Origin: Halobacterium sp. DL1
Lineage (GTDB): Archaea > Halobacteriota > Halobacteria > Halobacteriales > Halobacteriaceae
Length of the DNA stretch: 64,000 nt
NCBI GenBank assembly: GCA_000230955.3
Contig: CP007060.1
Coordinates: 682,001 to 746,000 of the forward strand
Reading direction: 5' to 3'
Part shown: positions 1 to 64,000 of the stretch, one piece after another
How the letters are laid out: every line of letters begins with the position of its first letter
Position numbering within the stretch: the stretch's first letter is position 1
Program-made: the position numbers and the translations under genes
Notes under the pieces: model-generated
The model's database searches: none
Told to the model about the DNA's origin: nothing
Seen by the model: only the letters and a program-made list of their open reading frames with translations

Positions 1-529
1 CGTCACGCACCCTGGCCGCCTCGGGGAGACTCGTGGCGTAGAAGTCGCCCGTTGAGACGTCGAGCAGCGCGAGGCCGAAGCGGCCGCTCTCGGACTGGGA
101 CAGCGCCGCGACGAAGTTGTTGTCGTCGCCCGCGAGCAGTTCGTCCTCCGTGAGCGTCCCCGGGGTCACGATGCGTGTGACGGCCCGATCGACGACGCCA
201 GTCACCTCCTCGGGGTCCTCTACCTGGTCGGCGACGGCGACCCGGTAGCCCGCGTCGAGCAGGTCGTCGATGTACGGTTCGGCGTTGTCGATGGGGACGC
301 CCGCCATCGGGTAGCGGCCCGTCGAGTCCTCGCGAGCAGTCAGCGTGATCTCGCAGATGCGGGCGGCCGCCTCGGCGGCGTCGCAGAACAGTTCGTAGAA
401 GTCGCCCACCTGAAAGAGTACGAGCGCGTCCTCGTAGCGCCGCGTGAGCTCGAAGTACTGGCTCATCATCGGCGTGAGGTCGCCCTCGCTCTCGGCCATC
501 TGGTCGGGTGGCCCCAGCGCCGCGTCCAT
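1..529 (-). CDS. mutS: DNA mismatch repair protein MutS, N-terminal part (runs off the window)
   Basis: Only the first 176 codons are present; the gene continues beyond base 1. The translated start carries the MutS mismatch-recognition loop GDFYELF, with the Phe-x-Glu pair at residues 44-46 that wedges into mispaired DNA in bacterial MutS. The following residues ([10 protein letters not shown], then a region of the connector domain with [10 protein letters not shown]) also match MutS domain I. The ATG at 527-529 is chosen; an internal ATG ten codons later is possible and would still keep the recognition loop. MutS would scan DNA for mismatches and, with MutL, start repair. It is divergent from the GtrA-like gene. 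Family assignment is firm; nothing can be said about the ATPase end, which is missing here. Confidence 0.93.
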
Positions 530-657
530 GCAGGAGGGCAACGGGGTGGCGGCTGTTATGCTCGTCGGTTGGGACGGAATCGGGTCCGCAGCGGGTGTCC
601 AGCGGGGTCGTCTTTCACCGGGGGTTTTTGGGTTCGCAGGCGCTAGGCCCTCCCCGA

Positions 658-1104
658 ATGGCGGACGTCGTCGACAGCGTCGAACGTCGCGCCGAGAACG
701 TCTTCCGGCTACTCGGGCTCGACCGGATCGCCGCCCCGGCGCGGGCGGTCCGCGCTGTCGAGTTCGGCGTCGTCGGCACCACTGGCGCCGTCGTGAACGC
801 CGTCGTCTTCGTCCTCGTACCGGTGGCCTACCTCCTCGCCGGTGCGCTGGCGTTCGCGGGCGGCACCGCCTGGACGTTCGTTCTCAACTGGGTCGTCACG
901 TACGACCGCCCGGGCCACGACCTCCACCGCGCTGCTGCCCGGTACGCGTCCGTCTACGGCCTCGGGTTCGTCGTCTACTCGGTCGCGCTCGCGGTCGGCG
1001 TCGAGGTCCTCCACCTGGCCGCGTTCACGGCCAACGTCGGGGCCATCGCCGTCGCCGGCACCGTGAACTTCGCCGGTAGCGAGCTGTTCGCGCTCGGCGA
1101 GTGA
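658..1104 (+). CDS. GtrA-like four-helix membrane protein
   Basis: A 148-residue protein with four predicted membrane segments at about residues 36-55, 58-80, 94-116 and 120-140. The motif [12 protein letters not shown] between helices 2 and 3 resembles the F-L-N-R-x-W-T-F signature of the GtrA family, whose members are thought to flip or present lipid-linked sugars for cell-surface glycan synthesis. The ATG at 658 is preferred over an upstream in-frame start because the extra residues look non-coding and it lies just downstream of a T-rich stretch (GGGTTTTTGG) that could be a weak promoter. It is co-directional with, and 73 bp upstream of, the MutS-like ATPase gene but no functional link is evident. 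Substrate unknown. Confidence 0.8.
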
Positions 1105-1177
1105 CCCCGTCGGTCACCGTCCGTCCCGGTAGCACGGACCGCGGAAGCCTTTACCCCCGGGTGTCACAGTCGGAGAT

Positions 1178-2914
1178 ATGCGACTGGAGGAGTACTGGGG
1201 TGTCGGCCCGAAGACGGCCGAACGCCTCGAGACCGAACTCGGGGTGCCGGCGGCCGTCGACGCCATCGAGAGCGCGGACGTGCGGGCGCTCGTCGAGGCC
1301 GGCATCTCTCGCGGCCGCGCCACCCGCATCCTGCGGCGCGCGAACGGCGGCGAGGGGATGGAGAAACTCGCCACCGACGACACCCGGGCCGTCTACAAGG
1401 AACTCGTCTCGCTGGCCGCGACGTACGCGGTGACCCGGCACGCGGGCGACCGCATCCGCGTGCTCACGCCGCTCACCGACCGCGCGGCGATGAGCGAGCG
1501 CCTCGACGCCGTCGAGGCCGCCCTGGAGACGTGGCGCGGCCTCGACGGCGAACGCCGCCGGGCCGTCCTCGACGTCTTCGAATCGCACGACGGTGACAGC
1601 CGACGGGCGGCCGTCGAAACGGCGCTAGCGCTCGACGACGTGGGCGTCTCCGGGGGCGTCTTCGCGTCCGTCGTCGGCCTCGACAGGGACCGACTGGAGG
1701 CGGCCGCCGATGCACTCCGCCACCTCACCGACGACGGCGTCGCCGAGGGCGCGGACGCCAAACTCGACCGACTCCGGGAGCGCACGGACGCGCTGGACCG
1801 TCTCGAACGCGACACCTTCGACGTGCTCGAGGCGGTGCGCTCGGAGGGCGTCGAGGGGACCGACGAGTTCCGCGAGGCGTTCGTCCAGTACGTCGCCACG
1901 GAGGCCGACGTGGAACCGCGGCAGGTCCGGAACGCGATGGTCGCGGACGCCGCCGACGCCCCCGACTTCGTGAGCACGACGCTCCGCGAACTCTCTGGGG
2001 AGCTCCGAGAGCGCGCCGACGAGCGCGCCGAGGAGGTCGCGGCCGACCTCCGTGGCTCCATCTCGGGCGCTCGCGAGGAAGTCGACGCGGCCGTCGACGC
2101 GGTCAGCGACCTCGCCTTCCACCTCTCGCTGGCGCGGTTCGCGGACGCCCACGACCTCGTACGGCCGGAGTTCGTCGCCCACGACGCGCTCGCCGTCCGG
2201 AACGCCCGCAACCTCACGCTCGCCGCGGAGGACGGCGACGTCCAGCCGGTGACCTACGCAATCGGCGACCACGACCTCGCGGACGTGCCGTCGGGCGACC
2301 GCGTCGCCGTGCTCACGGGGGCGAACTCCGGCGGGAAGACGACGCTGCTGGAGACGCTCTGCCAGGTCGCGCTGCTCGCCGCGATGGGACTCCCGGTGCC
2401 CGCCGAGCGCGCGGCGGTCGGACCGGTGGACTCCATCGTCTTCCACCGCCGCCACGCCTCGTTCAACGCGGGCGTCCTGGAAGCGACGCTGAACTCCGTC
2501 GTCCCGCCGCTGGCGACCGGCGAGCGGACCCTGATGCTGGTCGACGAGTTCGAGGCCATCACGGAACCCGGGAGCGCCGCCGACCTGCTCCACGGCCTCG
2601 TCACGCTCACCGTCGACCAGGACGCCCTCGGCGTCTTCGTCACCCACCTCGCCGACGACCTGGAGCCGCTGCCCGACGTGGCGCGCACGGACGGCATCTT
2701 CGCGGAGGGGCTGAGCCAGGACCTCGCGCTCCTCGTCGACTACCAGCCCCGCTTCGACACGGTCGGGAAGTCGACGCCCGAGTTCATCGTCTCCCGGCTC
2801 GTCGCGGACTCGGCGGACCGCTCGGAGCGCGCGGGCTACGAGACGCTCGCCCGCGCGGTAGGCGAGGAGGCCGTCCAGCGCACGCTCGCGGACGCCAAGT
2901 GGACCCAGGGGTAG
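1178..2914 (+). CDS. MutS-family ATPase with N-terminal helix-hairpin-helix (MutS5-like)
   Basis: 578 residues. The N terminus (GVGPKTAERLETELG) is a helix-hairpin-helix DNA-binding motif; the middle is a long helical, partly coiled-coil lever/clamp region; the C-terminal third is a MutS ABC-type ATPase with Walker A GANSGGKTT at about residues 381-389 and Walker B LMLVDEFE at about 453-460. It lacks the MutS1 mismatch-binding domain and also the bacterial MutS2 Smr nuclease tail, so a direct role in mismatch recognition is unlikely; archaeal MutS5-type proteins of this build are associated with recombination or branched DNA, but their role is poorly known. It begins with ATG at 1178, about 30 nt after a TTTA-containing TATA-like sequence (AAGCCTTTACC). 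The neighbouring mutS on the other side of the GtrA gene is suggestive but not an operon. Confidence 0.87.
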   Translation: MRLEEYWGVGPKTAERLETELGVPAAVDAIESADVRALVEAGISRGRATRILRRANGGEGMEKLATDDTRAVYKELVSLAATYAVTRHAGDRIRVLTPLTDRAAMSERLDAVEAALETWRGLDGERRRAVLDVFESHDGDSRRAAVETALALDDVGVSGGVFASVVGLDRDRLEAAADALRHLTDDGVAEGADAKLDRLRERTDALDRLERDTFDVLEAVRSEGVEGTDEFREAFVQYVATEADVEPRQVRNAMVADAADAPDFVSTTLRELSGELRERADERAEEVAADLRGSISGAREEVDAAVDAVSDLAFHLSLARFADAHDLVRPEFVAHDALAVRNARNLTLAAEDGDVQPVTYAIGDHDLADVPSGDRVAVLTGANSGGKTTLLETLCQVALLAAMGLPVPAERAAVGPVDSIVFHRRHASFNAGVLEATLNSVVPPLATGERTLMLVDEFEAITEPGSAADLLHGLVTLTVDQDALGVFVTHLADDLEPLPDVARTDGIFAEGLSQDLALLVDYQPRFDTVGKSTPEFIVSRLVADSADRSERAGYETLARAVGEEAVQRTLADAKWTQG

Positions 2915-2968
2915 CGGGATGCTACCGGTTACGCCAACGACTTGGGGGCTGGCCCACGTGGTCGACGT

Positions 2969-3487
2969 ATGCCCGTCGAGTTCTCAGTCGTCGCGTCGCT
3001 CGTCGCCGTCGTCGCCCTGCTGGCGGTGTCGGCGTTCTTCTCTAGCACAGAGATCGCGCTGTTCTCGCTGACGCCAGAGCGACTCGACACGCTCGCGGCG
3101 AGTGACGCCCGCGGACCGGGTCTCCAGCGCCTCCGGGAGGACCCACACCGACTGCTGGTGACGATCCTCGTCGGCAACAACGTCGTCAACATCGCGACGT
3201 CGAGCATCCTCACGGTGCTGCTGGTGACCTACCTCCCGCCGGAACTCGCCGTCGTCGGGACGACGCTCGTGGCGACGACGCTGGTGCTCGTCTGTGGCGA
3301 GATTCTCCCGAAGTCCTGGGGGCTGGCGAACGCCGAATCCTGGGCGCTCACGTCAGCGAGACCCGTGAAGTACGTCGGACTGGCGCTGTGGCCGCTCGTA
3401 ACGTTCTTCGACGTACTCACGCGGCGGCTCGCAGGCGTCACTGGTGGCAGCCCCGACATCGAGCGGGAACTGCTCGAAGAAGAGTAG
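2969..3487 (+). CDS. DUF21 (CNNM-type) transmembrane protein, minimal form
   Basis: 172 residues, almost entirely a DUF21 transmembrane domain: first helix carrying the signature FFSSTEIALFSL, then RLREDPHRLLVTILVGNNVVNI and a third segment ending in CGEILPKSWG, all characteristic of the CorC/HlyC/CNNM family linked to Mg2+ or Co2+ export. Family members normally continue into paired CBS domains and a CorC_HlyC domain; here the protein stops after the membrane part with an acidic tail (ERELLEEE). The ATG at 2969 is chosen because the upstream extension (GAGPRGRR) is not conserved in character. It is unclear whether this is a natural short form or a truncated gene, but no coding remnant of CBS domains follows; the next gene is on the other strand. 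Confidence 0.82.
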   Translation: MPVEFSVVASLVAVVALLAVSAFFSSTEIALFSLTPERLDTLAASDARGPGLQRLREDPHRLLVTILVGNNVVNIATSSILTVLLVTYLPPELAVVGTTLVATTLVLVCGEILPKSWGLANAESWALTSARPVKYVGLALWPLVTFFDVLTRRLAGVTGGSPDIERELLEEE

Positions 3488-3649
3488 CTACGGCCACTCG
3501 GCGTCGGCGCCCTCCATGGGCGTCGCGACGACGCCGTCGCGCTGGCTCAGGCTCCGTGCGTGCGGGAGACAGACGTCGCGGTCCGGGCCGCGGGGGTCGT
3601 GGACGCGGACGGCCGCCGGGCGGGAACAGCCGTCCTCGGCGCAGACCAT
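3488..3649 (-). CDS. 53-residue cysteine-rich protein (putative zinc-binding)
   Basis: A short frame read on the minus strand from ATG at 3647-3649 to TAG at 3488-3490. The product starts MVCAEDGCSRPAAVRVHD and continues with DRDVCLPHARSL, giving a C-x4-C ... C-x2-H pattern (Cys3, Cys8, Cys27, His30) typical of the many tiny haloarchaeal zinc proteins. It starts only 4 nt after the stop codon of the acetyltransferase gene, so the two are probably cotranscribed, and its stop codon immediately abuts the stop of the convergent DUF21 gene. No homologue is recalled by name; function unknown. The tight spacing and zinc pattern are what make it credible rather than a chance frame. Confidence 0.6.
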   Translation of the reverse strand: MVCAEDGCSRPAAVRVHDPRGPDRDVCLPHARSLSQRDGVVATPMEGADAEWP

Positions 3650-3653
3650 CGCC

Positions 3654-4385
3654 TCAGAGCCGGACCGCCATCATCACCTCGTCGACGTAGTCGTCGTCGA
3701 GCTTGTAGTGGTCCTCGCGGACGGCCTCGATCTCCCAGCCGTTGGTCTTCAGGAACTCGACGGCCTCCTCGTTCGACGACGGGACGCTGTTGTACATCTT
3801 CTCGTACCCGCGGCTGCCGGCCCACGCGAGGCCGCGCTCGAGGAGGTGGCTGCCGATGCCGTGGCCGCGGTACGTCTCGATGACGCCGACCGTGAGCTCG
3901 GCGGTGTGTTCGAGCTTCTCGAGTTCGGAGCCCGCGACGTGTACCCACCCGACCACGTCGGTACCGACCGTGGCGACGAAGAACATCCGCTCCTCGAGTT
4001 CGTTGTGCCGGAGGATGACCTCCTGGTGGTCGATGACGTCCGCGACGGACTCGGCTTCGATGTACGTGCGCTCGCTGGCGACCTGCCGGATGGCGCCGAC
4101 GAGCCCCGTCAGGTCCGACTGGTGGGCGGGCCGCACGACGAACTCCAGGTCGCCGTCGCGGTGCTCCTCGGCGGCGACGTCGTCGAAGGCGACGGCGATG
4201 CGGCCGTCGTCGACGGTGACGTAGCCGTCGCGTCGCAGGATGGCGACGTGGTGGCGGACGCCCCGCGGGTCGAGGCGGAGGCCGTCCTCGATGTCGTCGA
4301 ACCCGCACTCGCCGTGGCGCTCGACGTAGTTGTAGATGCGTTCGCGGTCGTCGTGGCCGAACTCCATGCCCTGCTCGAGGTTCAT
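3654..4385 (-). CDS. GNAT acetyltransferase with N-terminal winged-helix domain
   Basis: 243 residues. Residues 10-70 look like a winged helix (RERIYNYVERHGECGFDDIEDGL, then RHHVAILRRDGYVTVDDGRIAVAF); residues 80-243 are a GNAT fold with the acetyl-CoA pyrophosphate loop RGHGIG at 173-178 and the family ending around YKLDDDY. The fusion suggests a regulator whose activity is tied to acetyl-CoA or a modified ligand, or an acetyltransferase that recognises DNA or RNA ends; the acceptor cannot be inferred. The upstream region is AT-rich (TTTACATAGG on the minus strand) and could hold its promoter. It heads a two-gene unit with the 53-residue zinc protein. Confidence 0.82.
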   Translation of the reverse strand: MNLEQGMEFGHDDRERIYNYVERHGECGFDDIEDGLRLDPRGVRHHVAILRRDGYVTVDDGRIAVAFDDVAAEEHRDGDLEFVVRPAHQSDLTGLVGAIRQVASERTYIEAESVADVIDHQEVILRHNELEERMFFVATVGTDVVGWVHVAGSELEKLEHTAELTVGVIETYRGHGIGSHLLERGLAWAGSRGYEKMYNSVPSSNEEAVEFLKTNGWEIEAVREDHYKLDDDYVDEVMMAVRL

Positions 4386-4448
4386 GATAGTTCGTACTAA
4401 ACCAGCCTATGTAAACCTTTGTCACCCGTTACCACGCAACAGTCGGTG

Positions 4449-4835
4449 TCAGCTCTCCGCGTTCACCCGCTCGGGCACGTGCGTGAGCACCTGGGCCGTG
4501 TCGACGACGTTCCGCGTGTCGACGAGCACCGTCGCGGCCTCGCGGATGGAGAAGTCGGCGTCGAGTTGCACGCCGTAACACTGCGCGTACAGCGACAGCC
4601 AGCTGTTCAGCGACTGTTCGAGCAGGGAGAGTTCGACGTCGGTGAACGGCGCGGGCTCGCCGCCGGTCCGCCCCTCGACGTAGACGGAGATGGCCGGACC
4701 GACGCCCTCGCGGAGGTACTCGAGGGCCTCCGCCTCGTTCGGCGGCTCCTCGGGCGGCTCGAAGCGCTCGCTGTCCCGCTGGGCGCGGTTCGCCAGCGGC
4801 TTGATGCGCTCCCAGTACGGCGACCGGTCGCTCAT
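4449..4835 (-). CDS. Uncharacterised 128-residue protein, last gene of the fix/etf operon
   Basis: Starts with ATG at 4833-4835, overlapping the fixCX stop by the ATGA arrangement, so translation is coupled to it. The sequence is soluble and acidic with a helical N-terminal half (PPNEAEALEYLREGVGPAISVYVEGRTGG) and no recognisable cofactor motif; a central stretch LNSWLSLYAQCYG and the end TVLVDTRNVVDTAQVLTHVPERV are the most distinctive parts. Its fixed place at the end of the electron-transfer-flavoprotein operon suggests an accessory or assembly role for the FixC complex, but that is inference from position only. Confidence 0.72.
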   Translation of the reverse strand: MSDRSPYWERIKPLANRAQRDSERFEPPEEPPNEAEALEYLREGVGPAISVYVEGRTGGEPAPFTDVELSLLEQSLNSWLSLYAQCYGVQLDADFSIREAATVLVDTRNVVDTAQVLTHVPERVNAES

Positions 4836-6505
4836 CCCTGTTCGAACTCGACACCCTTCCCGCCACGGGGGTGTTCCCACTCGGTGTCCGCGACGACCGC
4901 GCAGGTGCCACACTCCACGCAGGGCTGGGTGTCGAGGCTCACCACGCGCTCCTCGTCGCCGTTGCGCTGGACGGTCTCCGAGCGGTAACAGCCGCCGCCG
5001 AAGTCCTCGGCGCTCACCGGACACGCCGCCACGGCCGCGCCGCTCGCCTCGTAGGAGTTGTCTCGCAGTTCGATGTGGGGGTTGCCGACGTCCGTGTCGT
5101 AGGTGAGGTCGCCGATGCGGTCGGCGAGACTCGGCGGTTCGACACTCGACTCGCTGGTGATGTGGGCGCCGAGTTCCTCGGCGATGACCGTCGGCAGCGT
5201 CACGTACGGTGTCTGGGTGTCCGGCACGATAGACGCGAGGTACGGCGACCCGTACAGCGCTTCGAGGCGGCCGCCGAGCGCGCGCACCGCTGCCCGCCCC
5301 GCGAACGACGTCAGCACGCCGTCGACCACGCTGGTCACGGCGTCGTGCTCGCCGAGCGCGCTGGTCACGCGGTAGCCCGACGGGCGGAGTTTGTCCATTA
5401 CGCCCTCGTCGCGGAGGCGGCGCTCGTAGCGCTTGCCAGCGCTCGTCGGGTTGTCCCGGTGCTCGGCCTCGACGAACGCCTCCGCGGCCAGCGCGCCCGC
5501 GCTCACGGCGTGGTTCATCCCCTTGATGATGGGGCCCTGGGCCTGCATCTGACCGGCCGCGTCCCCCACCAGCAGGAGCCGTCCCTCGTGGGGCGAGGGG
5601 TGGGCGGCCTTCTTCGAGTCCGGCACGAGTTTCGCGCCGTACTCCAGTTCCTCGTAGTCGTCGCCCAGCCAGTCCGCCAGCAGCGGGTGGGTGAGCAGCG
5701 CGTCGAGCAGTTCGTGCGGTTCGGCCTCCTCGGCGACCAGGCTGTCGAGGTGGAACACCGTCCCGATGGACAGCGACCCCTCGTTCGTGTAGCAGAAGCC
5801 GCCGCCGCGGACGTCCTCGAAGAGGTCCCCCGAGAACAGGTGGGCGACGCCCTCGTCGGCGTCGATGCCGAAGCGCTCGTTGACCACCTCGGGGTCCACG
5901 TCGACGACGGCCTTCACGCCCTGGAACCACTCCTCGGGTTCGTCCCAGTCCATCAGGCCCGCGTCCCGCGCGAGTTCGCTGTTCACGCCGTCGGCGGCGA
6001 TCACGACGTCGGCCCGGATGGGGTTGAGTTCGTCGCAGGTGACGCCGACTATCTCGCCGTTCTCCCTGAGCAGGCCGTTGACCCGTACGCCCGTCAGCAG
6101 GCCGCCACCCGTCTCCCGGGCGCGCTCGTGGACGCGCTCGGCGAGCCACGAGTCCATGTGCCGCCGGAGCACGGCGTCCGACCACTCGGTGTCGTGCTCG
6201 TGGAGCTCCGTGATGTCGAACGTCTCGACCTGCCGCCCGGCGACGTTGTGGAGGTAGTACTCCGTCACGGGGCGCTCGGTCGCCGCCTCCCGGACGCCCG
6301 GGAAGAGGTCGTCGAGCGTGTACGGCGCGGACTCCTCGCCGTACAGCAGCCCCCCGCTCACGTTCTTCGACCCGGCCTCGACGCCGCGTTCGAGGACGAG
6401 TGTCTCTACGTCGTTGTCCGCCAGTGCCGCGGCCGCCGCCGCCCCGCCAGGGCCGGCGCCGACCACGACCGCCTCGTAGTGCTCGTAGTCGTCAGTTTCA
6501 GTCAT
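4832..6505 (-). CDS. fixC: FixC-FixX fusion: ETF:quinone oxidoreductase-type flavoprotein with C-terminal ferredoxin domain
   Basis: 557 residues. Residues 8-40 form the FAD dinucleotide-binding fold (VVVGAGPGG, Gly at 14, 16, 18, 19); the rest of the N-terminal 430 residues follows the geranylgeranyl-reductase/ETF-QO/FixC family (LLLVGDAAGQM, ITSESS region). The last ~65 residues are a FixX-type ferredoxin domain with CPVS (Cys495), CVECGTC (Cys529, 532, 535) and HPRGGKGVEF, the same four-Cys layout as the [4Fe-4S] domain of mitochondrial ETF-QO. In bacteria FixC and FixX are often separate; here they are one chain. It would accept electrons from the FixAB flavoprotein and pass them to the membrane quinone pool. 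Start ATG at 6503-6505 overlaps the end of fixB by 8 nt. Confidence 0.9.
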   Translation of the reverse strand: MTETDDYEHYEAVVVGAGPGGAAAAAALADNDVETLVLERGVEAGSKNVSGGLLYGEESAPYTLDDLFPGVREAATERPVTEYYLHNVAGRQVETFDITELHEHDTEWSDAVLRRHMDSWLAERVHERARETGGGLLTGVRVNGLLRENGEIVGVTCDELNPIRADVVIAADGVNSELARDAGLMDWDEPEEWFQGVKAVVDVDPEVVNERFGIDADEGVAHLFSGDLFEDVRGGGFCYTNEGSLSIGTVFHLDSLVAEEAEPHELLDALLTHPLLADWLGDDYEELEYGAKLVPDSKKAAHPSPHEGRLLLVGDAAGQMQAQGPIIKGMNHAVSAGALAAEAFVEAEHRDNPTSAGKRYERRLRDEGVMDKLRPSGYRVTSALGEHDAVTSVVDGVLTSFAGRAAVRALGGRLEALYGSPYLASIVPDTQTPYVTLPTVIAEELGAHITSESSVEPPSLADRIGDLTYDTDVGNPHIELRDNSYEASGAAVAACPVSAEDFGGGCYRSETVQRNGDEERVVSLDTQPCVECGTCAVVADTEWEHPRGGKGVEFEQG

Positions 6506-8165
6506 CGGATGCACCGCCTGTAGCCGCGAGTTCTTCGACGTCCAGTTCCCCACTCTCCAGCGCGTCGGTCAGCACGGGCAACACCTCGAAGAGGTCGCCC
6601 TCCACGAAGTAGTCCGAGAAGTCCCGGATGTCCGCGTCGGGGTCGGTGTTGATGGAGACGATTGTGTCGGACTCGTCCATCCCGACCTTGTGCTGGACCG
6701 CACCGCTGATGCCCGCCGCGACGTACAGTTTCGGCTCGACGACCTGTCCGGTCTCGCCGATCTGTCGCTCCTCGCTGGCGTACTGCTCGACGTGGCCGTC
6801 GAAGTCGTACGACGAGGTGACGATGCCGCGGGTGATGCCCATCGCGGCGTCCTCGAATGCGTTCGTCAGTTCGAGGCCGAGTTCCATCCCCTCGGTGGGG
6901 TCGTCGCCGATACCGCGGCCGAGCGCCACGACGACGTCGTGGCCCGTCAGGTCGACGCCGCTGTCGAGTTCGTCGTACTCCGTGACCTCGACCTGGAACC
7001 ACGACTCGGGCAGCGAGAAGTCGTACTCGTGCACCTCGCCCTCACGCCCGGTGTCGGGCTCCGGCACCTCGAAGCTCCCCGGGATGACCGAGGCGCCCTG
7101 CGGGTGGAACTCCCGCGTCGGGTTGTCCAGACAGAGGATGGTGGAGTACTCGAAGCCCGAGAAGTCCGGGCGCTTCATGTGGAGGACGCGCTCGAAGCGC
7201 TTCTTCTCGCCCTCACGCCCCGTCTTCGCGGGGTTCGAGATGACGGTGTCGTCGATGTACAGCCCCGAGCAGTCGCTCGCCAGGCCGCTGTCGAGTTCGC
7301 CCTGCACCTGTGCGGAGAGGTCACGGCCGTTGTTCGTCGCCGGGAACAGCACGTACCGCGGTTCGTCGTAGTCGCGCCACGACGAGTCACCGGCGTCCGG
7401 TTCCGCGTCGAGTTCACCGCCGGCGCGAGCCATCGCGGAGAACAGCTCCGCGTACGGCTTGTGCCGGAACCGTTCCAGTTCGGGGTCGTCCTGGTAGACG
7501 ACCACGTCGGCGCCGCACGCGATGGCCTCGTCGGCCAGGTCACCGACCTCGTCCTCGAGCAGCACGGCGACGACTCGCTCGTCGTCCCCGTCGTCGTACT
7601 CCTCGTTGTAGCCGTCCATCAGGCCTCGCGCCTTCCCGAGCATCTCTCGTGAGACGTCGAGCAGGTCGCCGTCCTTCGTCTCGCAGAACACCCACATGTC
7701 CTCGTAGGTGCCGTCCTCCATCTCCTCGACGTACTGCTTGTCCGCGGTCGGGTGGTCGAGGTCGGGGTACTTCTCCTCGGGCGGCACACGCTCAATCTCC
7801 TCCTCGCGCTCCCCGCTGCCCTGGATGGAGTCGATGCGCTTCTGGACGAGGCGCTTGACGCTGTCGCGGTCCTCGCCGCTCTCCTCGCGCTCGATCAGTT
7901 CCTCCAGTCGCTCGACGCTGTCGATGTTCTGGAGTTCGTTGGCGAGGTCAGCGGGGCTCATCTCCGTCGGGTCGAGGTCCTCGCGGTCCTCGGCCTCGTC
8001 CTCGCGGAACTTCTCGATGCGGGACTGGATGAGCTGTTTCGCGCCGGCGCGGTCCTTCCCGGCTTTCTCCGTCTCGAGGATGTCCTCGAGTTCGTCGACG
8101 TCCTCGACGTCCTGTATCTCGGGACCGAGTTCGGAGATGTCGTAGTCGTTCGGGTCGAGCGCCAC
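6498..8165 (-). CDS. fixB: Electron transfer flavoprotein alpha subunit (FixB/EtfA) with duplicated N-terminal helical extension
   Basis: 555 residues, about 200 longer than typical EtfA. Residues ~150-430 hold the ETF alpha/beta domain; ~435-535 the FAD-binding C-terminal domain (VVALGRGIG, then ISGAVQHKVGMDESDTIVSI and INTDPDADI, the latter two being family signatures). The extra N-terminal ~115 residues contain two ungapped 43-residue repeats (about 11-54 and 72-114) that are acidic and helical. Start is GTG at 8163-8165, 2 nt after the fixA stop. With FixA it forms the heterodimer that takes electrons from a reductant (NADH or acyl-CoA-derived) and passes them to FixCX and possibly ferredoxin. 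Confidence 0.92.
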   Translation of the reverse strand: MALDPNDYDISELGPEIQDVEDVDELEDILETEKAGKDRAGAKQLIQSRIEKFREDEAEDREDLDPTEMSPADLANELQNIDSVERLEELIEREESGEDRDSVKRLVQKRIDSIQGSGEREEEIERVPPEEKYPDLDHPTADKQYVEEMEDGTYEDMWVFCETKDGDLLDVSREMLGKARGLMDGYNEEYDDGDDERVVAVLLEDEVGDLADEAIACGADVVVYQDDPELERFRHKPYAELFSAMARAGGELDAEPDAGDSSWRDYDEPRYVLFPATNNGRDLSAQVQGELDSGLASDCSGLYIDDTVISNPAKTGREGEKKRFERVLHMKRPDFSGFEYSTILCLDNPTREFHPQGASVIPGSFEVPEPDTGREGEVHEYDFSLPESWFQVEVTEYDELDSGVDLTGHDVVVALGRGIGDDPTEGMELGLELTNAFEDAAMGITRGIVTSSYDFDGHVEQYASEERQIGETGQVVEPKLYVAAGISGAVQHKVGMDESDTIVSINTDPDADIRDFSDYFVEGDLFEVLPVLTDALESGELDVEELAATGGASDD

Positions 8166-8167
8166 TG

Positions 8168-9016
8168 TCAGTCACCCCCCGCGAACTGCTGGAGTTCGTC
8201 GACGACCTGCTCCATCCCCTCCTCGTCCCGCGCGTCGACCATCGTTGCGTCCCGCTCGGCGGGCGCCTTCGGAATCGGGTCCACCCCGGAGACGATGGTC
8301 GGCGAGCCGTCCAGGCCGATGTAGTCGGGGTCGAGGTTGAGGTCCTCGTGGTCCCACACTGTCAGGTGGTCCTCGTGGTCCTCGGCGCGCTCAGTGGTCT
8401 CTGCCCGCCGGTCCTTGTGTTCGAGGCGGTGGGCGGCCTTCCGGTAGGTCGGTTCGAACTCGGGGTCGGTGACGACGAACGCCGGCAGCGACGCCTCGAC
8501 GGTCTCTATCTCGTCGACGTCGCCCGCGACGAGGCGCTTCGCCCGCACGCGCCCCTCCTCGGGTTCCACGTCGAGCGCGACGACGTGGGTGAGAATCGGC
8601 CAGTCGAGACACCACGCGGTCTGCGGGCCGGTGTGGCCGGTCTCGCCGTCGGCGGTCTTGAACCCCGCGAACACGAGGTCGGGTTCGAGTCGTTCGAGGC
8701 CTGTCGCCAGCGTCATCGCCGTCGCCCACGTGTCGGCGGCCGCCATCTCGCGGTCCGACAGCAGGTAGAGGTCGTCGGCGTAGACGGACGCCATCGCCTC
8801 GCGGAGCACGTCGCCGTAGCCCGGCGGCCCCATGCTCATCACGCTCGCGGTGCCGCCCTGCCGTATCTTCGTCTGGAGCGCCGCGCGCAGTGCGTGCTTG
8901 TCGTTCGGGTTCATGACGGTTGGCGTGTCGCCGCGTTCGAGGTGGCCGTCCTCGTCGAAGGACACCTGTCCCTCGCGGAAGTCCGGCACGCCCTTTGTCA
9001 GTGTGACCGTGTGCAT
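8168..9016 (-). CDS. fixA: Electron transfer flavoprotein beta subunit (FixA/EtfB)
   Basis: 282 residues from ATG at 9014-9016. It begins MHTVTLTKGVPDF, followed by MNPNDKHALRAAL and MSMGPPGY; the first two correspond to the EtfB signature of V-K-x-V-P-D-x and N-x-x-D-x-x-A-L. A later segment (DGETGHTGPQTAWCLDWP) is the EtfB region that contacts the nucleotide. Product pairs with FixB. The start follows the ferredoxin stop by 2 nt, and the fixB start follows this stop by 2 nt, so the operon is read as one unit. No truncation is seen. Confidence 0.92.
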   Translation of the reverse strand: MHTVTLTKGVPDFREGQVSFDEDGHLERGDTPTVMNPNDKHALRAALQTKIRQGGTASVMSMGPPGYGDVLREAMASVYADDLYLLSDREMAAADTWATAMTLATGLERLEPDLVFAGFKTADGETGHTGPQTAWCLDWPILTHVVALDVEPEEGRVRAKRLVAGDVDEIETVEASLPAFVVTDPEFEPTYRKAAHRLEHKDRRAETTERAEDHEDHLTVWDHEDLNLDPDYIGLDGSPTIVSGVDPIPKAPAERDATMVDARDEEGMEQVVDELQQFAGGD

Positions 9017-9018
9017 CG

Positions 9019-9471
<453 letters not shown>

Positions 9472-10062
9472 CTACGACTTCCGGCGCTTGCCGGCGTTCG
9501 TGCTCGGGCGGACCTTCTCGGCGCCTTTGCCGCGGTTCTGGAGGCCGCGAGCGCGGCGACCCGCGCTCGTCAGGCCGCGGAAGACGCGGTTCTCCTGGGA
9601 GTCTTCACAGATCCAGTTGAGGTCGTCGTCGTTCTTGATGGCGCCGTGCTCGGGGTCGAGGAGAATCACTTCGAACCACTTCTGGGAGCCGTCCTCGCCC
9701 ACCCAGTAGGAGTTCAGCACGCGGAGGTTGATGAACTTCCGCGACGCGCGCTCCTCGGCGATGCGCTGGAGGTTCTTCGCGCGGCCGATGCGGTTGACGC
9801 CCTGGCGCTTCGTCCGGCGGCCCGCCTTGAATCGGGACTTCCGGGCGGTGCCCTTCCGGACGCTGACGCGGGCGACGACAACGCCCTGCTTGGCCTTGTA
9901 GCCGAGTTCGCGGGCCTTGTCGAGGCGCGTCGGTCGGTCGATGCGTTCGATGGCGCCCTGCTTGCGCCACTCCTGCTTGCGCTGCCACTGGAGCTCGGCG
10001 AGTTTCCCGTCGCTGGGATTCCGCCAGGCTTCCTTGATGTGGGAGTAGAGGCTTCGTGTCAT
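9472..10062 (-). CDS. rpl15e: 50S ribosomal protein L15e
   Basis: 196 residues, the normal archaeal length. The chain is highly basic in an otherwise acidic proteome and contains the L15e hallmarks SLYSHIKEAWRNP, RLDKARELGYKAKQG and VRVLNSYWVGED-like residues (here LRVLNSYWVGEDG), with the tail RGKGAEKVRPSTNAGKRRKS. It binds 23S rRNA in the large subunit. The ATG at 10060-10062 is selected on the conserved MTRSLYSH start; an upstream in-frame start adds an unrelated arginine-rich peptide. No other ribosomal genes adjoin it. Confidence 0.96.
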   Translation of the reverse strand: MTRSLYSHIKEAWRNPSDGKLAELQWQRKQEWRKQGAIERIDRPTRLDKARELGYKAKQGVVVARVSVRKGTARKSRFKAGRRTKRQGVNRIGRAKNLQRIAEERASRKFINLRVLNSYWVGEDGSQKWFEVILLDPEHGAIKNDDDLNWICEDSQENRVFRGLTSAGRRARGLQNRGKGAEKVRPSTNAGKRRKS

Positions 10063-10214
10063 GTGTTGTCCGCGGGCGTTGCGTGGTTCAATCCGCGAGG
10101 CACGCAGCGCCTCACGGATCACATCCCGTCCTGACTGTGGTCAGGAGCCCGCTGGAGCCCGCTCGCCAGCGAGTTACCCTGAGTTCGAATCGGTCGGGGT
10201 TAAGAACTTCGGAA

Positions 10215-11210
10215 CTACTCGACGTCGAAGGTGAGGTCCGCGCGCTGGAACCGGACGCCCGGGCCGTCGTACGTCTCGACGAGCGTCGCCCCGTCGAAGT
10301 TCTCCGGCACGGAGAACACGAGGACACCACGCGACGTATCTCCGGGCGCCATCCGCGTCGGCAGTAGCTTGCTCTTGAACGTGTTGGTCGTGTTCTGGAA
10401 CGTCTGGGGCGCCCGGTTCGTCCCGTTGACGTGCAACACGAAGTTACTGGGGCGTAGCGTCGTTATCTCGTCGCCGGCGGTCGCGTTGAACTGGACGACG
10501 ACGAACGTCTCGTTCGCCCGCGCGCTGTAGTTCCCGACGCTGTTCTGGACGCGGGCATCCCACCGTACCGTCGTCACGTTCGCCGTCCCGTTGGCCGTCG
10601 CGTTCCCCGAGTTCGCTAGCGACATCGCCGTGAACGGCGTGCCGGCGTCGGCCGGGCCACCGCCACCACCGCCGCCGACGAACGGGACGAAGCCGAGCAG
10701 CGTCGGCCCCGCGAACACGGCCGCGAGCACGACGACGACGGCGGCCGCGATGGGCACGATGGGCACCCCCTTCGGCAGGCCCGACGGCACCGGGAACGGG
10801 AGGCTGTCGAACAGGGACCCGCCGCCACCGCCGCCCGTGAACTTGCCGACGAGTTCCTCGACGCCCTCGTCGCGCACCGCCGACGCCAGTTCGTTCGGGT
10901 CGAGCAGGTGGACGTCGCCGGCGTCGGCGGCGCTCCGCGCGCCGGTCGTGAACCGGCCGCGGGTCGCCATCACGCGGACGTCGACGCCCTTCTTGTCGCA
11001 GAAGGCGGCGAAGTCCTCGACCTCCGAGGCGCCGATCTCGGTCTCGCCGCTGGGGCGAACGCCGATGAGCCCGCGGGTCCCGCTCTCCTTGTCCCCGGCG
11101 ACGAGGTACGTGCCGTCGTCGTTCGGTGTCACCGACGTGTCCCACCCCTTCTCCGCCCAGAACGCGGCCAGGAACTCCGGGAACGCCGGCTCCTCCATCT
11201 CTTCGAACAT
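10215..11210 (-). CDS. Membrane protein with degenerate Mrr/restriction-endonuclease-like domain and extracellular DUF4352-like domain
   Basis: 331 residues from ATG at 11208-11210, which follows a G-rich Shine-Dalgarno stretch. Residues ~8-115 resemble the Mrr nuclease fold (FLAAFWAEKGWDTSVTPN; VMATRGRFTTGARSAADA), but the strand where a catalytic Gln/Glu-x-Lys should lie reads LIGVRPSGE, so nuclease activity is doubtful. A glycine-rich linker leads to one membrane helix at about 150-175, then another Gly run and a ~150-residue extracellular beta domain (VVVQFNATAGDEIT; LPTRMAPGDTSRGVLVFSVPEN) similar to DUF4352, a family of secreted immunoglobulin-like domains. Possible role: a sensor or binding protein linking envelope and cytoplasm; function unknown. 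Confidence 0.7.
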   Translation of the reverse strand: MFEEMEEPAFPEFLAAFWAEKGWDTSVTPNDDGTYLVAGDKESGTRGLIGVRPSGETEIGASEVEDFAAFCDKKGVDVRVMATRGRFTTGARSAADAGDVHLLDPNELASAVRDEGVEELVGKFTGGGGGGSLFDSLPFPVPSGLPKGVPIVPIAAAVVVVLAAVFAGPTLLGFVPFVGGGGGGGPADAGTPFTAMSLANSGNATANGTANVTTVRWDARVQNSVGNYSARANETFVVVQFNATAGDEITTLRPSNFVLHVNGTNRAPQTFQNTTNTFKSKLLPTRMAPGDTSRGVLVFSVPENFDGATLVETYDGPGVRFQRADLTFDVE

Positions 11211-11304
11211 CACCACCCCCTCCGTCTCGGACGACTCGTTGAGCCCCTCATGAAGCGTGATTTGTCACCGTAAGCAGCATCCCGGCGCACCATAAACTGT
11301 CGGG

Positions 11305-12957
11305 TCACTGCCGCCACCCCAGCAGCGCCGCCGCCGCGAGCGCCACGACCGCCGTGAGCGGCGAGAGCGGCACGAATCCGCCCGAAGACCCACCGTTACT
11401 CGCGTTCGCGGGATTCGGTGTCAACGGGTCGCTCTCGTCGACGTCGAGACCCGACGTCGTCTCGGTCCGGGTCCGAGTGGTCGTGGTTGTTTCGTTGCCG
11501 GAGTCCTCCGGGGACGGGAGCACCGTCGCGCTGTCCGCGACTGGCACGCCGTCGACCTCGTACGGGCCGTCGCTGGCCTCGAACGCGCCGCTACGGTTGG
11601 CATCGGCGACGACTGTCGCCGTCACCTCGGTCGCGTTCTCCAGCGTGGTGTTCAGCGGGACGCGAACCGATTCGTGGGACCCTTCCGGGAGGTACGCGGA
11701 GGCGCCGATGGTCTCGTTGTCCGCGGAGAGGCGGACGAATCCGCCGTGGGACGTCGTCACGTTCTGCGCGACCACCGCCCCGTCGGCCACCTGTTGTGAC
11801 TCGAAGGTCACCGTCGCGTTCGCCGTGGTGAGTCGGACAGTTCGCTCGCTCATGTCCTGGTACTCGCGCACCCACAGCGGGAACGACGTCGGCGGGGTCG
11901 CCGCCGAGAAGTCGAAGGTCGCTGTGAACGTGCCGTTGGTCGAGACGTCCACGACGTTCTTCCAGAGGTAGGAGTTCGGCGTCTCCTGGAGCGCCCGCAC
12001 GTCGAGGGACGTGGTCGGCGCGAGGTTCGTCCGTCCGTCGACGCGCATCGTGGCGTCGTCCCACGGCGCGAGCGTGAACGACGGCTCCGCGGTGAGCGCT
12101 ACCGCGGGCTCTAACACCTTCGTCCGCTGCTCGACGAGGCGCTCGTCCTCCGCGACGAGGTTGCTGCTGCCGTCGAGTGTGAGCCGGAACTCGTAGGTGT
12201 TGTTCGAACTCCGGTGGCGTTCGACCTGGTCGGTGTCCCACAGCACGAGGAACCGGTCGTGGTCTTCGACCTGGGAGATGATTCGGAAGTCCCCCCCAGA
12301 GAACTCGTCGGCGACCGTGTTCGGCTCGGGGTCGAGTTCGACGATCTCCGCGGTCAACTCGTCGGCCAGCCCGCTCTCGTTCACCGCCCAGCCGAGTCCG
12401 CTCTCGTTGACGACGAACGCCGCGTAGTCGCCGTGGGCGACGGTCCCTCTGGGCGTGACGCGACTGTGGATGTTGCCCGGCTTCGACTCCTCGAAGTCGA
12501 CGTCTCCGGGAAGCACGCCCGTCGTCCCGGTGGTCTCGCCGCGCTCCGTCACCTCCAGGTTCCCGACGGCTTGCGTGACGCCGTCGATGGTGACCTCCAG
12601 CTGGTACTTGCCGGGCTCGATGGCCTCGTCTAGCGGCATCGAGTGGAGGTGGCCACCGTTCACCGAGAGGAACTTGTCCGGGTTCGACCCGGTGGTCCGG
12701 TACGTGTCGAACTCGACGATCTTCTTGCCCGACCCGCCCAGCGGCACGACGACCTCGAAGCCGTCGTTCTCGCTGCCGATGGTGAGGTTCCCCGGCGCGG
12801 AGTGGCTCACCGTGATGGTCGCAGTTTCGCCCCGCTCGACCGTCACGTAGCCTTCACCGAACGACGCTGACTCGTCGGTCGCCACCACAGGGGTTGCGGC
12901 CACTCCAGCCGTGACGAGGAGCAGTGCGACGACGGTGGCGGTGGCGGTACGTGTCAT
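11305..12957 (-). CDS. Secreted surface glycoprotein-like protein (haloarchaeal BGTF/DUF7827-type)
   Basis: 550 residues. An N-terminal signal peptide (MTRTATATVVALLLVTAGVAA, cut near residue 26) is followed by beta-rich repeats including VERGETATITVSHS, typical of haloarchaeal surface proteins of the BGTF/S-layer-associated type, and a Thr-rich, Asn-Gly-rich linker (NETTTTTRTRTETTSG) likely O-glycosylated. It ends with SGGFVPLSPLTAVVALAAAALLGWRQ split as a proline-containing turn and one membrane helix with a terminal Arg, resembling an archaeosortase sorting tail, though the exact PGF tripeptide is absent. Located on the outside of the cell. Minus-strand TATA (TATTTATAC) lies at 12998-13006, 41-49 nt upstream. 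Confidence 0.75.
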   Translation of the reverse strand: MTRTATATVVALLLVTAGVAATPVVATDESASFGEGYVTVERGETATITVSHSAPGNLTIGSENDGFEVVVPLGGSGKKIVEFDTYRTTGSNPDKFLSVNGGHLHSMPLDEAIEPGKYQLEVTIDGVTQAVGNLEVTERGETTGTTGVLPGDVDFEESKPGNIHSRVTPRGTVAHGDYAAFVVNESGLGWAVNESGLADELTAEIVELDPEPNTVADEFSGGDFRIISQVEDHDRFLVLWDTDQVERHRSSNNTYEFRLTLDGSSNLVAEDERLVEQRTKVLEPAVALTAEPSFTLAPWDDATMRVDGRTNLAPTTSLDVRALQETPNSYLWKNVVDVSTNGTFTATFDFSAATPPTSFPLWVREYQDMSERTVRLTTANATVTFESQQVADGAVVAQNVTTSHGGFVRLSADNETIGASAYLPEGSHESVRVPLNTTLENATEVTATVVADANRSGAFEASDGPYEVDGVPVADSATVLPSPEDSGNETTTTTRTRTETTSGLDVDESDPLTPNPANASNGGSSGGFVPLSPLTAVVALAAAALLGWRQ

Positions 12958-12997
12958 GTGGTGTCGGTACGTTCACCAGTTGTTTCCCGCGTGCTCG

Positions 12998-13006
12998 TAT
13001 AAATAG
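12998..13006 (-). promoter_or_regulatory. TATA box of the surface-protein gene, between divergent genes
   Basis: The strand-symmetric AT core (GTATAAATAG read on the plus strand) lies between the surface-protein gene and the cobalamin operon. Read on the minus strand it is 41-49 nt ahead of the surface-protein ATG. It is over 110 nt from cobA, so for that operon it would imply a longer leader. Confidence 0.5.
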
Positions 13007-13119
13007 CCGTGGGTCCGCCGCGCCCCGGAGAAATCGGGGGTCTTGAGCCCTCAAACGTTCGTCTAGAGCGATGCGCCGGGACCGGAGGATTCGATAGGCT
13101 CGGCCGTGGAGTTCGACCC

Positions 13120-13767
13120 ATGAGCGACGACGCCGACCCCGCAATCGGTCCACAACCCATCGAACCGACCGCGCCCGAGGAGTTCGGCCTCGTGCAGGTC
13201 TGGTGGGGCGACGGGAAGGGGAAGACGACGGCCGCGATGGGGATGGGACTGCGGGCGGCCGGCCACGGCTACCGAGTCCACATGCTCCAGTTCATGAAGG
13301 GCGGCACGTCCAGCGTCGAGGACGTCCGCGGGGAGTACAACGCCATCGCTGCCCTTCCGGGGTTCACCTACGAGAACTCCGGGCACTACGGCTGGCACGG
13401 CTTCCTCGACGAGTCCAACGACGAGGACCACGAGGCCCGCGCGAAGGGCGGCCTCGCTCGCGCCCGGGAACTCCTCGACGCCTCTCACGACGTCGACGGC
13501 CCGCTCCCACTCGACGGGTCCGCCGACGACGGCGTCCACCTGTTGATTCTGGACGAGATTCTCTACGCCGCGAACCGAGGCCTCGTCGCCCCCGAGGACG
13601 TCGTGGACCTCGTCGAGAACAAGCCCGCGAACCTCGAACTCGTGCTCACGGGCGGCCACGAGGAACCCGCCTACCTCCTCGACAGCGCGGACCTCGTGAC
13701 GGAGGTACGCAAGCAGAAACACCCCATCGAGGCGGGGCAGGGCGCGCGGAGGGGGACGGAGTTCTGA
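13120..13767 (+). CDS. cobA: Corrinoid adenosyltransferase (CobA/CobO/BtuR type)
   Basis: 215 residues. The P-loop GDGKGKTT at residues 30-37 follows VQVWWG and is the signature of the CobA family, in which ATP is bound in the reverse orientation and the adenosyl group is transferred to Co(I) of the corrin. Further motifs: MLQFMKGG, LLILDEILYAANRGL and ELVLTGG. It is first in the operon that salvages and completes the B12 nucleotide loop. The ATG at 13120 is chosen because the extra 37 residues of the upstream frame are not family-like. About 36 bp separate it from the HAD gene. Confidence 0.95.
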   Translation: MSDDADPAIGPQPIEPTAPEEFGLVQVWWGDGKGKTTAAMGMGLRAAGHGYRVHMLQFMKGGTSSVEDVRGEYNAIAALPGFTYENSGHYGWHGFLDESNDEDHEARAKGGLARARELLDASHDVDGPLPLDGSADDGVHLLILDEILYAANRGLVAPEDVVDLVENKPANLELVLTGGHEEPAYLLDSADLVTEVRKQKHPIEAGQGARRGTEF

Positions 13768-13803
13768 GCGGCGTGACCGGGTAGTTCAAGTTCACTTGCA
13801 GTA

Positions 13804-14442
13804 ATGCAACGCACAGTGGCGACATCGTTCGACTTGTTCGGGACGCTCGTGTCGGCCGACCGGCCGGCCGAGCCGGCGACGGCGGTCGCGGACGCCCTCC
13901 GCGAGCGCGACGTCACCGTCCCCGCGGACTGGGCGACCGCCTACCGCGAACCGCAGTTCGACGCCCCAACGGGCGCGGAGCACTCGCTCGCGACCCACGT
14001 CGCGGCCGCCCTCGAGAGCCGGAACGTCGACGCATCCAAATCCGCAGTCGACGCGGCGACCCTGGACGCCTTCGACCGCCCCGTCTCGGTTAGAGACGCC
14101 GCCCGCGACGCCGTCGATGCGGCCCGCCAGAACGGTCCGGTCGCCGTCCTCTCGAACTGTAGCGTACCCGGCCTCGTCGAGCGGACCCTCGACCGAGCCG
14201 ATCTCGCTGGCGAATTCGACGCCGTCGTGACGAGCGTGGACTGCGGCTGGCGCAAACCCCACGAGCGTGCGTTCGAGGCCGTCGCGGACGCGCTCGACGT
14301 GTCGGCAGAGTCGCTCGTCCACGTCGGCGACGACTCGGAGGCCGACGGCGGCGTCGAGGCTGTCGGTGGCCGCGCGCTGCTGCTCGACGACGCCGAACTC
14401 GCAGCGATTGCGGACCAACTGGAGGCGCGAGCGTGGGACTGA
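13804..14442 (+). CDS. HAD-superfamily hydrolase inside the cobalamin operon
   Basis: 212 residues. Motif I is FDLFGTLVS with nucleophile Asp10; the residue two further on is Phe12 rather than the Asp usual in phosphatases, as seen in the haloacid dehalogenase branch. Motif II is LSNCS, the motif III Lys lies in WRKPHERAF, and motif IV is HVGDDSEAD. It overlaps the GTG start of cbiB by 10 nt, so it is a translationally coupled member of the operon. A phosphatase acting on a B12 intermediate (for instance the alpha-ribazole or cobalamin 5'-phosphate step, for which no known phosphatase gene is present in this cluster) is a reasonable hypothesis, not shown by the sequence. Confidence 0.85.
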   Translation: MQRTVATSFDLFGTLVSADRPAEPATAVADALRERDVTVPADWATAYREPQFDAPTGAEHSLATHVAAALESRNVDASKSAVDAATLDAFDRPVSVRDAARDAVDAARQNGPVAVLSNCSVPGLVERTLDRADLAGEFDAVVTSVDCGWRKPHERAFEAVADALDVSAESLVHVGDDSEADGGVEAVGGRALLLDDAELAAIADQLEARAWD

Positions 14443-15338
14443 CCGCCGCCGCGGCCGTCGCGCTCGCCGTCGTCCTCGACGCCGCCGTCGGCGAACCGCC
14501 GACGCGCGTCCACCCGGTCGCCTGGTTCGGGCGCCTGGTCGCGCCGTTCGACCGCGAGTGGACCCATCCCCTGGCTGTCGGGGCCAGCGTGGCGCTCGTG
14601 CTCCCGTTCGCGGCGGCCCTGGCGGTCGGCGGACTGGTCGCGCTCGCCGGACGCATCGCCCCAGAACTCGCCGCCGCGGTCGCCGGTCTCGCGCTGTTCG
14701 CGGCGTCGAGCCGTCGGATGCTGCTGCGCGAAGCCCGCGCCGTCGTCGACGGCACGGAGACGGACCTCGACGCCGCGCGCGGACGCCTTCGCTCGCTCGC
14801 GGGCCGCGACGCCGCGGACCTCTCGGCGGGGCAGGTGCGGAGCGCGGCGGTGGAGAGCGCGGCGGAGAATCTCGCCGACGGCCTCGTCGCGCCGCTGCTC
14901 GCGTTCGCCGTCGGCGCGTTCGTCTCGCTGCCCGTGGCGGCCGGCGCCGCGGCGTGGGTGAAGGGCGTGAACACGCTCGACTCGATGCTGGGCTACCGCG
15001 AGAAGCGCGTCGGCACCCCCAGCGCCCGCCTCGACGACGCCGTGATGTGGCTCCCCGCGAGGCTGAGCGCGCTGTTGCTCGCGGCGACCACGCTCCTCCC
15101 GGGGGCCGTCGTCCGCGCTCGCTCCCACGCCGCTGCCCCGCCGTCCCCCAACTCCGGGTGGCCGATGGCGACGCTCGCCGCGGTGCTCGGGGTCCGTCTC
15201 CAGAAACCCGGCGTCTACGACCTCCCGCTCGGCGACGCGTTCCCGACCGTTGCAGAGAGTCGCCGCGGTGTCCGCGCGGTGGGGACTGCCGGGCTGCTCG
15301 CGGCCGCGCTCGCGGCGGGGGTGGTCGCGTGGTCCTGA
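14433..15338 (+). CDS. cbiB: Adenosylcobinamide-phosphate synthase (CbiB/CobD-type)
   Basis: 301 residues, GTG start. Integral membrane protein with several hydrophobic helices. The start LDAAVGEPPTRVHPVAWFGRLV and the later segments VESAAENLADGLVAPLL and KGVNTLDSMLGYR are invariant CbiB signatures. It joins aminopropanol phosphate to adenosylcobyric acid. In this frame the HAD stop lies inside its first codons and cobS begins before its own stop (10-nt overlap), so expression is coupled. Ser-rich residues near 230 (SHAAAPPSPNSGWPM) precede the conserved end QKPGVYDLPLGDAFPT. Confidence 0.94.
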   Translation: MGLTAAAAVALAVVLDAAVGEPPTRVHPVAWFGRLVAPFDREWTHPLAVGASVALVLPFAAALAVGGLVALAGRIAPELAAAVAGLALFAASSRRMLLREARAVVDGTETDLDAARGRLRSLAGRDAADLSAGQVRSAAVESAAENLADGLVAPLLAFAVGAFVSLPVAAGAAAWVKGVNTLDSMLGYREKRVGTPSARLDDAVMWLPARLSALLLAATTLLPGAVVRARSHAAAPPSPNSGWPMATLAAVLGVRLQKPGVYDLPLGDAFPTVAESRRGVRAVGTAGLLAAALAAGVVAWS

Positions 15339-16084
15339 CCGCGCTGCGGGGCGCTCTCGGATTCCTCACGCGCCTCCCGGTCGGCCACGGGGAGGACGCC
15401 TGGCTGGCGTTCCGCGCGTCGCCCTGGGCGTTCCCGCTTGCCGGGTACGCTGTCGGGGCGCTCCTCGCCACCCCGCTCCTCGTCCTGCAGACGTCAGTAC
15501 CCGGAACCACCGTCGCGTTCGCGTACGTCGCGTGGGTCGTCGCCGTCACCGGCATCAACCACCTCGACGGCGTCGCGGACGTCGGCGACGCCGCCGTGGT
15601 CCACGGCGACCCAGACGACCGCCGTGCGGTGCTGAAGGACACCACGGTCGGCGTCGGCGCTGCGACCGCCGTGGCGTTCGTCTTCGTCGGCCTCGCCGCC
15701 GGCGCATTCGGCGTCGTCAGCCTTCCGCTCGAACTCGCCGTCGCCGTCGTCGTCGCCGCGGAGGTCGGCGCGAAATTCGGGCAGGCGGCGGTCGCCGCGC
15801 TCGGTACGGCCACCCACGAGGGCCTCGGCTCGCAGTTCACGTCTCGAGCGAGCGGGCACGACCTCCTCCCCGCCGCAGTCGTCGCGCTCCCCGCCGTCGC
15901 GCTCTCCTGGCCGTCGCCGGCCGCGGGCGGTTCGCTCGCCGGCGCCGTCGGCGCCAGTCTGCTCGCACTCTGGTGGGTTCGGCGCCTCCTCGGCGGCGTC
16001 AGCGGGGACGCCTTCGGACTCGTCAACGAGATCGGTCGCGTCGCCGGCCTCCACGCGGGGGTGATCGTGTGGACGCTCTCCTGA
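15329..16084 (+). CDS. cobS: Adenosylcobinamide-GDP ribazoletransferase (cobalamin synthase)
   Basis: 251 residues from GTG at 15329-15331. The motif GINHLDGVADVGDA matches the CobS active-site signature (H-x-D-G-x-x-D), and the chain has about six membrane helices, as usual for this enzyme, which couples adenosylcobinamide-GDP with alpha-ribazole or its phosphate at the membrane. Starts FLTRLPVGHGEDA. It overlaps cbiB by 10 nt upstream and cobY by 16 nt downstream. The enzyme sits next in reaction order to CobY, consistent with a membrane assembly line. Confidence 0.93.
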   Translation: MVLTALRGALGFLTRLPVGHGEDAWLAFRASPWAFPLAGYAVGALLATPLLVLQTSVPGTTVAFAYVAWVVAVTGINHLDGVADVGDAAVVHGDPDDRRAVLKDTTVGVGAATAVAFVFVGLAAGAFGVVSLPLELAVAVVVAAEVGAKFGQAAVAALGTATHEGLGSQFTSRASGHDLLPAAVVALPAVALSWPSPAAGGSLAGAVGASLLALWWVRRLLGGVSGDAFGLVNEIGRVAGLHAGVIVWTLS

Positions 16085-16632
16085 TGTGCGGTGGGCGGGG
16101 CACCCGTCTCGACGCCGACGTCGAGAAGCCGCTGTTCGCGGTCGGCGGGCGGCCGATGGTCGACCGGGTGCGCGACGCGCTCGCCACGAGCCGAATCGAG
16201 ACCACCTACGCCGTCGTCTCCCCGTACGCGCCCGAAACCAGGGCCCACGTCGCTGGCGACTTGCCCCTCGTCGAGACGCCGGGCGAGGGGTACGTCGCGG
16301 ATCTCACCAGTGCGCTCGAACGCGTCGAGATGCCCGTCCTCACCGTCGCCGCGGACCTCCCGCTGCTGGCGGGCGAGGTGGTGGACACGGTCCTTTGGAG
16401 CGCCGACGGGTCGACGAGCGTGCGCGTCCCCCGGGCGCTGAAGGAGGCACTCGGCGCGAGTTGCGACAGCGAGGAGCCGTGGGTACCGACAGGACTGAAC
16501 GTCGTGGACGAGGACGAGGACGGCGTGTACCGGAGTTACGACGCCCGCCTCGCGGTCAACGTGAACCGCCGCTCGGACGCCGAACTCGCCGAGCGGCTGC
16601 TCGCCGCGGGGGAGGTGAGCGATGGACCCTGA
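16069..16632 (+). CDS. cobY: GTP:adenosylcobinamide-phosphate guanylyltransferase, archaeal CobY type
   Basis: 187 residues starting at GTG 16069-16071, inside the end of cobS. The N terminus DALLMCGGRGTRL is the nucleotidyltransferase loop G-G-x-G-T-R, followed by VEKPLFAVGGRPMVDRV, the arrangement of archaeal CobY, which replaces the bacterial bifunctional CobU. Other conserved pieces: VLTVAADLPLL and VPTGLNVV. It forms adenosylcobinamide-GDP for CobS. Its end overlaps the ATG of cobD by 11 nt. Confidence 0.93.
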   Translation: MDALLMCGGRGTRLDADVEKPLFAVGGRPMVDRVRDALATSRIETTYAVVSPYAPETRAHVAGDLPLVETPGEGYVADLTSALERVEMPVLTVAADLPLLAGEVVDTVLWSADGSTSVRVPRALKEALGASCDSEEPWVPTGLNVVDEDEDGVYRSYDARLAVNVNRRSDAELAERLLAAGEVSDGP

Positions 16633-17632
16633 CGCCGTCCGCGACGCCGCCCGCGTGCCCCACGGCGGCAGCGACGACCCTGACGTCCTGGACTTCAGCG
16701 CGAACGTCAACCCACGGATTCCCGACGGCGTGTGCGAAGTGTACAGCGCGGCGCTCGACGACGCGGCGCGCTACCCGAACGACGCGTATCCGGACTACCG
16801 GGCGGCCGCCGCGGGGTACGTGGACTGCGATGCCGAGCGGGTCGTTCCGACGCCGGGCGGCCTCGCGGGTATCCGCCTCGCCGTCGAGACGTGCGTCGAA
16901 CCCGGCGACAGCGTCCTCGTCCCCTACCCGAGTTTCGGCGAGTACGCACGCGAAGTCGAACTCCAGGGCGCCGACCCGGTGTTCGTCCCCCACGACGAAC
17001 TGCTCGACGCCGACCCCGCGGGCCACGCGATGGCCGTCGTCTGCAATCCGAACAATCCGACCGGCGACGCCTCCGACCCAGACGCCCTCAGTGAGTTCGC
17101 CGCGCGCTGTCGGGGCGCCGGCACGGAACTGCTCGCAGACGAGGCGTTCCTCGGGTTCACCGACCACTCCTCGGTCGCGGGCACGGAAGGCGTCGTCGTC
17201 GCGCGCTCGCTGACCAAACTGTTCGGCCTCCCCGGCCTCCGCGCGGGGTTTCTGGTGGCGACTAGCGACCGACTTGCGGACCTCCAGACCGCACGCCGGG
17301 CGTGGAACCTCGGTACGCCCGCCGCCGCCGTCGGCGCGCACTCGATGGTCGACGACGAGTTCGTCGAACGGACTCGTGAGCGCGTCGCCAGCGAACGAGC
17401 GCGGATGCGCACGGAACTCGACGATCGCTTCGACGTCCACGAATCCGACGCGCCGTTCCTGCTGCTCGACGTCGGCGACCGGGACGTGGCTACACTCGTC
17501 GACGCGACGCGCGAGCGAGGGGTCACCATCCGGGACGCGACGACGTTCCGCGGCCTCGACTCGCACGTCCGGGTCGCAGTCAGAACGCCCGCCGAAAACG
17601 ACCGACTACTGGCGGTGCTCGCGGATGTTTGA
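16622..17632 (+). CDS. cobD: Threonine-phosphate decarboxylase-like PLP aminotransferase
   Basis: 336 residues of the fold-type I aminotransferase family. Visible: HGGSDDPDVLDFSANVNP (family start), VCNPNNPTG, ADEAFLGF and the PLP lysine in ARSLTKLFGLPGLRAGF (Lys at about residue 199). The strongest similarity is to CobD/CobC, which makes aminopropanol phosphate from threonine phosphate for CbiB; the context in the B12 operon supports this over histidinol-phosphate aminotransferase. It overlaps cobY (11 nt) and cbiZ (8 nt). Confidence 0.9.
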   Translation: MDPDAVRDAARVPHGGSDDPDVLDFSANVNPRIPDGVCEVYSAALDDAARYPNDAYPDYRAAAAGYVDCDAERVVPTPGGLAGIRLAVETCVEPGDSVLVPYPSFGEYAREVELQGADPVFVPHDELLDADPAGHAMAVVCNPNNPTGDASDPDALSEFAARCRGAGTELLADEAFLGFTDHSSVAGTEGVVVARSLTKLFGLPGLRAGFLVATSDRLADLQTARRAWNLGTPAAAVGAHSMVDDEFVERTRERVASERARMRTELDDRFDVHESDAPFLLLDVGDRDVATLVDATRERGVTIRDATTFRGLDSHVRVAVRTPAENDRLLAVLADV

Positions 17633-18335
17633 GACTGTCGTCGCGGACGACGTCCTCCGCCTTCGACGGTCGGCGACGCGCTGGCTCTCGACGGGATGGG
17701 ACGGCGGATTCGCCGAGGCCGACGCCGCGTACAACGTCACCGTCCCGGAGGGCTGGCACTGCGAGGACATCGGCACGTACGTCGCGGAGCGCCTCGCTGC
17801 GGCGGGGTTCGGCGATGTGGCCGGCGGTCCAGTGTTGCTGACCGGGGTCGGCCAGCGGCACGCCCGCGGCGCGCGCTGCGGGCCGGTCACGGCCGTCGCG
17901 ACGGCGGGGCTCTCGAACCCCGCGTCGCTCCCGCTCGACCCCGCGGGCGGCGAGTTACCGGCCGACCCCGAACCCGGGGCAGGCACGGTCAACGTCTTCG
18001 TCGGCACGGACCGCGCGCTCGACGACGCGGCGCTCGCGAACCTGGTCTCCGTGGCGACGGAGGCGAAGACGGCGACGTTGCTGGGCGAGACGGGGTTCAC
18101 GGGCACCACGACGGACGCCGTCGTCGCCGCCTGCGACCCGTCGGGCGAACCGGCACCGTTCTCCGGGAGCGCGACCAGGGTCGGCGCCGCGGCGCGGGCG
18201 GCCGTGCGAGAGGCGGTCACCGCGAGCGTCGAGTCGCGTTACAGCGACGAGACCGTAGCCGACTCCGTCGCCGACGCGGAGTACGGCGTGCGGACGGACG
18301 TGCGGGCGGACGTTTTTGTCCCCGACGAGCCGTGA
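17625..18335 (+). CDS. cbiZ: Adenosylcobinamide amidohydrolase (CbiZ)
   Basis: 236 residues from ATG at 17625, overlapping cobD by 8 nt. Recognised by LRLRRSATRWLSTGWDGGF near the start, VLLTGVGQRHARGARCG, VAVATAGLSNP-type residues (here VATAGLSNPAS), NVFVGTDRALDDAALANLV and GTTTDAVVAA, all conserved in CbiZ. The enzyme removes the side chain of imported adenosylcobinamide to give adenosylcobyric acid, letting archaea salvage incomplete corrinoids; it fits with CobA, CbiB, CobY and CobS upstream. It is the last gene of the operon. Confidence 0.93.
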   Translation: MFETVVADDVLRLRRSATRWLSTGWDGGFAEADAAYNVTVPEGWHCEDIGTYVAERLAAAGFGDVAGGPVLLTGVGQRHARGARCGPVTAVATAGLSNPASLPLDPAGGELPADPEPGAGTVNVFVGTDRALDDAALANLVSVATEAKTATLLGETGFTGTTTDAVVAACDPSGEPAPFSGSATRVGAAARAAVREAVTASVESRYSDETVADSVADAEYGVRTDVRADVFVPDEP

Positions 18336-18414
18336 GCGAACGGGCAGCGACAGGTCCGAATTTTGGCGCTCCCGGGAGCTTCCGGTGCCACGGCGATGTG
18401 AACCGGATGCCGCT

Positions 18415-19317
18415 TCAGTAATCTTCGATAGAACGGAGCTCGTCGGCAGCCACTGCGTCCGCGACGGCCGTCAGGTCCGCCTCGGGCACGTCGCCGGGAT
18501 ACTTCCGCTGGAAGTAGCCGACGATGTTCGCCACGTCGCGGTCGAGCAGTTCGCGGGCGTTCTCGTGGTCGGTTGGCGTCGCCTGCGGCCAGTCGAAGAG
18601 GACGATACCGTCCTCGCTCACGAACACGTTGTACTCACTGACGTCCGCGTGCACGTAGCCCGCGTCGTAGGCGGCCGCTACCTCCCGAAGGATGAGGTCG
18701 AGGACGCCGCTGGCCTGCTCAGGCTCGAGTTTCGCCTTCGACAGCTCCGTCCCGGTCATCTTCTCCATCACGATGGCGTGGCGGTTCTGGTCGACCGGGC
18801 GCGGGACGTTCACGTCCGGGTAGAGGGTCTCCAGGGCGTCGTACTCCCGTTCGGCGGCCTTCCGGGCGGTGTACTGCCAGGACGTGTGCTCCTTGTCGCT
18901 GGTGTAGTCGCGGCCGCGGTGGACCTCCCGGAACTGTGTGTACCCCTCGCGGTGGAACTTCAGCGCCATCGGGCGGTAGGACTGCACCTCGTAGACGTCG
19001 CTCTCCTTGCCGACGCCGAGGGGCGCGCCGAACCCGTCGACGGTCTCCCGCTCGGCGAACGTGTGCAACGCGAGCGCGTCGTAGCCCGCGAACGTCAACT
19101 GGACGCCCTCGTACTGGATGGTCTTCCGCTCGAGGAACTCCAGGTCGAGCATCCGGTCGAGGCGGTAGTCGACCTCCTCGGCCGTGAGGCGGGAGAACTC
19201 CGGGAGTTTCTCCCGGTTCACCCACCGCGAGAACCGCATCCCGTGTTCGACGCCCGAGAGCAGGTGGAAGTCCTCGGCGTCGAGGTCCGCCATCTCGGCG
19301 GCGACGTTCCGAACCAT
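18415..19317 (-). CDS. rio2: RIO-type serine/threonine kinase Rio2
   Basis: 300 residues, full length. The N-terminal winged helix (residues ~1-90: EDFHLLSGVEHGM, LEFLERKTIQYEGVQLTF) is specific to Rio2 and absent from Rio1. The kinase part has the nucleotide loop PLGVGKESDVYEV (99-111), ATP-binding Lys120, catalytic HADVSEYN (Asp225, Asn230) and metal-binding Asp242 in VLFDWPQ. Rio2 acts in late small-subunit ribosome maturation. The TATA sequence at 19344-19350 places transcription start close to the ATG. Confidence 0.96.
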   Translation of the reverse strand: MVRNVAAEMADLDAEDFHLLSGVEHGMRFSRWVNREKLPEFSRLTAEEVDYRLDRMLDLEFLERKTIQYEGVQLTFAGYDALALHTFAERETVDGFGAPLGVGKESDVYEVQSYRPMALKFHREGYTQFREVHRGRDYTSDKEHTSWQYTARKAAEREYDALETLYPDVNVPRPVDQNRHAIVMEKMTGTELSKAKLEPEQASGVLDLILREVAAAYDAGYVHADVSEYNVFVSEDGIVLFDWPQATPTDHENARELLDRDVANIVGYFQRKYPGDVPEADLTAVADAVAADELRSIEDY

Positions 19318-19643
19318 TCGTCGCGGAGTAGTCGTGGGCCGGGTATAAGCCCCGCGGGCCGCGGACGTGAGCCGAACGACCGACCCGATATAAAAGAACT
19401 CTCTCTGCCACGAAATCGGACGACTCGGCCGCTCTCTCGTGAGCAGGGTTTTCTGGCGGGAACACTCGATAAATCACATACTACGATATAGAATTTTCTC
19501 CCGCGGCCGCTCTCACGCTCGGATATGTCGCCAGCAAACGCCGATAGAGTGGCCACAGGCACCGTGAGGCGGAGAAACCTGGATTGCTGTAGGCCCGCTG
19601 GCACAGACGAACGGCTTTTGGCGCTCCCGGCGAAACTCCGGCC
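19318..19643. other. Intergenic region between rio2 and the lipoate-ligase-like gene
   Basis: 326 bp without a credible gene. Going left to right it holds the minus-strand TATA (GCTTATACC, 19342-19350) of rio2, a strong plus-strand TATAAAAG at about 19391-19398 that serves no gene in the next 245 nt, a locally AT-rich patch (19468-19500), and a TTTTGGCGCTCCCGG box at 19616-19630 that is the likely promoter of the next gene. The orphan TATA could drive a small RNA. Confidence 0.5.
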
Positions 19644-20444
19644 ATGACTCTGGCCGACCGGGAGTGGCGGCTGATTCGGGCGGAGGCCCGCGACGGGCCG
19701 ATGCAGATGGCACTCGAGGAGATCGCCGCCGAGACGGCGGCCAGCGGCGGGCCGCGGACGGTCCGTGCCTACCAGTGGTCGCCATCGACGCTGTCGATGG
19801 GCTACCGCCAGGAAGCGGAGTCGGTGGACTGGGCGTTCTGCGAGCACGAGGGAATCGATGTCACCCGCCGACAGACCGGGGGCGGCGGCATCTACCACGA
19901 CGAGTTCGGCGACATCTCCTACAGCATCGTCGCACCCGCCGACGAGTTGCCCGGCGACCTGATGGACTGCTACGAGGTGCTCTGTGAGCCGATCCTCGAC
20001 GCGTTCCACGAGATGGGCGTCGACGCACAGTTCGTCCCCGAGGAGCATCCCGCGCTCCACGAACCCGCCTGCTACTTGCGCGCGCTCCACCCGGCACACG
20101 ACATGGTCGCCAGCGGGCGGAAGATAGCCGGGAACGCCCAGTACCGCACCCGCGACGCGGTCATCCAGCACGGCTCGCTGTCGTACGCGCTGGCGCCGGA
20201 GCGACACCTCGGCGTCTTCGCGGCGCCGGGGGTCGACGAGGCGGCGTTCCGGGAGCGCGTGACGAGCATCCACGAGGAATCCGGCATCGACCGCGAGGCA
20301 GCAGTAGCGGCCGTCGAGGACGCGCTGGCGTCGTGGTGCGACGCCACCGAGGGGGAGTGGACGGACGGGGAACTCGAGGCGGCCCGCGAACTGGCCGAGG
20401 AGAAGTACGCGACCGACGAGTGGACCCGCGAGCGGGTCAGCTGA
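19644..20444 (+). CDS. Biotin/lipoate protein ligase A family protein
   Basis: 266 residues. The motif RRQTGGGGIYHD (75-86) is the lipoyl-AMP binding loop (R-R-x-x-G-G-G) and GRKIAGNAQYR (158-168) holds the catalytic Lys160 of the family. It would attach lipoate or an octanoyl group to lipoyl domains of 2-oxoacid dehydrogenase or glycine cleavage H proteins; the C-terminal acidic helix (GELEAARELAEEKY-like residues) differs from bacterial LplA and fits the archaeal short forms. Starts 14 nt after the TTTTGGCG promoter-like box. Tail-to-tail overlap of 8 nt with the peroxiredoxin gene. Confidence 0.88.
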   Translation: MTLADREWRLIRAEARDGPMQMALEEIAAETAASGGPRTVRAYQWSPSTLSMGYRQEAESVDWAFCEHEGIDVTRRQTGGGGIYHDEFGDISYSIVAPADELPGDLMDCYEVLCEPILDAFHEMGVDAQFVPEEHPALHEPACYLRALHPAHDMVASGRKIAGNAQYRTRDAVIQHGSLSYALAPERHLGVFAAPGVDEAAFRERVTSIHEESGIDREAAVAAVEDALASWCDATEGEWTDGELEAARELAEEKYATDEWTRERVS

Positions 20445-20970
20445 AGCCGAAAGACTCCGGTTCGTCCCCGGAGAGCTCTTCGACGGCGGTCCGGATCTCG
20501 TCGAGGGGTGGCTGGTCCCGGGTCGGGTCGAGGGGGTGGTCCCCGACCCAGCGGTACTGCACGACGCCGTCGGTGTCGACGAGGAACACCGACCGCTTCG
20601 AGCGCGGGAACACGCGGAACGCGCGATAGGTCACGCCGAACGCGTCCGACAGTTCGAGGTCGCCGTCCGAGAACAGCGGGAACTCGAGGCCGAGGTAGTC
20701 GATGAACCGGCGGTGCGTGCTCACCTTCGACTTGCTGGCGCCGACGACGCGCAGGCCGTCGCTCGACGCGAACCAGCCGTAGTCCCGGAACGAACACCAC
20801 TCGTTGACGCAGTCCGGGCTGAAGTCGTTCGTGTAGAAGACCACGAGCAGCGGGCGGTCTTCGTAGAGGTCGCTCAGCGAGGTCGGTTCGGCGTCACCCT
20901 CCGCGTGTACCAGTGGCGCCTCGACCGGGGGGACGCGCTCCCCCACCGCCAACGCCTCGTCGTCGCTCAT
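20437..20970 (-). CDS. Peroxiredoxin of the BCP/PrxQ type
   Basis: 177 residues from ATG at 20968-20970. The active site reads [17 protein letters not shown], with peroxidatic Cys54 and a second Cys59 five residues on, the PrxQ/BCP spacing; Arg in [14 protein letters not shown] is the supporting active-site residue. The usual T-P-G-C is replaced by S-P-D-C. It would reduce peroxides using thioredoxin-like donors. Convergent with the lipoate-ligase-like gene and divergent from nfo. Confidence 0.85.
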
Positions 20971-21050
20971 GGCCGTTCCAGGGAACCGCGAGTCAAAAGG
21001 TGTTGTGCCGCGGTCGAAGCCTCTTTGACGGTCCGCGCGAACCCCAGCGT

Positions 21051-21902
21051 ATGCGAGTAGGTGCACACGTCTCTATCGCGGGCGGCGTCGACAACGCCGT
21101 CGACAACCAGCTAGACGTCGGCGGGAACTGTGGTCAGATCTTCACGCACTCCCCGCAGGTGTGGCAGGACCCGAACCTCGGCGACGAGGAGGCCGAGGCG
21201 TTCCGGTCGGGCACTGCGGCGAACTTCGACGGCCCGTGGGTCATCCACTCCTCGTACCTCGTGAACCTCTGTACACCCAAAGCGGACCTGCGCGAGAAGT
21301 CCGTCGACAGCATGCAGAAGGAGGTCGACGCGGCCGCGGAACTCGACATCGACTACGTGAACGTCCACCTCGGCGCCCACACCGGCGCGGGCGTCGGACA
21401 GGGCCTCGACAACGCCGTCAGCGCGCTCGACGAACTCGACGTCCCGGACGGCGTCACCGTGCTCGTCGAGAGCGACGCGGGGTCGGGGACGAAACTCGGC
21501 GGCGACTTCGAGCACCTCGCGTACGTCCTCGAGGAGTCCGCCCAGGACCTCGAAATCTGTCTCGACACCGCCCACGCGTTCGCCGCGGGCTACGACCTCT
21601 CGACCCCCGAAGGCGTCGAGGAGACGTTCGCGGAACTGGACGAGACGGTCGGCGTCGAGAACCTCGCCTGCGTCCACCTCAACGACTCGAAGCACGACTG
21701 TGGCACCAACAAGGACGAACACGCCCACATCGGCGAGGGTCTCATCGGCGAGGACGGTATGACCGCGTTCGTCAACCACGACGTCGTCGTGGACAACGAC
21801 GTGCCGCTCGTCCTCGAGACGCCGAACGAGGAGGGCAAGGGGTTCGCGTGGAACATCGACCGCGTCCGGGAAATCCGCGAGAGTAGCCTCGCCGAAACCT
21901 GA
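21051..21902 (+). CDS. nfo: Endonuclease IV (AP endonuclease)
   Basis: 283 residues. All nine zinc ligands of the three-zinc site can be matched to E. coli Nfo: His66, His106, Glu140, Asp172, His175, His209, Asp222, His224 and Glu256. The start [12 protein letters not shown] and segments [17 protein letters not shown] and ETPNEEG are family signatures. It cleaves DNA 5' to abasic sites in base excision repair. The ATG at 21051 is chosen by the family start. Preceded by CTCTTTGACGG, a plausible TATA region. Confidence 0.96.
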
Positions 21903-22103
21903 ACGAACCGCCGCACGGAGTCGGTCAAACAGTCGTTTCACTCTCGGACGGAACTAAGTTGGTGTGCCCGGTAGTACCGACTGCGCCCGCCACGCCATCC
22001 CCGTCCCCCTGCCCCCCACTGCCGTGGACCCGACACCCGGGGCGCGAGGCGGGCCAGTTGCCGAACCCCTCAGCTTTTGCCCCTCCCCCGTTTTCCTCCG
22101 TCC

Positions 22104-22895
22104 GTGCGCCGCTTCAGCGCCGACTACCTCGAGGAGAGCCGCCGGGGGATGTGGAGCGAGCGCGACGCCCTCGACGCCCTCGCACTCCCCTCCCGCGAGC
22201 GCGTCCTCGACGTCGGCTGTGGCACCGGCGAACTCGCGGCCGTCTTCGCCGAGGAGTCCGACGCGGAGGTGCTCGCGCTCGACGCGGACAAGACCCTCCT
22301 CTCGCACGTCGACGCCGACGGTCGACTGCTGGGTGACGCCACGCAGCTCCCCCTCTGCGAGGACAGCTGCGACCTGGTCGCCTGCCAGGCGCTGCTCATC
22401 AACCTCCCCGACCCCATCGCCGCCGTCCGGGAGTTCGCGCGGGTCTCCTCGGACCTCGTCGCCGCCGTCGAACCCGACAACGCCGCGGTCACCGTCGACT
22501 CGACGGTCGCCGCGGAGTCGGCGCTGACCCGGCGCGCCAGAGAGGCCTACGCCGCGGGCGTCCCCACGGACGTGAGCCTCGGCGCCGACGCCGCCGACGT
22601 CTTCGAGCGCGCCGGACTCGAGGACGTGACGACGACGCGGTACGACCACGTTCGCGCCGTCGAACCGCCGTACGACGAGGACGACCTGGAGGCGGCGGCG
22701 CGGAAGGCCACGGGCGAGCGACTCGCCGAACAGCGGCCGACGCTCGCGGCTGGCGGCATGGACGACGACGCGTACGACGACCTGCGCGCCGAGTGGCGGG
22801 AGATGGGGCGCGCGGTCGTCGAACAGATGCGCGAGAACGCCTACGAGCGGGCCGAACGCGTCCCCTTCTTCGTGACGGTGGGTCGCGTTCCCTGA
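22104..22895 (+). CDS. Class I SAM-dependent methyltransferase
   Basis: 263 residues. GTG at 22104-22106 is taken as start because MRRFSADYLEESRRGMW is the sensible beginning and lies just after T-rich promoter-like sequence (AGCTTTTGCCC, GTTTTCC); an earlier start adds a proline-rich peptide. SAM-binding motif I is VLDVGCGTGEL (34-44), followed by an acidic residue after LALDAD and by CQALLINLPDP as motif IV. The C-terminal half has a helical insertion typical of small-molecule or tRNA/lipid methyltransferases, but the substrate is not identifiable. The truncated M29 gene starts 72 nt after its stop. Confidence 0.8.
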   Translation: MRRFSADYLEESRRGMWSERDALDALALPSRERVLDVGCGTGELAAVFAEESDAEVLALDADKTLLSHVDADGRLLGDATQLPLCEDSCDLVACQALLINLPDPIAAVREFARVSSDLVAAVEPDNAAVTVDSTVAAESALTRRAREAYAAGVPTDVSLGADAADVFERAGLEDVTTTRYDHVRAVEPPYDEDDLEAAARKATGERLAEQRPTLAAGGMDDDAYDDLRAEWREMGRAVVEQMRENAYERAERVPFFVTVGRVP

Positions 22896-22967
22896 GATAT
22901 CCCGCTACCCGCAGAAGTGAAAGACGCGAAACAGAACACGGGTTCTGGAAACCCTTTTGCTCCGGCT

Positions 22968-23570
22968 GTGATACGCCCAGAGCAGGTGGAGATACTCGAC
23001 GACGCCGACGAGGTCCGCATCGTCTCGGGCGAAGAGACGGACGTCACGATGAGCGTCGCTGGCAACCCGACGAAGAACGACGACGCCCGCAACAACCTCA
23101 CCGGCGGCGAGGTGTTCACCGCACCCGTGCCGGACAGCGTCGAGGGCGAGGTGCTGTTCGACAAGCCCGTGATGGGGATGGGCCGCGAGATCCAGGGCGC
23201 CTACCTGGAGTTCGAGGGCGGCGAGGTCGTCCACCACGACGCCGACCAGAACGCCGACGTCCTCGCGTCAATCGTGGGGACGGACGAGGGTTCGAAACGC
23301 GTCGGCGAACTGGGAATCGGAATGAACCGGGACATCGACCGCTTCACGTACAACATGCTGTTCGACGAGAAGATGGGCGACACCATCCACCTCGCAATCG
23401 GCCGCGCGTACCGGGATACTGTCGGTGAGGGCAACGAACAGAACGAGTCCGCAATCCACAAGGACATGATCGTGGACATGAGCGAGGACTCGTACATCGA
23501 GGTGGACGGGGACGTGGTCCAGCGCAACGGGACGTTCCGGTTCGAGGACGGCTTCGACGCGGAGACGTAG
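22968..23570 (+). CDS. Stand-alone C-terminal (metal-binding) half of an M29 aminopeptidase
   Basis: About 200 residues from GTG at 22968; another in-frame GTG at 22917 would add 17 residues. The protein aligns without gaps to the last ~190 residues of the full-length M29 protein immediately downstream. All expected metal ligands are kept with the same spacing: Glu48, Glu114, His141, His164 and Asp166 (Glu213, Glu279, His306, His329, Asp331 in the longer copy). The N-terminal domain that forms half of the substrate cavity is absent. It has its own T-rich promoter-like sequence (ACCCTTTTGC) just before GTG 22968. A tandem duplication with loss of the front half is likely; it may still be functional, for example by pairing with the full-length paralogue in the family's dimer. 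Confidence 0.78.
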   Translation: MIRPEQVEILDDADEVRIVSGEETDVTMSVAGNPTKNDDARNNLTGGEVFTAPVPDSVEGEVLFDKPVMGMGREIQGAYLEFEGGEVVHHDADQNADVLASIVGTDEGSKRVGELGIGMNRDIDRFTYNMLFDEKMGDTIHLAIGRAYRDTVGEGNEQNESAIHKDMIVDMSEDSYIEVDGDVVQRNGTFRFEDGFDAET

Positions 23571-23617
23571 TCCTGTCGGGTCAGTTCAACCCTGTAACAG
23601 AAAGACCGTTCGGGGAG

Positions 23618-23626
23618 TCTTTATTC
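23618..23626 (+). promoter_or_regulatory. TATA box of the full-length M29 aminopeptidase gene
   Basis: TCTTTATTC lies 23-31 nt upstream of the ATG at 23649, the spacing of a leaderless or near-leaderless transcript. It shows that the long copy has a separate promoter from the short upstream copy. Confidence 0.55.
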
Positions 23627-23648
23627 GGGCCGAGGTCCGTCTCCGGGT

Positions 23649-24740
23649 ATGGACGAGAGAGTCCGACGACACGCGGAGATACTGGCCGAGTTCTCGGCCG
23701 AGGTCGAGCAGGGCGACATGGTGCAGATTCACGCCCCAAAGGAGGCCGAGGACCTCGTCGTCGCGCTGTACGAGCAGCTGGGCGAGGTGGGCGCGCGCCC
23801 GACGACACACTGGCGGCTGGGTCCCGCGGCGCGGGCGTACAGCATGGCGATGGACGCCGAGGACTACGTGACCAAGGAGCACGCGCTCGCCGAGATGGAG
23901 GAGACGGACGTGGTGTTCCTCGTCACCGGCGGCGGGAACCCGTACGAGACCACCGACGTGCCGCCGTCGAAGAGCCAGGCGGCCGGCCGGGCGAGCAAGC
24001 CCGTCCTGGAGGAGCGCCTCGACAAGCGCTGGGTCATCACGACCCACCCGACGGCCGCGGCTGCACAGGAGGCCGAGATGAGCACCGCCGCGTACGAGGA
24101 GTTCGTCTGGGAGGCGGTGAACAAGGACTGGGAGGCCCAGCGCGAGCACCAGGCACAGATGGTCGAGATACTCGACGGCGCCGACGAGGTCCGCATCGTC
24201 TCGGGCGAGGAGACGGACGTCACGATGAGCGTCGCGGGGATGCGGGGGGCCAACGACTTCGGGAGACACAACATGCCCGCCGGCGAGGCGTTCACGAGCC
24301 CGGTGCCCGACAGCGTCGAGGGAACCGTGCGATTCGACAAGCCGCTGCTGCGCCAGGGCAACGAGATAGTAGACGCTTACCTGGAGTTCGAGGGCGGCGA
24401 GGTCGTCGACTTCGAGGCTGCGAAGAACGAGGAGGTCCTGGAGGGCATCCTCGACACGGACGCGGGGGCGAGGCGCCTCGGCGAACTCGGCATCGGGATG
24501 AACCGGAGCATCGACCGATTCACGTACAACGTGCTGTTCGACGAGAAGATGGGCGACACCGTCCACCTCGCAGTAGGTGCGGCCATCGAGGAGTGCGTCC
24601 CGGAGGGGATGGAGTTCAACGACTCCGCCCAGCACGTCGACATGATCGTGGACATGAGCGAGGACTCCTTCATCGAGGTGGACGGGGAAATTGTCCAGCG
24701 CAACGGCACGTTCCGATTCGAGGACGGGTTCGAGGAGTAG
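23649..24740 (+). CDS. Aminopeptidase of family M29 (AmpS/AmpT type)
   Basis: 363 residues. N-terminal domain with VEQGDMVQIHAP and THWRLGPAARAYSMAMD; catalytic part with the M29 ligand set Glu213, Glu279, His306, His329 and Asp331, the spacing Glu-66-Glu equal to that of the Thermus enzyme. Residues DGADEVRIVSGEETDVTMSV and DEKMGDTVHLAVG are family hallmarks. It would release N-terminal amino acids from peptides in the cytoplasm using two metal ions. A perfect 9-bp inverted repeat follows the stop codon directly. Confidence 0.9.
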   Translation: MDERVRRHAEILAEFSAEVEQGDMVQIHAPKEAEDLVVALYEQLGEVGARPTTHWRLGPAARAYSMAMDAEDYVTKEHALAEMEETDVVFLVTGGGNPYETTDVPPSKSQAAGRASKPVLEERLDKRWVITTHPTAAAAQEAEMSTAAYEEFVWEAVNKDWEAQREHQAQMVEILDGADEVRIVSGEETDVTMSVAGMRGANDFGRHNMPAGEAFTSPVPDSVEGTVRFDKPLLRQGNEIVDAYLEFEGGEVVDFEAAKNEEVLEGILDTDAGARRLGELGIGMNRSIDRFTYNVLFDEKMGDTVHLAVGAAIEECVPEGMEFNDSAQHVDMIVDMSEDSFIEVDGEIVQRNGTFRFEDGFEE

Positions 24741-24769
24741 CGAGGGTCTGAGCGGGGCGAAGACCCTCG
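24741..24769 (+). terminator. Hairpin directly after the M29 gene
   Basis: CGAGGGTCT at 24741-24749 and AGACCCTCG at 24761-24769 form a perfect 9-bp stem with an 11-nt loop, beginning at the base after the stop codon. There is no T-tract, so termination is a guess; it could equally protect the mRNA end. The remaining ~200 bp to 24968 contains further imperfect GC-rich inverted repeats and no gene. Confidence 0.4.
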
Positions 24770-24968
24770 GAGACTACGAGCGGCGGGAACCGCGAGCAGC
24801 GTGGTTCTCGCTCGCTGCCTCGCTCCGAACCACGAGATTGCGTGGGCGACCACTGCGAGCGGCGCGGTTCGGGGAGGGGTCTCGAAACCGCGAGCCACGC
24901 CAACCGGCTGGTCGGCCGTCACGGAATCGAAGGCCGCGAGCGCGGGAGCCGACGCGAATAAGCTCGGC

Positions 24969-26081
24969 TTAGTCGTCGAGGCTCGAGTCGTCGCCGGAGC
25001 TACCGGGGCCGGAACTCGAACCACCGGAGCTACCGCCGTCACTGGCCGACTGCGCCTTGCTGCGGGCCGAGGACATCCAGTCGCCGATGTTCCGCTCGAC
25101 GTAGTCCTGGGCACCGAGGCCGATGGCGACGCCCGCGCCGATGGCGATCGCGAGGGCGGCCGCGCCGAGGAGCGCCACGAAGAACGTCGTGAACAGGGTC
25201 GCGAGCACGAACGTCTCAAAGCCGATAGCGCTCAGGGCGATGGTGACGGTGATGTAGTAGATGAGCAGCTTCACCGCGAGGCCGGCGTAGCGGGTCGCCG
25301 CGCCCTCGTCGCTCTCGGCGATCATGTCGCCGACGCGCTCGGCGACCCAGATGCCGACGAGGAGCACGACAAGGCCGCCGATGAGGGCGGGCAGGTAGCT
25401 CGCGAACGTGTCGAGCAGCTGCGAGAGCTCCTCGATCTGGACGATGTCGGCCACCGTGAGGAGCGTGAGCAGGTAGATGTAGTACGTGACGAGCAGCCCG
25501 ACGTAGTGGCCGAACTCGCCTTCGCGGTCGCCGAACTGTTCGAGGGGCGTGTCGCGGAGCCGCGGACCGATGTTGAAGCCGCCGACCACGTCGGCGACGA
25601 TGTCGCCAACGAATCTCCCCGCGACGAACCCGATGATGAGGATGACGACGGCGCCGAGGATGACCGGGAGGTAGGCTCCGAGGTCGGCCAGCAACTGGGA
25701 GAGTTGCGGAATGTCGAGGACGTTCGCCGCCGCGACGAAGGTGACGAAGTAGATGTAGAAGGCGACGAGTTTGCCCAGTGCCTTGGCGATGCCGTCCTCG
25801 CTGTCACCGTTCGACCGGCGGTCGGTTCCACCCTCTCTCGAGGAGTCTCGTCTCGCCTCCCGGTCGCCAGCCGACCCGCTCGTGTACTTCCCGATACCGA
25901 TCTGCTTGACGACGCGGGTGACGAGCGCCCCGACGATGCGCCCGATGATGTACCCCACGATGAGGATGATGAGCGCGCTGATTATCGTCGGCAGATACGC
26001 GATTACCTCCGCGATAGTCTCGTTGATGGCGTCCGTTACCCCCTCTTGGAGCGGCGTTATCGTCGTGCCTGTGGCTTTCAT
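24969..26081 (-). CDS. Multi-pass membrane protein with repeated TM-helix (CmpX-like mechanosensitive channel) segments
   Basis: 370 residues with about nine hydrophobic segments. The unit IISALIILIVGYIIGRIVGALVTRVV recurs in related form as VILGAVVILIIGFVAGRFVGDIVADVV and LIGGLVVLLVGIWVAERVGDMIA, each the TM_helix repeat of CmpX-type small-conductance channels, and the final part VLATLFTTFFVALLGAAALAIAIGAGVAIGLG resembles the MscS pore helix. After the first repeat there is a charged linker (GSAGDREARRDSSREGGTDR), and the tail is a Ser/Gly-rich disordered stretch. Likely involved in osmotic response; gating is not proven. A minus-strand TTTAGTAAC lies just upstream of the ATG. Confidence 0.8.
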   Translation of the reverse strand: MKATGTTITPLQEGVTDAINETIAEVIAYLPTIISALIILIVGYIIGRIVGALVTRVVKQIGIGKYTSGSAGDREARRDSSREGGTDRRSNGDSEDGIAKALGKLVAFYIYFVTFVAAANVLDIPQLSQLLADLGAYLPVILGAVVILIIGFVAGRFVGDIVADVVGGFNIGPRLRDTPLEQFGDREGEFGHYVGLLVTYYIYLLTLLTVADIVQIEELSQLLDTFASYLPALIGGLVVLLVGIWVAERVGDMIAESDEGAATRYAGLAVKLLIYYITVTIALSAIGFETFVLATLFTTFFVALLGAAALAIAIGAGVAIGLGAQDYVERNIGDWMSSARSKAQSASDGGSSGGSSSGPGSSGDDSSLDD

Positions 26082-26211
26082 AATACATCGGTTACTAAAT
26101 CTCGCTGAGGTATTGTTACACGCAGTCTGTGGATGTTACAGTGGCATTACTCGCGACCCCGGGGGTGCAGAAGAAGTGTAGGGGAACGAACAATTGCCGA
26201 ATGGCCGGCCG

Positions 26212-26859
26212 TTACACGACGTCGCCGCGTACCGTCATCCCTTCAGAACGCTCCCGGCGCTCCTCCACCGCCGCGGCGGCCGTCTCGGCCTCCGTCTCGT
26301 CCATGCCGAGCATCTCCAGGGCGCCCGCCAGCGTCGGGAAGACGAGTTCGCCGCTCCGGAGTTTCTCGAAGGCGTCCTCGCTGCGCTGGCCCTCGACCCA
26401 GAGGCAGACGCCGCGGGGGTCGAGCACCTGCTCGTAGTTCCCCGTCGCGCGCGCGCCCTCCAGTCGCTGGGTGACGTTGTCCTCGAAGCCCGCGTTGCAC
26501 ACCTCGACGTGGATGGGTTCGTCGTCGTCGACGAGGTGGGCGGCGAGACACTGCTCGGGCGCGACGTGGCCGTTGTCGTTCGCCCGGAGGTGCTCGGGGT
26601 GGTCGTCGGCCCACGACGCGCGCACCGTCTTCCCGACCCCCTTCACGCCGTACTCGCGTTCGAACTCCGCGGCGCGGTCGGCGTCGTCGCCGCGCAGCAG
26701 GATGTCCTTCGTGAGGTAGACGTCGAGTCGCTCGACGGGGTCCAGGCCGAGCGCCACGTCGCCGTACACCCACACCTCGCGCACCGGCACGGGCAGCTCC
26801 TCGTCGACGACCGTGTCGACGAGTTCCTCGACCCGGTCGACTGCTGCGTCGCGGTCCAT
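26212..26859 (-). CDS. Conserved haloarchaeal protein of unknown function (possible nucleotidyltransferase-like fold)
   Basis: 215 residues, soluble and acidic. The N-terminal region VPVREVWVYGDVALGLDPVERLDVYLTKD loosely resembles the GS...DxD core of minimal nucleotidyltransferases, but the second Asp is Tyr, so catalysis by that mechanism is doubtful. Further distinctive residues: HPEHLRANDNGHVAPEQCLAAHLV and FPTLAGALEMLGM. No domain is recognised with confidence. It stands alone, divergent from the MFS transporter gene with which it shares a short intergenic region. Confidence 0.65.
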   Translation of the reverse strand: MDRDAAVDRVEELVDTVVDEELPVPVREVWVYGDVALGLDPVERLDVYLTKDILLRGDDADRAAEFEREYGVKGVGKTVRASWADDHPEHLRANDNGHVAPEQCLAAHLVDDDEPIHVEVCNAGFEDNVTQRLEGARATGNYEQVLDPRGVCLWVEGQRSEDAFEKLRSGELVFPTLAGALEMLGMDETEAETAAAAVEERRERSEGMTVRGDVV

Positions 26860-26945
26860 CGCCCGGAAGTTGCCCGCGCAGGCCGAAGAACGTTCCGCAC
26901 TCCCGGAACCCGAACTATTTCGCCCCCGCGGTGGTACGCCCGCGT

Positions 26946-28364
26946 ATGGCAGCGGAGTCCGAGGAGTCGGTGGACGCCCTCGACTCCTACCGGCAGTTCT
27001 TCGCGCTCGAACCCGACGTGCTCGTGCTCTCCGTGGCGATGCTCGTCTTCAGTCTCGCCTTCCAGATGACCACGCGCTACGTGCCCGAGTACCTGTTCAC
27101 GCTCGGGGCCGGCGCGGGCATCGTCGGCCTCTACGGCAGCCTCGGCAACCTCATCTCCGCCGTCTACCCGTACCCCGGTGGCGCCGTCTCCGACCGCGTC
27201 GGTTCGCGCGTGGCGCTCACCGCGTTCGCCGTGGTCACCACGCTCGGATTCGTGGTGTGGGCGGCCGCTCCCTCGCTCCCCGGCCTCGACCTCCCCGTCG
27301 TCTCGCTCGCCGGAATCGAGGTCGGCGGCACCGTCGGCCCGTGGGTCTGGGTGTTCCTCGGCCTGCTCCTCACGCAGGCCTGGAAGTCCTTCGGCCTCGG
27401 CGCCACGTTCGCCATCGTCAAGCAGAGCGTCGCCCCGGACCGCCTCGCGATGGGGTTCGCGAGCACCGAGATATTCCGACGGGTCGGCTTCCTGCTCGGC
27501 CCCGCTATCGCCGCCGTCGTGCTCGCCGTCTACGAGTTCCAGGTCGGCTTCCAGTACGTCCTCCTGCTCGCCGCCGGGTTCGCCGCCGTCGCAACTGTAG
27601 CCCAGCACGCGCTGTACGACGTCGACGAGCGAAGCTCGTCGGGCAATCAGAACTCGAAGAGTTCTGATGACGCCAGCGAGGACACAGTAGGGGACTCCTT
27701 CGAGGGCCTCGACACTGTCCGCCGCGACTTCCGGAACCTCCCCCCGACGCTGCGCCCGTTGCTCGTCGCTGACACCCTCATCCGGTTCGCGAACGGGATG
27801 GTGTACGTGTTCTTCGTCGTCGTCGTCACGCGCTACCTCGGCGTCGGGTTCACCGGGTTCGGCGTCTCCATCGGTCCCGCGGCGTTCTTCGGCGTGCTGC
27901 TCTCTGTCGAGATGGCCGTCGCCATCCTCACGAAGGTGCCCGTCTCGAAACTCGCCGAGCGAACCGGCCTCAAACCCGTCGTGGGACTCGGATTCCTCGT
28001 CTACGCGACGTTCCCCATCCTCCTCGTCTCCGCGCCCGCCGACCAGTGGGCGCTCGTCGCGCTGTTCGCGTACTCCGGGCTCCGGTTCGCCGGCCTGCCC
28101 GCGCACAAGGCGCTCATCGTCGGGCCCGCCGAACGCGACGCCGGGGGCCGCGTCACGGGAACCTACTACCTCGTGCGGAACACCATCGTCATCCCGAGCG
28201 CGGCGCTCGGCGGCCTCCTGTACGGCGGCGACTGGACGCTCCGCTTCGCCGGCGTCTCGGTGACGGCGGGTCCACAGCTAGCGTTCGGTCTCGCCACCGT
28301 CATCGGCCTCGTGGGCGTCGCCTACTTCGCCGCGTTCGGTCGGGAGTTCGAGGCGTACGCCTGA
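26946..28364 (+). CDS. Major facilitator superfamily transporter
   Basis: 472 residues with about 12 membrane helices. The loop between helices 2 and 3 reads GGAVSDRVGSRVALT, the MFS signature G-x-x-x-D-R-x-G-x-R; its counterpart in the second half is VSKLAERTGLKPVV. The central cytoplasmic loop (residues ~222-245) is encoded by two back-to-back perfect inverted repeats and gives a Ser/Asn-rich low-complexity segment. The second ATG (26946) is chosen since the first five codons lie within the promoter region. Substrate unknown; sugar or drug exporters are both possible. Confidence 0.85.
   Translation: MAAESEESVDALDSYRQFFALEPDVLVLSVAMLVFSLAFQMTTRYVPEYLFTLGAGAGIVGLYGSLGNLISAVYPYPGGAVSDRVGSRVALTAFAVVTTLGFVVWAAAPSLPGLDLPVVSLAGIEVGGTVGPWVWVFLGLLLTQAWKSFGLGATFAIVKQSVAPDRLAMGFASTEIFRRVGFLLGPAIAAVVLAVYEFQVGFQYVLLLAAGFAAVATVAQHALYDVDERSSSGNQNSKSSDDASEDTVGDSFEGLDTVRRDFRNLPPTLRPLLVADTLIRFANGMVYVFFVVVVTRYLGVGFTGFGVSIGPAAFFGVLLSVEMAVAILTKVPVSKLAERTGLKPVVGLGFLVYATFPILLVSAPADQWALVALFAYSGLRFAGLPAHKALIVGPAERDAGGRVTGTYYLVRNTIVIPSAALGGLLYGGDWTLRFAGVSVTAGPQLAFGLATVIGLVGVAYFAAFGREFEAYA
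27624..27668. repeat. Two adjacent perfect palindromes with GAA loops inside the MFS gene
   Basis: GACGAGC-GAA-GCTCGTC occupies 27624-27640 (7-bp arms) and ATCAGAACTC-GAA-GAGTTCTGAT occupies 27646-27668 (10-bp arms). Both have the same triloop and both lie in the variable cytoplasmic linker between the two halves of the transporter. The second is far less GC-rich than the surrounding gene. They look like short palindromic insertions tolerated in a linker. Confidence 0.7.
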
Positions 28365-28444
28365 GACGAACCGAAAGACGGAGGGCGCTCGACCGTCTCT
28401 GTCCGGCAATCTCGGCCCGTCCCCGCGGACGAGCCACGCTCACC

Positions 28445-29821
28445 ATGCCGACCACACAGATCAAGGACCCAGTCCACGGCTACGTCGAACTCGAACAGCC
28501 ACTCGTCGACAGCATCCTCGACACCCGGCCGTTCCAACGCCTCCGGCACGTCCGCCAACTCTCGGCGACGAACCTCGTCTACCCGGGCGCCAACCACACG
28601 CGCTTCGAGCACTCCCTGGGCGTCTACCACCTCGCGCGCACCGTCTTCGAGAACCTCCGCGAGCAACAGTACTTCTACCAGGACGCCACGAGCGCGGAAC
28701 TCGACGACATCCAGCGCACCCTGGAGTGCGCGGCGCTCCTCCACGACGTCGGCCACCCGCCGTTCTCCCACCTCGGCGAGCGGTTCCTCGACGTAGACGA
28801 CCTCCGGACGCGCCTCGCCGACCACGGCCTCCAGGAGACGTTCTTCGACGCGGGCGTCGGGGACGCGCCCATCCGCGAGGCGAGCGCCCACGAACTGCTC
28901 GGCTGCCTGCTCGTCTGCCGCGAGTACGGCGACGCGCTCGGTGAGATGGGCGTCGACCCGCACGACGTCTGCGCGCACGTCCTGGGCTACAGCCTCGAGT
29001 ACGAGCGCGGCGGCCGTTGGCAGCACGGCGTCGCCGCCCAGGTGCTGCACTCGCCCATCGACGTCGACCGCCTCGACTACATCACGCGGGACAACCAGAT
29101 GACCGGCGCGGACGTCCTCAGCTTCGACACCGACCGCATGGTCGAGTCCTACACCGCCCACCCCGAGGAGGGGCTAGCGCTCTCGGACAAGGCGCTGTCC
29201 GCCATCGGCAACTACCTCGAGGGACGCATCGCGCTGTACATGTGGGTGACACAGCACCACAAGTCGGTGTACGCCCACGCGCTCCTCGACGACCTGCTGG
29301 ACGAACTCGCGGCCGTCGCCGACGAACCGCCGGTGACCACCGACGCAATCCTCGCGGAGGGCGTCGACGACAACACCATCATGGAGCGACTCCGCGTCGC
29401 CGCCCGCGACAACCCCGACTCGACGCTCGCCGCGCTCTACGACCGGTTCCGCGGCCGTCGGTTCCCCGAGACCTGCTGGAAACACCGAATCGCGTACGCC
29501 GACCGCGTCGACGCACCGCTCGACGACTTCAGCGACTGGCTCGCTAGCAACGCCGACCGCCTCGAACGCGGGCTCGCCGACGAACTCGGCGTCCCCGTCC
29601 ACGAGGTGTGGATCGAGCAGTCCTACGTGCCCGAGTACGAGCCACAGGAACTGAAGGACATCCCCATCGCGTACGGCGGCACCACGCGCTCGGTCGGCGA
29701 CTGGGGGCTGTACGGCGACCGCGCGTTCGACAGCCCGATTCCGTTCGTCTTCGTCCCCTACGGCGTCGAGAAGCGCGCGACCGCGTCGCTCGTGGAGTGG
29801 TTCCACGAGGAGCGCGCCTGA
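28445..29821 (+). CDS. HD-domain phosphohydrolase (dNTPase/SAMHD1-like)
   Basis: 458 residues. The HD metal site is visible as His56 (RFEHSLGVYHL), His100-Asp101 (LLHDVGHPPFSH) and the Asp cluster near 206-211 (PIDVDRLDYITRDN). The N terminus IKDPVHGYVEL is typical of the deoxynucleotide triphosphohydrolase/SAMHD1-like branch. ATG at 28445 follows an intergenic stretch with a weak TATA. Probable dNTP pool control or nucleotide hydrolysis; substrate not determinable. No antiviral partner genes are near, so a housekeeping role is more likely. Confidence 0.85.
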   Translation: MPTTQIKDPVHGYVELEQPLVDSILDTRPFQRLRHVRQLSATNLVYPGANHTRFEHSLGVYHLARTVFENLREQQYFYQDATSAELDDIQRTLECAALLHDVGHPPFSHLGERFLDVDDLRTRLADHGLQETFFDAGVGDAPIREASAHELLGCLLVCREYGDALGEMGVDPHDVCAHVLGYSLEYERGGRWQHGVAAQVLHSPIDVDRLDYITRDNQMTGADVLSFDTDRMVESYTAHPEEGLALSDKALSAIGNYLEGRIALYMWVTQHHKSVYAHALLDDLLDELAAVADEPPVTTDAILAEGVDDNTIMERLRVAARDNPDSTLAALYDRFRGRRFPETCWKHRIAYADRVDAPLDDFSDWLASNADRLERGLADELGVPVHEVWIEQSYVPEYEPQELKDIPIAYGGTTRSVGDWGLYGDRAFDSPIPFVFVPYGVEKRATASLVEWFHEERA

Positions 29822-30004
29822 CTTCGGGGTCTCTCGTTCTCGCGTTCGCCGTTCTCGGCGTCCAGCGGCCGCGCTGTCCCGGCGTTTAATCTGTGGCCGC
29901 ACTCGCCGCCGTCACCGTGATTTCCTATCGCAGAATGCGCTTTACCGGTCGGCGAGTCCAGCGAGACGAAACGGTGAAACGCGGGCACTCACAACGTGTA
30001 GGCG

Positions 30005-30967
30005 ATGGATTGCACCAAGTGCGACCGCGAGGCGGTGATGCACGCGGCGTACTCCGGCAGCCACCTCTGTGACCGCCACCTCTTCGAGAGCGTGGAGCGC
30101 CGGGTCCGCCGCCGCGTCCGCGAGGACGACATGCTGCCCGCGGACGCCACCCCCGAGGACCCGGAGACGTGGGTCATCGGGCTCTCCGGCGGGAAGGACA
30201 GCGTCGTCCTCACGGACATCCTCCACGAGACGTTCGACGAGGACCCCCGGGTCGAACTGGTCGCGCTCACCATCCACGAAGGCATCGAGGGCTACCGGGA
30301 CGAGAGCCTCGAGGCCTGCGTGGAACTCGCCGACGACCGCGGTATCCGCCACGAGGTCGTCACCTACGCCGATGAGTTCGACGTCGAGATGGACGACGTC
30401 GCCGCCGATGACCCCCTCGACATGGCGCCCTGCGCGTACTGCGGGGTGTTCCGGCGGGACCTGCTCGCGCGGTACGCCGAGGAGCTGGACGCGGACAAAC
30501 TGCTCACCGGCCACAACCTCGACGACGAGGCCGAAACCGCGCTGATGAACATTTTCGAGGGCAACGTCGAGCAGGTCGCCAAGCACTTCGACGCCAGCCT
30601 CGGCCCGTTCGACGAGCGCCGCGAGAAGGAGGGGATGATCCCACGCGCGAAACCGCTCCGGGACGTCCCCGAGAAGGAGGTCGCGCTGTACGCCCAGTTG
30701 CGTGAATTGCCCGTCCACATGGCGGAGTGCCCCCACTCCAGCGAGGCGTTCCGCGGCGAAATCCAGGACCTCCTCCTGCAACTCGAGGAGAACCACCCCG
30801 GCACCCGCCACTCCATCATGGCGGGCTACGAGGAGCTCGCTGGGATTGCGGCCGACGAGTACGGCGACGAGGACCGCGACGTCGGTGAGTGCGAGGAGTG
30901 TGGCGCGCCGACAACGCGAGAGAAGTGCCGGAAGTGCGCGCTCGTGGACGCCGTAAACGCGGTGTAA
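30005..30967 (+). CDS. ncsA: tRNA 2-thiolation protein NcsA (CTU1/TtuA family)
   Basis: 320 residues. N-terminal zinc knuckle Cys3-Cys6 ... Cys22-His25, PP-loop SGGKDS at 61-66 for ATP activation, three Cys (Cys143, Cys146 in APCAYC and Cys242 in AECPHS) at the positions that hold an Fe-S cluster in TtuA-type enzymes, and a C-terminal zinc motif CEECGAPTTREKCRKC. It introduces 2-thiouridine at the wobble base of tRNA using ubiquitin-like sulfur carriers. It lies convergent with ftsZ2, the order known in Haloferax. CTTTACCGG at about 29940 may be its TATA. Confidence 0.94.
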   Translation: MDCTKCDREAVMHAAYSGSHLCDRHLFESVERRVRRRVREDDMLPADATPEDPETWVIGLSGGKDSVVLTDILHETFDEDPRVELVALTIHEGIEGYRDESLEACVELADDRGIRHEVVTYADEFDVEMDDVAADDPLDMAPCAYCGVFRRDLLARYAEELDADKLLTGHNLDDEAETALMNIFEGNVEQVAKHFDASLGPFDERREKEGMIPRAKPLRDVPEKEVALYAQLRELPVHMAECPHSSEAFRGEIQDLLLQLEENHPGTRHSIMAGYEELAGIAADEYGDEDRDVGECEECGAPTTREKCRKCALVDAVNAV

Positions 30968-30998
30968 CGTCGCTCTCCTCCAGAAATCGCTGCTCGTT

Positions 30999-31081
30999 TT
31001 ACACGTCGTGTAACGCTCGCGCTCGGTGGTGTCACGAGTGAGCCCACGGGTGGGTGGGAGTCGTAGCTAAAGAACAGCTAC
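30999..31081. terminator. Inverted repeats between convergent ncsA and ftsZ2
   Basis: TTACACG-T-CGTGTAA (30999-31013) lies 31 nt past the ncsA stop, preceded by TTTT; a second hairpin GTAGCT...AGCTAC (31063-31081) straddles the ftsZ2 stop codon. Either could terminate one of the convergent transcripts. Nothing else of note is in the 110-bp gap. Confidence 0.35.
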
Positions 31082-32253
31082 CGGATGACGTCGAGGCCGT
31101 TGTTCTGCTCGACCTCGTCCGTGCCGCCATCCGAGTGCGCCCCGAACTTGCCGCTGGGTTCCTCGGTCGCTCGCTCCTTGGAGTCGACCTCCTTGAGCTC
31201 CTGGCGGGACTTGTCCGCCTGCTTCTGCGTCGACGGCCCGAGGACCTGCGCGGACTGCACGCCGGTCATGATGGCCATCACGCGGACCTTGCCCTTGTAG
31301 TTCTCCTGGATGCGCGCGCCCCAGATGACGTTCGCGCTCGCGTCCAGGCGCTCGGTGATGTTGTCGGCGATGCCCTCCGCCTCTTTCAGCGTGAGGTCCG
31401 GGCCACCAGTGATGTGGACCAGGCCGCCGCTGGCGCCGCGGTAGTCGACGTCCAGCAGCGGGTGGTTCATCGCGTCCTTCACCACTTCGTTGCTCTTGTT
31501 CTTGTCCTGGGTCTCGCCGACTAACATTACGGCGACGCCGCCCTGGTTCATGATGGCGGTCATGTCGGCGTAGTCCAGGTTGATGAGCGAGGGCTGGGTG
31601 ATCGTCTCGCTGATGCCCTTCACGGTCTCCGCGATGATCTGGTCCATCACGGAGAACGCCTTCCCGATCGGGAGGTTGGGCACGTAGTCGAGCAGGCGGT
31701 TGTTGTCGAGGACGATGATGGAGTCCGCTTCCTCGCGGAGTTTCTCCAGTCCCTCCTCGGCTTTCACCGTGCGTGCGCGCTCGACGTTGAACGGCGTCGA
31801 GACCATGCCCACGACGATGGCGCCCTGCTCTTTGGCGATCTTCGAGACGACGGGGGCCGCACCGGTGCCGGTGCCGCCGCCCATGCCGGCGGTCACGAAC
31901 ACGAGGTCCGCGTCGCCGAGTACCTCCTTGATCGTGCCCTGTGCCATCTCGGTCGCGCGCTCGCCCATCGAGGGGTCGCCGCCCGCTCCGAGCCCGTTGG
32001 TCAGGGACTTGCCGACGAGGATCTTCGTGTCGGCTTCGATCATCTTCAGGTGCTGTTTGTCGGTGTTGATCGCGACGGTGTCGGCACCCTCGACGCCGAT
32101 GTTGTACAGGCGATTGACGGTGTTGTTGCCGGCGCCACCGCAGCCGACGATGACGATGCGCGGGTCGCCGAACTCGCTCCCGTCGGAGTCGGCGTCCATC
32201 TCGCGCTGCTCGGCTTCCGCGTTGTCGAGTGCGTCCTGGACGATGTCTTGCAT
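31078..32253 (-). CDS. ftsZ2: Cell-division GTPase FtsZ2
   Basis: 391 residues. Tubulin signature GMGGGTGTG at 123-131, nucleotide-binding GCGGAGNN at 37-44, synergy (T7) loop NLDYADM at 225-231. The short N-terminal tail [15 protein letters not shown] and the position directly after cdrS and facing ncsA identify it as FtsZ2 rather than FtsZ1; in Haloferax FtsZ2 drives constriction while FtsZ1 scaffolds the ring. The acidic, charged C-terminal tail ends NNGLDVIR. Only 3 nt separate it from cdrS, so it is in the cdrS operon. Confidence 0.95.
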
Positions 32254-32256
32254 CGG

Positions 32257-32424
32257 TTACACCTTCGCCCAGCTGTTCGGACTGGCCTGGTCAGTCTGTT
32301 CGTCGATCATCTCTCGGACGGCGGACCGAATCGCTTCGCTGCGATTCGGGAACTTCCCCCGTTCGACCATCTGTTCCACTTCGTCGATCTGCTGTTCCGG
32401 AATGCGGAGTGTCACACGCTCCAT
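32257..32424 (-). CDS. cdrS: Ribbon-helix-helix regulator CdrS
   Basis: 55 residues: strand [13 protein letters not shown], helix 1 EQMVERGK, helix 2 [13 protein letters not shown], a complete RHH DNA-binding unit with almost nothing else. The Halobacterium orthologue CdrS is cotranscribed with ftsZ2 and controls cell division, and the arrangement here is the same. ATG at 32422-32424 begins the conserved MERVTLRIP. The 178-bp region upstream contains an array of GTAAGACG sites including an 18-bp palindrome and a TATA at 32571-32578, giving a leader of about 120 nt. Confidence 0.93.
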
Positions 32425-32444
32425 GATTGATTTCCCCTTGTTGA

Positions 32445-32606
32445 GTAAGACGGATCGTATCGCCCGCACTTCGTGTCTTACAGGTGGGGAAATACGCGGC
32501 ATGACCGCGCTGTCGCCCGTTTCTCTGTAAGACGGCCGTCTTACGTACCAATACCCATAGCGCCCTACACTAAATAACTAACGGCGAATGTAAACAGTCG
32601 TCTTAC
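32445..32606. promoter_or_regulatory. GTAAGACG operator-like array in the cdrS-ftsZ2 control region
   Basis: The 8-mer GTAAGACG or its complement occurs at 32445-32452, 32527-32534, 32537-32544 and 32599-32606, with a one-base variant (complement of GTAAGACA) at 32474-32481. The middle pair forms a perfect 18-bp palindrome, GTAAGACGGCCGTCTTAC (32527-32544). The last site overlaps the cdrL stop codon. With the TATA box at 32571-32578, the palindrome would lie just downstream of the transcription start. Palindromic half-sites spaced like this suit an RHH dimer of dimers; CdrL or CdrS are the obvious candidates. Confidence 0.65.
32571..32578 (-). promoter_or_regulatory. TATA box of cdrS-ftsZ2
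   Basis: GTTATTTA on the minus strand, in the only AT-rich stretch between cdrL and cdrS. Transcription would begin about 25 nt downstream, near 32547, next to the 18-bp palindrome. Confidence 0.6.
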
Positions 32607-33130
32607 CGCTCGAGTGCGTCAGCCGACGCCGTCCGACGCCCGCAGTGCGGACAGAACGCCCAGTCCGCCCGAACCTCGTCTCCGCACTCGCAGAAGACGC
32701 GCCGCGACGCTTTCTCGCCACAGTTCGGGCAGTAAACGTGGTCGGCAGACACCGTCTCCCCGCACTGCGCACACGAGCTTCCCTCACCAACGTGGTCTCC
32801 GCTTCGGCCAGCGTTCCCTCGTGATTCGGGTTCCGAGACCGGCTGTCGTGGTTGTTCTCGCCCGCGTTCGGCCTGCAGTCCTTCCTGTGGCTCGACTGTT
32901 ATGCGGACGTTTACGTCCTGTGCGGGTTGCCGCACGCCCAGGCGCTGCTCGACGAGCTCGTCGACGCGGTCGGCGACGACATCGTCGAGGCTGTCCGCCG
33001 AGGTGTCCGACGCGCCGTGCTCGTCGAGGTAGCTGCGGAGCGCGTCCCGCATCACCTCGCTCTTCGACGCGTCGAGGCCTTCGACGGCGTCCACGAGGTC
33101 GCTGTCGGCCCGGAACGTTATCTTCGACAT
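32603..33130 (-). CDS. cdrL: RHH-zinc ribbon protein CdrL
   Basis: 175 residues: N-terminal RHH domain (ITFRADSDLVDAVEGL; SKSEVMRDALRSYLDEH), an acidic/helical linker, and two C-terminal zinc ribbons: Cys120-Cys123/Cys134-Cys137 (CAQC, CPNC) and Cys147-Cys149/Cys160-Cys163 (CEC, CPHC). This is the layout of CdrL, the long partner encoded upstream of cdrS in haloarchaea and reported to act on the cdrS-ftsZ2 promoter. The ATG at 33128-33130 starts the RHH directly. The palindrome AGGCTT-ATG-AAGCCT (33158-33172), containing TTCATAAG, is about 28-42 nt upstream and probably includes its TATA box. Confidence 0.9.
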   Translation of the reverse strand: MSKITFRADSDLVDAVEGLDASKSEVMRDALRSYLDEHGASDTSADSLDDVVADRVDELVEQRLGVRQPAQDVNVRITVEPQEGLQAERGREQPRQPVSEPESRGNAGRSGDHVGEGSSCAQCGETVSADHVYCPNCGEKASRRVFCECGDEVRADWAFCPHCGRRTASADALER

Positions 33131-33157
33131 CCCAGTTCGACACCACCTACCACGCCC

Positions 33158-33172
33158 AGGCTTATGAAGCCT
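33158..33172 (-). promoter_or_regulatory. Palindromic promoter element of cdrL
   Basis: AGGCTTATGAAGCCT is a 6-bp-arm palindrome whose minus-strand core (CTTCATAAG) lies at TATA distance from the cdrL ATG. It may be both promoter and operator; the sequence is unrelated to the GTAAGACG sites. Confidence 0.4.
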
Positions 33173-33214
33173 GCCCCCGCGTATGACGATTGTCTGTCGC
33201 ACCGAATGACAACC

Positions 33215-33222
33215 CTTAAATT
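33215..33222 (+). promoter_or_regulatory. TATA box of tRNA-Tyr
   Basis: CTTAAATT lies 28-35 nt upstream of the tRNA-Tyr 5' end, the standard archaeal distance. Confidence 0.6.
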
Positions 33223-33249
33223 TCGACGACGGCGTACAATCGGGTGCGA

Positions 33250-33323
33250 CCGCCCTTAGCTCAGACTGGTAGAGCAGTCGACTGTAGATCGACTTGTCCC
33301 CCGTTCAAATCGGGGAGGGCGGA
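33250..33323 (+). tRNA. tRNA-Tyr(GTA)
   Basis: 74 nt without encoded CCA. Acceptor stem CCGCCCT/AGGGCGG with discriminator A, D-arm TTAGCTCAGACTGGTAGAG, anticodon stem GTCGA/TCGAC enclosing loop CTGTAGA (anticodon GTA), T-arm CCCCG-TTCAAAT-CGGGG. C1-G72 is the archaeal Tyr identity pair. No intron. Its 3' part is the attachment site of the integrated island that follows: tail copies recur at about 38305 and 40576-40602. Confidence 0.96.
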
Positions 33324-33492
33324 CTTCTACTGCAGTCGATTCCGAGCAGAAGCCCAAACGCTCTAAACTACCCGTAGATAGCGCTCTACTCTGCGTTTCC
33401 GTTCTCGCGCGACCGACTTCTGAAGGCGGGTTGAACACGGTCCCTGTTGGGGGTCGTCGCCTTCGGGCGAATTTCATAGTCGAATTTCGGGG
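33324..33492. other. Left end of the integrated island, no gene seen
   Basis: 169 bp between tRNA-Tyr and the first small gene. Composition becomes more mixed than the host (for example ACTACCCGTAGATAGCG). No open frame has domain-like content; frames crossing the tRNA on the minus strand are shadows. It may hold the integrase arm-binding sites of the element. Confidence 0.4.
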
Positions 33493-33708
33493 GTGGTCGG
33501 CGTGAGTCTCCGCGTCACCACTTACTCGCGGAGCCGCGAATTCAACACGCTCACGCACTGCCCGCTCTGCGGCTACAACTTCGACCCCGAGGAGTCTCGA
33601 CCGAAACACATCGCCGACGAACACGACCCTGCTGACGCCGGCCTGACTCCCGCGGGGGAGATCACCGAGGGACACGACGCCCCGCTGTTCGGAGGTGACC
33701 GGCGGTGA
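33493..33708 (+). CDS. Small zinc-finger protein of the island (71 aa)
   Basis: Starts at GTG 33493 (or GTG 33502). Contains CPLCGYNFDPEESRPKHIADEH, a C-x2-C-x12-H-x4-H finger (Cys-x2-Cys with two His after ~12 residues), common in proteins from haloarchaeal viruses, plasmids and integrated elements. Such proteins probably bind DNA or RNA. The stop overlaps the GTG of the next gene (GTGA). Function unknown. Confidence 0.65.
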   Translation: MVGVSLRVTTYSRSREFNTLTHCPLCGYNFDPEESRPKHIADEHDPADAGLTPAGEITEGHDAPLFGGDRR

Positions 33709-34067
33709 GCCGTTCCGAAGTCAACCCTGGCGAGTGTCGGCAGTGCAGCGACCAACCGCGTCCCTGGGAGTGCCTACGAGACGGCCTCTGTCCCGGGTGC
33801 TGGCGGCGCGAACACCGCGACGATCTCCGGGCCGACGGTACAGGTGTCTACCCAGTCGCCAGCGGACGCCTGCCCGACTGCGGAGGGCGCCACGCCGGGG
33901 AACGACGCGGAGGTGACGAACAGGACGGCCAGGGCGAGGGCCCCACAGCGCCGGAGCCACGGCCTCACAGCCCACCACCCACGCCAGCAAGGATGACGCC
34001 CATCAGCGCCGATGCGGCACCCAGGGTGTGCATGAGTGCGTCACGTTTGGGGTACTTCCTCATTTGA
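33705..34067 (+). CDS. Cysteine-rich small protein overlapping antisense genes
   Basis: Up to 120 residues. The start GTG at 33705 is supported by a perfect GGAGGTGA Shine-Dalgarno at 33691-33698 and GTGA overlap with the preceding stop. The first ~45 residues contain CRQCSDQPRPWEC...CPGCW, a C-x2-C ... C-x2-C zinc knuckle. Beyond about residue 50 the sequence is Pro/Gly/Glu-rich low complexity and lies antisense to two minus-strand small genes, so its natural C terminus may have been lost by rearrangement. Only the N-terminal part is convincing. Confidence 0.5.
   Translation: MSRSEVNPGECRQCSDQPRPWECLRDGLCPGCWRREHRDDLRADGTGVYPVASGRLPDCGGRHAGERRGGDEQDGQGEGPTAPEPRPHSPPPTPARMTPISADAAPRVCMSASRLGYFLI
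33774..33968 (-). CDS. 64-residue secreted protein or truncated virion-protein start
   Basis: GTG at 33966-33968 overlaps the stop of the 32-residue gene upstream (GTGA). The product begins with a signal peptide (RPWLRRCGALALAVLFVTSASF, cleavage near residue 33), then only about 30 mature residues (ASAGDWVDTCTVGP...). This length is odd for a secreted protein and may be the leftover front of a larger exported protein such as a viral spike. It is completely antisense to the cysteine-rich plus-strand gene. Kept because three consecutive minus-strand genes are spaced like an operon. Confidence 0.45.
   Translation of the reverse strand: MRPWLRRCGALALAVLFVTSASFPGVAPSAVGQASAGDWVDTCTVGPEIVAVFAPPAPGTEAVS
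33965..34063 (-). CDS. 32-residue single-helix membrane microprotein
   Basis: ATG at 34061-34063, preceded by a GAGGTGA Shine-Dalgarno 7 nt upstream and located 10 nt after the stop of the four-helix membrane protein; it ends TGA overlapping the GTG of the next gene. The product is a short basic start (MRKYPKRD) followed by one hydrophobic glycine-rich helix (LMGVILAGVGGGL). Too short for confident homology; the ribosome-binding site and the overlaps are the evidence. Confidence 0.45.
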   Translation of the reverse strand: MRKYPKRDALMHTLGAASALMGVILAGVGGGL

Positions 34068-34073
34068 TTCACC

Positions 34074-34487
34074 TCAGTACCACGCGGTGACGGTGTAGGA
34101 GGCTGAGAGCAGGACGGACGCGAGGGTCCCGACGATCTGGCTTCCCAGTACGAGGTCCTGGATGAACGGCGTGAACGCCATGCCGAGCAGGAGGAGTGTG
34201 GCGCCGCCGACGGCGACGGATTCGACTTCGTCGAGGTTATCCCAGCCGTCGCCGGCGCGGTTGGTGAGCCAGCTGCCGGCGAGCAGGAGTGCGGCGGTCA
34301 CCAGGGAGATGGAGATGCTGGCGCCGCTGCCCGCGAACAGTGTTTCGCTGAAGCTGTAGCCGAAGATGCTGAAGGTGCCGATACCGGTCAGGACGACGGC
34401 GGCGAGCCCGAAGGCGGGGGCGCCGAGCAGGTCCTGAAGGTCGATACCTCCCCTGGTGTGGAGGCTGAATACATCTGAAGTTGCCAT
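34074..34487 (-). CDS. Four-helix membrane protein of the island (137 aa, pleolipovirus VP3-like in build)
   Basis: Four predicted membrane helices at about residues 28-50, 56-77, 91-112 and 116-135, with a short soluble N terminus (MATSDVFSLHTRGGIDLQDLL). The size, the four-helix build and position upstream of a secreted-protein start resemble the small internal membrane protein VP3 of haloarchaeal pleolipoviruses, but I cannot confirm similarity by sequence. Minus-strand TTAAGTG (34516-34522) lies ~30 nt upstream, a plausible TATA. It heads the three-gene minus-strand group. Confidence 0.6.
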   Translation of the reverse strand: MATSDVFSLHTRGGIDLQDLLGAPAFGLAAVVLTGIGTFSIFGYSFSETLFAGSGASISISLVTAALLLAGSWLTNRAGDGWDNLDEVESVAVGGATLLLLGMAFTPFIQDLVLGSQIVGTLASVLLSASYTVTAWY

Positions 34488-34599
34488 ACTGCGGCCGCAA
34501 CGTCGCCCACCCGACACTTAACCCAAGGAATCGGTCAAGCACCGGCCCTCTCGGTAATCTTCGTCGTGTAACCGTGGGCAGAGTTCACTGCAATGGCGC

Positions 34600-34770
34600 T
34601 TTGAGCGTTGGCTCGTGAGACGGAGGTGCGTTCGCTCATCAAACACCGTGAGTTCTCGTCGCTCCACAAAGCGTGGAATGCGCGATTAGATGCTGACCTC
34701 TACGGTCAGCGAAGCCAAAACGAGACTGTCAATTCGCGTCTCAAGCGCAAGTACGGTTCGTTGGGCGGAT
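34600..34770 (+). pseudogene. IS5-family transposase remnant (C-terminal fragment)
   Basis: A frame of about 55 codons reads VRSLIKHREFSSLHKAWNARL and YGQRSQNETVNSRLKRKYG, the region of IS5-family transposases that carries the last catalytic Glu (here in NETVNS). A stop codon immediately precedes it and the final ~20 residues of the family end are replaced by unrelated sequence, so it is a decayed fragment. It is a different lineage from the intact IS at 36077-37002, as residues between the conserved positions differ. Confidence 0.7.
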
Positions 34771-34924
34771 CTCATTTGCATACGAACACTGTCGCATCAC
34801 CGTTGTAAACGGTGAGTATCTGACCGCCTGGTCGTTGCGGATCCAGCCACGGCGCGCTGTTGATAGAGATCCGGACGGTGCCGACGCATAGTGACGGCCG
34901 GGCCGAGAAACCGGGTTCTCAAAC

Positions 34925-35728
34925 TTACTGGCCAGGGTCGTGTGCGGCCACTAACCCTTGGGCCATGAGCCGCCGGGCGATCACGACGAGGCCGTTCCCG
35001 AACCCCTCCCCGAAGATTGCCTGTTCCTCTTTGGATTCGGGCATAATCGAACTCACGAGAAACGTCGATCGGTCGATCAGTACCAGCCGGCCGATCGCCG
35101 TATCGTGCTCGGCAGTCTGCTTGCCGTGGAGCCACTCCAGGCCCGAAATAAACGTCGTGGCATCCGGGATGGCTGTCTGAACCTGATCTTCGAGGGACGG
35201 GGTGAGCGCTCCGATGACCAACTCGACGCCGTTACCGATATCATTCAGTGTGGTGACGAGCTCGTCGGTCAGCAGCGATTCGTCACCGACGACGAGTACG
35301 ACTTCTTCGGACGCGTTTTCGATGAGGTCGTTTGTCCGGTTCTCGATCGCGGTGCGCCCGGCCATCGACCACACCTGCTGAACGGGAGATTCGTCGTCCT
35401 CCTCCACGATATCGACCGTGTCGAGGGCGTCGTGTAGTCGCTCGACGCGACCCTCGTACTGGTCCCGGAGCGTCTCGGTCGCCTCGTCCAGTGGTACCGC
35501 CCGAAACTGCCTTGGACTGGAATGTTGGATTTCGACCAGCCCTTGGGCTTCGAGCACTCGAATGGCGTCGTAGACGCGCGTTCGAGGGACTTCGGTCAGC
35601 TCGCTGAGTTGCTTTGCTGTCCCGGTATTCAGACGGGAGAGGCCGACGAAACACCGCGCCTCGTATTCCTTCAACCCGAGTTGTTGTAGTACCTCTACCG
35701 CCTCTCCGATGTTTTCTGAGTGTGCCAT
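34925..35728 (-). CDS. TrmB-family transcriptional regulator
   Basis: 267 residues. The N-terminal winged helix reads LQQLGLKEYEARCFVGLSRL ... TAKQLSELTEVPRTRVYDAIRVLEAQGLVEI, the TrmB signature; the C-terminal ~150 residues match the TrmB sensor part (VVLVVGDESLLTDELV; AIGRLVLIDRSTFLVSSI). ATG at 35726-35728 is supported by an AGGAGG Shine-Dalgarno 9-14 nt upstream. Archaeal TrmB proteins control sugar or general metabolism genes; the ligand is unknown. It is cotranscribed with the small gene immediately upstream (5-nt gap). Confidence 0.85.
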   Translation of the reverse strand: MAHSENIGEAVEVLQQLGLKEYEARCFVGLSRLNTGTAKQLSELTEVPRTRVYDAIRVLEAQGLVEIQHSSPRQFRAVPLDEATETLRDQYEGRVERLHDALDTVDIVEEDDESPVQQVWSMAGRTAIENRTNDLIENASEEVVLVVGDESLLTDELVTTLNDIGNGVELVIGALTPSLEDQVQTAIPDATTFISGLEWLHGKQTAEHDTAIGRLVLIDRSTFLVSSIMPESKEEQAIFGEGFGNGLVVIARRLMAQGLVAAHDPGQ

Positions 35729-35733
35729 GTGTC

Positions 35734-35928
35734 TCAACCTCCTGGGACGCCCCGGGAACTGGCCGGAGATTCATTCCCGGAACGCATCGGTGCCCAGTCG
35801 GTGTGCCGAATGGCGAGGCGGTCGAAGGTGACTGGGGCCTCCTGTTCGGCTGCGTAGTCCAAAATGTACCGACGAACAGGATCCACTAATGGACTGAGAT
35901 TGGGTACCGCCTCGGTTGATTCGGCCAT
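35734..35928 (-). CDS. Short winged-helix-like protein, possibly truncated (DUF7344-like)
   Basis: 64 residues from ATG at 35926-35928. Residues SPLVDPVRRYILDYAAEQEAPVTFDRLA match the first helices of the small haloarchaeal winged-helix proteins that regulate with a V-RR-x-IL motif; the usual second half (recognition helix and wing) is missing and the last ~15 residues are Ser/Gly/Pro-rich. Directly upstream of the TrmB gene. Probably truncated, as the IS insertion and other decay in the area suggest. Confidence 0.55.
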   Translation of the reverse strand: MAESTEAVPNLSPLVDPVRRYILDYAAEQEAPVTFDRLAIRHTDWAPMRSGNESPASSRGVPGG

Positions 35929-36068
35929 ACCGTGGTAAGGACGTGCTAGAGAATAAGTCCTGTTACTCATATAATTCAAAAATTTGGAAAACCCAACCGT
36001 AGCCAGTTATCGGTGGATATATTGAATTTGAAATTTGTATCGGGGGGCTATTGACGCGGATGGATTTG

Positions 36069-36076
36069 AAAATTTC
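36069..36076. repeat. Target-site duplication of the IS5 element (left copy)
   Basis: AAAATTTC immediately before the left inverted repeat; identical to 37003-37010 immediately after the right inverted repeat. An 8-bp duplication fits the ISH1 subgroup of the IS5 family. Confidence 0.8.
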
Positions 36077-37002
36077 GGCTCTGTAGTTTCGCTAGACGGA
36101 GACGCCGCGACTGCGTTATTGCTGTAGAAAGCGAAGAGACAGAACGTTTTGGTATCGGAATTCCGCCTCCTCACGCGTGTTACGGTCGCTAAGGCTAAAT
36201 CTGTTGTCGCTACCCCGGACGAACCCGCCGACCCCGAAGGGGGTCGCGGGTTCGCCGAGTGGGCGATGCTCACGCTGCATGCACTCCGCATCGAGCTGGG
36301 AAAATCCTACCGCGTCGCGGTGGATTTGCTCAGCGAAATGCCTGGCGTCCTCGAAGAGATTGGCCTCACGCGTCTCCCGCACTATACCGTTCTCCGCACG
36401 TGGTTCGCACGGATTCCGACCAAGACGTGGCGTGCGTTCCTCGACGCGTCGGTCGAGGAACGCACTGGCCACGCGGCTATCGATTCGACAGGCTTCGACC
36501 GCGACCAGCCCAGCCGCCACTACGCTAACCGCACTAACTACCGCGTCCGAGCGCTCAAAGTCACTGCACTCGTGGATGTCGAAACGCTGTACATCACCGA
36601 CATCCACTCGACCACTTCGAAGAAACACGATGCGAAGATCGGCCCGCAGGTCGCCCGGCGGAACGCCGGCGACCTGCGAAGCCTCGCCGCCGACCGAGGC
36701 TATGACGCGAAAGCCTTCCGCGACGAACTCCGCGAAAACGGCATCAGACCGCTGATCAAGCACAGGATCATGAATCCACTCGATCACGCTCACAACGCCC
36801 GCATGGACGGTGATCGGTACCACCAGCGCTCCATGTCAGAAACCGTCTTCTCGTCAATCAAGCGCACGCTCGGCGCCGCCGTGCGTGCGCGTAGCTGGTG
36901 GCTGGAGTTCCGTGAAATGCTGCTGAAAGCGACCGTCTACAACCTCCGGCGGAGCGTGAGATATCCGTGAAATCAACCGCAGTATACCGAAACTACAGAG
37001 CC
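36077..37002 (+). mobile_element. Intact IS5-family insertion sequence (ISH1-subgroup-like), 926 bp
   Basis: Perfect 15-bp terminal inverted repeats: GGCTCTGTAGTTTCG at 36077-36091 and its complement at 36988-37002. Flanked by the 8-bp direct repeat AAAATTTC on both sides, showing insertion by transposition without later rearrangement. It contains one complete transposase gene. The insertion point is just 22 bp past the stop codon of the Lrp-type gene, in an AT-rich patch. Confidence 0.9.
36149..36970 (+). CDS. IS5-family transposase
   Basis: 273 residues, TTG start (no better start follows). DDE catalytic residues: Asp112 (AAIDSTGFDRD), Asp182 (LAADRGYD) and Glu231 (MSETVFSSIKR). The Y-x2-R-x3-E-x6-K type pattern around Glu231 is present as RYHQRSMSETVFSSIKR. 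No frameshift or stop is visible, so the element could be mobile. Its stop lies 18 nt before the right inverted repeat. Confidence 0.93.
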   Translation: MVSEFRLLTRVTVAKAKSVVATPDEPADPEGGRGFAEWAMLTLHALRIELGKSYRVAVDLLSEMPGVLEEIGLTRLPHYTVLRTWFARIPTKTWRAFLDASVEERTGHAAIDSTGFDRDQPSRHYANRTNYRVRALKVTALVDVETLYITDIHSTTSKKHDAKIGPQVARRNAGDLRSLAADRGYDAKAFRDELRENGIRPLIKHRIMNPLDHAHNARMDGDRYHQRSMSETVFSSIKRTLGAAVRARSWWLEFREMLLKATVYNLRRSVRYP

Positions 37003-37010
37003 AAAATTTC
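37003..37010. repeat. Target-site duplication of the IS5 element (right copy)
   Basis: AAAATTTC, identical to 36069-36076. Confidence 0.8.
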
Positions 37011-37024
37011 AATCGTTCTCCTGA

Positions 37025-37546
37025 CTATCCTTGACCGGCGGACGGCCCGGCATCGGTGTCGTCGTCCTGGACCGCGTCGGGGTCCGGCCGTGGATAGAAG
37101 TGGTCCCATGACTGGATTCGCGTCTCGGAGATGATCTCGGAGCTATTGATGGTCATGCCCAAGCCCGCCAGTTCGTTGCGGATATCTTCGATCTCTCTGA
37201 CCGAACCGGCGACGATCTCGACGTGGACATTCCGTTCGCCCCCAAGCAAATCGCGGGTTGTCACCACACCACGAACGTCGAGGATCTGTTCGGCCAGCGT
37301 GTCCAGATCATTCGGATTGACCGTGCAGACGAACATGACGTGGAGGGGGTAGCCAGCTTGCTCGTAGTTGATTTCGGGGTAATAGCCCCGGATCACGCCC
37401 CCATCCTCGAGTTTGTCGAGGCGATTCCGGACCGTCGTGGAGGTCACATCCACTTTCTCGGCGATTTCCGTATCGGTTTGGCGAGCGTTGAGTTGGAGTT
37501 GGTGCAGGATGCTCCGGTCCACGTCGTCGATTAGACTGTCGTCCAT
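37025..37546 (-). CDS. Lrp/AsnC-family transcriptional regulator
   Basis: 173 residues from ATG at 37544-37546. N-terminal HTH: IDDVDRSILHQLQLNARQT ... IAEKVDVTSTTVRNRLDKLEDGGVI; C-terminal ligand-binding RAM domain: LHVMFVCTVNP and VTTRDLLGGERNVHVEIVA. The acidic C-terminal tail is unusual. Such regulators respond to amino acids or serve as global regulators; target unknown. The IS5 element is inserted just beyond its stop. Confidence 0.88.
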   Translation of the reverse strand: MDDSLIDDVDRSILHQLQLNARQTDTEIAEKVDVTSTTVRNRLDKLEDGGVIRGYYPEINYEQAGYPLHVMFVCTVNPNDLDTLAEQILDVRGVVTTRDLLGGERNVHVEIVAGSVREIEDIRNELAGLGMTINSSEIISETRIQSWDHFYPRPDPDAVQDDDTDAGPSAGQG

Positions 37547-37846
37547 ACCATCCCTTCGGAGGGCGCGAACGAAAAGGTCGGGTGGACTCTTCACTGGCAG
37601 AGAGTGACGCAATCCATCCGATAACTCCGCACATCTACCTAACGGCTGTTTCAGTAGGAAAGGCGTCCAACAAATAGGATTTCAACAGAGCCGCATATCC
37701 CGCAAAACGCAATCCAGTAACTAACCGGTTGCGGCTCTAACTGTTACTCCTCAAGCTCCTCAGCACTAACCTCCCCGGCCAGAAGTGCATAGCCCCGGTC
37801 AGTAAAGTCTGAGCGATGGAATGGGATTTCGGAGTACGTCGCCGGC
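37547..37846. other. Junction region between the Lrp gene and the first integrase fragment
   Basis: 300 bp, AT-richer than the host. It contains a 9-bp inverted repeat AGAGCCGCA/TGCGGCTCT (37687-37695 and 37730-37738) next to ATTTCAACAGAGCC, which resembles the terminal repeat of IS5-type elements, so a small IS remnant is possible. The end (37744-37846) encodes on the minus strand only the last ~34 residues of a protein (see next entry). Confidence 0.45.
37744..37846 (-). pseudogene. C-terminal fragment of a winged-helix (phage-repressor-like) protein
   Basis: The minus-strand frame ending at TAA 37744-37746 reads EIPFHRSDFTDRGYALLAGEVSAEELEE, which looks like the wing and tail of haloarchaeal phage-repressor-type winged-helix proteins (pattern L-T-x-x-G-x-x-x-L-x-G-E-x-x-x-x-E-L). 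Upstream of about 37846 the frame runs into sequence coding for the integrase fragment on the other strand, so the rest has been lost at a junction. Tentative. Confidence 0.35.
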
Positions 37847-38248
37847 GTGATTCGAGACTGCATCTCTGGCCCCCGTCGCGAAGTCTTTGACGAACACGAC
37901 CGGAACCCGGTGGTGACGACTGCGCAGGGACGAATCGCCCGGACCACGATTCGGAACGTCCTCTATCGAGTAACGCGGCCATGCTGGCGCGGGGAGGAGT
38001 GCCCACACGACCGCGACCCAGGAGACTGTGAGGCGACCGAGCAGGGACGGATGAGCCGTTGCCCATCGGCGCGGTCGCCTCACGATATGCGCAGCGGCCG
38101 GGTCACCGCGTACCGGCTTCAGGACACGCCCCGTGTCGTGGTGAGCGACCGGATGGACGCGAGTGAGCGGATTTTGGATAAACACTACGACCGACGTTCG
38201 GAGCGGCAGCGTGCTGCGCAGCGCCGCGAACACTTGGAGGGGCTGTAA
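37847..38248 (+). pseudogene. Tyrosine integrase, C-terminal catalytic fragment (element 1)
   Basis: 133 codons. The end RSPHDMRSGRVTAYRL carries the H-x2-R box and SERILDKHYDRRSERQ carries the nucleophilic Tyr of haloarchaeal phage-type integrases; the Cys/His insertion CWRGEECPHDRDPGDCE is also typical for this group. The N-terminal core-binding domain and the first catalytic Arg are missing, so it cannot be active. It ends 57 nt before the tRNA-Tyr tail-like repeat at 38305, the place an integrase normally occupies relative to its att site. Confidence 0.75.
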
Positions 38249-38651
38249 CGATGTCCGCCGGTATCACTCTGCCCAGTACTTGCCACCTGCCTGTTTATCC
38301 AACGCGGGGAGGGCGGACTGGTTCTTCCAGCGAACTACGTTCGAGGGACAGCGCCACGTTTTCGACGCAGACGCCGCACAATCCGCCTGTGAGTTGACCA
38401 GGGAACCCGGTGAACTCTCCGCAGCAGGTCTCACGTAGACTGTCCCGGACCAGCTGGTTAGTCGTTGTCACCATCCGCCCGAGGCGTCCTGCGGCGGTAC
38501 CGGCGTAACGTGGGAGTAAATCCAACAGTGTGGCTGTAGCGGTCACGTCACCCGCGTCCACGTCAAGTACCACCGAACCGTCTCGATTCTCGAATCACCT
38601 GGTATAGATCCAGTAAATACGCTCTTTGGAAAGTCGCCTGAACTGACGTGT
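38249..38651. other. Intergenic region holding the middle att-like repeat
   Basis: 403 bp with no credible gene. It contains the tRNA-tail fragment CGGGGAGGGCGGA at 38305-38317, the ~116-bp repeat described separately (38305-38420), and about 200 bp leading to the arylsulfotransferase-like gene, whose promoter may be near 38606-38620 (TATAGATCC). Confidence 0.5.
38305..38420 (+). repeat. att-like repeat A: tRNA-Tyr tail plus ~100 bp of flank
   Basis: Starts with the last 13 nt of tRNA-Tyr (CGGGGAGGGCGGA), then TTCTTCCAGCGAACTACG, CGAGGGACAG, a diverged middle and ends GGTGAACTCTCC. The same order occurs at 40590-40705. It marks an internal junction within the island. Confidence 0.75.
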
Positions 38652-40019
38652 ATGCGCACCACAACGACGTTCAGGGCCGTGTTCGCCTCGGTCATTGTCG
38701 TCTCGTCGGCTCTCCTCGTCGCCTCCGCGGTTCCCACTGCCGCGCAGGACACGGACGCACAGGCCCAATCCGACTGGAACCTCACCGTCGCCGAGGGGTA
38801 CAACACGAGCAACCCCGGCGAGCGGACCACCGTCGTCACCGCACACGTCACCGGCGGCGACATCTGGCAGTACTCCCTGAACGGCACACTGCTGTACCAC
38901 AACGACACCCACGACGCCTACTGGGACGTCGACCCGGTCCCCAACGAGTCGAACTCGGTCGTGTACGTCGCCACCGACGAAGTCCGCAACGAGTCACTCT
39001 GCAACCCCGTCAGCGATGACGAGTACTGCATCCGCCAGATCATCGAACGCGCGAACCTCACGACCGGCGAGACCGAGGTGCTGTACTCGCGCGTGGACGC
39101 GACGGACTACCGCCAGTGGCACGACGCCGACCGCGTCGGCGACTCACGATACGTCGTCGCGGACATGTTCTCCGACGAGGTGTTCGTCGTGAACACTACC
39201 ACCGGCATCGTCACGTGGGAGTGGAACATGCAGAACAACTTCCCGCTCACGTCGGGCTGGGACTACCCCGACGACTGGGCGCACATCAACGACGTCGAGA
39301 AACTCGACGACGGCCGCGTCATGTTGAGTCCCCGCAACCACGACCAGGTGCTGTTCGTCGACCCGGAGACCGGCCTCCAAGAGAACTGGACGATCGGCGC
39401 CGACAACCGCTTCAGCGTGCTCAACGGCCAGCACAACCCGGACTACTTCAACGAACCCGCGGGCGGGCCCGCCGTGTTGATCGCGGATTCGAACAACAAC
39501 CGCACCATCGAGTACGCGCGAACCGAAGACGGTGGCTGGGAGCAGTCCTGGGTGTGGCAAGACGAACAACTCACGTGGCCACGCGACGCGGACCGACTGC
39601 CGAACGGACACACGCTCATCACCGACACGAAAGGTGGGCGAGTCGTCGAGATAGACGAACAGGGGGAGGTCGTGTGGAACCTGACCCGTGAGGGCCACAG
39701 CCGAGGCGAGTTCGCAGCGTACGAGGCCGAACGCCTGAACACTGGCGACGAGAGCGCCGGCGGCGAGAGCGCTGCCGCCCTCGGCCTGCCCTCGCGAACC
39801 GCCCCGGACGACCAGGCCAGCGCCGTGAGAGACGAGAGCGCCTCGGACGCCGGACTCGTACCTGCGAGCGTCGCGAACTCCGCCAGTGACATCGTCCAGG
39901 CACTGCTCGGCCTCCCCGCCTGGATTCTGCTCGTGACCATCGCCTGCACCGCGCTAGCGTGGTTCGGCGTCGAACTGTGGCGCGACGATGGCGCCATCCA
40001 GATAGCCACAGGACCATAG
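38652..40019 (+). CDS. Secreted arylsulfotransferase (ASST)-like beta-propeller protein
   Basis: 455 residues: signal peptide to about residue 32, a beta-propeller with repeated blades of the ASST type (EWNMQNNFPL; HINDVEKLDDGRVMLSPRNHDQV; LLNGQHNPDYF-type region; WPRDADRLPNGHTLITDTKGGRVVEI), and a C-terminal membrane helix (IVQALLGLPAWILLVTIACTALAWF) anchoring it outside the cell. Catalytic His equivalents may lie in the HINDVEK and NQHNP-like segments. GC content and codon use match the host, unlike its neighbours in the island, so it may be captured chromosomal cargo. Substrate unknown. Confidence 0.8.
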   Translation: MRTTTTFRAVFASVIVVSSALLVASAVPTAAQDTDAQAQSDWNLTVAEGYNTSNPGERTTVVTAHVTGGDIWQYSLNGTLLYHNDTHDAYWDVDPVPNESNSVVYVATDEVRNESLCNPVSDDEYCIRQIIERANLTTGETEVLYSRVDATDYRQWHDADRVGDSRYVVADMFSDEVFVVNTTTGIVTWEWNMQNNFPLTSGWDYPDDWAHINDVEKLDDGRVMLSPRNHDQVLFVDPETGLQENWTIGADNRFSVLNGQHNPDYFNEPAGGPAVLIADSNNNRTIEYARTEDGGWEQSWVWQDEQLTWPRDADRLPNGHTLITDTKGGRVVEIDEQGEVVWNLTREGHSRGEFAAYEAERLNTGDESAGGESAAALGLPSRTAPDDQASAVRDESASDAGLVPASVANSASDIVQALLGLPAWILLVTIACTALAWFGVELWRDDGAIQIATGP

Positions 40020-40069
40020 AACGACCGCACACTACCGGAAATCGGGAGTGAAAGAGAGAAGTGCTCCGT

Positions 40070-40444
40070 CGGGAGTATCTCCTCGCGTTGCTCGTCGTCG
40101 TTCGAGCGGGTCGGCAGCAGACTCTTCTCGTGGAGGTCCTGGGGGACAGCGTCGATGGTCTCACAGAACTTGATGAACACGCGGAGGGTCTGCAACTGGG
40201 TCCGCAGAGAAACAGCCTTGAGGTCGCCGTCATCCTTCCGCCAGAGCCGATACTCGTGGAGGGCCCGACCTGAAAGTTCGTTCAAGTTGTCGAGGTCGTT
40301 CTCGTCGCACCAGCGGATGAAGTGGACAAGACGATAGTGGTGTGCCTGTAGCGTTCGTTCTGCAACTTCGCCCTCTCGTTCCCTGTGGTACATCTCTTTG
40401 GCCGTCTCGGGAGCGAGGGGTTCGAGTTCATTTTCGGTGGTCAT
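40070..40444 (-). pseudogene. Tyrosine integrase, N-terminal core-binding fragment (element 2)
   Basis: From ATG at 40442-40444 about 125 codons encode a SAM-like core-binding domain (MYHREREGEVAERTLQAHHYRLVHFIRWCDE; RTQLQTLRVFIKFCETIDAVPQDL). The frame then passes, without family-like sequence, into the antisense of the arylsulfotransferase-like gene, so the catalytic domain is gone. Not the missing half of the fragment at 37847-38248 in any simple way, as orientation is opposite. The start lies 45 nt from the tRNA-Tyr remnant. Confidence 0.72.
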
Positions 40445-40489
40445 GGGTTGTCATGAACCCACGGCCACGGGACGAATGACCGAGCACCG

Positions 40490-40602
40490 CCGACTGTAGG
40501 TCGACTTGTTGGCGGCCTACTGGCCGCGAACAGTGGCGCCGAAGGGCGGTGAAACCGCCCGAAGGCTCCACGAGTCCCCCCGTTCAAATCGGGGAGGGCG
40601 GA
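40490..40602 (+). repeat. tRNA-Tyr 3'-half remnant interrupted by a hairpin-rich insert
   Basis: 40490-40509 copies the anticodon arm with one change (CGACTGTAGGTCGACTTGT); 40576-40602 copies the T-arm and acceptor 3' strand exactly. Between them is a ~66-nt insert absent from the real tRNA, containing two hairpins: GCGGCC-TACT-GGCCGC (40512-40527) and GGGCGGT-GAA-ACCGCCC (40544-40560). The 5' half of the tRNA is missing, so it is not a gene. It is the right attachment site of the island. Confidence 0.75.
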
Positions 40603-40705
40603 CTGTTCCTTCCAGCGAACTACGGTCGAGGGACAGAGCCGTGTTTCCGGCACACACTCCCCGTAACCGCCTACAGAATCGACCGGGGAACTCGGTGAAC
40701 TCTCC
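40590..40705 (+). repeat. att-like repeat B: tRNA-Tyr tail plus ~100 bp of chromosomal flank
   Basis: Partner of repeat A. It directly adjoins the chromosomal PAP2-like gene, so it is probably the original sequence downstream of tRNA-Tyr. Confidence 0.75.
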
Positions 40706-40728
40706 GTGCAGCCGACTCCGAGGGTCAG

Positions 40729-41433
40729 TCAGGAGGTCGTCGCGCCCAGCTCCGGTCGCAGTGACCCGGACGCCTGCACCCAGTAGACGCCGCCGACAAC
40801 GAGGGCAGCGACGAGGAACCCGCCGACGGACTGCTCCCACGTGTGTGCGTCCAGGTAGATGCGGTTCGGGACCATCACGACGGGAAAGACGAGGAGCGGC
40901 CAGAACCGCCGGTCGACGAGCGTGAGGTAGAGCGCGGGCATCAGCGAGATGATGACGTGCCCGGAGATGTTCCAGAACGGCGAGACGAGGGCGTACGGCG
41001 CGGTCACTGCGGCGAGCGCCTGCATCGCGCCCGGCACGAGCGGCCCCCAGTCGAAGTGCCGCCACACGACCCACATCAGTCCCGCGGCGATGAGGAGGCC
41101 GCTGGCGACGAGCGCGTCCATCACGGCGCTGTTCCCCTTCGTCGCCTCGAGGACGCCACCGCCGACGACGAGGAAGTACGCGACGGTCGGCAGAACCGAG
41201 AGCAAGCCGACGCCGAGGAACGCACCGAGGCGACGCCAGAGCACCGCCCGGTCGAGGTCCTGCCTGGCCCACTCGTGGTGGACGAGCAGGGCGATGCCGA
41301 CCCCGAGGACGTTGATGGGGTGGACGACGTACGGGTAGTACTCCATCGTCTGGGATACCAGGCCCATCACCCAGTAGTACGGTATCACGCCGGAAAGGGC
41401 CTGTGTCGGAGTAGACCCGACGCCGCGGCTCAC
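40729..41433 (-). CDS. PAP2-like membrane phosphatase
   Basis: 234 residues if GTG 41433 is the start (ATG at 41367 is an alternative). Six or so membrane helices. The phosphatase motifs are partly visible: SGHVIISLMPAL (P-S-G-H motif without Pro-Ser before it: ISGH) and NRIYLDAHTWEQSVGGFL, equal to R-x5-H with Gln where the usual Asp follows. Thus it belongs to the PAP2 superfamily, which hydrolyses lipid phosphates, but activity may be altered. It is divergent from the 127-residue gene, with overlapping promoter sequence (GTAAGTGGC). Confidence 0.7.
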   Translation of the reverse strand: MSRGVGSTPTQALSGVIPYYWVMGLVSQTMEYYPYVVHPINVLGVGIALLVHHEWARQDLDRAVLWRRLGAFLGVGLLSVLPTVAYFLVVGGGVLEATKGNSAVMDALVASGLLIAAGLMWVVWRHFDWGPLVPGAMQALAAVTAPYALVSPFWNISGHVIISLMPALYLTLVDRRFWPLLVFPVVMVPNRIYLDAHTWEQSVGGFLVAALVVGGVYWVQASGSLRPELGATTS

Positions 41434-41478
41434 TGGGCCGGCACGCAGCGTAAGTGGCTTCGTCGCGTACGTCGTGGC

Positions 41479-41862
41479 ATGGAGGAAATCGAACTCGGCC
41501 AGGCGACAATCGTGTACGAGGACGAGGACGGCATCACGGAGGAGACCGTCGCGAACGAGCAGCTGGTGTACGCCCGCGACCACTGGATGATCCGGACGGG
41601 CACCGACGACGAGGGCAACGACCTGATGCAACAGATTCCGGCGAGCCGCGTCTACCGCGTCAGCCGGAACGTCGAGCGCTTCGAGGAGGAGGCCCAGACG
41701 GTGCGCCACCGCGTCGAGACGCTCGCCAGCGACCTCCGCGAGCGGCTCCCGATGGACATCGGCGAGGGCGGCCGCCGCTCGCGCCGGGACCGGGGTGGCG
41801 AGCGCGACGTCGAGCCGACGACGGTTCCCGTTGAGGGCTCCGACGACGACGAGAAGGCCTGA
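41479..41862 (+). CDS. Conserved haloarchaeal protein, 127 residues, unknown function
   Basis: ATG at 41479. A compact acidic beta-rich N-terminal part (MEEIELGQATIVYEDEDGITEETV; WMIRTGTDDEGNDLMQQIPASRVYRVSR) and a basic/acidic flexible tail (GEGGRRSRRDRGGERD). No known domain is recognised. Stands alone, convergent with the sensor kinase gene 24 nt away. Confidence 0.7.
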   Translation: MEEIELGQATIVYEDEDGITEETVANEQLVYARDHWMIRTGTDDEGNDLMQQIPASRVYRVSRNVERFEEEAQTVRHRVETLASDLRERLPMDIGEGGRRSRRDRGGERDVEPTTVPVEGSDDDEKA

Positions 41863-41886
41863 TTCTTCAGACGGGAACCACCGTTC

Positions 41887-44157
41887 TCAGGCGCTGTCGA
41901 ACCCCGTTATCTCGAACCGCGTCCCGGACGCCACGTCCTCCGAGCGGCAGTCGGTCACCGTGATTTCGCCGCGGTGGGCTTCGACGATCTCCGCGACGAT
42001 GGCGAGGCCGAACCCCGTGCCGTCGTCCGCGGTCGTGTACCCAGGGTCGAAGACGGAGTCCCGCTCCTCGGGCGGAATCCCCGGCCCGTCGTCGGCCACG
42101 TAGAACCCGCCGTCGTCGAGCGCGCCGACGCGGACCGTCACGCTATCGGCGGTCGAGGCGCCGTGTTCCACCGAGTTCCGGAAGAGGTTCTCGAGGAGGT
42201 GCTGGACGCGCTCGGGGTCGGCCTCGACGGCGACGTCGTCCTCGACGCGGAGTTCGGCGCTCTCTGTCTCGACGACCTGCCAGGACTGTTCGGCGACCTC
42301 GGCGAGGCGGACGGGCTCCGTCTCACCGACGGTCCGTCCCTCCCGCGCGAGTTCGAGCGTCCGCTCGACGATCTCGTCCATCCGGTCGAGCGCGTCGCTC
42401 GCGATTTGGAGGCCCTCGCTGTCGGTTGTCTCCCGGGCGAGTTCCACGCGCCCGCTCGCCACGTTCAGCGGACTGCGGAGGTCGTGGGAGACGACGCTGG
42501 CGAACTCCTCCAGTCGCTCGTTCTGCCGTTCGAGTTCGGCGGCGTACGTCCGCAGGTCGCGCTCGCGCTCGAGACGGGTGAGCGTCTCGCGGGCGTGTTT
42601 CACGAGCAGCTCCGTGAGCTCGAGGTCGGTCTCGTCGAACGCGCCGGTCTCCCTGGCGACCGCCTGGAACATGCCGTAGTCGTTGATGGGGACGGTTATC
42701 GCCGACCCGTACGTGGGGTCCGCGGGTGCGACGTCGTGCTCGCTGAGGTCCTCGGCGAGGATCGACTCGCCGGTCCGGTAGGACTTCGCGGCGAAGCTGT
42801 CCTCCGCGTCGACGGGGACCGCCCCGTGGTACTCCTCCTCGGGGATGTCGTCTGGCATCGCCTTCGGGACGAGTTCGTCGCCCTCGACGCCGTCGACGAT
42901 GCCGCGGTCGAAGTCGAGGACGTCCTCGCCGGCGGTGACGAGGAGGTTGTACACCTCGTCGGCCGACGTACACGCCTCGATGTCGGCGGCGACGTCGTGG
43001 AGTGCCTTCACCTTCTCCTGCTGCTCCTGGAGGCGGCGCTCGCGCTCGATCTGCTCGGTGACGTCCTGGGCGAAACTCAGCCCGGCGAACACGTCTCCAT
43101 CGCCGTCGCGCAGCGGCGCCGTCCACACGCGCCAGTGTCGCCCGTCGGCCCCGATGGTCGTGCTACCGATCTCGCCGTCCTCGATGGTGGTCCGGAACAC
43201 CGGTTCGAGGGCGGCGATCGTGTCGTCGGGGTACACCTCTGATATCCGGCTGCCCTCCAGTACGTCCGCGGGGGGTAGCGTGTCGCCGAGCGCGACGCCC
43301 TCTGCGAGCGTGTATCGGAGGTCCTCGTCGTACATCGCGACGGCGCCGTTCGGGAAGTGCTCGGCGAGGGTCCGGTAGCGTTGCTCGCTCTCGGCGAGTT
43401 TGCGCTCGCCCTCCTTGCGCTCGCTGACGTCCCGGGTCATCGCCAGCACCTGCGTCTGCCCGTTGATGACGGTCCGCTTGAGGTGGACCTCCACCCAGAA
43501 CTCCGCGCCGTCCTTCGGGTCGAAGCGCCACTCGAAGGTCTGCGGGCCCTCCTTCATCGCGCGGCGGACGCGCTCCTGGGCCTCCGCCTGCGAGAACGCC
43601 GGTTCGTCTGCGCTGAACTCCGTGACGTCCATCTCGAGGAGCGCCGACCGGTCGTAGCCGAGCATCTCGCTGGCCCGCGAGTTCACGTCGTTGACCGCGC
43701 CCGTCTCGGGGTCGTGGAGGAAGATGGCGTCGGCGGCCTTCTCGAAGATCTCCCGGTAGCTCGTCCGGGACTCGTGCTGTTCGACGGCGTTGCGCACGCG
43801 GTTCGCGAGCAGCGCGTACTGGTCGGTGCCGCGTTCCTTCTGGAGGTAGTCGGTGGCGCCGGCGGAGATGGCGTCGCTGGCAACCTCCTCGCTGCCCTTC
43901 CCCGTGAACAGCACGAACGGCAGGTCGGGGTGGCGGTCACGGAGTTCGTCGAGGAACTCCAGGCCGTCCATTCCCGGCATGTCGTAGTCCGAGACGACGC
44001 AGTCGACGCGTTCCTCGCGGAGTCTGTCGAGGGCGTCCTTCGGCGACGTCGCGGTCAGCACCTCGAGACAGTCGTCCTCTCGCTCGAGGAACTCCGCCGC
44101 GAGGTCGGCGAAGTCCGGTTCGTCGTCGACGTGGAGGACTCGAATGGCCGGGTCCAT
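41887..44157 (-). CDS. Hybrid sensor histidine kinase: receiver-PAS-PAS-GAF-HisKA-HATPase
   Basis: 756 residues from ATG at 44155-44157. Receiver domain with Asp10-Asp11-type acidic pair and phospho-acceptor Asp57 (VVSDYDMPGMDG), FTGKG Lys near 105; PAS 1 (SYREIFEKAADAIFLHD), PAS 2 (RYRTLAEHFPNGAVAMYDED), GAF-like domain (ADIEACTSADEVYNLLVTAGEDVLDFDRGIVDGV), His kinase dimerisation domain with His558 (SVVSHDLRSPLNVA), and ATP-binding boxes N (LLENLFRNSVEHG) and G1/G2 (DDGPGIP, GTGFGLAI). A typical haloarchaeal cytoplasmic sensor; the N-terminal receiver suggests input from another kinase. Signal unknown. Confidence 0.93.
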   Translation of the reverse strand: MDPAIRVLHVDDEPDFADLAAEFLEREDDCLEVLTATSPKDALDRLREERVDCVVSDYDMPGMDGLEFLDELRDRHPDLPFVLFTGKGSEEVASDAISAGATDYLQKERGTDQYALLANRVRNAVEQHESRTSYREIFEKAADAIFLHDPETGAVNDVNSRASEMLGYDRSALLEMDVTEFSADEPAFSQAEAQERVRRAMKEGPQTFEWRFDPKDGAEFWVEVHLKRTVINGQTQVLAMTRDVSERKEGERKLAESEQRYRTLAEHFPNGAVAMYDEDLRYTLAEGVALGDTLPPADVLEGSRISEVYPDDTIAALEPVFRTTIEDGEIGSTTIGADGRHWRVWTAPLRDGDGDVFAGLSFAQDVTEQIERERRLQEQQEKVKALHDVAADIEACTSADEVYNLLVTAGEDVLDFDRGIVDGVEGDELVPKAMPDDIPEEEYHGAVPVDAEDSFAAKSYRTGESILAEDLSEHDVAPADPTYGSAITVPINDYGMFQAVARETGAFDETDLELTELLVKHARETLTRLERERDLRTYAAELERQNERLEEFASVVSHDLRSPLNVASGRVELARETTDSEGLQIASDALDRMDEIVERTLELAREGRTVGETEPVRLAEVAEQSWQVVETESAELRVEDDVAVEADPERVQHLLENLFRNSVEHGASTADSVTVRVGALDDGGFYVADDGPGIPPEERDSVFDPGYTTADDGTGFGLAIVAEIVEAHRGEITVTDCRSEDVASGTRFEITGFDSA

Positions 44158-44293
44158 CGCAGATGTGCAGAACTGTCTAGAACACTGTATATGGTTTCCG
44201 GTTCCGCAAACCACGCCGCAGCGTCCGGCTGTACTGTCGGCCAGGCGGAATCATCAGCGCTTCCGGGTGCAAGTATTACGCCCGGCAGTCCCG

Positions 44294-44303
44294 AAAATAT
44301 TTT
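44294..44303 (+). promoter_or_regulatory. TATA box of the receiver-like/MinD-like operon
   Basis: AAAATATTTT lies 26-35 nt upstream of the GTG at 44329; it is the strongest AT-rich run in the divergent region with the sensor kinase. Confidence 0.6.
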
Positions 44304-44328
44304 GCCGGGGGCGCGTCTATCGGACTCC

Positions 44329-44802
44329 GTGACACTCCTGGTCGCTGACGACGACCGACCGTCCCTGTCGGCACTGCTCGCCGCCGACGTGGTCTCGGTC
44401 GAGACGGACGCGGTCGCTGCCGCCCTCGCCCGCGACGACCCCGACGTGGTCGTCGTCGACGGGGACTCCGTAGCCGACGCGCGGGCTGTCGTCGCTGACA
44501 TCCGAGCGAACGCACCCGACGCCACTGTCGTCGTAATCGGGGCCACAGACGTGGGTGCCGACGTGACGACTGCGACCAGCGACGAGCGGTCCGTCCGGGC
44601 GGCCGTCGAGCGCGCCAGACGGGTCACCGACTACCGGGAGTCGGTGGCCGACCTGTTCGACGCGTGTCGGGACCGCGCGCTCGGGCGCCCGGACGACGAC
44701 CTCCGGGAGCGCCGGCGCGAGGCCGACGACCAGTTCGACCAGTTGCCCGAGGACCACGAGACGTTCGCCGCCGCGCTCCGCACCGACGAGAACGATGGTT
44801 GA
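44329..44802 (+). CDS. Receiver-like protein cotranscribed with a MinD-like ATPase
   Basis: 157 residues from GTG at 44329-44331. The start TLLVADDDRPSLSALL and VVVVDGDSVAD resemble a response-regulator receiver (acidic pair, then a beta-strand Asp in VVDGD), but the Lys of the receiver is replaced (VVVIGATD), so it may be a pseudo-receiver. The C-terminal helical part (SVADLFDACRDRALG; ERRREADDQFDQL) is charged. Its end overlaps the MinD-like gene by 8 nt. No close named relative is recalled. Confidence 0.7.
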   Translation: MTLLVADDDRPSLSALLAADVVSVETDAVAAALARDDPDVVVVDGDSVADARAVVADIRANAPDATVVVIGATDVGADVTTATSDERSVRAAVERARRVTDYRESVADLFDACRDRALGRPDDDLRERRREADDQFDQLPEDHETFAAALRTDENDG

Positions 44803-45568
44803 GGCGTTCGCCGTCGCCAGCGGGAAGGGTGGCACCGGGAAGACGACGAGCACGCTCGCGCTCGGGATGGCGCTCGCCGAGGACCACGACGTGACGGTCG
44901 TCGACGCTGACACCGGGATGGCGAACCTCCTCTTCCACGCGGGCCTCGCTGACGCCGACGTGACACTCCACGACCTCCTGCTCGCCGACAGCGACGCCAC
45001 CGTCTCCGACGCCGTCTACGAGCGCTTCGGCCTGAAGGTCTTCCCGTGTGGGACGAGCCTCGCGGACTTCCGCGCGGCCGACCCGGACCGCCTCCGCGAC
45101 GTGGTGGCGGACCTCGCCGCCGACACGGACGTCCTCCTCCTGGACTCGCCGGCGACGCTGTCCAGTCGGAGCGCCGTCCTCCCCGTGGTGCTCGCCGACC
45201 GCGCGGTGCTCGTCGTCCAGCCGACGATACCCGCGCTCTCGGACGGCCTGAAGGTCCAGGAGTACGCGGCGTCGTACGGCACGGGCGTCGCCGGCGTCAT
45301 CTTCAACAAGGTCCAGGACCCGGCCGCCGTCGAGCGCGTCGCCGAACAGTCCGAGCGCTACTTCGAGGGGCCGACGCTCGGCACCGTCCCCGAGGCCGAC
45401 GCGGTGCGCGCGGCGCGCCGTGCGGGCGAACCGCTGCTCGCCCACGCCCCGGAGAGCGACGCCGCGGCCGCCTACCGGACCATCGCGGACGCCATCGACG
45501 TCCAGGACACGGCGGCCGACACGGTGGCCGACCGCTTCCGGAACGCCGTCGTCCCCGAGCAGCCATGA
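44795..45568 (+). CDS. MinD/ParA-family ATPase
   Basis: 257 residues. Deviant Walker A GKGGTGKTT at about residues 10-18, switch I-like DADTGMANL, Walker B VLLLDSPAT (DSPA rather than DxxAG), and VVQPTIPALSDGLKVQEYA and GVIFNKVQD motifs of the MinD-like branch in archaea. C-terminal extension (~45 residues) lacks an obvious membrane-targeting helix. Such ATPases position cell poles, pili or archaella; adjacency to the pilus-like operon and a receiver-like gene suggests a role in its localisation. Overlap ATGA with the next gene. Confidence 0.88.
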   Translation: MVEAFAVASGKGGTGKTTSTLALGMALAEDHDVTVVDADTGMANLLFHAGLADADVTLHDLLLADSDATVSDAVYERFGLKVFPCGTSLADFRAADPDRLRDVVADLAADTDVLLLDSPATLSSRSAVLPVVLADRAVLVVQPTIPALSDGLKVQEYAASYGTGVAGVIFNKVQDPAAVERVAEQSERYFEGPTLGTVPEADAVRAARRAGEPLLAHAPESDAAAAYRTIADAIDVQDTAADTVADRFRNAVVPEQP

Positions 45569-46077
45569 GCGATCTGACGTTCTCCCGGGTCGTCGAGGAC
45601 GCGAGCGAAGCGCTCTCGCTCGCCCTCGACCGTGAACTCTCCGGACACGCCGTGTTCACGCCACAGGACGCGCTCCTCCTCGACGGCGACGGCGCGGGCG
45701 TCGTCGCGTTCGCGGACGGCGTGCCGACGCACGTCGTCCACACCGGGACGGACCGCGGCGGCAGCGCGGCGCTCGCGGACCTCGCCGAACCGGGGCCGCT
45801 CCGCGTCGAGTGCTACGCGGGCGAGGACGGCCCCGTCCCCCGGACGGACCGCACCGCTGTCGCACCGGACACGCCCGCTGACCGACTCGCCGGCGACGAC
45901 GACCTCGCCGCACGCACCCGGGCGGCCGCCGACGTGGAGGACGCCACCGAGAACGTGGACGCGGTGGAGGCGTTCCTCGCCGACGAGCAGAAGGTCGAGG
46001 CCATCCGGGAGCGCGCCCGCGAGGAGGCCGCCGAGCGTGCCGAAGAGTGGGGATTCGAGGACCTCGCCGAGGACTGA
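45565..46077 (+). CDS. Acidic protein of unknown function, last gene of the MinD-like operon
   Basis: 170 residues from ATG at 45565-45567, overlapping the MinD-like stop. N-terminal half of alternating strands (VVAFADGVPTHVVHTGTDRGG; LRVECYAGEDG), then a long charged helix (AVEAFLADEQKVEAIRERAREEAAERAEEWGF) that may mediate self-assembly. It is unlike any family I can name; operon context links it to the MinD-like ATPase. Confidence 0.7.
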   Translation: MSDLTFSRVVEDASEALSLALDRELSGHAVFTPQDALLLDGDGAGVVAFADGVPTHVVHTGTDRGGSAALADLAEPGPLRVECYAGEDGPVPRTDRTAVAPDTPADRLAGDDDLAARTRAAADVEDATENVDAVEAFLADEQKVEAIRERAREEAAERAEEWGFEDLAED

Positions 46078-46134
46078 CGAGCGCCGCCGAGCCTCGGGAC
46101 GAGTCTGGGACGTGACCGCGGTCGGTCGCGAGCG

Positions 46135-46632
46135 CTACCGCGGCCGCACGACTCGGCTGAATCGCGTCGTTCCGTCCGGCGTCGTGACGCGGACGTCGAA
46201 CGCCACGGCGACCACGACGGTCTCGCCCGCGCGCTCCTGGACGACGACACCGCCGAGCGTCTCACACGCGCCGAACTCCCGGCCGTCACCCGACGGACAG
46301 CCGACCCGGGACGCAAGCGTAGCGTTCTCGGTGACGTTCACGGCGACGCCCCGACCGAGTCGCGCCCGCTCGAGCGTCCGCACTCGCGGGTCCAGTCTGT
46401 CCCGCATCCGGTCGACCGCTGCTTCGCGCTCCCCCCAGGCGGCGCCGGTCGCAGCTTCGGCTGCGTCGTCGACGATTCTGTCGAGGGACCGCGAGACGTG
46501 CGACCCGTGGTCGGCGTCCACGTCGGCGACGGCGGGCGCGTAGCCGAACTGGAGGTACGCCGCGACGACCGGGACGAGCGCGAGCGCGGCGATGACCGCG
46601 GCGACGAGCACGAGCTGGCCGCGGTCAGTCAC
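46135..46632 (-). CDS. Pilin-like/secretion-associated protein 5 of the pilus-like operon
   Basis: 165 residues from GTG at 46630-46632 (GTGA overlap with the upstream stop; an earlier GTG is less likely). A short charged start (MTDRGQLV) precedes a hydrophobic helix (LVAAVIAALALVPVVAAYLQFG), the pilin-like N-helix arrangement, followed by a soluble domain with a Cys pair (RVGCPSGDGREFGACETL). Likely exported by the PilB/PilC system. It may belong to the haloarchaeal DUF7261 group (number from memory, unverified). Confidence 0.7.
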   Translation of the reverse strand: MTDRGQLVLVAAVIAALALVPVVAAYLQFGYAPAVADVDADHGSHVSRSLDRIVDDAAEAATGAAWGEREAAVDRMRDRLDPRVRTLERARLGRGVAVNVTENATLASRVGCPSGDGREFGACETLGGVVVQERAGETVVVAVAFDVRVTTPDGTTRFSRVVRPR

Positions 46633-47039
46633 GCGTACCACACCCAGACGGTGACGCGGCCGCTGCCGGTCGGAACGTGCGCGACGCCGACCGCCACGTT
46701 CGACGGGCGCACGAACCCCACCGCGCCGTGTGGCGTCTCCACGCGGTACATGAGGTTGTCAGGGAGGATGCGGTCGACCCGGCGCTCCAGCGCGTCGGCC
46801 TCCCGGTCGAAGGCGTCCTCGGAGGCCGCGACCTCCGCGAGCCGCGTGCTCTCGCCGTGACTCGGTGCTTCGTTGCCCAGCACCGTCGCGGCGTCCTGGG
46901 CGTAGGCGTCGAGCTGGGCGTGCCGGGAGACGCCGACCTCCGGCACCCCGAACGCGAACGCGGTGGCGACGGCGACCACGAACAGCACGCCGATTCCCGC
47001 CTCGACGACGGGCAGGGACAGCTGGGCGCGCTCACGCAT
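46629..47039 (-). CDS. Pilin-like protein 4 of the pilus-like operon
   Basis: 136 residues. N-terminal MRERAQLSLPVVEAGIGVLFVVAVATAFAFG: a pilin-like helix preceded by charges; the residues after it form a coiled, acidic region (AYAQDAATVLGNEAP) and a beta-like end (GVAHVPTGSGRVTVWVWYA). Overlaps its neighbours by 4 and 8 nt. Confidence 0.68.
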   Translation of the reverse strand: MRERAQLSLPVVEAGIGVLFVVAVATAFAFGVPEVGVSRHAQLDAYAQDAATVLGNEAPSHGESTRLAEVAASEDAFDREADALERRVDRILPDNLMYRVETPHGAVGFVRPSNVAVGVAHVPTGSGRVTVWVWYA

Positions 47040-47688
47040 CGGCGGTCACCTCCAGGACGGCCTTCGTCGTGGTCTCGACGCGGTAGGTGACGGTGACGCT
47101 CCCCGCCACGAGGTCGCGGCTGGCGTCGAAGGAGAGTTCGACGGTGTCGTAGCGCGCGAGCGCGATATCGTACGTCCCGTCGAGGCCGCCGGGGTCGTGG
47201 AGGACCACGCGGTCGTTCGCGCGCACCGCCGTGACGCTGGCGCCCGGCCGCGGGTCGATCGTGAGCGTGGCGTTCGACGTCCGGCGTGGCAGCGTCACGG
47301 CGTCCCGGCCGGTGAGCGCTGGTTCGAACGTCCGTCGCTCGGCGTCCACGACGAGGACGATTCGCTGCATCGTCGCGCCGCCGTCGGGGTCCCCCTGTTC
47401 GAGAATCGGGTCGCCGCCGAGGCGCACCCGGATTGACGCATTCTCGGGGAGCGAGTCACTGCTCGCGTTCTCGACCGCGGCCCGTGAGAGGACGTTCGCG
47501 CGGACCGAAAGCGGCCCATCGGCGGCGACCAGTCGCTCCGACAGCGACCCCGCGAGCCGTGCGTCAGCCGGGTCGGCGTCCGCCCCAGCGAACGCGCTCG
47601 CGGCGAGACCGACAGTGACGCCCACGCTCGTGGTGACCAGCAACAGCGCAACCACGAGCGCCGGGAGGTTCGCCTGTGCGCGACTCAC
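47032..47688 (-). CDS. Pilin-like protein 3 of the pilus-like operon
   Basis: 218 residues. N-terminal helix (RAQANLPALVVALLLVTTSVGVTVGLAASAFA) after a short basic start, then a soluble domain with several beta strands and no Cys pair (ASIRVRLGGDP; ATMQRIVLVVDAERRTF; TYDIALARYDTVELSF). Start overlaps the upstream stop by 4 nt, its stop overlaps the next gene by 8 nt. Confidence 0.7.
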   Translation of the reverse strand: MSRAQANLPALVVALLLVTTSVGVTVGLAASAFAGADADPADARLAGSLSERLVAADGPLSVRANVLSRAAVENASSDSLPENASIRVRLGGDPILEQGDPDGGATMQRIVLVVDAERRTFEPALTGRDAVTLPRRTSNATLTIDPRPGASVTAVRANDRVVLHDPGGLDGTYDIALARYDTVELSFDASRDLVAGSVTVTYRVETTTKAVLEVTADA

Positions 47689-48143
47689 GCCGACCCCTCC
47701 GTGAGCACGACCACCAGCCCGCCGTCCGGATGTTGCTCCACGCGAACGACGGCGTCGCCGCCGGTCCAGTTCCCCCGCACGGAGCGCACCCGGTCGGGGA
47801 GCGAGAGCGGGGTCCGTCCACCCACTCGCTGATTCGCGTGGACGAGCACGAGCGCGTTTCCGTCGGCCTCGATGCGGTATCCCCGGCCACGGATGGTCCC
47901 CGGGAGGCTGACCCGGCGTTCGACAGCCACGTTTGCGCCGACCGGTGGAACCGCCTGCTCGACGCTCGCGGCGGCGTGCTGGAGCGTCCGCTCGCCCACC
48001 TCGTCGGCCGCCGCGGTGCGGGCGTTCGGCACCACGCTCCCGAACAGCGTCGTCGTCAGCAGCGCGACGAACATGACCACGATGCCGGCCTCGAGGGCCT
48101 TTCCGACCGAGGGCACGACCGCTCTCGACTGCTGGTCGCTCAC
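47685..48143 (-). CDS. Pilin-like protein 2 of the pilus-like operon
   Basis: 152 residues with N-terminal helix VGKALEAGIVVMFVALLTTTLFGSVVP after a 12-residue polar start (MSDQQSRAVVPS), an unusual, longer lead than its siblings. The rest is beta-rich (ANVAVERRVSLPGTIRGRGYRIEADGNALVLVHANQRVGG). Overlaps both neighbours by 4 nt. Confidence 0.68.
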   Translation of the reverse strand: MSDQQSRAVVPSVGKALEAGIVVMFVALLTTTLFGSVVPNARTAAADEVGERTLQHAAASVEQAVPPVGANVAVERRVSLPGTIRGRGYRIEADGNALVLVHANQRVGGRTPLSLPDRVRSVRGNWTGGDAVVRVEQHPDGGLVVVLTEGSA

Positions 48144-48841
48144 GACACCGACACCTCCGTCTCGTGGACCACGAGGTAGGCAGTCCGTACGCCCGGGAAG
48201 TCGGCGACGACGCTGTCGATGCCGTCCCCGTCGACGTCCCGGGTCGTCACCGTCGCGTTCAGCCGCTCGAACTGCCGCTCGAACGCCGCCGGGTGCGTGG
48301 TCTCGACGGCGACGCGGTAGCTCTCTCGGCCGAGCGACCGGCGGTGGTGGGTGACGTTCGAGCGGAGCGTGTACGACGCGCCGCCGCTGGCGGCCAGCGA
48401 GACGTCCCCCCGGAGTGCCGGCACGCTAACCACGAGCACGCGCGGGTCCGCCGACAACGGCACCGCTGTCCGTGTCTGGGACCACTCCGGTCCGTGTGTG
48501 ACAACCGACCCGGCGAGGTAGGTCGCGCCCCGCTCGCCGGCGCTGAACCGGAGCGCGTTCGCCTCGACGCGGGCGACCACGCCGCCGCTGTCGAGAACCC
48601 GGACGTCCCGGGCGAGGAGGTCGAGGTCGCCGCTCGTGAATGAGAGCTCGCCGCGCCGAACGCCGGTCGTCTCCACGGGCGCGAGCGCACCGTCGAGGTC
48701 CGCGGCGACACGTCGCGAGTCGCTAGCCGCCGCGTGCTGGTCGACGACCGTCCCGACGCTCGCGGTCAACATCCCGAGCGCGACGACGGTCACCCCGAGC
48801 AGGATGGCGACGCCGACGACGTTCGACTGCGCCCGGGTCAC
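48140..48841 (-). CDS. Pilin-like protein 1 of the pilus-like operon (archaeal pilin N-terminal type)
   Basis: 233 residues. Starts MTRAQSNVVGVAILLGVTVVALGM, very like the haloarchaeal type IV pilin N-terminus (R-A-x-S-x-V-I-G-x-x-x-x-x-x-x-V), so processing by the prepilin peptidase PibD before the helix is plausible. The large soluble part has Cys-free beta repeats. First pilin-like gene after the platform protein, overlapping it by 4 nt. Confidence 0.75.
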   Translation of the reverse strand: MTRAQSNVVGVAILLGVTVVALGMLTASVGTVVDQHAAASDSRRVAADLDGALAPVETTGVRRGELSFTSGDLDLLARDVRVLDSGGVVARVEANALRFSAGERGATYLAGSVVTHGPEWSQTRTAVPLSADPRVLVVSVPALRGDVSLAASGGASYTLRSNVTHHRRSLGRESYRVAVETTHPAAFERQFERLNATVTTRDVDGDGIDSVVADFPGVRTAYLVVHETEVSVS

Positions 48842-50679
48842 AGCATCCCCACCCCCGCGAAGACGGCGTAGGCGAACGCGACTAGCAGTCCCGAATGGAG
48901 CAACGCGTCGTAGCGTCCGCGGCTGGCGGCGCCGGCGAACCAGCCACAGGCCAGCATCGTCGCCTGCGTGACGAGGTAGAACCGGTAGCGGTCCCGCTCG
49001 ATGTCCACAGCCGTCGGGTCGATGGTGAGCCCGCCCGTGCTCGCGGCGTTCGAGACGGAGGAGAGCTGCGCGAAGCTATCGAGCACGGAGAGGTTGACGG
49101 CGACCGTGATGCCGACGACGAGCACCGCCGTCGTCCAGCCGACCGCGACGTAGACGAGCAGTCGCGAGCGGAGCGCCCGCTTCTCGTGGTAGAGCCGGCC
49201 GACCTCCGCCTGCAACGCCTCGAAGGCGGCGTCGGCGTCGCTCCCCGCGTCGAGCGCACCGGAGACGAGGCCGACGGTCTGGGCGGCGAGCTGCGTGTCG
49301 ACGCGCTCGACGAACCGGTCCAGCGCTGCAGCGCGAACGTCGTCGTCGTGCGTGGTCATCCCGAGGTTGAACGAGAGGTCCGCGACGTCTCCGTTCAGTG
49401 GCCCGAGGTCGACGTCACGGGCGACGCGCTCGACGGCGTCCCCGAACGGGCGCCCGAGGCTGACGTGGCCGGAGACGGCGTGGACGAAATCCTGGATCTC
49501 GCGGTCCTTCGCGTCGTCGAGGCGGGCGCGCCGCACCGCGACGAGGCCGACGGGGACGGCGAACGCGACGTAGCCGAGCAGGACGACGTTCGCGGGTCGC
49601 AGGCCGTGGTCCCAGAGCAGGGCGGCGACGGCGAGTGCCGGGAGTGCGAGTACGAGTGCAGCGTCGGCGGGGTTCCGGGGGGCGTTCAGGAGGACGCCGA
49701 GGCTCGTCGAGCGGTCGTGGCCGTTCCAGGAGAAGCCGCGTGGTCGCATCGACTCGACGAGCCACGCCGCGAGCGCGCCGACGACGAGCACGAAGCCGCC
49801 GCTGCCGAGGACGAGCAGTTCGCGGACGGTCGCGGTGCCGAGCGGCGTCGCCACGGTCCGTCCGAGGCCGGGCGCGAGCACGCTCAGGACGGTGGCGACG
49901 ATGACGAGGAGTGCGGGCAGCACGAGGAGGACGATGAACAGTTCGGCGACGAGTTCGAGGAAACCGGCGGCGCGCTCTCGCGTGCGCTCGCGGCGGTTCG
50001 CGAGCATCCGGGACTCGAGTTCGAGGTACTGGGCGACGGCGTCCGGCCCCTGCGCGGCGTGCTCGCGGAGCTTCAGGAGGAACGGCGCGAGCACGTCACG
50101 GCTCGGGGTGTCCCGCGCGACGACGCGGAGCCCGCGGCTCACGCTCCCGGTGAGCTCCGCGGTGTTGAGCACGTCCCGGAACGCGACCGCAGTCTCCCCG
50201 TACGCCGCCGGGCGGTCGGCGACCCGGGAGAGAAGTTCGCGCTCGTCGGTGGTGCCCGACGCGAGCACCGAGAGGTAGCGGACGGCGCCGGGGAGCGTGC
50301 TCTCGACGTCCGAGCGGCGCGCACGGGCGAGCAGGCCCAGGTAGTGGCCGCCGGCCCACACAGTCGCGCGCTTCGCGAGGAGGCCAGCGGGGACGCCCAG
50401 CGCCAGCGCCGCCGTGACGACTGGCTCGACAGGTGACGAGGCGGTGAGCGGGACGAACACGCCGGTCGGGAGGAGGGCTGCGGCCGCGAGAACGAACACT
50501 GCGACAGCGCCGAACGCGACCCAGGACGCGCCGTAGACGCGAGCGAGGAAGACGTCGAAGCTCACGTCGAGGCGGGCACCGCGGTAGCGCTTCCGGTCGG
50601 GGTCGTGGCGCGTGCGGTCGGCCTGCCGCGCGAACAGCGCGTAGAGCGCCCGGTCGAGAACCCCGAGGGTCGCGCTCAC
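48838..50679 (-). CDS. Type IV pilus/archaellum-type membrane platform protein (PilC/TadC family, double domain)
   Basis: 613 residues starting GTG at 50677-50679 (GTGA overlap with the ATPase gene). Contains two T2SSF domains: the first around ARRSDVESTLPGAVRYLSVLASGTTDERELLSRVA ... EHAAQGPDAVAQYLELES, the second around AVSGHVSLGRPFGDAVERVARDVDLGPLNGDV, each followed by membrane helix pairs. Such two-domain proteins are usual in haloarchaeal PilC. It anchors the ATPase and pilin assembly in the membrane. Confidence 0.9.
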   Translation of the reverse strand: MSATLGVLDRALYALFARQADRTRHDPDRKRYRGARLDVSFDVFLARVYGASWVAFGAVAVFVLAAAALLPTGVFVPLTASSPVEPVVTAALALGVPAGLLAKRATVWAGGHYLGLLARARRSDVESTLPGAVRYLSVLASGTTDERELLSRVADRPAAYGETAVAFRDVLNTAELTGSVSRGLRVVARDTPSRDVLAPFLLKLREHAAQGPDAVAQYLELESRMLANRRERTRERAAGFLELVAELFIVLLVLPALLVIVATVLSVLAPGLGRTVATPLGTATVRELLVLGSGGFVLVVGALAAWLVESMRPRGFSWNGHDRSTSLGVLLNAPRNPADAALVLALPALAVAALLWDHGLRPANVVLLGYVAFAVPVGLVAVRRARLDDAKDREIQDFVHAVSGHVSLGRPFGDAVERVARDVDLGPLNGDVADLSFNLGMTTHDDDVRAAALDRFVERVDTQLAAQTVGLVSGALDAGSDADAAFEALQAEVGRLYHEKRALRSRLLVYVAVGWTTAVLVVGITVAVNLSVLDSFAQLSSVSNAASTGGLTIDPTAVDIERDRYRFYLVTQATMLACGWFAGAASRGRYDALLHSGLLVAFAYAVFAGVGML

Positions 50680-52820
50680 TCCTCGGCCCTCCGGTGGAGT
50701 CGCTCGACGGTCGCGGCTTCGTCGGTGCGGAGGTCCGACAGGAGGCCGAACAGCTCCTCGAAGTTCGAGACGCCCTGGTCGTGGAGGTACTCGACGTAGC
50801 GGCGCTTCTGCGCGAACTCCTCGCGGACGTCGGCGACCGGCCGGTCGGTGCGCGCGGCGAGACGGTCGATGAAGCACACGTTCTCGGCGCCGACGAACGA
50901 GAAGTCGTCGTCGGGCGTGCGCTCGACCACGCGGCGGTAGTGGATTGTGCCGTCGTCCTTCTGGACGCTCCGAGCGTCGTCGGGTGCCTCCTCGTCGCCG
51001 ACGAGTTCGACCACCTCGCCGACGTAACGGTCGCCGTCGACGTGTCGGGGGAAGACGACGAGGTCCACCTCGCGGAGGAGGTAGGCGGGCACGCCCTGCT
51101 CGATGGCGCGGTTGACGAGCGTCTCGACGTCCTCGGCGTGCGTGGTGCCGACGACGCCGTGGCCGGTGTTCAGTACCTGCGCGAAGCTCTCGAAGCTCTC
51201 CCGGGTGTTGATCTCGGCGATGACCTCGACGTCGGGGTTGAGGTAGTTGGTCTCGGTCATCAGGTCGGCCATCGAGACCCGCTTGAACTCGCGCTCGTGG
51301 TCCCGGGTGGTGAGCGAGACGCCGGTCTCGTGGGGGAGACGGACTTCGCGGGAGCCCTCGTCGATGCTAATGGGGCGGTCGTCGAAGGGGACGAACGGCA
51401 TGTGGGCGTTCATGAGCGTCGTCTTCCCCACGCCGGTCGGCCCGGAGAAGAGGACGACGCCGTGGTGTTCATACACCATCCAGAGCAGCGCGACCACGTC
51501 CGCCGAGAGGCTGTTCCGCTGGAGGAGGTCGACGGGCGTCAGCGCGTCGGCGGCCTGCTTGCGGATAGAGACGTGGGGGCCGCCCTCGCTGATGACGGGG
51601 AGCGCGACGGCACACCGGATGGTCACGTCCCCACTCACCTCCGCGGGTTCGAGGTTCACCTTCGCCGAGGGGTTCGAGGCGTTCAGCTCGACGCCGTCGC
51701 GGGCGGCCAGCTGGGTGACGAGGTTGACGAAGCGCTGCTCGTCGTCCAGCGAGAGGTTCGTCGGCAGGCGCTCGCCGTGGGCCCGCAGGTCGCCCCGCGG
51801 GACGACCTTCACGCGCTCGCCGACGCGGTTGGCCTCCACGTCTTCCAGGCGGTCGTCGCGGATGGGGACAGTGAGTTCGCCGTCGCCGACGAAGTCCCGG
51901 AGGACGTAGTACGTGAGGTCGTCGAGCCGGTCGTCCGAGAACCGGCGCCCGACCGGCGGCACCGCGAGCCCGTACTCCGCGAGCGCCGCACGCACGCGGT
52001 GTCGCGTGGCCTCCAGCCACGCCCGCGTGTTCCGCACGGTGAGCCGCCGGGAGAGGAATTCGCGGGCGCGCTCCGCGACGAACGCGGTGCGGTCGGCGCC
52101 GTCGCCGAGCAGCCCCTCGACGTTGGCCTCCCAGATTCTGTCTTTACATTCGGCGATAAGTTCGTCGTCGCCCGGGAGGCGGTCGGGTTCGCGGACGGCG
52201 TACTTGGTGTCGAACGCGTCCCGCCCGAGGACACGCTCGCGGTAGACGACCACGGGAACGTCGAAGTCCCGGAACGGGACGGTGTACCGGGCGAGGCGCT
52301 CGGAGAGGAACCGGTCGAGGTGCGGCGGGTCGGCGGGGATGTCGGTGACGGCGGGCGCGTACTCGGCGGTGTGGACGACCAGCGATTCGGTGGCGGCGTC
52401 CGCTACCTCCACGCCCTCGTCGAGCGCCAGCGGCGTGAGATCGCCCAGGCCGCGGACCGCACAGAGCGCGTGGAACTCGACGCGCCGCCGGGCGGCCCGC
52501 GAGCAGTCCGTCAGGCGAGCGAGCACGCGGCGGTGTTTCTCGCCGAGGCCCGCCGCGACGCGCTCTCTCGTCCCCTCCCGCGTTCGTGGCCGGGAGAGCT
52601 GCGCGTCCGCGAAGTAGTCCGTGACGCGGTCGAGGGCGGCCTCGTCGTCCTCGCCCAACGGCGGCGTCCGCACTGCGTACTCGAAGCTGTCCGCGCGCTC
52701 ACTCACGGTGACCACCACGCCCGGGTGGACCTCGTACTGCGAGCGGACAGCGGGCGCGTACCAGGCATCACCGTCGTCCGGCGGGACGGGCGCCGGTACT
52801 GCGTCGGCGTGTTCCAGCAT
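50676..52820 (-). CDS. Type IV pilus-like secretion ATPase (PilB/TadA/GspE family)
   Basis: 714 residues. N-terminal ~300 residues specific to haloarchaeal PilB proteins; ATPase core has Walker A GPTGVGKTT at about 455-463, Walker B-like region DVEVIAEINTRESFE, Asp box SIDEGSREVRLPHE and His box TGHGVVGTTHAEDVETL. C-terminal helical end (LDRLAARTDRPVADVREEF). Head of the operon, so it powers assembly by the platform and pilins that follow. TATA at 52843-52856. Confidence 0.93.
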   Translation of the reverse strand: MLEHADAVPAPVPPDDGDAWYAPAVRSQYEVHPGVVVTVSERADSFEYAVRTPPLGEDDEAALDRVTDYFADAQLSRPRTREGTRERVAAGLGEKHRRVLARLTDCSRAARRRVEFHALCAVRGLGDLTPLALDEGVEVADAATESLVVHTAEYAPAVTDIPADPPHLDRFLSERLARYTVPFRDFDVPVVVYRERVLGRDAFDTKYAVREPDRLPGDDELIAECKDRIWEANVEGLLGDGADRTAFVAERAREFLSRRLTVRNTRAWLEATRHRVRAALAEYGLAVPPVGRRFSDDRLDDLTYYVLRDFVGDGELTVPIRDDRLEDVEANRVGERVKVVPRGDLRAHGERLPTNLSLDDEQRFVNLVTQLAARDGVELNASNPSAKVNLEPAEVSGDVTIRCAVALPVISEGGPHVSIRKQAADALTPVDLLQRNSLSADVVALLWMVYEHHGVVLFSGPTGVGKTTLMNAHMPFVPFDDRPISIDEGSREVRLPHETGVSLTTRDHEREFKRVSMADLMTETNYLNPDVEVIAEINTRESFESFAQVLNTGHGVVGTTHAEDVETLVNRAIEQGVPAYLLREVDLVVFPRHVDGDRYVGEVVELVGDEEAPDDARSVQKDDGTIHYRRVVERTPDDDFSFVGAENVCFIDRLAARTDRPVADVREEFAQKRRYVEYLHDQGVSNFEELFGLLSDLRTDEAATVERLHRRAEE

Positions 52821-52842
52821 TGCCCGCCTCTCACGCCTACTG

Positions 52843-52856
52843 TAATTTAAAATTTA
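52843..52856 (-). promoter_or_regulatory. TATA region of the pilus-like operon
   Basis: TAAATTTTAAATTA on the minus strand, 23-36 nt upstream of the ATPase ATG. It is strongly AT-rich compared with the surroundings and there is a second AT-rich patch to 52880. Strong promoter candidate for the whole seven-gene operon. Confidence 0.65.
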
Positions 52857-52923
52857 GCAAACTAGAAGAAAATTAATTCTGGTTCGGGCGGATGATTTGG
52901 GGCTCCGGGTCCGGTGCTGCCCC

Positions 52924-53469
52924 TCACGGACAGTCTGTGGCTCCGAAGGTTCGGGGCTCGGCTCCCTGCTGCACGGCCGTCGTCGCGCCGTCGGTCACCG
53001 AGACGAGCATCGCCTGTCCACCGTAGCCGTGCGTCTCGTCGTGACCACGGACAACCACACAGGAACTGTCGTCGGGAACCTCGATGGTCGCCGAGCGCGT
53101 GAACTCCCTAGTGCCGTGGGCGTGTGCGAGTTCGCGGCGGCCGAGTCTCGTGCCGTCCAGTCGTTCGACCTGCCACCAGTTCGCGTAGCCGTCCTCGTCG
53201 TCGTCGTCGTGGTGGAGCGTGACGTCGAAGCGGACGCCCTCGCCGGTCTGTTCGACGCTGACGCCCGTGACGTTCGCCTCGCGGAGGTCGAGTTCGTCGG
53301 TCCCATCGTTGTCGGACTCGCCGGAGTCGGATTCGCCGGTCGTCGAGGTATCCGTCGTGGCATCCTCGGACCCGGTGGTACAGCCGGTGAGGGCTAGAGC
53401 ACTCGTGCTCGCGACGGTCGCGAGGAAGCGTCGACGGAACACGACTGCAGCTTCGTTCTCTGGCCCCAT
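52924..53469 (-). CDS. Tat-exported lipoprotein of unknown function
   Basis: 181 residues from ATG at 53467-53469 (an upstream GTG is possible). The signal peptide carries a twin-arginine motif RRRFLA (12-17), a hydrophobic stretch and lipobox LTGC with lipidation Cys30. Next comes a Thr/Ser/Asp-rich linker, then a ~120-residue beta-sandwich-like domain (VSVEQTGEGVRFDVTLHHDDDDEDGY; RLDGTRLGRRELAHAHGT). A single Cys pair (Cys140/Cys180 region) may form a disulfide. No operon partner. Confidence 0.8.
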   Translation of the reverse strand: MGPENEAAVVFRRRFLATVASTSALALTGCTTGSEDATTDTSTTGESDSGESDNDGTDELDLREANVTGVSVEQTGEGVRFDVTLHHDDDDEDGYANWWQVERLDGTRLGRRELAHAHGTREFTRSATIEVPDDSSCVVVRGHDETHGYGGQAMLVSVTDGATTAVQQGAEPRTFGATDCP

Positions 53470-53582
53470 AACGACCACAGTGTGGTCAGGGTCGCCCGCT
53501 CACCTCTCGCGCGTGCCGTGGTACAGTACCCCGCGCTTACTGGTCGCAAGAGCTATACTTCAGACATCGCAAACGCCGGACA

Positions 53583-54536
53583 GTGGACCGAAACGTTCGC
53601 GCCCTGATACTCGCTCTCCTCTGCGTGCTCGCCGTTTCGCTTGCGGCCGCCACGCTGGCGAACCCCCAGCACCCCGCCGGCACCGGCGACGGGTCCAGCG
53701 GGTCCGGATTCGACGAGAGCGGCCCAGCCGACCGGAACGGCGACGAAACTGGCGACGGTAACGGCGTCCCCGAACCCAAAGATGGCGAGGGGATGATACA
53801 GATCGGGCCGGCCTGCTGGCCGTTTCTCCTTTCTCCGGAGTTCGCGCTGCTCGCCGCCGCGTTCTACGTGGGCGTCGGCGCGTACTTCTACCGGCGGGAC
53901 GGCTGGATTCCGGCCGTCGCCGTGCTGTTCCTCGTCACGATGGTCGTCCTGCCCGGCTGGCTCGTTTTCACGGGCTGTGGCACCGAAGCGACCACGAACC
54001 AGAACGGCGGGGTCATCCCTCCGCTTAGCGCCAGCGACCCCGGTAGCAGCGACGCCGGCGGCTCCTCGGGCACCGAGACGCTGTTCGACCCGCCGATGGT
54101 GCTCGCCGCGCTGGCCGTGGTCGTCGTTCTGCTCGCGCTCGTCGCGTTCCGCGCGACCGGCGACGACCCGCCGCCCGACGAGGCGATGCCCGAGGAACCG
54201 GCCGGCGAGACGGACGAAGAGGCACTCGGTGCGCTCGGAAACGTGGCGGGGGAGGCCGCCGACCGCATCGCCGAGGCCGCCGACGTGGAGAACGAGGTGT
54301 ACCGCGCGTGGCGGGAGATGACCGGCCACCTCGACGTCGAGAACCCCGAGTCCAGCACGCCCGCCGAGTTCGCCGCCGCCGCCGAGTCCGTCGGCATGGA
54401 CGACGCGCACGTCGCGGAACTCACCGACCTGTTCCGGGAGGTCCGGTACGGCGGCGCCGCCGCGACCGACGACCGGGAGCAGCGCGCCATCGACGCGTTG
54501 CGCGCCATCGAGTCGACGTACGGGGGTGAGGACTGA
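53583..54536 (+). CDS. DUF4129-domain membrane protein, first gene of the DUF58/MoxR-type cluster
   Basis: 317 residues, GTG start. N-terminal helix (ALILALLCVLAVSLAAATLA), extracellular Gly/Ser/Asp-rich region, three more helices, and a cytoplasmic DUF4129 domain (EVYRAWREMTGHLDVENPESSTPAEFAAAAESVGMDDAHVAELTDLFREVRYGGA). This domain is found beside DUF58 and MoxR genes and in transglutaminase-like membrane proteins. Overlaps the next start by 1 nt. Confidence 0.85.
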   Translation: MDRNVRALILALLCVLAVSLAAATLANPQHPAGTGDGSSGSGFDESGPADRNGDETGDGNGVPEPKDGEGMIQIGPACWPFLLSPEFALLAAAFYVGVGAYFYRRDGWIPAVAVLFLVTMVVLPGWLVFTGCGTEATTNQNGGVIPPLSASDPGSSDAGGSSGTETLFDPPMVLAALAVVVVLLALVAFRATGDDPPPDEAMPEEPAGETDEEALGALGNVAGEAADRIAEAADVENEVYRAWREMTGHLDVENPESSTPAEFAAAAESVGMDDAHVAELTDLFREVRYGGAAATDDREQRAIDALRAIESTYGGED

Positions 54537-55105
54537 TGCTGCGCCGCGTGCTCGCCGGACTCGGCCTGCTGTTCGCAGCCCTCGGCGTCGCGGTCGCGCT
54601 CGTGCCGTCGGTCGCGAACGTCGTCCGGTTGCCCGACGTGCCGGCGGTGGTCGTCGGCGCCGTCGCGGTCGTGCTCGGGGTCGCGACGTTCATCGCTCGC
54701 AGGCAGGTCGGGTTCCGCGACCCCGCGGAGGCGTCCGTGCGCGCCAGCGGCCTCGAGAGCCGCTTCGAACCGCCCCGCCCCGGCCACGAGATAGACGAAC
54801 AGCTCTCCCTGGGCGGTCGGGAGTCCCTCGACGTCCAGTTGCGCGAGCGCCTCCGCGTCCTCGCGGTCCGCCTGCTCGCCGAGTCGGAGGGGTGGTCCGA
54901 GGCGGAAGCGGAGCGGCGCCTCAAAGACGGCACGTGGACCGAAGATCGCACCGCGGCGGCGCTGTTCTGCGACGACATCACCCCGCCCGCCCAGGACGTC
55001 GTCGCGTCCATCGCGGGCATCAGTTCGGCCCGCGAGCGGGAGCTCAGACACGCCCTCGACGAACTGGAGCGGCGCTCCGGCGTCGACGTGGAGGGGGGTG
55101 ACTGA
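54536..55105 (+). CDS. Membrane protein of the DUF58/MoxR-type cluster
   Basis: 189 residues: two N-terminal membrane helices (VLAGLGLLFAALGVAVALVPSVANVV; VPAVVVGAVAVVLGVATFIA) and a cytoplasmic helical domain (LRVLAVRLLAESEGWSEAEAERRLKDGTWTEDRTAAALFCDD) ending ALDELERRSGVDVEGGD. The RLKDGTWTxDxxAAAF-type sequence is typical of the second gene in this haloarchaeal cluster. Overlaps DUF58 by 8 nt. Confidence 0.8.
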   Translation: MLRRVLAGLGLLFAALGVAVALVPSVANVVRLPDVPAVVVGAVAVVLGVATFIARRQVGFRDPAEASVRASGLESRFEPPRPGHEIDEQLSLGGRESLDVQLRERLRVLAVRLLAESEGWSEAEAERRLKDGTWTEDRTAAALFCDDITPPAQDVVASIAGISSARERELRHALDELERRSGVDVEGGD

Positions 55106-56459
55106 CGTGGCGACCGCTACCGAGGCGCCCGCGACAGAGTCCAGCGGCGGGGACGCCACCGATGACGTCGCTGCGGGGGACGGAGCCATCGTCTCCCTGT
55201 CGACCCGGGAGACGAAGCGCTGGCGCGGCGTCACCGCGCTGTCGCTGCTCGCCGCGGCGGTCGGGGCCGTGTTGACGTCGCCGACCGCACTCCTGCTGGC
55301 CGTGCTCGGCGTCGCGTACGCGGCGTACGGACAGCTGTTCCCCGCGCCGTCGCCGTCCCTGCGTGTCGAGCGCACCGTCGAGGCCGAGGACCCCGACCCG
55401 GGCGACGAGGTCGACGTGACGCTGTCGGTGACGAACGAGGGGGCGTTCCTCCCGGACCTCCGCGTCGTCGACGACGTCCCCGAGGGCGTGGCGGTCGTCG
55501 AGGGGTCACCGCGACTCGCCACCGCGTTGCGGTCCGGGAAGACCGCGACCATCCGGTACACCATCGAGATGCGGCGCGGCGAGTACGAGTTCGACGCGGT
55601 CCGGGTTCGCGCACGCGACCCGAGCGGCGCCCGCGAGACGGAGGCGACCATCCGCGCCGCGTCGACGGTGGCGTCCGTCCCGACGCTGCCGCGACTCGAC
55701 TCGTTCCCGCTCCGCAGCCAGACCGTCCAGCGCGTGGGCCGGGTCTCCACCTCGCAGGGCGGCAGCGGCGTGGAGTTCCACGCGACCCGCGAGTACCGCC
55801 CCGGCGACCCGCTCTCGCGGGTCGACTGGAACCGGCTCGCCCGCACCGGGGAGCTCTCGACGGTGCAGTACCGCGAGGAGCGCGCCGCCACCGTCGTCGC
55901 CATCGTGGACGCCCGCGAGCAGTCCCACGTCGCAGACGCCGACGGGGAGAGCGCCGTCGAGTACGGCGTCGAGGCGGCGGGCGGCGTCGCGTCCGCGCTC
56001 CTCGACTCGGGGGACAGCGTCGGCCTCGCCGCGTTCGGCCCCCACTGGACGTGGGTCCAGCCGGGCATCGGCCGCGACCACCGCGCCCGCCTCCGGGACC
56101 GGCTCGCCCGCTCGCGGGGCTTCGCGGCGCTGCCACCCGAGCGACGGTTCCTCGCCGCACTCGTCTTCCGCCGGCTGAAGAAACAGCTCCCCGCCGACGC
56201 CCAGGTCGTCTTCTGCTCGCCGCTCGCCGACGACGACGCCGTCGAGTACGTCCGGCGCATCGAGGCAGGCGGCAACCCAGTCACGGTCGTCTCACCGGAC
56301 GTCACTGGAACCGACACACTCGGCCAGCAGGTCGCCCGCGTCGAGCGCGCCACGCGCATCCGGTCGCTCCGCCGCGCCGGCATCCGCGTTGTCGACTGGT
56401 CGCCGGAGGACTCGTTCCCGGTTGCCGTCGCCACGGCACAGCGGGGGTGGTCGCAGTGA
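55098..56459 (+). CDS. DUF58-domain protein
   Basis: 453 residues, GTG start. Two membrane helices near 45-85, a beta-sandwich of CARDB/DUF11-like form (VERTVEAEDPDPGDEVDVTLSVTNEGAFLPDLRVVDDVPEG), and a C-terminal von-Willebrand-A-like DUF58 domain with the signature STSQGGSGVEFHATREYRPGDPLSRVDWNRLARTG and VVAIVDAREQS. Such proteins form complexes with MoxR ATPases, which probably remodel or activate them. Overlaps the next start by GTGA. Confidence 0.9.
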   Translation: MTDVATATEAPATESSGGDATDDVAAGDGAIVSLSTRETKRWRGVTALSLLAAAVGAVLTSPTALLLAVLGVAYAAYGQLFPAPSPSLRVERTVEAEDPDPGDEVDVTLSVTNEGAFLPDLRVVDDVPEGVAVVEGSPRLATALRSGKTATIRYTIEMRRGEYEFDAVRVRARDPSGARETEATIRAASTVASVPTLPRLDSFPLRSQTVQRVGRVSTSQGGSGVEFHATREYRPGDPLSRVDWNRLARTGELSTVQYREERAATVVAIVDAREQSHVADADGESAVEYGVEAAGGVASALLDSGDSVGLAAFGPHWTWVQPGIGRDHRARLRDRLARSRGFAALPPERRFLAALVFRRLKKQLPADAQVVFCSPLADDDAVEYVRRIEAGGNPVTVVSPDVTGTDTLGQQVARVERATRIRSLRRAGIRVVDWSPEDSFPVAVATAQRGWSQ

Positions 56460-56953
56460 CAGAGTTCGACCCGCGTCCGCCGACCACCGCGGTGCTGCCG
56501 GCCGCAGTCGCTGCCGCCGTCTCCGTGCTGGCGGTCGTCGCCGGGTCGGTGGTCGGCGCGGCGCTGGTGGGGCCGGGCGCCGTCGGTGTCGTCTACGGCG
56601 CCCACACCGCGACACGGCGGTACGTCACCCTCGGTGCGGGTCTCGCGTTCGTCGGCGTCGTCCTCGCCGCCACCCAGGGCCTCCCAATCTCGCTGGCGCT
56701 GGTCGCCGGCGTCGCTGCCATCGTCGCGTATGACACCGGCGAGCACGCCGTGACGCTCGGCATCGACGTCGGCAGCCAGGCACCGACGGGACAGTCGGTG
56801 CTCGTCCACGCGACTGGGAGCCTCGCGGTCGGGTCGCTCGCCGCCGCCTTCGGCTACGCAATCTACGTCTTCGGGCCCACCAGCCTCCCGGTGACCGGGC
56901 TCATCGCGTTGCTCCTGGCCGCCGTCCTGCTGGCGTACGCCCTCGGCGACTAG
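56456..56953 (+). CDS. Five-helix membrane protein, last gene of the DUF58 cluster (DUF7519-like)
   Basis: 165 residues, GTG start at 56456. Five hydrophobic helices; a short charged loop at EHAVTLGIDVGSQAPTGQ. It is the usual membrane partner at the end of this operon in haloarchaea. Shares its TAG stop region with the convergent MoxR gene (4-nt overlap). Confidence 0.75.
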   Translation: MTEFDPRPPTTAVLPAAVAAAVSVLAVVAGSVVGAALVGPGAVGVVYGAHTATRRYVTLGAGLAFVGVVLAATQGLPISLALVAGVAAIVAYDTGEHAVTLGIDVGSQAPTGQSVLVHATGSLAVGSLAAAFGYAIYVFGPTSLPVTGLIALLLAAVLLAYALGD

Positions 56954-57903
56954 CCCTGGACGGTCGGCACTTCGACGCTGTCGAGGACGTCGGCGACGAC
57001 GTCCTGCTTCGCGACGTTCTCGACGGCGGCGTCGGGCGTGAGCACGATGCGGTGGGCGAGCACGTTCGGCGCCAGTCGCTTCACGTCCTCCGGAACGACG
57101 TACTCCCGGCCCTTCACGACGGCCCGCGCCCGCGCGGCCTCGAACATGCGCTGGGTGCCCCGCGGACTCACGCCGACCTCGACGCGGCGGTCCTCGCGGG
57201 TCGCCCGCGCGATGGATACCATGTACTGGAGGAGGCCGCCTTCGACCCGGACCTCCTCGGGGGCCTGCTTCATCGTCTCGATGCGCTCGGCGTCTAGTAC
57301 GGCTTCGACCGTGGGACTGCGCGTGTCGCGGCCCGCGCGCCGTCGCAGCAGGTCGAGTTCGCCGGCCTCGTCGGGGTAGCCGATGCCCGCCTTCGCCACG
57401 AAGCGGTCCATCTGTGCCTCCGGGAGCGGGAACGTCCCCTCCTGCTCGACCGGGTTCTGCGTCGCGATGACGAAGAACGGCTTCGGGAGCTCCATCGTCT
57501 CCCCGTCGATGGTCGCCTGCCCCTCCTCCATGGCCTCGAGGAGCGCGGCCTGGGTCTTCGGCGGGGCGCGGTTGATCTCGTCGGCGAGCACCACGTTCGC
57601 GAAGATCGGGCCCGGCTGGAACTCGAACTCCCGGCTCTTCTCGTTGAAGACGTGCGTCCCGAGCACGTCCGAGGGGAGGAGGTCCGGGGTGAACTGTACC
57701 CGCTGGAAGGAGAGCCCCAGGGCCGTGGCGACGCTCCGGGCGGTGAGCGTCTTCCCGGTGCCCGGGACGTCTTCGAGGAGGACGTGGCCGTCGGCCAGGA
57801 AGCCGACGAGGACCGTTTCGAGGAACTCGCGGTCGGTGATGACTGCCCGCTCGACCTCGTTCAGGACGGCGTCGCACTCGTCACGCGCGCTGGTGACGTC
57901 CAT
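56950..57903 (-). CDS. MoxR-family AAA+ ATPase
   Basis: 317 residues from ATG at 57901-57903; an upstream GTG (about 57948) would add 15 residues. Walker A DVPGTGKTL at 45-53, Walker B VVLADEINRAPPKTQ, sensor 1 PFFVIATQNPVEQEGTFPLPEAQMDRF, sensor 2 arginine in SPRGTQRM. Works as a hexameric chaperone for the vWA/DUF58 proteins, and is therefore the functional partner of the four convergent genes although transcribed separately. The promoter may be near 57975 (TTTAGTGG on the minus strand). Confidence 0.93.
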   Translation of the reverse strand: MDVTSARDECDAVLNEVERAVITDREFLETVLVGFLADGHVLLEDVPGTGKTLTARSVATALGLSFQRVQFTPDLLPSDVLGTHVFNEKSREFEFQPGPIFANVVLADEINRAPPKTQAALLEAMEEGQATIDGETMELPKPFFVIATQNPVEQEGTFPLPEAQMDRFVAKAGIGYPDEAGELDLLRRRAGRDTRSPTVEAVLDAERIETMKQAPEEVRVEGGLLQYMVSIARATREDRRVEVGVSPRGTQRMFEAARARAVVKGREYVVPEDVKRLAPNVLAHRIVLTPDAAVENVAKQDVVADVLDSVEVPTVQG

Positions 57904-58005
57904 GGTCGATTCGAACGACCCGCTCCGTTTAGCGCTATCGGTTGACACGATGGCTGTTTGTGGAACCGAAACCACTAAATCCGAACACGGCGACGTATCG
58001 AACGA

Positions 58006-58090
58006 GCCGAGGTAGCCTAGCCTGGCCAAGGCGGTTGCCTCGAAAGCAACTGTCCACACGGACTCAGGAGTTCAAATCTCCTCCTCGGCG
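58006..58090 (+). tRNA. tRNA-Ser(CGA)
   Basis: 85 nt, class II. Acceptor stem GCCGAGG/CCTCGGC, discriminator G, D-arm TAGCCTAGCCTGGCCAAGGC, anticodon stem GTTGC/GCAAC with loop CTCGAAA (anticodon CGA), long variable arm TGTCCACACGGACTC, T-arm AGGAG-TTCAAAT-CTCCT. No intron. Followed by two more copies of the last ~22 nt, at 58217-58238 and 58363-58389. An upstream TATA-like ACTAAATCC at about 57973-57981 is at the right distance. Confidence 0.95.
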
Positions 58091-58389
58091 TTTCACTACT
58101 GACGACACCGCGAAGCGACTGCTCTGTCGCTTCGCGTGTCTGCGGTGTATCGACGAGCGAGATTTGAATGAGGGCAGTCGCAGCCGGCGAGCGCAGCGAG
58201 CCGGTCGCCTGCACGTAGTTCAAATCTCCTCCTCGGCGCTTTTCGGGAACCAAACCGACCAGCGACGCCTGTGTCGCTGGTCGTGTGGGCACGTAAACGC
58301 CGTGAGGAGTTTGAACCCTGCAAGACGCAGCGCGAACGCCAGTGAGCGACCGTCTTGCTCCGGTTCAAATCTCCATCTCCTCCTCGGCG
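58091..58389. repeat. Tandem tRNA-Ser tail array with conserved hairpins
   Basis: Two consecutive units of ~148-151 nt after the tRNA gene, each ending with the tRNA-Ser 3' tail. Copy 2 is AGTTCAAATCTCCTCCTCGGCG (58217-58238), identical to the tRNA over its 22 nt in two halves; copy 3 (58363-58389) has a 6-nt expansion in the tail. In each unit a strong hairpin follows the tail by ~20 nt: an 11-bp stem with 6-nt loop at 58109-58136 and a 10-bp stem with 6-nt loop at 58257-58282, both containing GCGAC/GTCGC. No protein gene lies in this 395-bp gap to 58485. Confidence 0.75.
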
Positions 58390-58485
58390 CTTCTCCAACA
58401 CTATCTCACCACAGAGCAACTGCTGTGTCGCCCTGCCCGGGTTGGCGGAACCGCTGGGAGGCGTTCGAAACCTTCTCAGTCGCCG

Positions 58486-60012
58486 TCAGTCCGCGACGGC
58501 TTCCGTGGCCTTCTCCGGGAGCAGTCTGTCCAGCGCGTCCACGACGGCGGTGACGCTGGCGTTTGTGATGTCGCTGTCGCTGGCGTCCACGGACACCGAG
58601 CGGTCGCCGCGCGTGACCGTAACGTGGACGGTGACGACGGCGTCGGTGCCACCCGTGATGGCGTCGACGTGGTAGTCCTCGAGGTGGAAGGTGACGTCGC
58701 CGAGCGCCTCACGGACGGCGGCCATCGCGGCGTCGACGGGGCCGCTGCCGGTGCCGGCGGCGGTCTGCTCCTCGCCGTCGACGCGGAGGCGGACAGACGC
58801 CGTGGGTGTGCCCCCGCCGCTCGCCGCCGTGAGGTCACAGACCTCCACGCGGCGCTCCCGGTCGCCGGAGCGACCGGTGACGTCGTCGGCGATGGCGAGC
58901 AGGTCGGCGTCCGTGACGCGCTTCCCGCGCTCGCCGAGTTCGTTCACGCGCTCCACGACGGTGACGAGGTCGTCGTCGCCGACCTCGACGTCGTGTTCGG
59001 CGAGCGCGGCTCTCACGCCCGCGCGCCCGGCGTGCTTCCCGAGGACGAGGCGGCGCTCGCGGCCGACCGCTTCCGGCGGGTACGGCTCGTACATGCGGTC
59101 GTCCTTCAGCGTGCCGTCGGTGTGGATGCCGGACTCGTGGGCGAAGGCGTTCTCGCCGGAGACCGCTTTGTTCGGCGGGAGCGGGACGCCCGTCGCCTCG
59201 CTGACGGTCGCGGCGAGGTCGTAGAGCTGTTCGGTGTCCACGGTGTCGACGTCGTAGCAGTGGTCGAACGCGATGGCGACCTCTTCGAGCGCCACGTTGC
59301 CGGCGCGCTCCCCGATGCCGTTGACGGTGGCGTGGACGAGGTCGGCGCCGGCGCCGACGCCCGCGAGCGCGTTCGTCATCGCGAGCCCGAGGTCGTCGTG
59401 GGTGTGCACGCTCACCGGTCCGTGCCTGGCGGCGCGCGCGACGCCCTCCCGGACCGCCTCGGGGCTGGCGTGGCCGACGGTGTCTGCGAAGCAGAACCGG
59501 TCGGCGCCGGCCTCGCTGGCGGCCTCGGCGAGCCGTTCGAGGAAGCCGAAGTCGGCGCGCGAGCCGTCCTCGCCGATGACCTCGACCCAGAGCCCGTGAT
59601 CGGTCGCGTACTCCACGAGCTCCCGGGTCGTGGTCAGCACGGCCTCGCGCGTCGTGCCGACCTTCCCCTCGATGTGGCGGTCGCTGGCGGGGACGACGAC
59701 GTTGACGCCGTCGACGCCGCAGTCGAGTGCGAGTTCGACGTCCCGCTGGACGCCACGGCAGAAGCTCGTGACCGTCGCGTCCAGGCCGAGTTCGGTGACC
59801 CGCTGGATTGTCCCGCGTTCGCCAGCGCTCGTGCACGCGCTGCCGGCTTCGACGACGGCGACGCCAGCCGCGTCGAGTTTGCGGGCGACTGTGGCTTTCT
59901 GATCGCCGGTCAACGACACGCCGGGGGCTTGCTCGCCGTCCCGGAGCGTGGTGTCGAGAAGTGATACGTCGGCGTCGGCTGATTCAGTAGTGCCGGAGAA
60001 TTTCGCGTCCAG
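58486..60012 (-). CDS. 2-isopropylmalate synthase / (R)-citramalate synthase family (LeuA/CimA-like), start uncertain
   Basis: About 508 residues if translation begins near 60012. Family motifs: LLDTTLRDGEQAPGVS near the start, VVEAGSACTSAGE, HTHDDLGLAMTNALAG (metal-binding His-x-His), GIGERAGNVALEEV, and a C-terminal LeuA regulatory domain (VEVCDLTAASGGGTPTASVRLRVDGEEQTA; YHVDAITGGTDAVVTVHVTV). It condenses acetyl-CoA with a 2-oxoacid in leucine or isoleucine synthesis; which one cannot be decided here. The open frame extends upstream to a stop at 60070-60072 but has no ATG, GTG or TTG before the TTLRDGEQ motif; the first standard start (GTG at 59919) would cut this motif off. CTG at 60010-60012 is used here as a working start. 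Confidence 0.85.
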   Translation of the reverse strand: MDAKFSGTTESADADVSLLDTTLRDGEQAPGVSLTGDQKATVARKLDAAGVAVVEAGSACTSAGERGTIQRVTELGLDATVTSFCRGVQRDVELALDCGVDGVNVVVPASDRHIEGKVGTTREAVLTTTRELVEYATDHGLWVEVIGEDGSRADFGFLERLAEAASEAGADRFCFADTVGHASPEAVREGVARAARHGPVSVHTHDDLGLAMTNALAGVGAGADLVHATVNGIGERAGNVALEEVAIAFDHCYDVDTVDTEQLYDLAATVSEATGVPLPPNKAVSGENAFAHESGIHTDGTLKDDRMYEPYPPEAVGRERRLVLGKHAGRAGVRAALAEHDVEVGDDDLVTVVERVNELGERGKRVTDADLLAIADDVTGRSGDRERRVEVCDLTAASGGGTPTASVRLRVDGEEQTAAGTGSGPVDAAMAAVREALGDVTFHLEDYHVDAITGGTDAVVTVHVTVTRGDRSVSVDASDSDITNASVTAVVDALDRLLPEKATEAVAD

Positions 60013-60129
60013 CCGCCGTGAGGCGACTTCGTCTATCCTCCGTGCCGGTGTGGTCCGACATGGTGTGCCCTAGGTTACTACCCGGGGCCACCTGAAGCTG
60101 TGGGGCGTGTCAGGTATTGCCACTACCTC

Positions 60130-60477
60130 TCAGTCCGCGACGAAGAGGCGGTCACCGACCGAAATGCTGTCGGCGGCGCCAGCGGGCAGTTCGACGAGCG
60201 TATCACAGCGCGCTTCGCCGCGGCCGGTCCACGCCGAGAGCCGTTTCACCTGCTGGACTTCGCCGTCCTCGACCCACACGGCGTCGATGTCGAAGGGGAC
60301 GAACACCATGTGAGCGTCGCGCGCGGCGGGCTTGTCGAAGGGGAAGACGAGCGCGTAGTCCTGGGGCATCGACGTCCTGAACATCAGACCGAGTGTCTGC
60401 GAGATGAACGAGTCGGCGGTGTCCACGGTGTGGGCGAGCGTTCTGGACTCGCCGTTGCGTTCGTGGCAGAGGTGCAC
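60130..60477 (-). CDS. DUF192 protein
   Basis: 115 residues, GTG start. Recognised by RTLAHTVDTADSFISQTLGLMFR near the start, YALVFPFDKPAARDAHMVFVPFDIDAVWVED and the end SISVGDRLFVAD, the layout of the widespread DUF192 family of small beta-barrel proteins. No signal peptide in this copy. Alone between the LeuA-like gene and the protease promoter region. Confidence 0.9.
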   Translation of the reverse strand: MHLCHERNGESRTLAHTVDTADSFISQTLGLMFRTSMPQDYALVFPFDKPAARDAHMVFVPFDIDAVWVEDGEVQQVKRLSAWTGRGEARCDTLVELPAGAADSISVGDRLFVAD

Positions 60478-60576
60478 AGCACCGTGTTCGTCGCGGGTGC
60501 GTTAAGCGTTGCGACGCCCCAGTGTGGTTTCGTGGTAGACCCACGATACGAACCAAAAATACAATCTTTACTAGAA

Positions 60577-60586
60577 AAATATTAAG
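60577..60586 (+). promoter_or_regulatory. TATA region of the secreted metalloprotease gene
   Basis: AAATATTAAG, 36-45 nt upstream of the GTG at 60622, inside a 60-bp AT-rich stretch (60541-60600) that is unusual in this genome. It indicates a strong, regulated promoter. Confidence 0.55.
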
Positions 60587-60621
60587 AAGATACGTACCAA
60601 TAACAGTCGCAGGGGATTCGA

Positions 60622-62739
60622 GTGAGAGCCCTACTCATGACAGCCGTACTCGTAGTCGCATCGCTCGCCGCCGGAGTCGGGACCGCTGCCGCGGCACCGG
60701 CCCCGGACGCGAACGGCGCCCCGGCACCGGCAGTGGCGCCGGAGCCGACGGCGGAGAACAACTCGACGGACGGCTACCGCGCGGTCGAACCGTCCCAGAA
60801 CTGGACCGACAAGCCGGTCCTGGAGACCGAGCTGTCGGCGGACGCCGCGTCGACGTCGGACTCCGGGTCGGCGTCCAGTGACGGCGCGGACGGGATGACC
60901 AGGCAGTTCCTCACCTTCGGACCGCAGGGGTACACGCTGACCACCTTCGAACTCCGCGAGGTCGGTGACAACGTGGAGGTCTGGGTCGCGGACGACCTCT
61001 CGTGGGGCGTCCCGGGCGACCGCGAGACGCCCTCGATCAGTGAGGCGCAGGTCGAGCACCTCGCCGACGAGTTCGACGAGAACATCTACCCGAAGGAGTC
61101 CGAGGTGTTCGGGACGCCCGAGGCGCGCAACGGTACCGAGAACCTGATCGGGCCGGAGGGCTACTACAACACCACGAAGAACGCGGGCAACAAGACGGTG
61201 CTGCTGGTCCAGAACATCCGCGACCAGAACTACTTCAACCCGGACTACCCGCTGTACATCGCGGGCTACTACTCGCCGACAGTCCAGGACTACTCCGACC
61301 GGAACGTCATCAACGTCGACGCCTACGGCTGGTCGAACGTCACCGAGGAATCGCCGAACGTCGGCTACGAGGGGACGCTGGCCCACGAGTACCAGCACCT
61401 CATCCACGCCGACCTCGACGCCGACGAGACGACGTGGGTGAACGAGGGGATGTCCGACTACGCCGAGGTCGTCACGGGCTACGGCACGCCCGAGAGCCAC
61501 CTCTCGGCGTACGAGGAGATGCCGTCGAACTCCCTGACGAACTGGGAGGACCAGGGCGCCATCAACGTCCTCGCGGACTACGGCATTGCGTACGCCTGGA
61601 CGCAGTACGTCGCCGACCGCTACGGCCAGTCGTTCGTCAGCAACCTCGCCAAGGAGGAGCAGAACGGCATCGCCAGCGTCGACGCGACCCTCGACGAGGC
61701 CGGCGCGGGGACCGACTTCGACGGCCTCTACCAGGACTTCTCGACGGCGGTGGTGACCGACAGCCTCGGGAACCCGCCGAAAGACCGGTTCGAGTTCGAT
61801 AGCGTCGACGTCGGCGTGAACACGTCCACCGACGTGGGGACGGCGGGCGTCTGGGGGACGAACTACCGCACGATAGACACCGCCGAGGCGGGACCGATCA
61901 CGGACGTCACCGTCTCCGGCACCAACTTCACGGAGACCGAGTGGTCGACGGCCACCGACCCGGTCACCGGCGAGGGCGAGGTGCTGTACAGCGGGTCGGG
62001 TAACCTGCTGAACCGCCACGCAATCGTGGAGGCGAACCTTTCCGGGACGGAGAATCCGACCCTCGAGTTCGACTCCTACCAGCGCATCGAGTCGAACTGG
62101 GACTACGGCTTCGTCCAGGTGTCGACCGACGGCGGCGAGACCTGGCAGAGCCTCTCGAACGAGCACACCGACGAGTCGGCGGCCGGCGGCGCCCACCCGC
62201 GGGTGCAGGCGAACCTCCCCGGGCTGACCGGGAACACCGACGGCTGGCAGGCCCAGTCCTTCGACCTCTCGGCCTACGAGGGCAACGAGAGCGTGCTCGT
62301 CTCCTTCCGATACGTCACCGACTGGGCGGTCACAGAGCCCGGCTGGTGGGTGAAGGACGTCTCCGTCGCGGGCGAGTCCGTCTCGACGGACTCTGTCGAG
62401 CCCTTCCAGAGCCTCCGGGAGGCGACCGGTGACAACGTCGAGTACCAGTTCACGTTCGTCGGCGTGAAGCACAACGGCAACTACCAGGTCAAACAACTCG
62501 ACACCCGGACGTTCGACGACGGCGGTGAGCGTGAACTGAAGCAGTTCCTCCACAACGGCAACTTCGAGCGGGTCGTCGTCGCGAGCACGTGGGCCGGGAA
62601 GTCCGGTGAGTCGGGCCGCGTGCCGGTCGGCGTGGAGTTCCAGTTCGCCCACGAGAACGGGAACAACGGCAACAACGGAAACAACGGGAACGGCAACGGA
62701 AACAACGGAAACCACGGCAACGGGAACGGGCCCCACTGA
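60622..62739 (+). CDS. Secreted zinc metalloprotease (M6/immune-inhibitor-A-like) with Asn/Gly tail
   Basis: 705 residues, GTG start. Signal peptide to about residue 25 (cleavage after GTAAAA), pro-region, then the catalytic domain with His255-Glu256-x-x-His259 (AHEYQHLIH) and downstream Glu275 (NEGMSDYAE), as in gluzincin/M6-type proteases; Trp-rich beta domains follow (ESNWDYGFVQVSTDGGETWQSLS; ITDWAV-type segment) that resemble MAM/carbohydrate-binding or immune inhibitor A C-terminal domains. The last ~30 residues are Asn-Gly repeats. Acts outside the cell. The repeat tail may be a flexible wall-attachment or salt-adapted region. Confidence 0.85.
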   Translation: MRALLMTAVLVVASLAAGVGTAAAAPAPDANGAPAPAVAPEPTAENNSTDGYRAVEPSQNWTDKPVLETELSADAASTSDSGSASSDGADGMTRQFLTFGPQGYTLTTFELREVGDNVEVWVADDLSWGVPGDRETPSISEAQVEHLADEFDENIYPKESEVFGTPEARNGTENLIGPEGYYNTTKNAGNKTVLLVQNIRDQNYFNPDYPLYIAGYYSPTVQDYSDRNVINVDAYGWSNVTEESPNVGYEGTLAHEYQHLIHADLDADETTWVNEGMSDYAEVVTGYGTPESHLSAYEEMPSNSLTNWEDQGAINVLADYGIAYAWTQYVADRYGQSFVSNLAKEEQNGIASVDATLDEAGAGTDFDGLYQDFSTAVVTDSLGNPPKDRFEFDSVDVGVNTSTDVGTAGVWGTNYRTIDTAEAGPITDVTVSGTNFTETEWSTATDPVTGEGEVLYSGSGNLLNRHAIVEANLSGTENPTLEFDSYQRIESNWDYGFVQVSTDGGETWQSLSNEHTDESAAGGAHPRVQANLPGLTGNTDGWQAQSFDLSAYEGNESVLVSFRYVTDWAVTEPGWWVKDVSVAGESVSTDSVEPFQSLREATGDNVEYQFTFVGVKHNGNYQVKQLDTRTFDDGGERELKQFLHNGNFERVVVASTWAGKSGESGRVPVGVEFQFAHENGNNGNNGNNGNGNGNNGNHGNGNGPH

Positions 62740-62892
62740 CGCGTCCCGTTTCAGCCCGGAACGTTCCGCCACCCGCTGACGGTACCGCCCTTCTTCTTTC
62801 GTGTCGACGCCGCGAGCGACGGCCGCATCGCAGTCGGTCGCCGGGTGAGTGGACGGTAACGTTCAACCGGGTCGAGTGCGTTCACGGGCACG

Positions 62893-63411
62893 ATGAAGAA
62901 GACGCCGACCGGCACCGCCGTCGGGGTGGAGGACCCCTACGACCACGCCGGCGTCTGCGACCACGTCACCGGCGACGGGAAGTGCCGGTACGCCTTCGAA
63001 CACGGCGAGCACGACCCCGAGTTCGCGGCCGAGCGCCGCGCCGAGGAGTTCGCCTGCCCCGTGGCGGAGGGCGACTGGGAGTGGGCCGACTGCCCCCACT
63101 ACCGCTGCCGCCAGCACGACCGGGAGTGTGCGCGCTGTGGCCTCGAGGAGCGCCGGCAGGCCCACGCCGACGAGCGACCACTCCTCGAGGAACACCACCT
63201 CGCGTACGACGACGAGGAGGACGTCGGCCACGAGATTACGGTGTTCCTCTGCCGGTGGTGTCACGCGAAGGTCCACGACTCGTGGGCGCGCATCGACGAC
63301 GACGTCGGCCCGGACCCGGAGGCCATCGCGGCCGCCGAGGGCCGGCGCAGTGCCGAGCAGTCCGAACTCTCCTTCGAGTCGGCGGCCGAGCGCTTCGAGC
63401 CCGAGGACTGA
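62893..63411 (+). CDS. HNH-like zinc protein (DUF7097-like)
   Basis: 172 residues. The region CARCGLEERRQAHADERPLLEEHHLAYDDEEDVGHEITVFLCRWCHAKVH has Cys-x2-Cys, His-His, Cys-x2-Cys-His and a final His, the HNH nuclease core with zinc-binding cysteines. Upstream, additional Cys/His residues (CDHVTGDGKCRY; ADCPHYRCRQHDREC) form another zinc-binding patch. It lacks an accompanying methyltransferase, so it is not an obvious restriction enzyme. Function unknown; nucleolytic activity possible. Confidence 0.72.
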   Translation: MKKTPTGTAVGVEDPYDHAGVCDHVTGDGKCRYAFEHGEHDPEFAAERRAEEFACPVAEGDWEWADCPHYRCRQHDRECARCGLEERRQAHADERPLLEEHHLAYDDEEDVGHEITVFLCRWCHAKVHDSWARIDDDVGPDPEAIAAAEGRRSAEQSELSFESAAERFEPED

Positions 63412-63478
63412 CGCACCGAGTGCGGGCGCGTGTCGCTGGCACCCCGAGAGCTAACTGTCGAACCGTCCAAGGTGACGT

Positions 63479-63919
63479 ATGAACGAGGACACGCCGTACC
63501 ACCTCGGGCACGTCCACCTCAAGGTCCGGGACCTCGACCGCGCGGTGGCGTTCTACCGCGCGGTGTTCGACCTGACGGTGAACGAGACCCAGGGACGGTT
63601 CGCGTTCCTCACGTGGGGCGACCACCACCACGACGTCGCGCTGCAGGCGGTCGGCGCGGACGCCCCCGACGCGGGCCGGGGCGTCGGCCTCTACCACGCC
63701 GCCATCGAGGTGGACTCCGAGAGCGCGCTGGGAGACGTCTACGACCGCCTCGCCGAACGGGACGTCCCCGTGACGCCCGTCGACCACGGCATCAGCAAGG
63801 CACTCTACTTCTCTGACCCCGCGGGCAACGGGCTGGAGGCATACGTGGACACCCGCGAGGAGCAGGAGCAGTCCGCGTGGGCGGGCGAGAACCGACGCTT
63901 CGACCCGGCGGTGCTGTAG
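63479..63919 (+). CDS. VOC-family (glyoxalase/dioxygenase fold) protein
   Basis: 146 residues. Two beta-alpha-beta-beta-beta modules: HLGHVHLKVRDLDRAVAFYRAVF and GLYHAAIEVDSESALGDVYDRL ... KALYFSDPAGNGLEAYVDT, where the last motif (DPAGNGLE) holds a typical metal-ligand Glu. Relatives include catechol 2,3-dioxygenase-like and fosfomycin-resistance-like proteins; the substrate is not predictable. The remaining 81 bp of the window contain no feature. Confidence 0.85.
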   Translation: MNEDTPYHLGHVHLKVRDLDRAVAFYRAVFDLTVNETQGRFAFLTWGDHHHDVALQAVGADAPDAGRGVGLYHAAIEVDSESALGDVYDRLAERDVPVTPVDHGISKALYFSDPAGNGLEAYVDTREEQEQSAWAGENRRFDPAVL

Positions 63920-64000
63920 CGGTCGTTCCCAGCACGGTTTCTCTGGTCAGCGTGCAGAGCGAAACGGCCGTTCGATGCAGTTAAACTGCTGCTCGGTACG

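Follow-up and report, generated by a model that had tools for sequence, protein, structure and literature searches.

How does a tRNA gene come to be followed, in tandem, by copies of its own 3' end, with a hairpin at the same distance behind each? The question is raised by a locus in the window, the 64,000-nucleotide stretch analysed here (G000:C1:682001-746000), which lies within a 3.16 Mb haloarchaeal genome. A tRNA-Ser(CGA) gene, called by ARAGORN and by Rfam RF00005 (E 7.7e-11), is followed by two units of 148-151 bp and then by one remnant (Table 1). A preliminary description, made from the sequence alone, had reported three copies of the tRNA tail at a spacing of about 148-151 nt, with GCGAC/GTCGC hairpins and 6-nt loops in between. 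The tail copies are present at 58069-58093, 58217-58241 (96%) and 58368-58392 (76%), at spacings of 148 and 151 nt, and the third is interrupted by a 6-nt insertion. The hairpin, called h1 below, holds for units 1 and 2, where it has a perfect 11-bp stem and a 6-nt loop; its third copy is degenerate. Overlooked in that description was a second, larger hairpin, h2, present in each full unit, with arms at 58159-58168/58219-58228 in unit 1 and 58310-58317/58362-58369 in unit 2. The right arm of h2 continues into the copied tRNA tail, the left arm in unit 1, GAGATTTGAA, repeats the T-loop and T-stem of the tRNA in reverse complement, and h2 is the most strongly conserved part of the unit.

Table 1. 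Features of the array behind tRNA-Ser(CGA), in window coordinates
Feature	Position	Strand	Description
tRNA-Ser(CGA), array host	58006..58090	+	3' tail T54-73 = 58071-58090
Unit 1, 148 bp	58091..58238	+	T-rich start, h1, spacer, h2, tail copy 20/20
h1 of unit 1	58109..58136	+	CGCGAAGCGAC-N6-GTCGCTTCGCG
h2 of unit 1 plus tail copy	58152..58238	+	R1 match; left arm GAGATTTGAA 58159-58168, tip GCGAGCGCAGCGAGC
Second tail	58219..58238	+	Exact 20-nt copy of tRNA positions 54-73
Unit 2, 151 bp	58239..58389	+	h1, h2, diverged tail with 6-nt insertion
h1 of unit 2	58256..58283	+	CGACCAGCGAC-N6-GTCGCTGGTCG
h2 of unit 2	58299..58383	+	R1 match
Third tail, 6-nt insertion	58364..58389	+	
Degenerate h1-like remnant past last tail	58407..58431	+	

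The four hairpin stretches of the window array have fold z-scores of -2.5 to -4.5; that of the last, degenerate stretch is not significant (-0.08). A covariance model of h2, R1, was built from ten sequences of this one genome, and on three of five measures none of 500 shuffles equalled the value observed for the training set. In a whole-genome search R1 scores units 1 and 2, which are among its ten training sequences, at E 7e-16 and 3e-15, values that are rough, as all R1 E-values are. These scores, together with the repetition of the same architecture at many other tRNA genes, place the array beyond chance. Rfam, run over 57000-60000, reports the tRNA alone above threshold and no known structured-RNA family for the units. 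ARAGORN also calls a tRNA-Val(GAC) at 59676-59756, within a long opposite-strand ORF (58486-59919); it is absent from the RF00005 matches and is probably spurious.

The units are not confined to tRNA-Ser. A search of the genome with the h1 core gave matches directly behind other tRNA genes, and at 19 of the 43 tRNA genes defined by RF00005 the gene's own tail recurs 33-183 nt downstream, in most cases at 80-142 nt, with 15 or more of 20 bases matching. Two further tRNAs (L015, L026) are followed by h2 with a degraded tail. Short units contain little besides h2; long ones contain both h1 and h2. R1 finds 23 matches in this genome and, at E up to 0.01, matches in 190 of 194 Halobacteria species genomes and 62 of 65 genera, counts that come from a single model trained on one genome and from related, hence non-independent, genomes. 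A sample of the whole phylum, searched at E up to 1e-4, gave matches in 41 of 43 Halobacteria genomes and in none of the 204 genomes outside the class. Genera matched by a stricter pattern include Haloarcula, Halorientalis, Halomicroarcula, Halobellus, Natronomonas, Halobium, Halohasta and Halobiforma. The preliminary description had proposed such a covariance search and had named uniqueness of the array to this genome as telling against its reading; the family is class-wide.

The units form a Halobacteria-wide family of gene-less mini-insertions at tRNA 3' ends, mostly of about 70-180 bp before the tail copy. Those examined, mostly 70-180 bp long, have no room for a gene or an integrase. No autonomous or excised form was seen, and no integrase-bearing or gene-bearing version was found. 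A candidate gene-bearing cassette in G127, a 1.9 kb gap between two matches, proved to be a pair of tRNA-Gly genes that both have unit(s) of their own. Viral contigs yielded no unit with a strict pattern; a loose pattern gave 97 stretches, and among the 80 loci listed three reach E 0.1 under R1, the best-scoring of those listed being a sequence with neither tRNA nor tail and no true unit.

The linkage to tRNA genes is close. In four genomes, 86 of 99 R1 matches have a tRNA on their own strand no more than 1 kb upstream, and 8-22 tRNAs per genome (20-54% of tRNA genes) have a unit within 250 nt. The junctions are equally regular. Across 87 units with 45 distinct tails, tail copies are 95-100% identical to their own tRNA from base 53 to 69 and 92-95% identical at the last four bases, to base 73; upstream of base 52 identity drops to 0.08-0.66, and the unit has its own sequence there, most often CTCCGG. 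The copy is perfect (20/20) in 67 of 94 cases. At five loci compared between this genome and its congener G011 (L013/L171, L012/L170, L049/L208, L042/L200 and window unit 1), one genome has a whole unit that the other lacks, and at such loci the downstream sequence of the unit-less genome abuts the tRNA tail exactly. In the case of L042/L200 the unit is on the G011 side. These differences bear out the idea of discrete units at tRNA tails that the preliminary description had put forward.

The tRNA-Ser locus varies in the same manner, with zero, one or two units among congeners. Window unit 1 is missing from G011 at the orthologous tRNA-Ser, with an exact tail junction; unit 2 has an orthologue in G011 and related units in G093 and G066. 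In G198 and G197 the locus has h1 only, and T-rich stretches stand behind many tails. In G196 an ORF lies behind the tRNA-Ser tail where congeners hold units (L130); judged by eye, its product is putatively TnpB-like. The tRNA-Ser(CGA) genes of G034, G197 and G196 (L119, L116, L130) have the T-stem GAGC/GCTC instead of AGGAG/CTCCT, a compensated change within the genus. Elsewhere arrays reach five units, with alternating unit types and also with identical tandem units. When the first and last tail copies were compared in 14 arrays (the window array and 13 others), the first was the better in 8, equal in 6 and worse in none (p = 0.008). The more diverged copies sit distal to the tRNA, a pattern suggesting that new units join the array on its tRNA side.

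What is conserved within the units is h2. Its two arms repeat the T-loop in opposite orientations (ATTYGAA ... TTCRAAT) on either side of an asymmetric, compensated stem, and its tip usually reads GA-(GC or AC)-GNA-(GC or GT)-GA. In an alignment of 103 distinct rows fitted to the model, which therefore leans towards it and includes a few antisense matches, 24 of 27 pairs show double changes, and the covariation score is 0.326, where shuffles give 0.132 and sliding gives no more than 0.078; covariation is strong also on rows aligned with MAFFT. Model-free counts of stem B give 380 Watson-Crick pairs out of 415, with AT, CG, GC and TA all used, among units kept for having at least three of five pairs, a filter that favours pairing. 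The compensatory conservation claimed in the preliminary description is thus borne out by h2. The base of the left arm that faces tail base 57 also covaries with it (41 T-A and 23 C-G combinations, with 7 crossed and another 3 that have C57). In its acceptor part the left arm does not track the tail (2.7 versus 2.6 of 8), and mimicry of an acceptor minihelix was rejected on this ground. In the inner stems (B and C) G-T and A-C occur 13 and 9 times, compared with 28 and 0 in the tRNA stems of two of these genomes (p = 2e-4). The lack of an RNA-type G-U excess argues for h2 folding as DNA rather than RNA, although the sense strand gives the better fold with both parameter sets and especially with RNA parameters.

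The explanation that we favour, tentatively and at somewhat below even confidence, is that the units are recombination cassettes, non-autonomous and without genes, which a putative recombinase would stack at tRNA ends. A cassette would consist of h1 and h2, or in some cases h2 only, followed by a copy of the host tRNA tail from T54 to base 73. A dedicated recombinase acting in trans would recognise h2 as DNA that is folded or extruded into a cruciform. The unit would enter by exchange at the T-loop of the tRNA and end up with the host tail on either side. Units would be gained or lost whole at the tail, the direction of movement being such that fresh ones arrive beside the tRNA. This reading is favoured by the nature of the conserved part, a compensated hairpin that presents the T-loop as an inverted pair, and by the same-orientation arrays that seemingly grow at the tRNA. 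By analogy it also draws on the T-arm-like inverted repeats GTTCAAATGCC / GGCATTTGAAC that flank the cores of two tRNA-Phe elements, so that repeats of this kind do occur at integrase sites here. The binding of archaeal XerA to stem-looped att structures (PMC8371274) is a lead for the cassette reading and not a test of it. Against the cassette reading stand the 45 different tails, an uneasy fit for one tyrosine recombinase whose attP is fixed, the left arm whose acceptor part does not track the tail, and the searches that turned up no autonomous or excised form and no true unit on viral contigs. The tail copy itself could conceivably stem from target duplication, as in casposons, which have a Cas1 integrase, terminal inverted repeats and a short target duplication at tRNA.

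Integrons offer a loose comparison. In both systems tandem, same-orientation arrays stand at a fixed anchor and appear to grow beside it, and the hairpin that closes each unit, as with attC, is compensated and has a variable tip and an asymmetric internal loop. The Halobacteria units differ from integrons in that they have no genes and, in those examined, no room for an integrase in cis, and are anchored at a tRNA tail. The outer arms of the attC R box have the consensus RYYYAAC ... GTTRRRY. Compared by eye, the Halobacteria arms are T-loop sequences (ATTYGAAC ... GTTCRAAT) and not attC boxes; at the fourth base, which is R in the attC consensus, they have C. Archaea are reported to have integron cassette arrays, attC sites and CALINs (PMC9668308); Halobacteria are not mentioned in that paper, as judged by a text search. 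A more specific proposal, that Halobacteria hold a dedicated, gene-less, integron-like cassette system anchored at tRNAs, in which a putative conserved recombinase inserts folded DNA hairpins by exchange at the T-loop of many tRNAs, is possible but doubtful.

Plain recombination as the means of spread is a strong rival. Ordinary homologous recombination or microhomology-mediated template switching could copy units between tRNA genes and between strains by way of the near-universal T-loop GGTTCRAATC and the tails, with loss between tails and with arms matched by quasi-palindrome correction. The identity boundary falls exactly at the T-loop common to most tRNAs, as expected if no dedicated enzyme is involved, and identical tandem units, alternating module types and the h1-only loci of G198 and G197, which resemble deletions between hairpin copies, point the same way. 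The whole-unit differences between congeners can likewise be produced by loss through homologous recombination between the 20-nt tails, the comparison being unpolarised. Spread without a dedicated enzyme, however, leaves unexplained by itself the class-wide internal motif AGTCGCAGC...GACCGTCT and the strict compensation of the inner stems, and as a full account we consider it rather unlikely.

Alternatively, h1 and h2 may serve in RNA, as trailer, terminator or processing structures of read-through tRNA transcripts, with each tail and T-rich stretch forming an extra termination or RNase Z site. The units are nearly always on the tRNA-sense strand, h2 covaries, and T-rich stretches follow many tails. 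The sense strand outfolds the antisense under both RNA and DNA parameters, the gap being clearer with RNA parameters, and a better sense-strand fold would also be expected from an RNA function. Hairpins are able to terminate transcription in Haloferax volcanii (PMC7237163). A palindrome stands shortly behind about half of the tRNA genes of Methanopyrus kandleri (PMC5217627); in the part of that paper drawn on here it is a single short motif, said to be species-specific, and neither tail copies nor arrays are described. On the other hand, roughly half of the tRNAs, or more, are without a unit in each of the four genomes for which they were counted, orthologous tRNAs of close relatives do without one, the inner stems show no G-U excess over A-C, and the window copy matches no Rfam family. 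An RNA role is improbable in our estimate.

The remaining readings concern integrative elements. Of the 13 R1 matches away from tRNAs, eight have a PF00589 integrase domain no more than 0.7 kb away, where 0.15 would be expected. All seven integrase-adjacent loci examined have the same order, integrase, the element's tail, h1, h2 and tail, and in each a unit formerly behind the tRNA has been moved 2.8-77.5 kb through the insertion of an element into the tail of the tRNA itself. This order, with the element's tail first and the displaced unit second, rules out h2 as the attP of the neighbouring integrase, and in none of the seven was the hairpin part of the element's own attP. A 77.5 kb element is integrated in tRNA-Phe of this genome (L084 and L165, G000:C1:381543-459202); it has a PF00589 tyrosine integrase and a second long ORF nearby, and att flanks with 11-nt inverted T-arm-like repeats; a 79% identical relative of the L084 integrase lies in tRNA-Phe of G042. 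At the G042 tRNA-Tyr locus the sequence after the unit's tail (L164) closely repeats the element arm behind the tRNA itself (L163), and two related elements seem, from this repeat, to share one tRNA with the unit between them.

That elements do enter these tRNA loci, and that element-arm-like sequence follows the unit's tail at the G042 locus, would suit a role of the units as decoy attachment sites, extra downstream tails diverting integrases from the tRNA. All seven examined elements, however, entered the tRNA's own tail and none the copy, and the conservation of the h2 core is left unexplained; we regard a decoy role as very unlikely. The reading of the preliminary description, in which integrase-driven satellites, every one with an att plus a structured RNA or origin, left the units behind as remnants, could appeal to the enrichment near PF00589 domains, but it is largely refuted and hardly credible, because the units beside integrases are displaced tail-h1-h2-tail blocks and not the elements' own ends, because most relatives of the nearest integrase have no adjoining unit (only 3 of 20 relatives of L084, itself included, have a match below E 0.001), and because no version with a gene or integrase was found.

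We found no earlier description of hairpin plus tRNA-tail units in the open-access literature. Archaeal integrative elements that target tRNAs likewise use the tRNA 3' end and have the tail at both ends of the insert, but they contain an integrase and kilobases of cargo (PMC8371274); the Halobacteria units are gene-less and form one family across 45 different tails. The MITEs, PATEs and small mobile repeats of Haloquadratum are also short, non-coding mobile sequences with palindromes (PMC3119063); in the portion of that paper used here, no tie to tRNA tails and no copying of tRNA ends is described for them. The units thus appear to be a widespread and previously undescribed kind of mini-insertion at tRNA genes. 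They bear on the evolution of tRNA loci and on the integration sites of mobile elements. They also bear on how the boundaries of genomic islands are called, as integrated elements push the units to their far end. Cassettes or not, they raise the question of what places one hairpin beside dozens of different tRNA tails.
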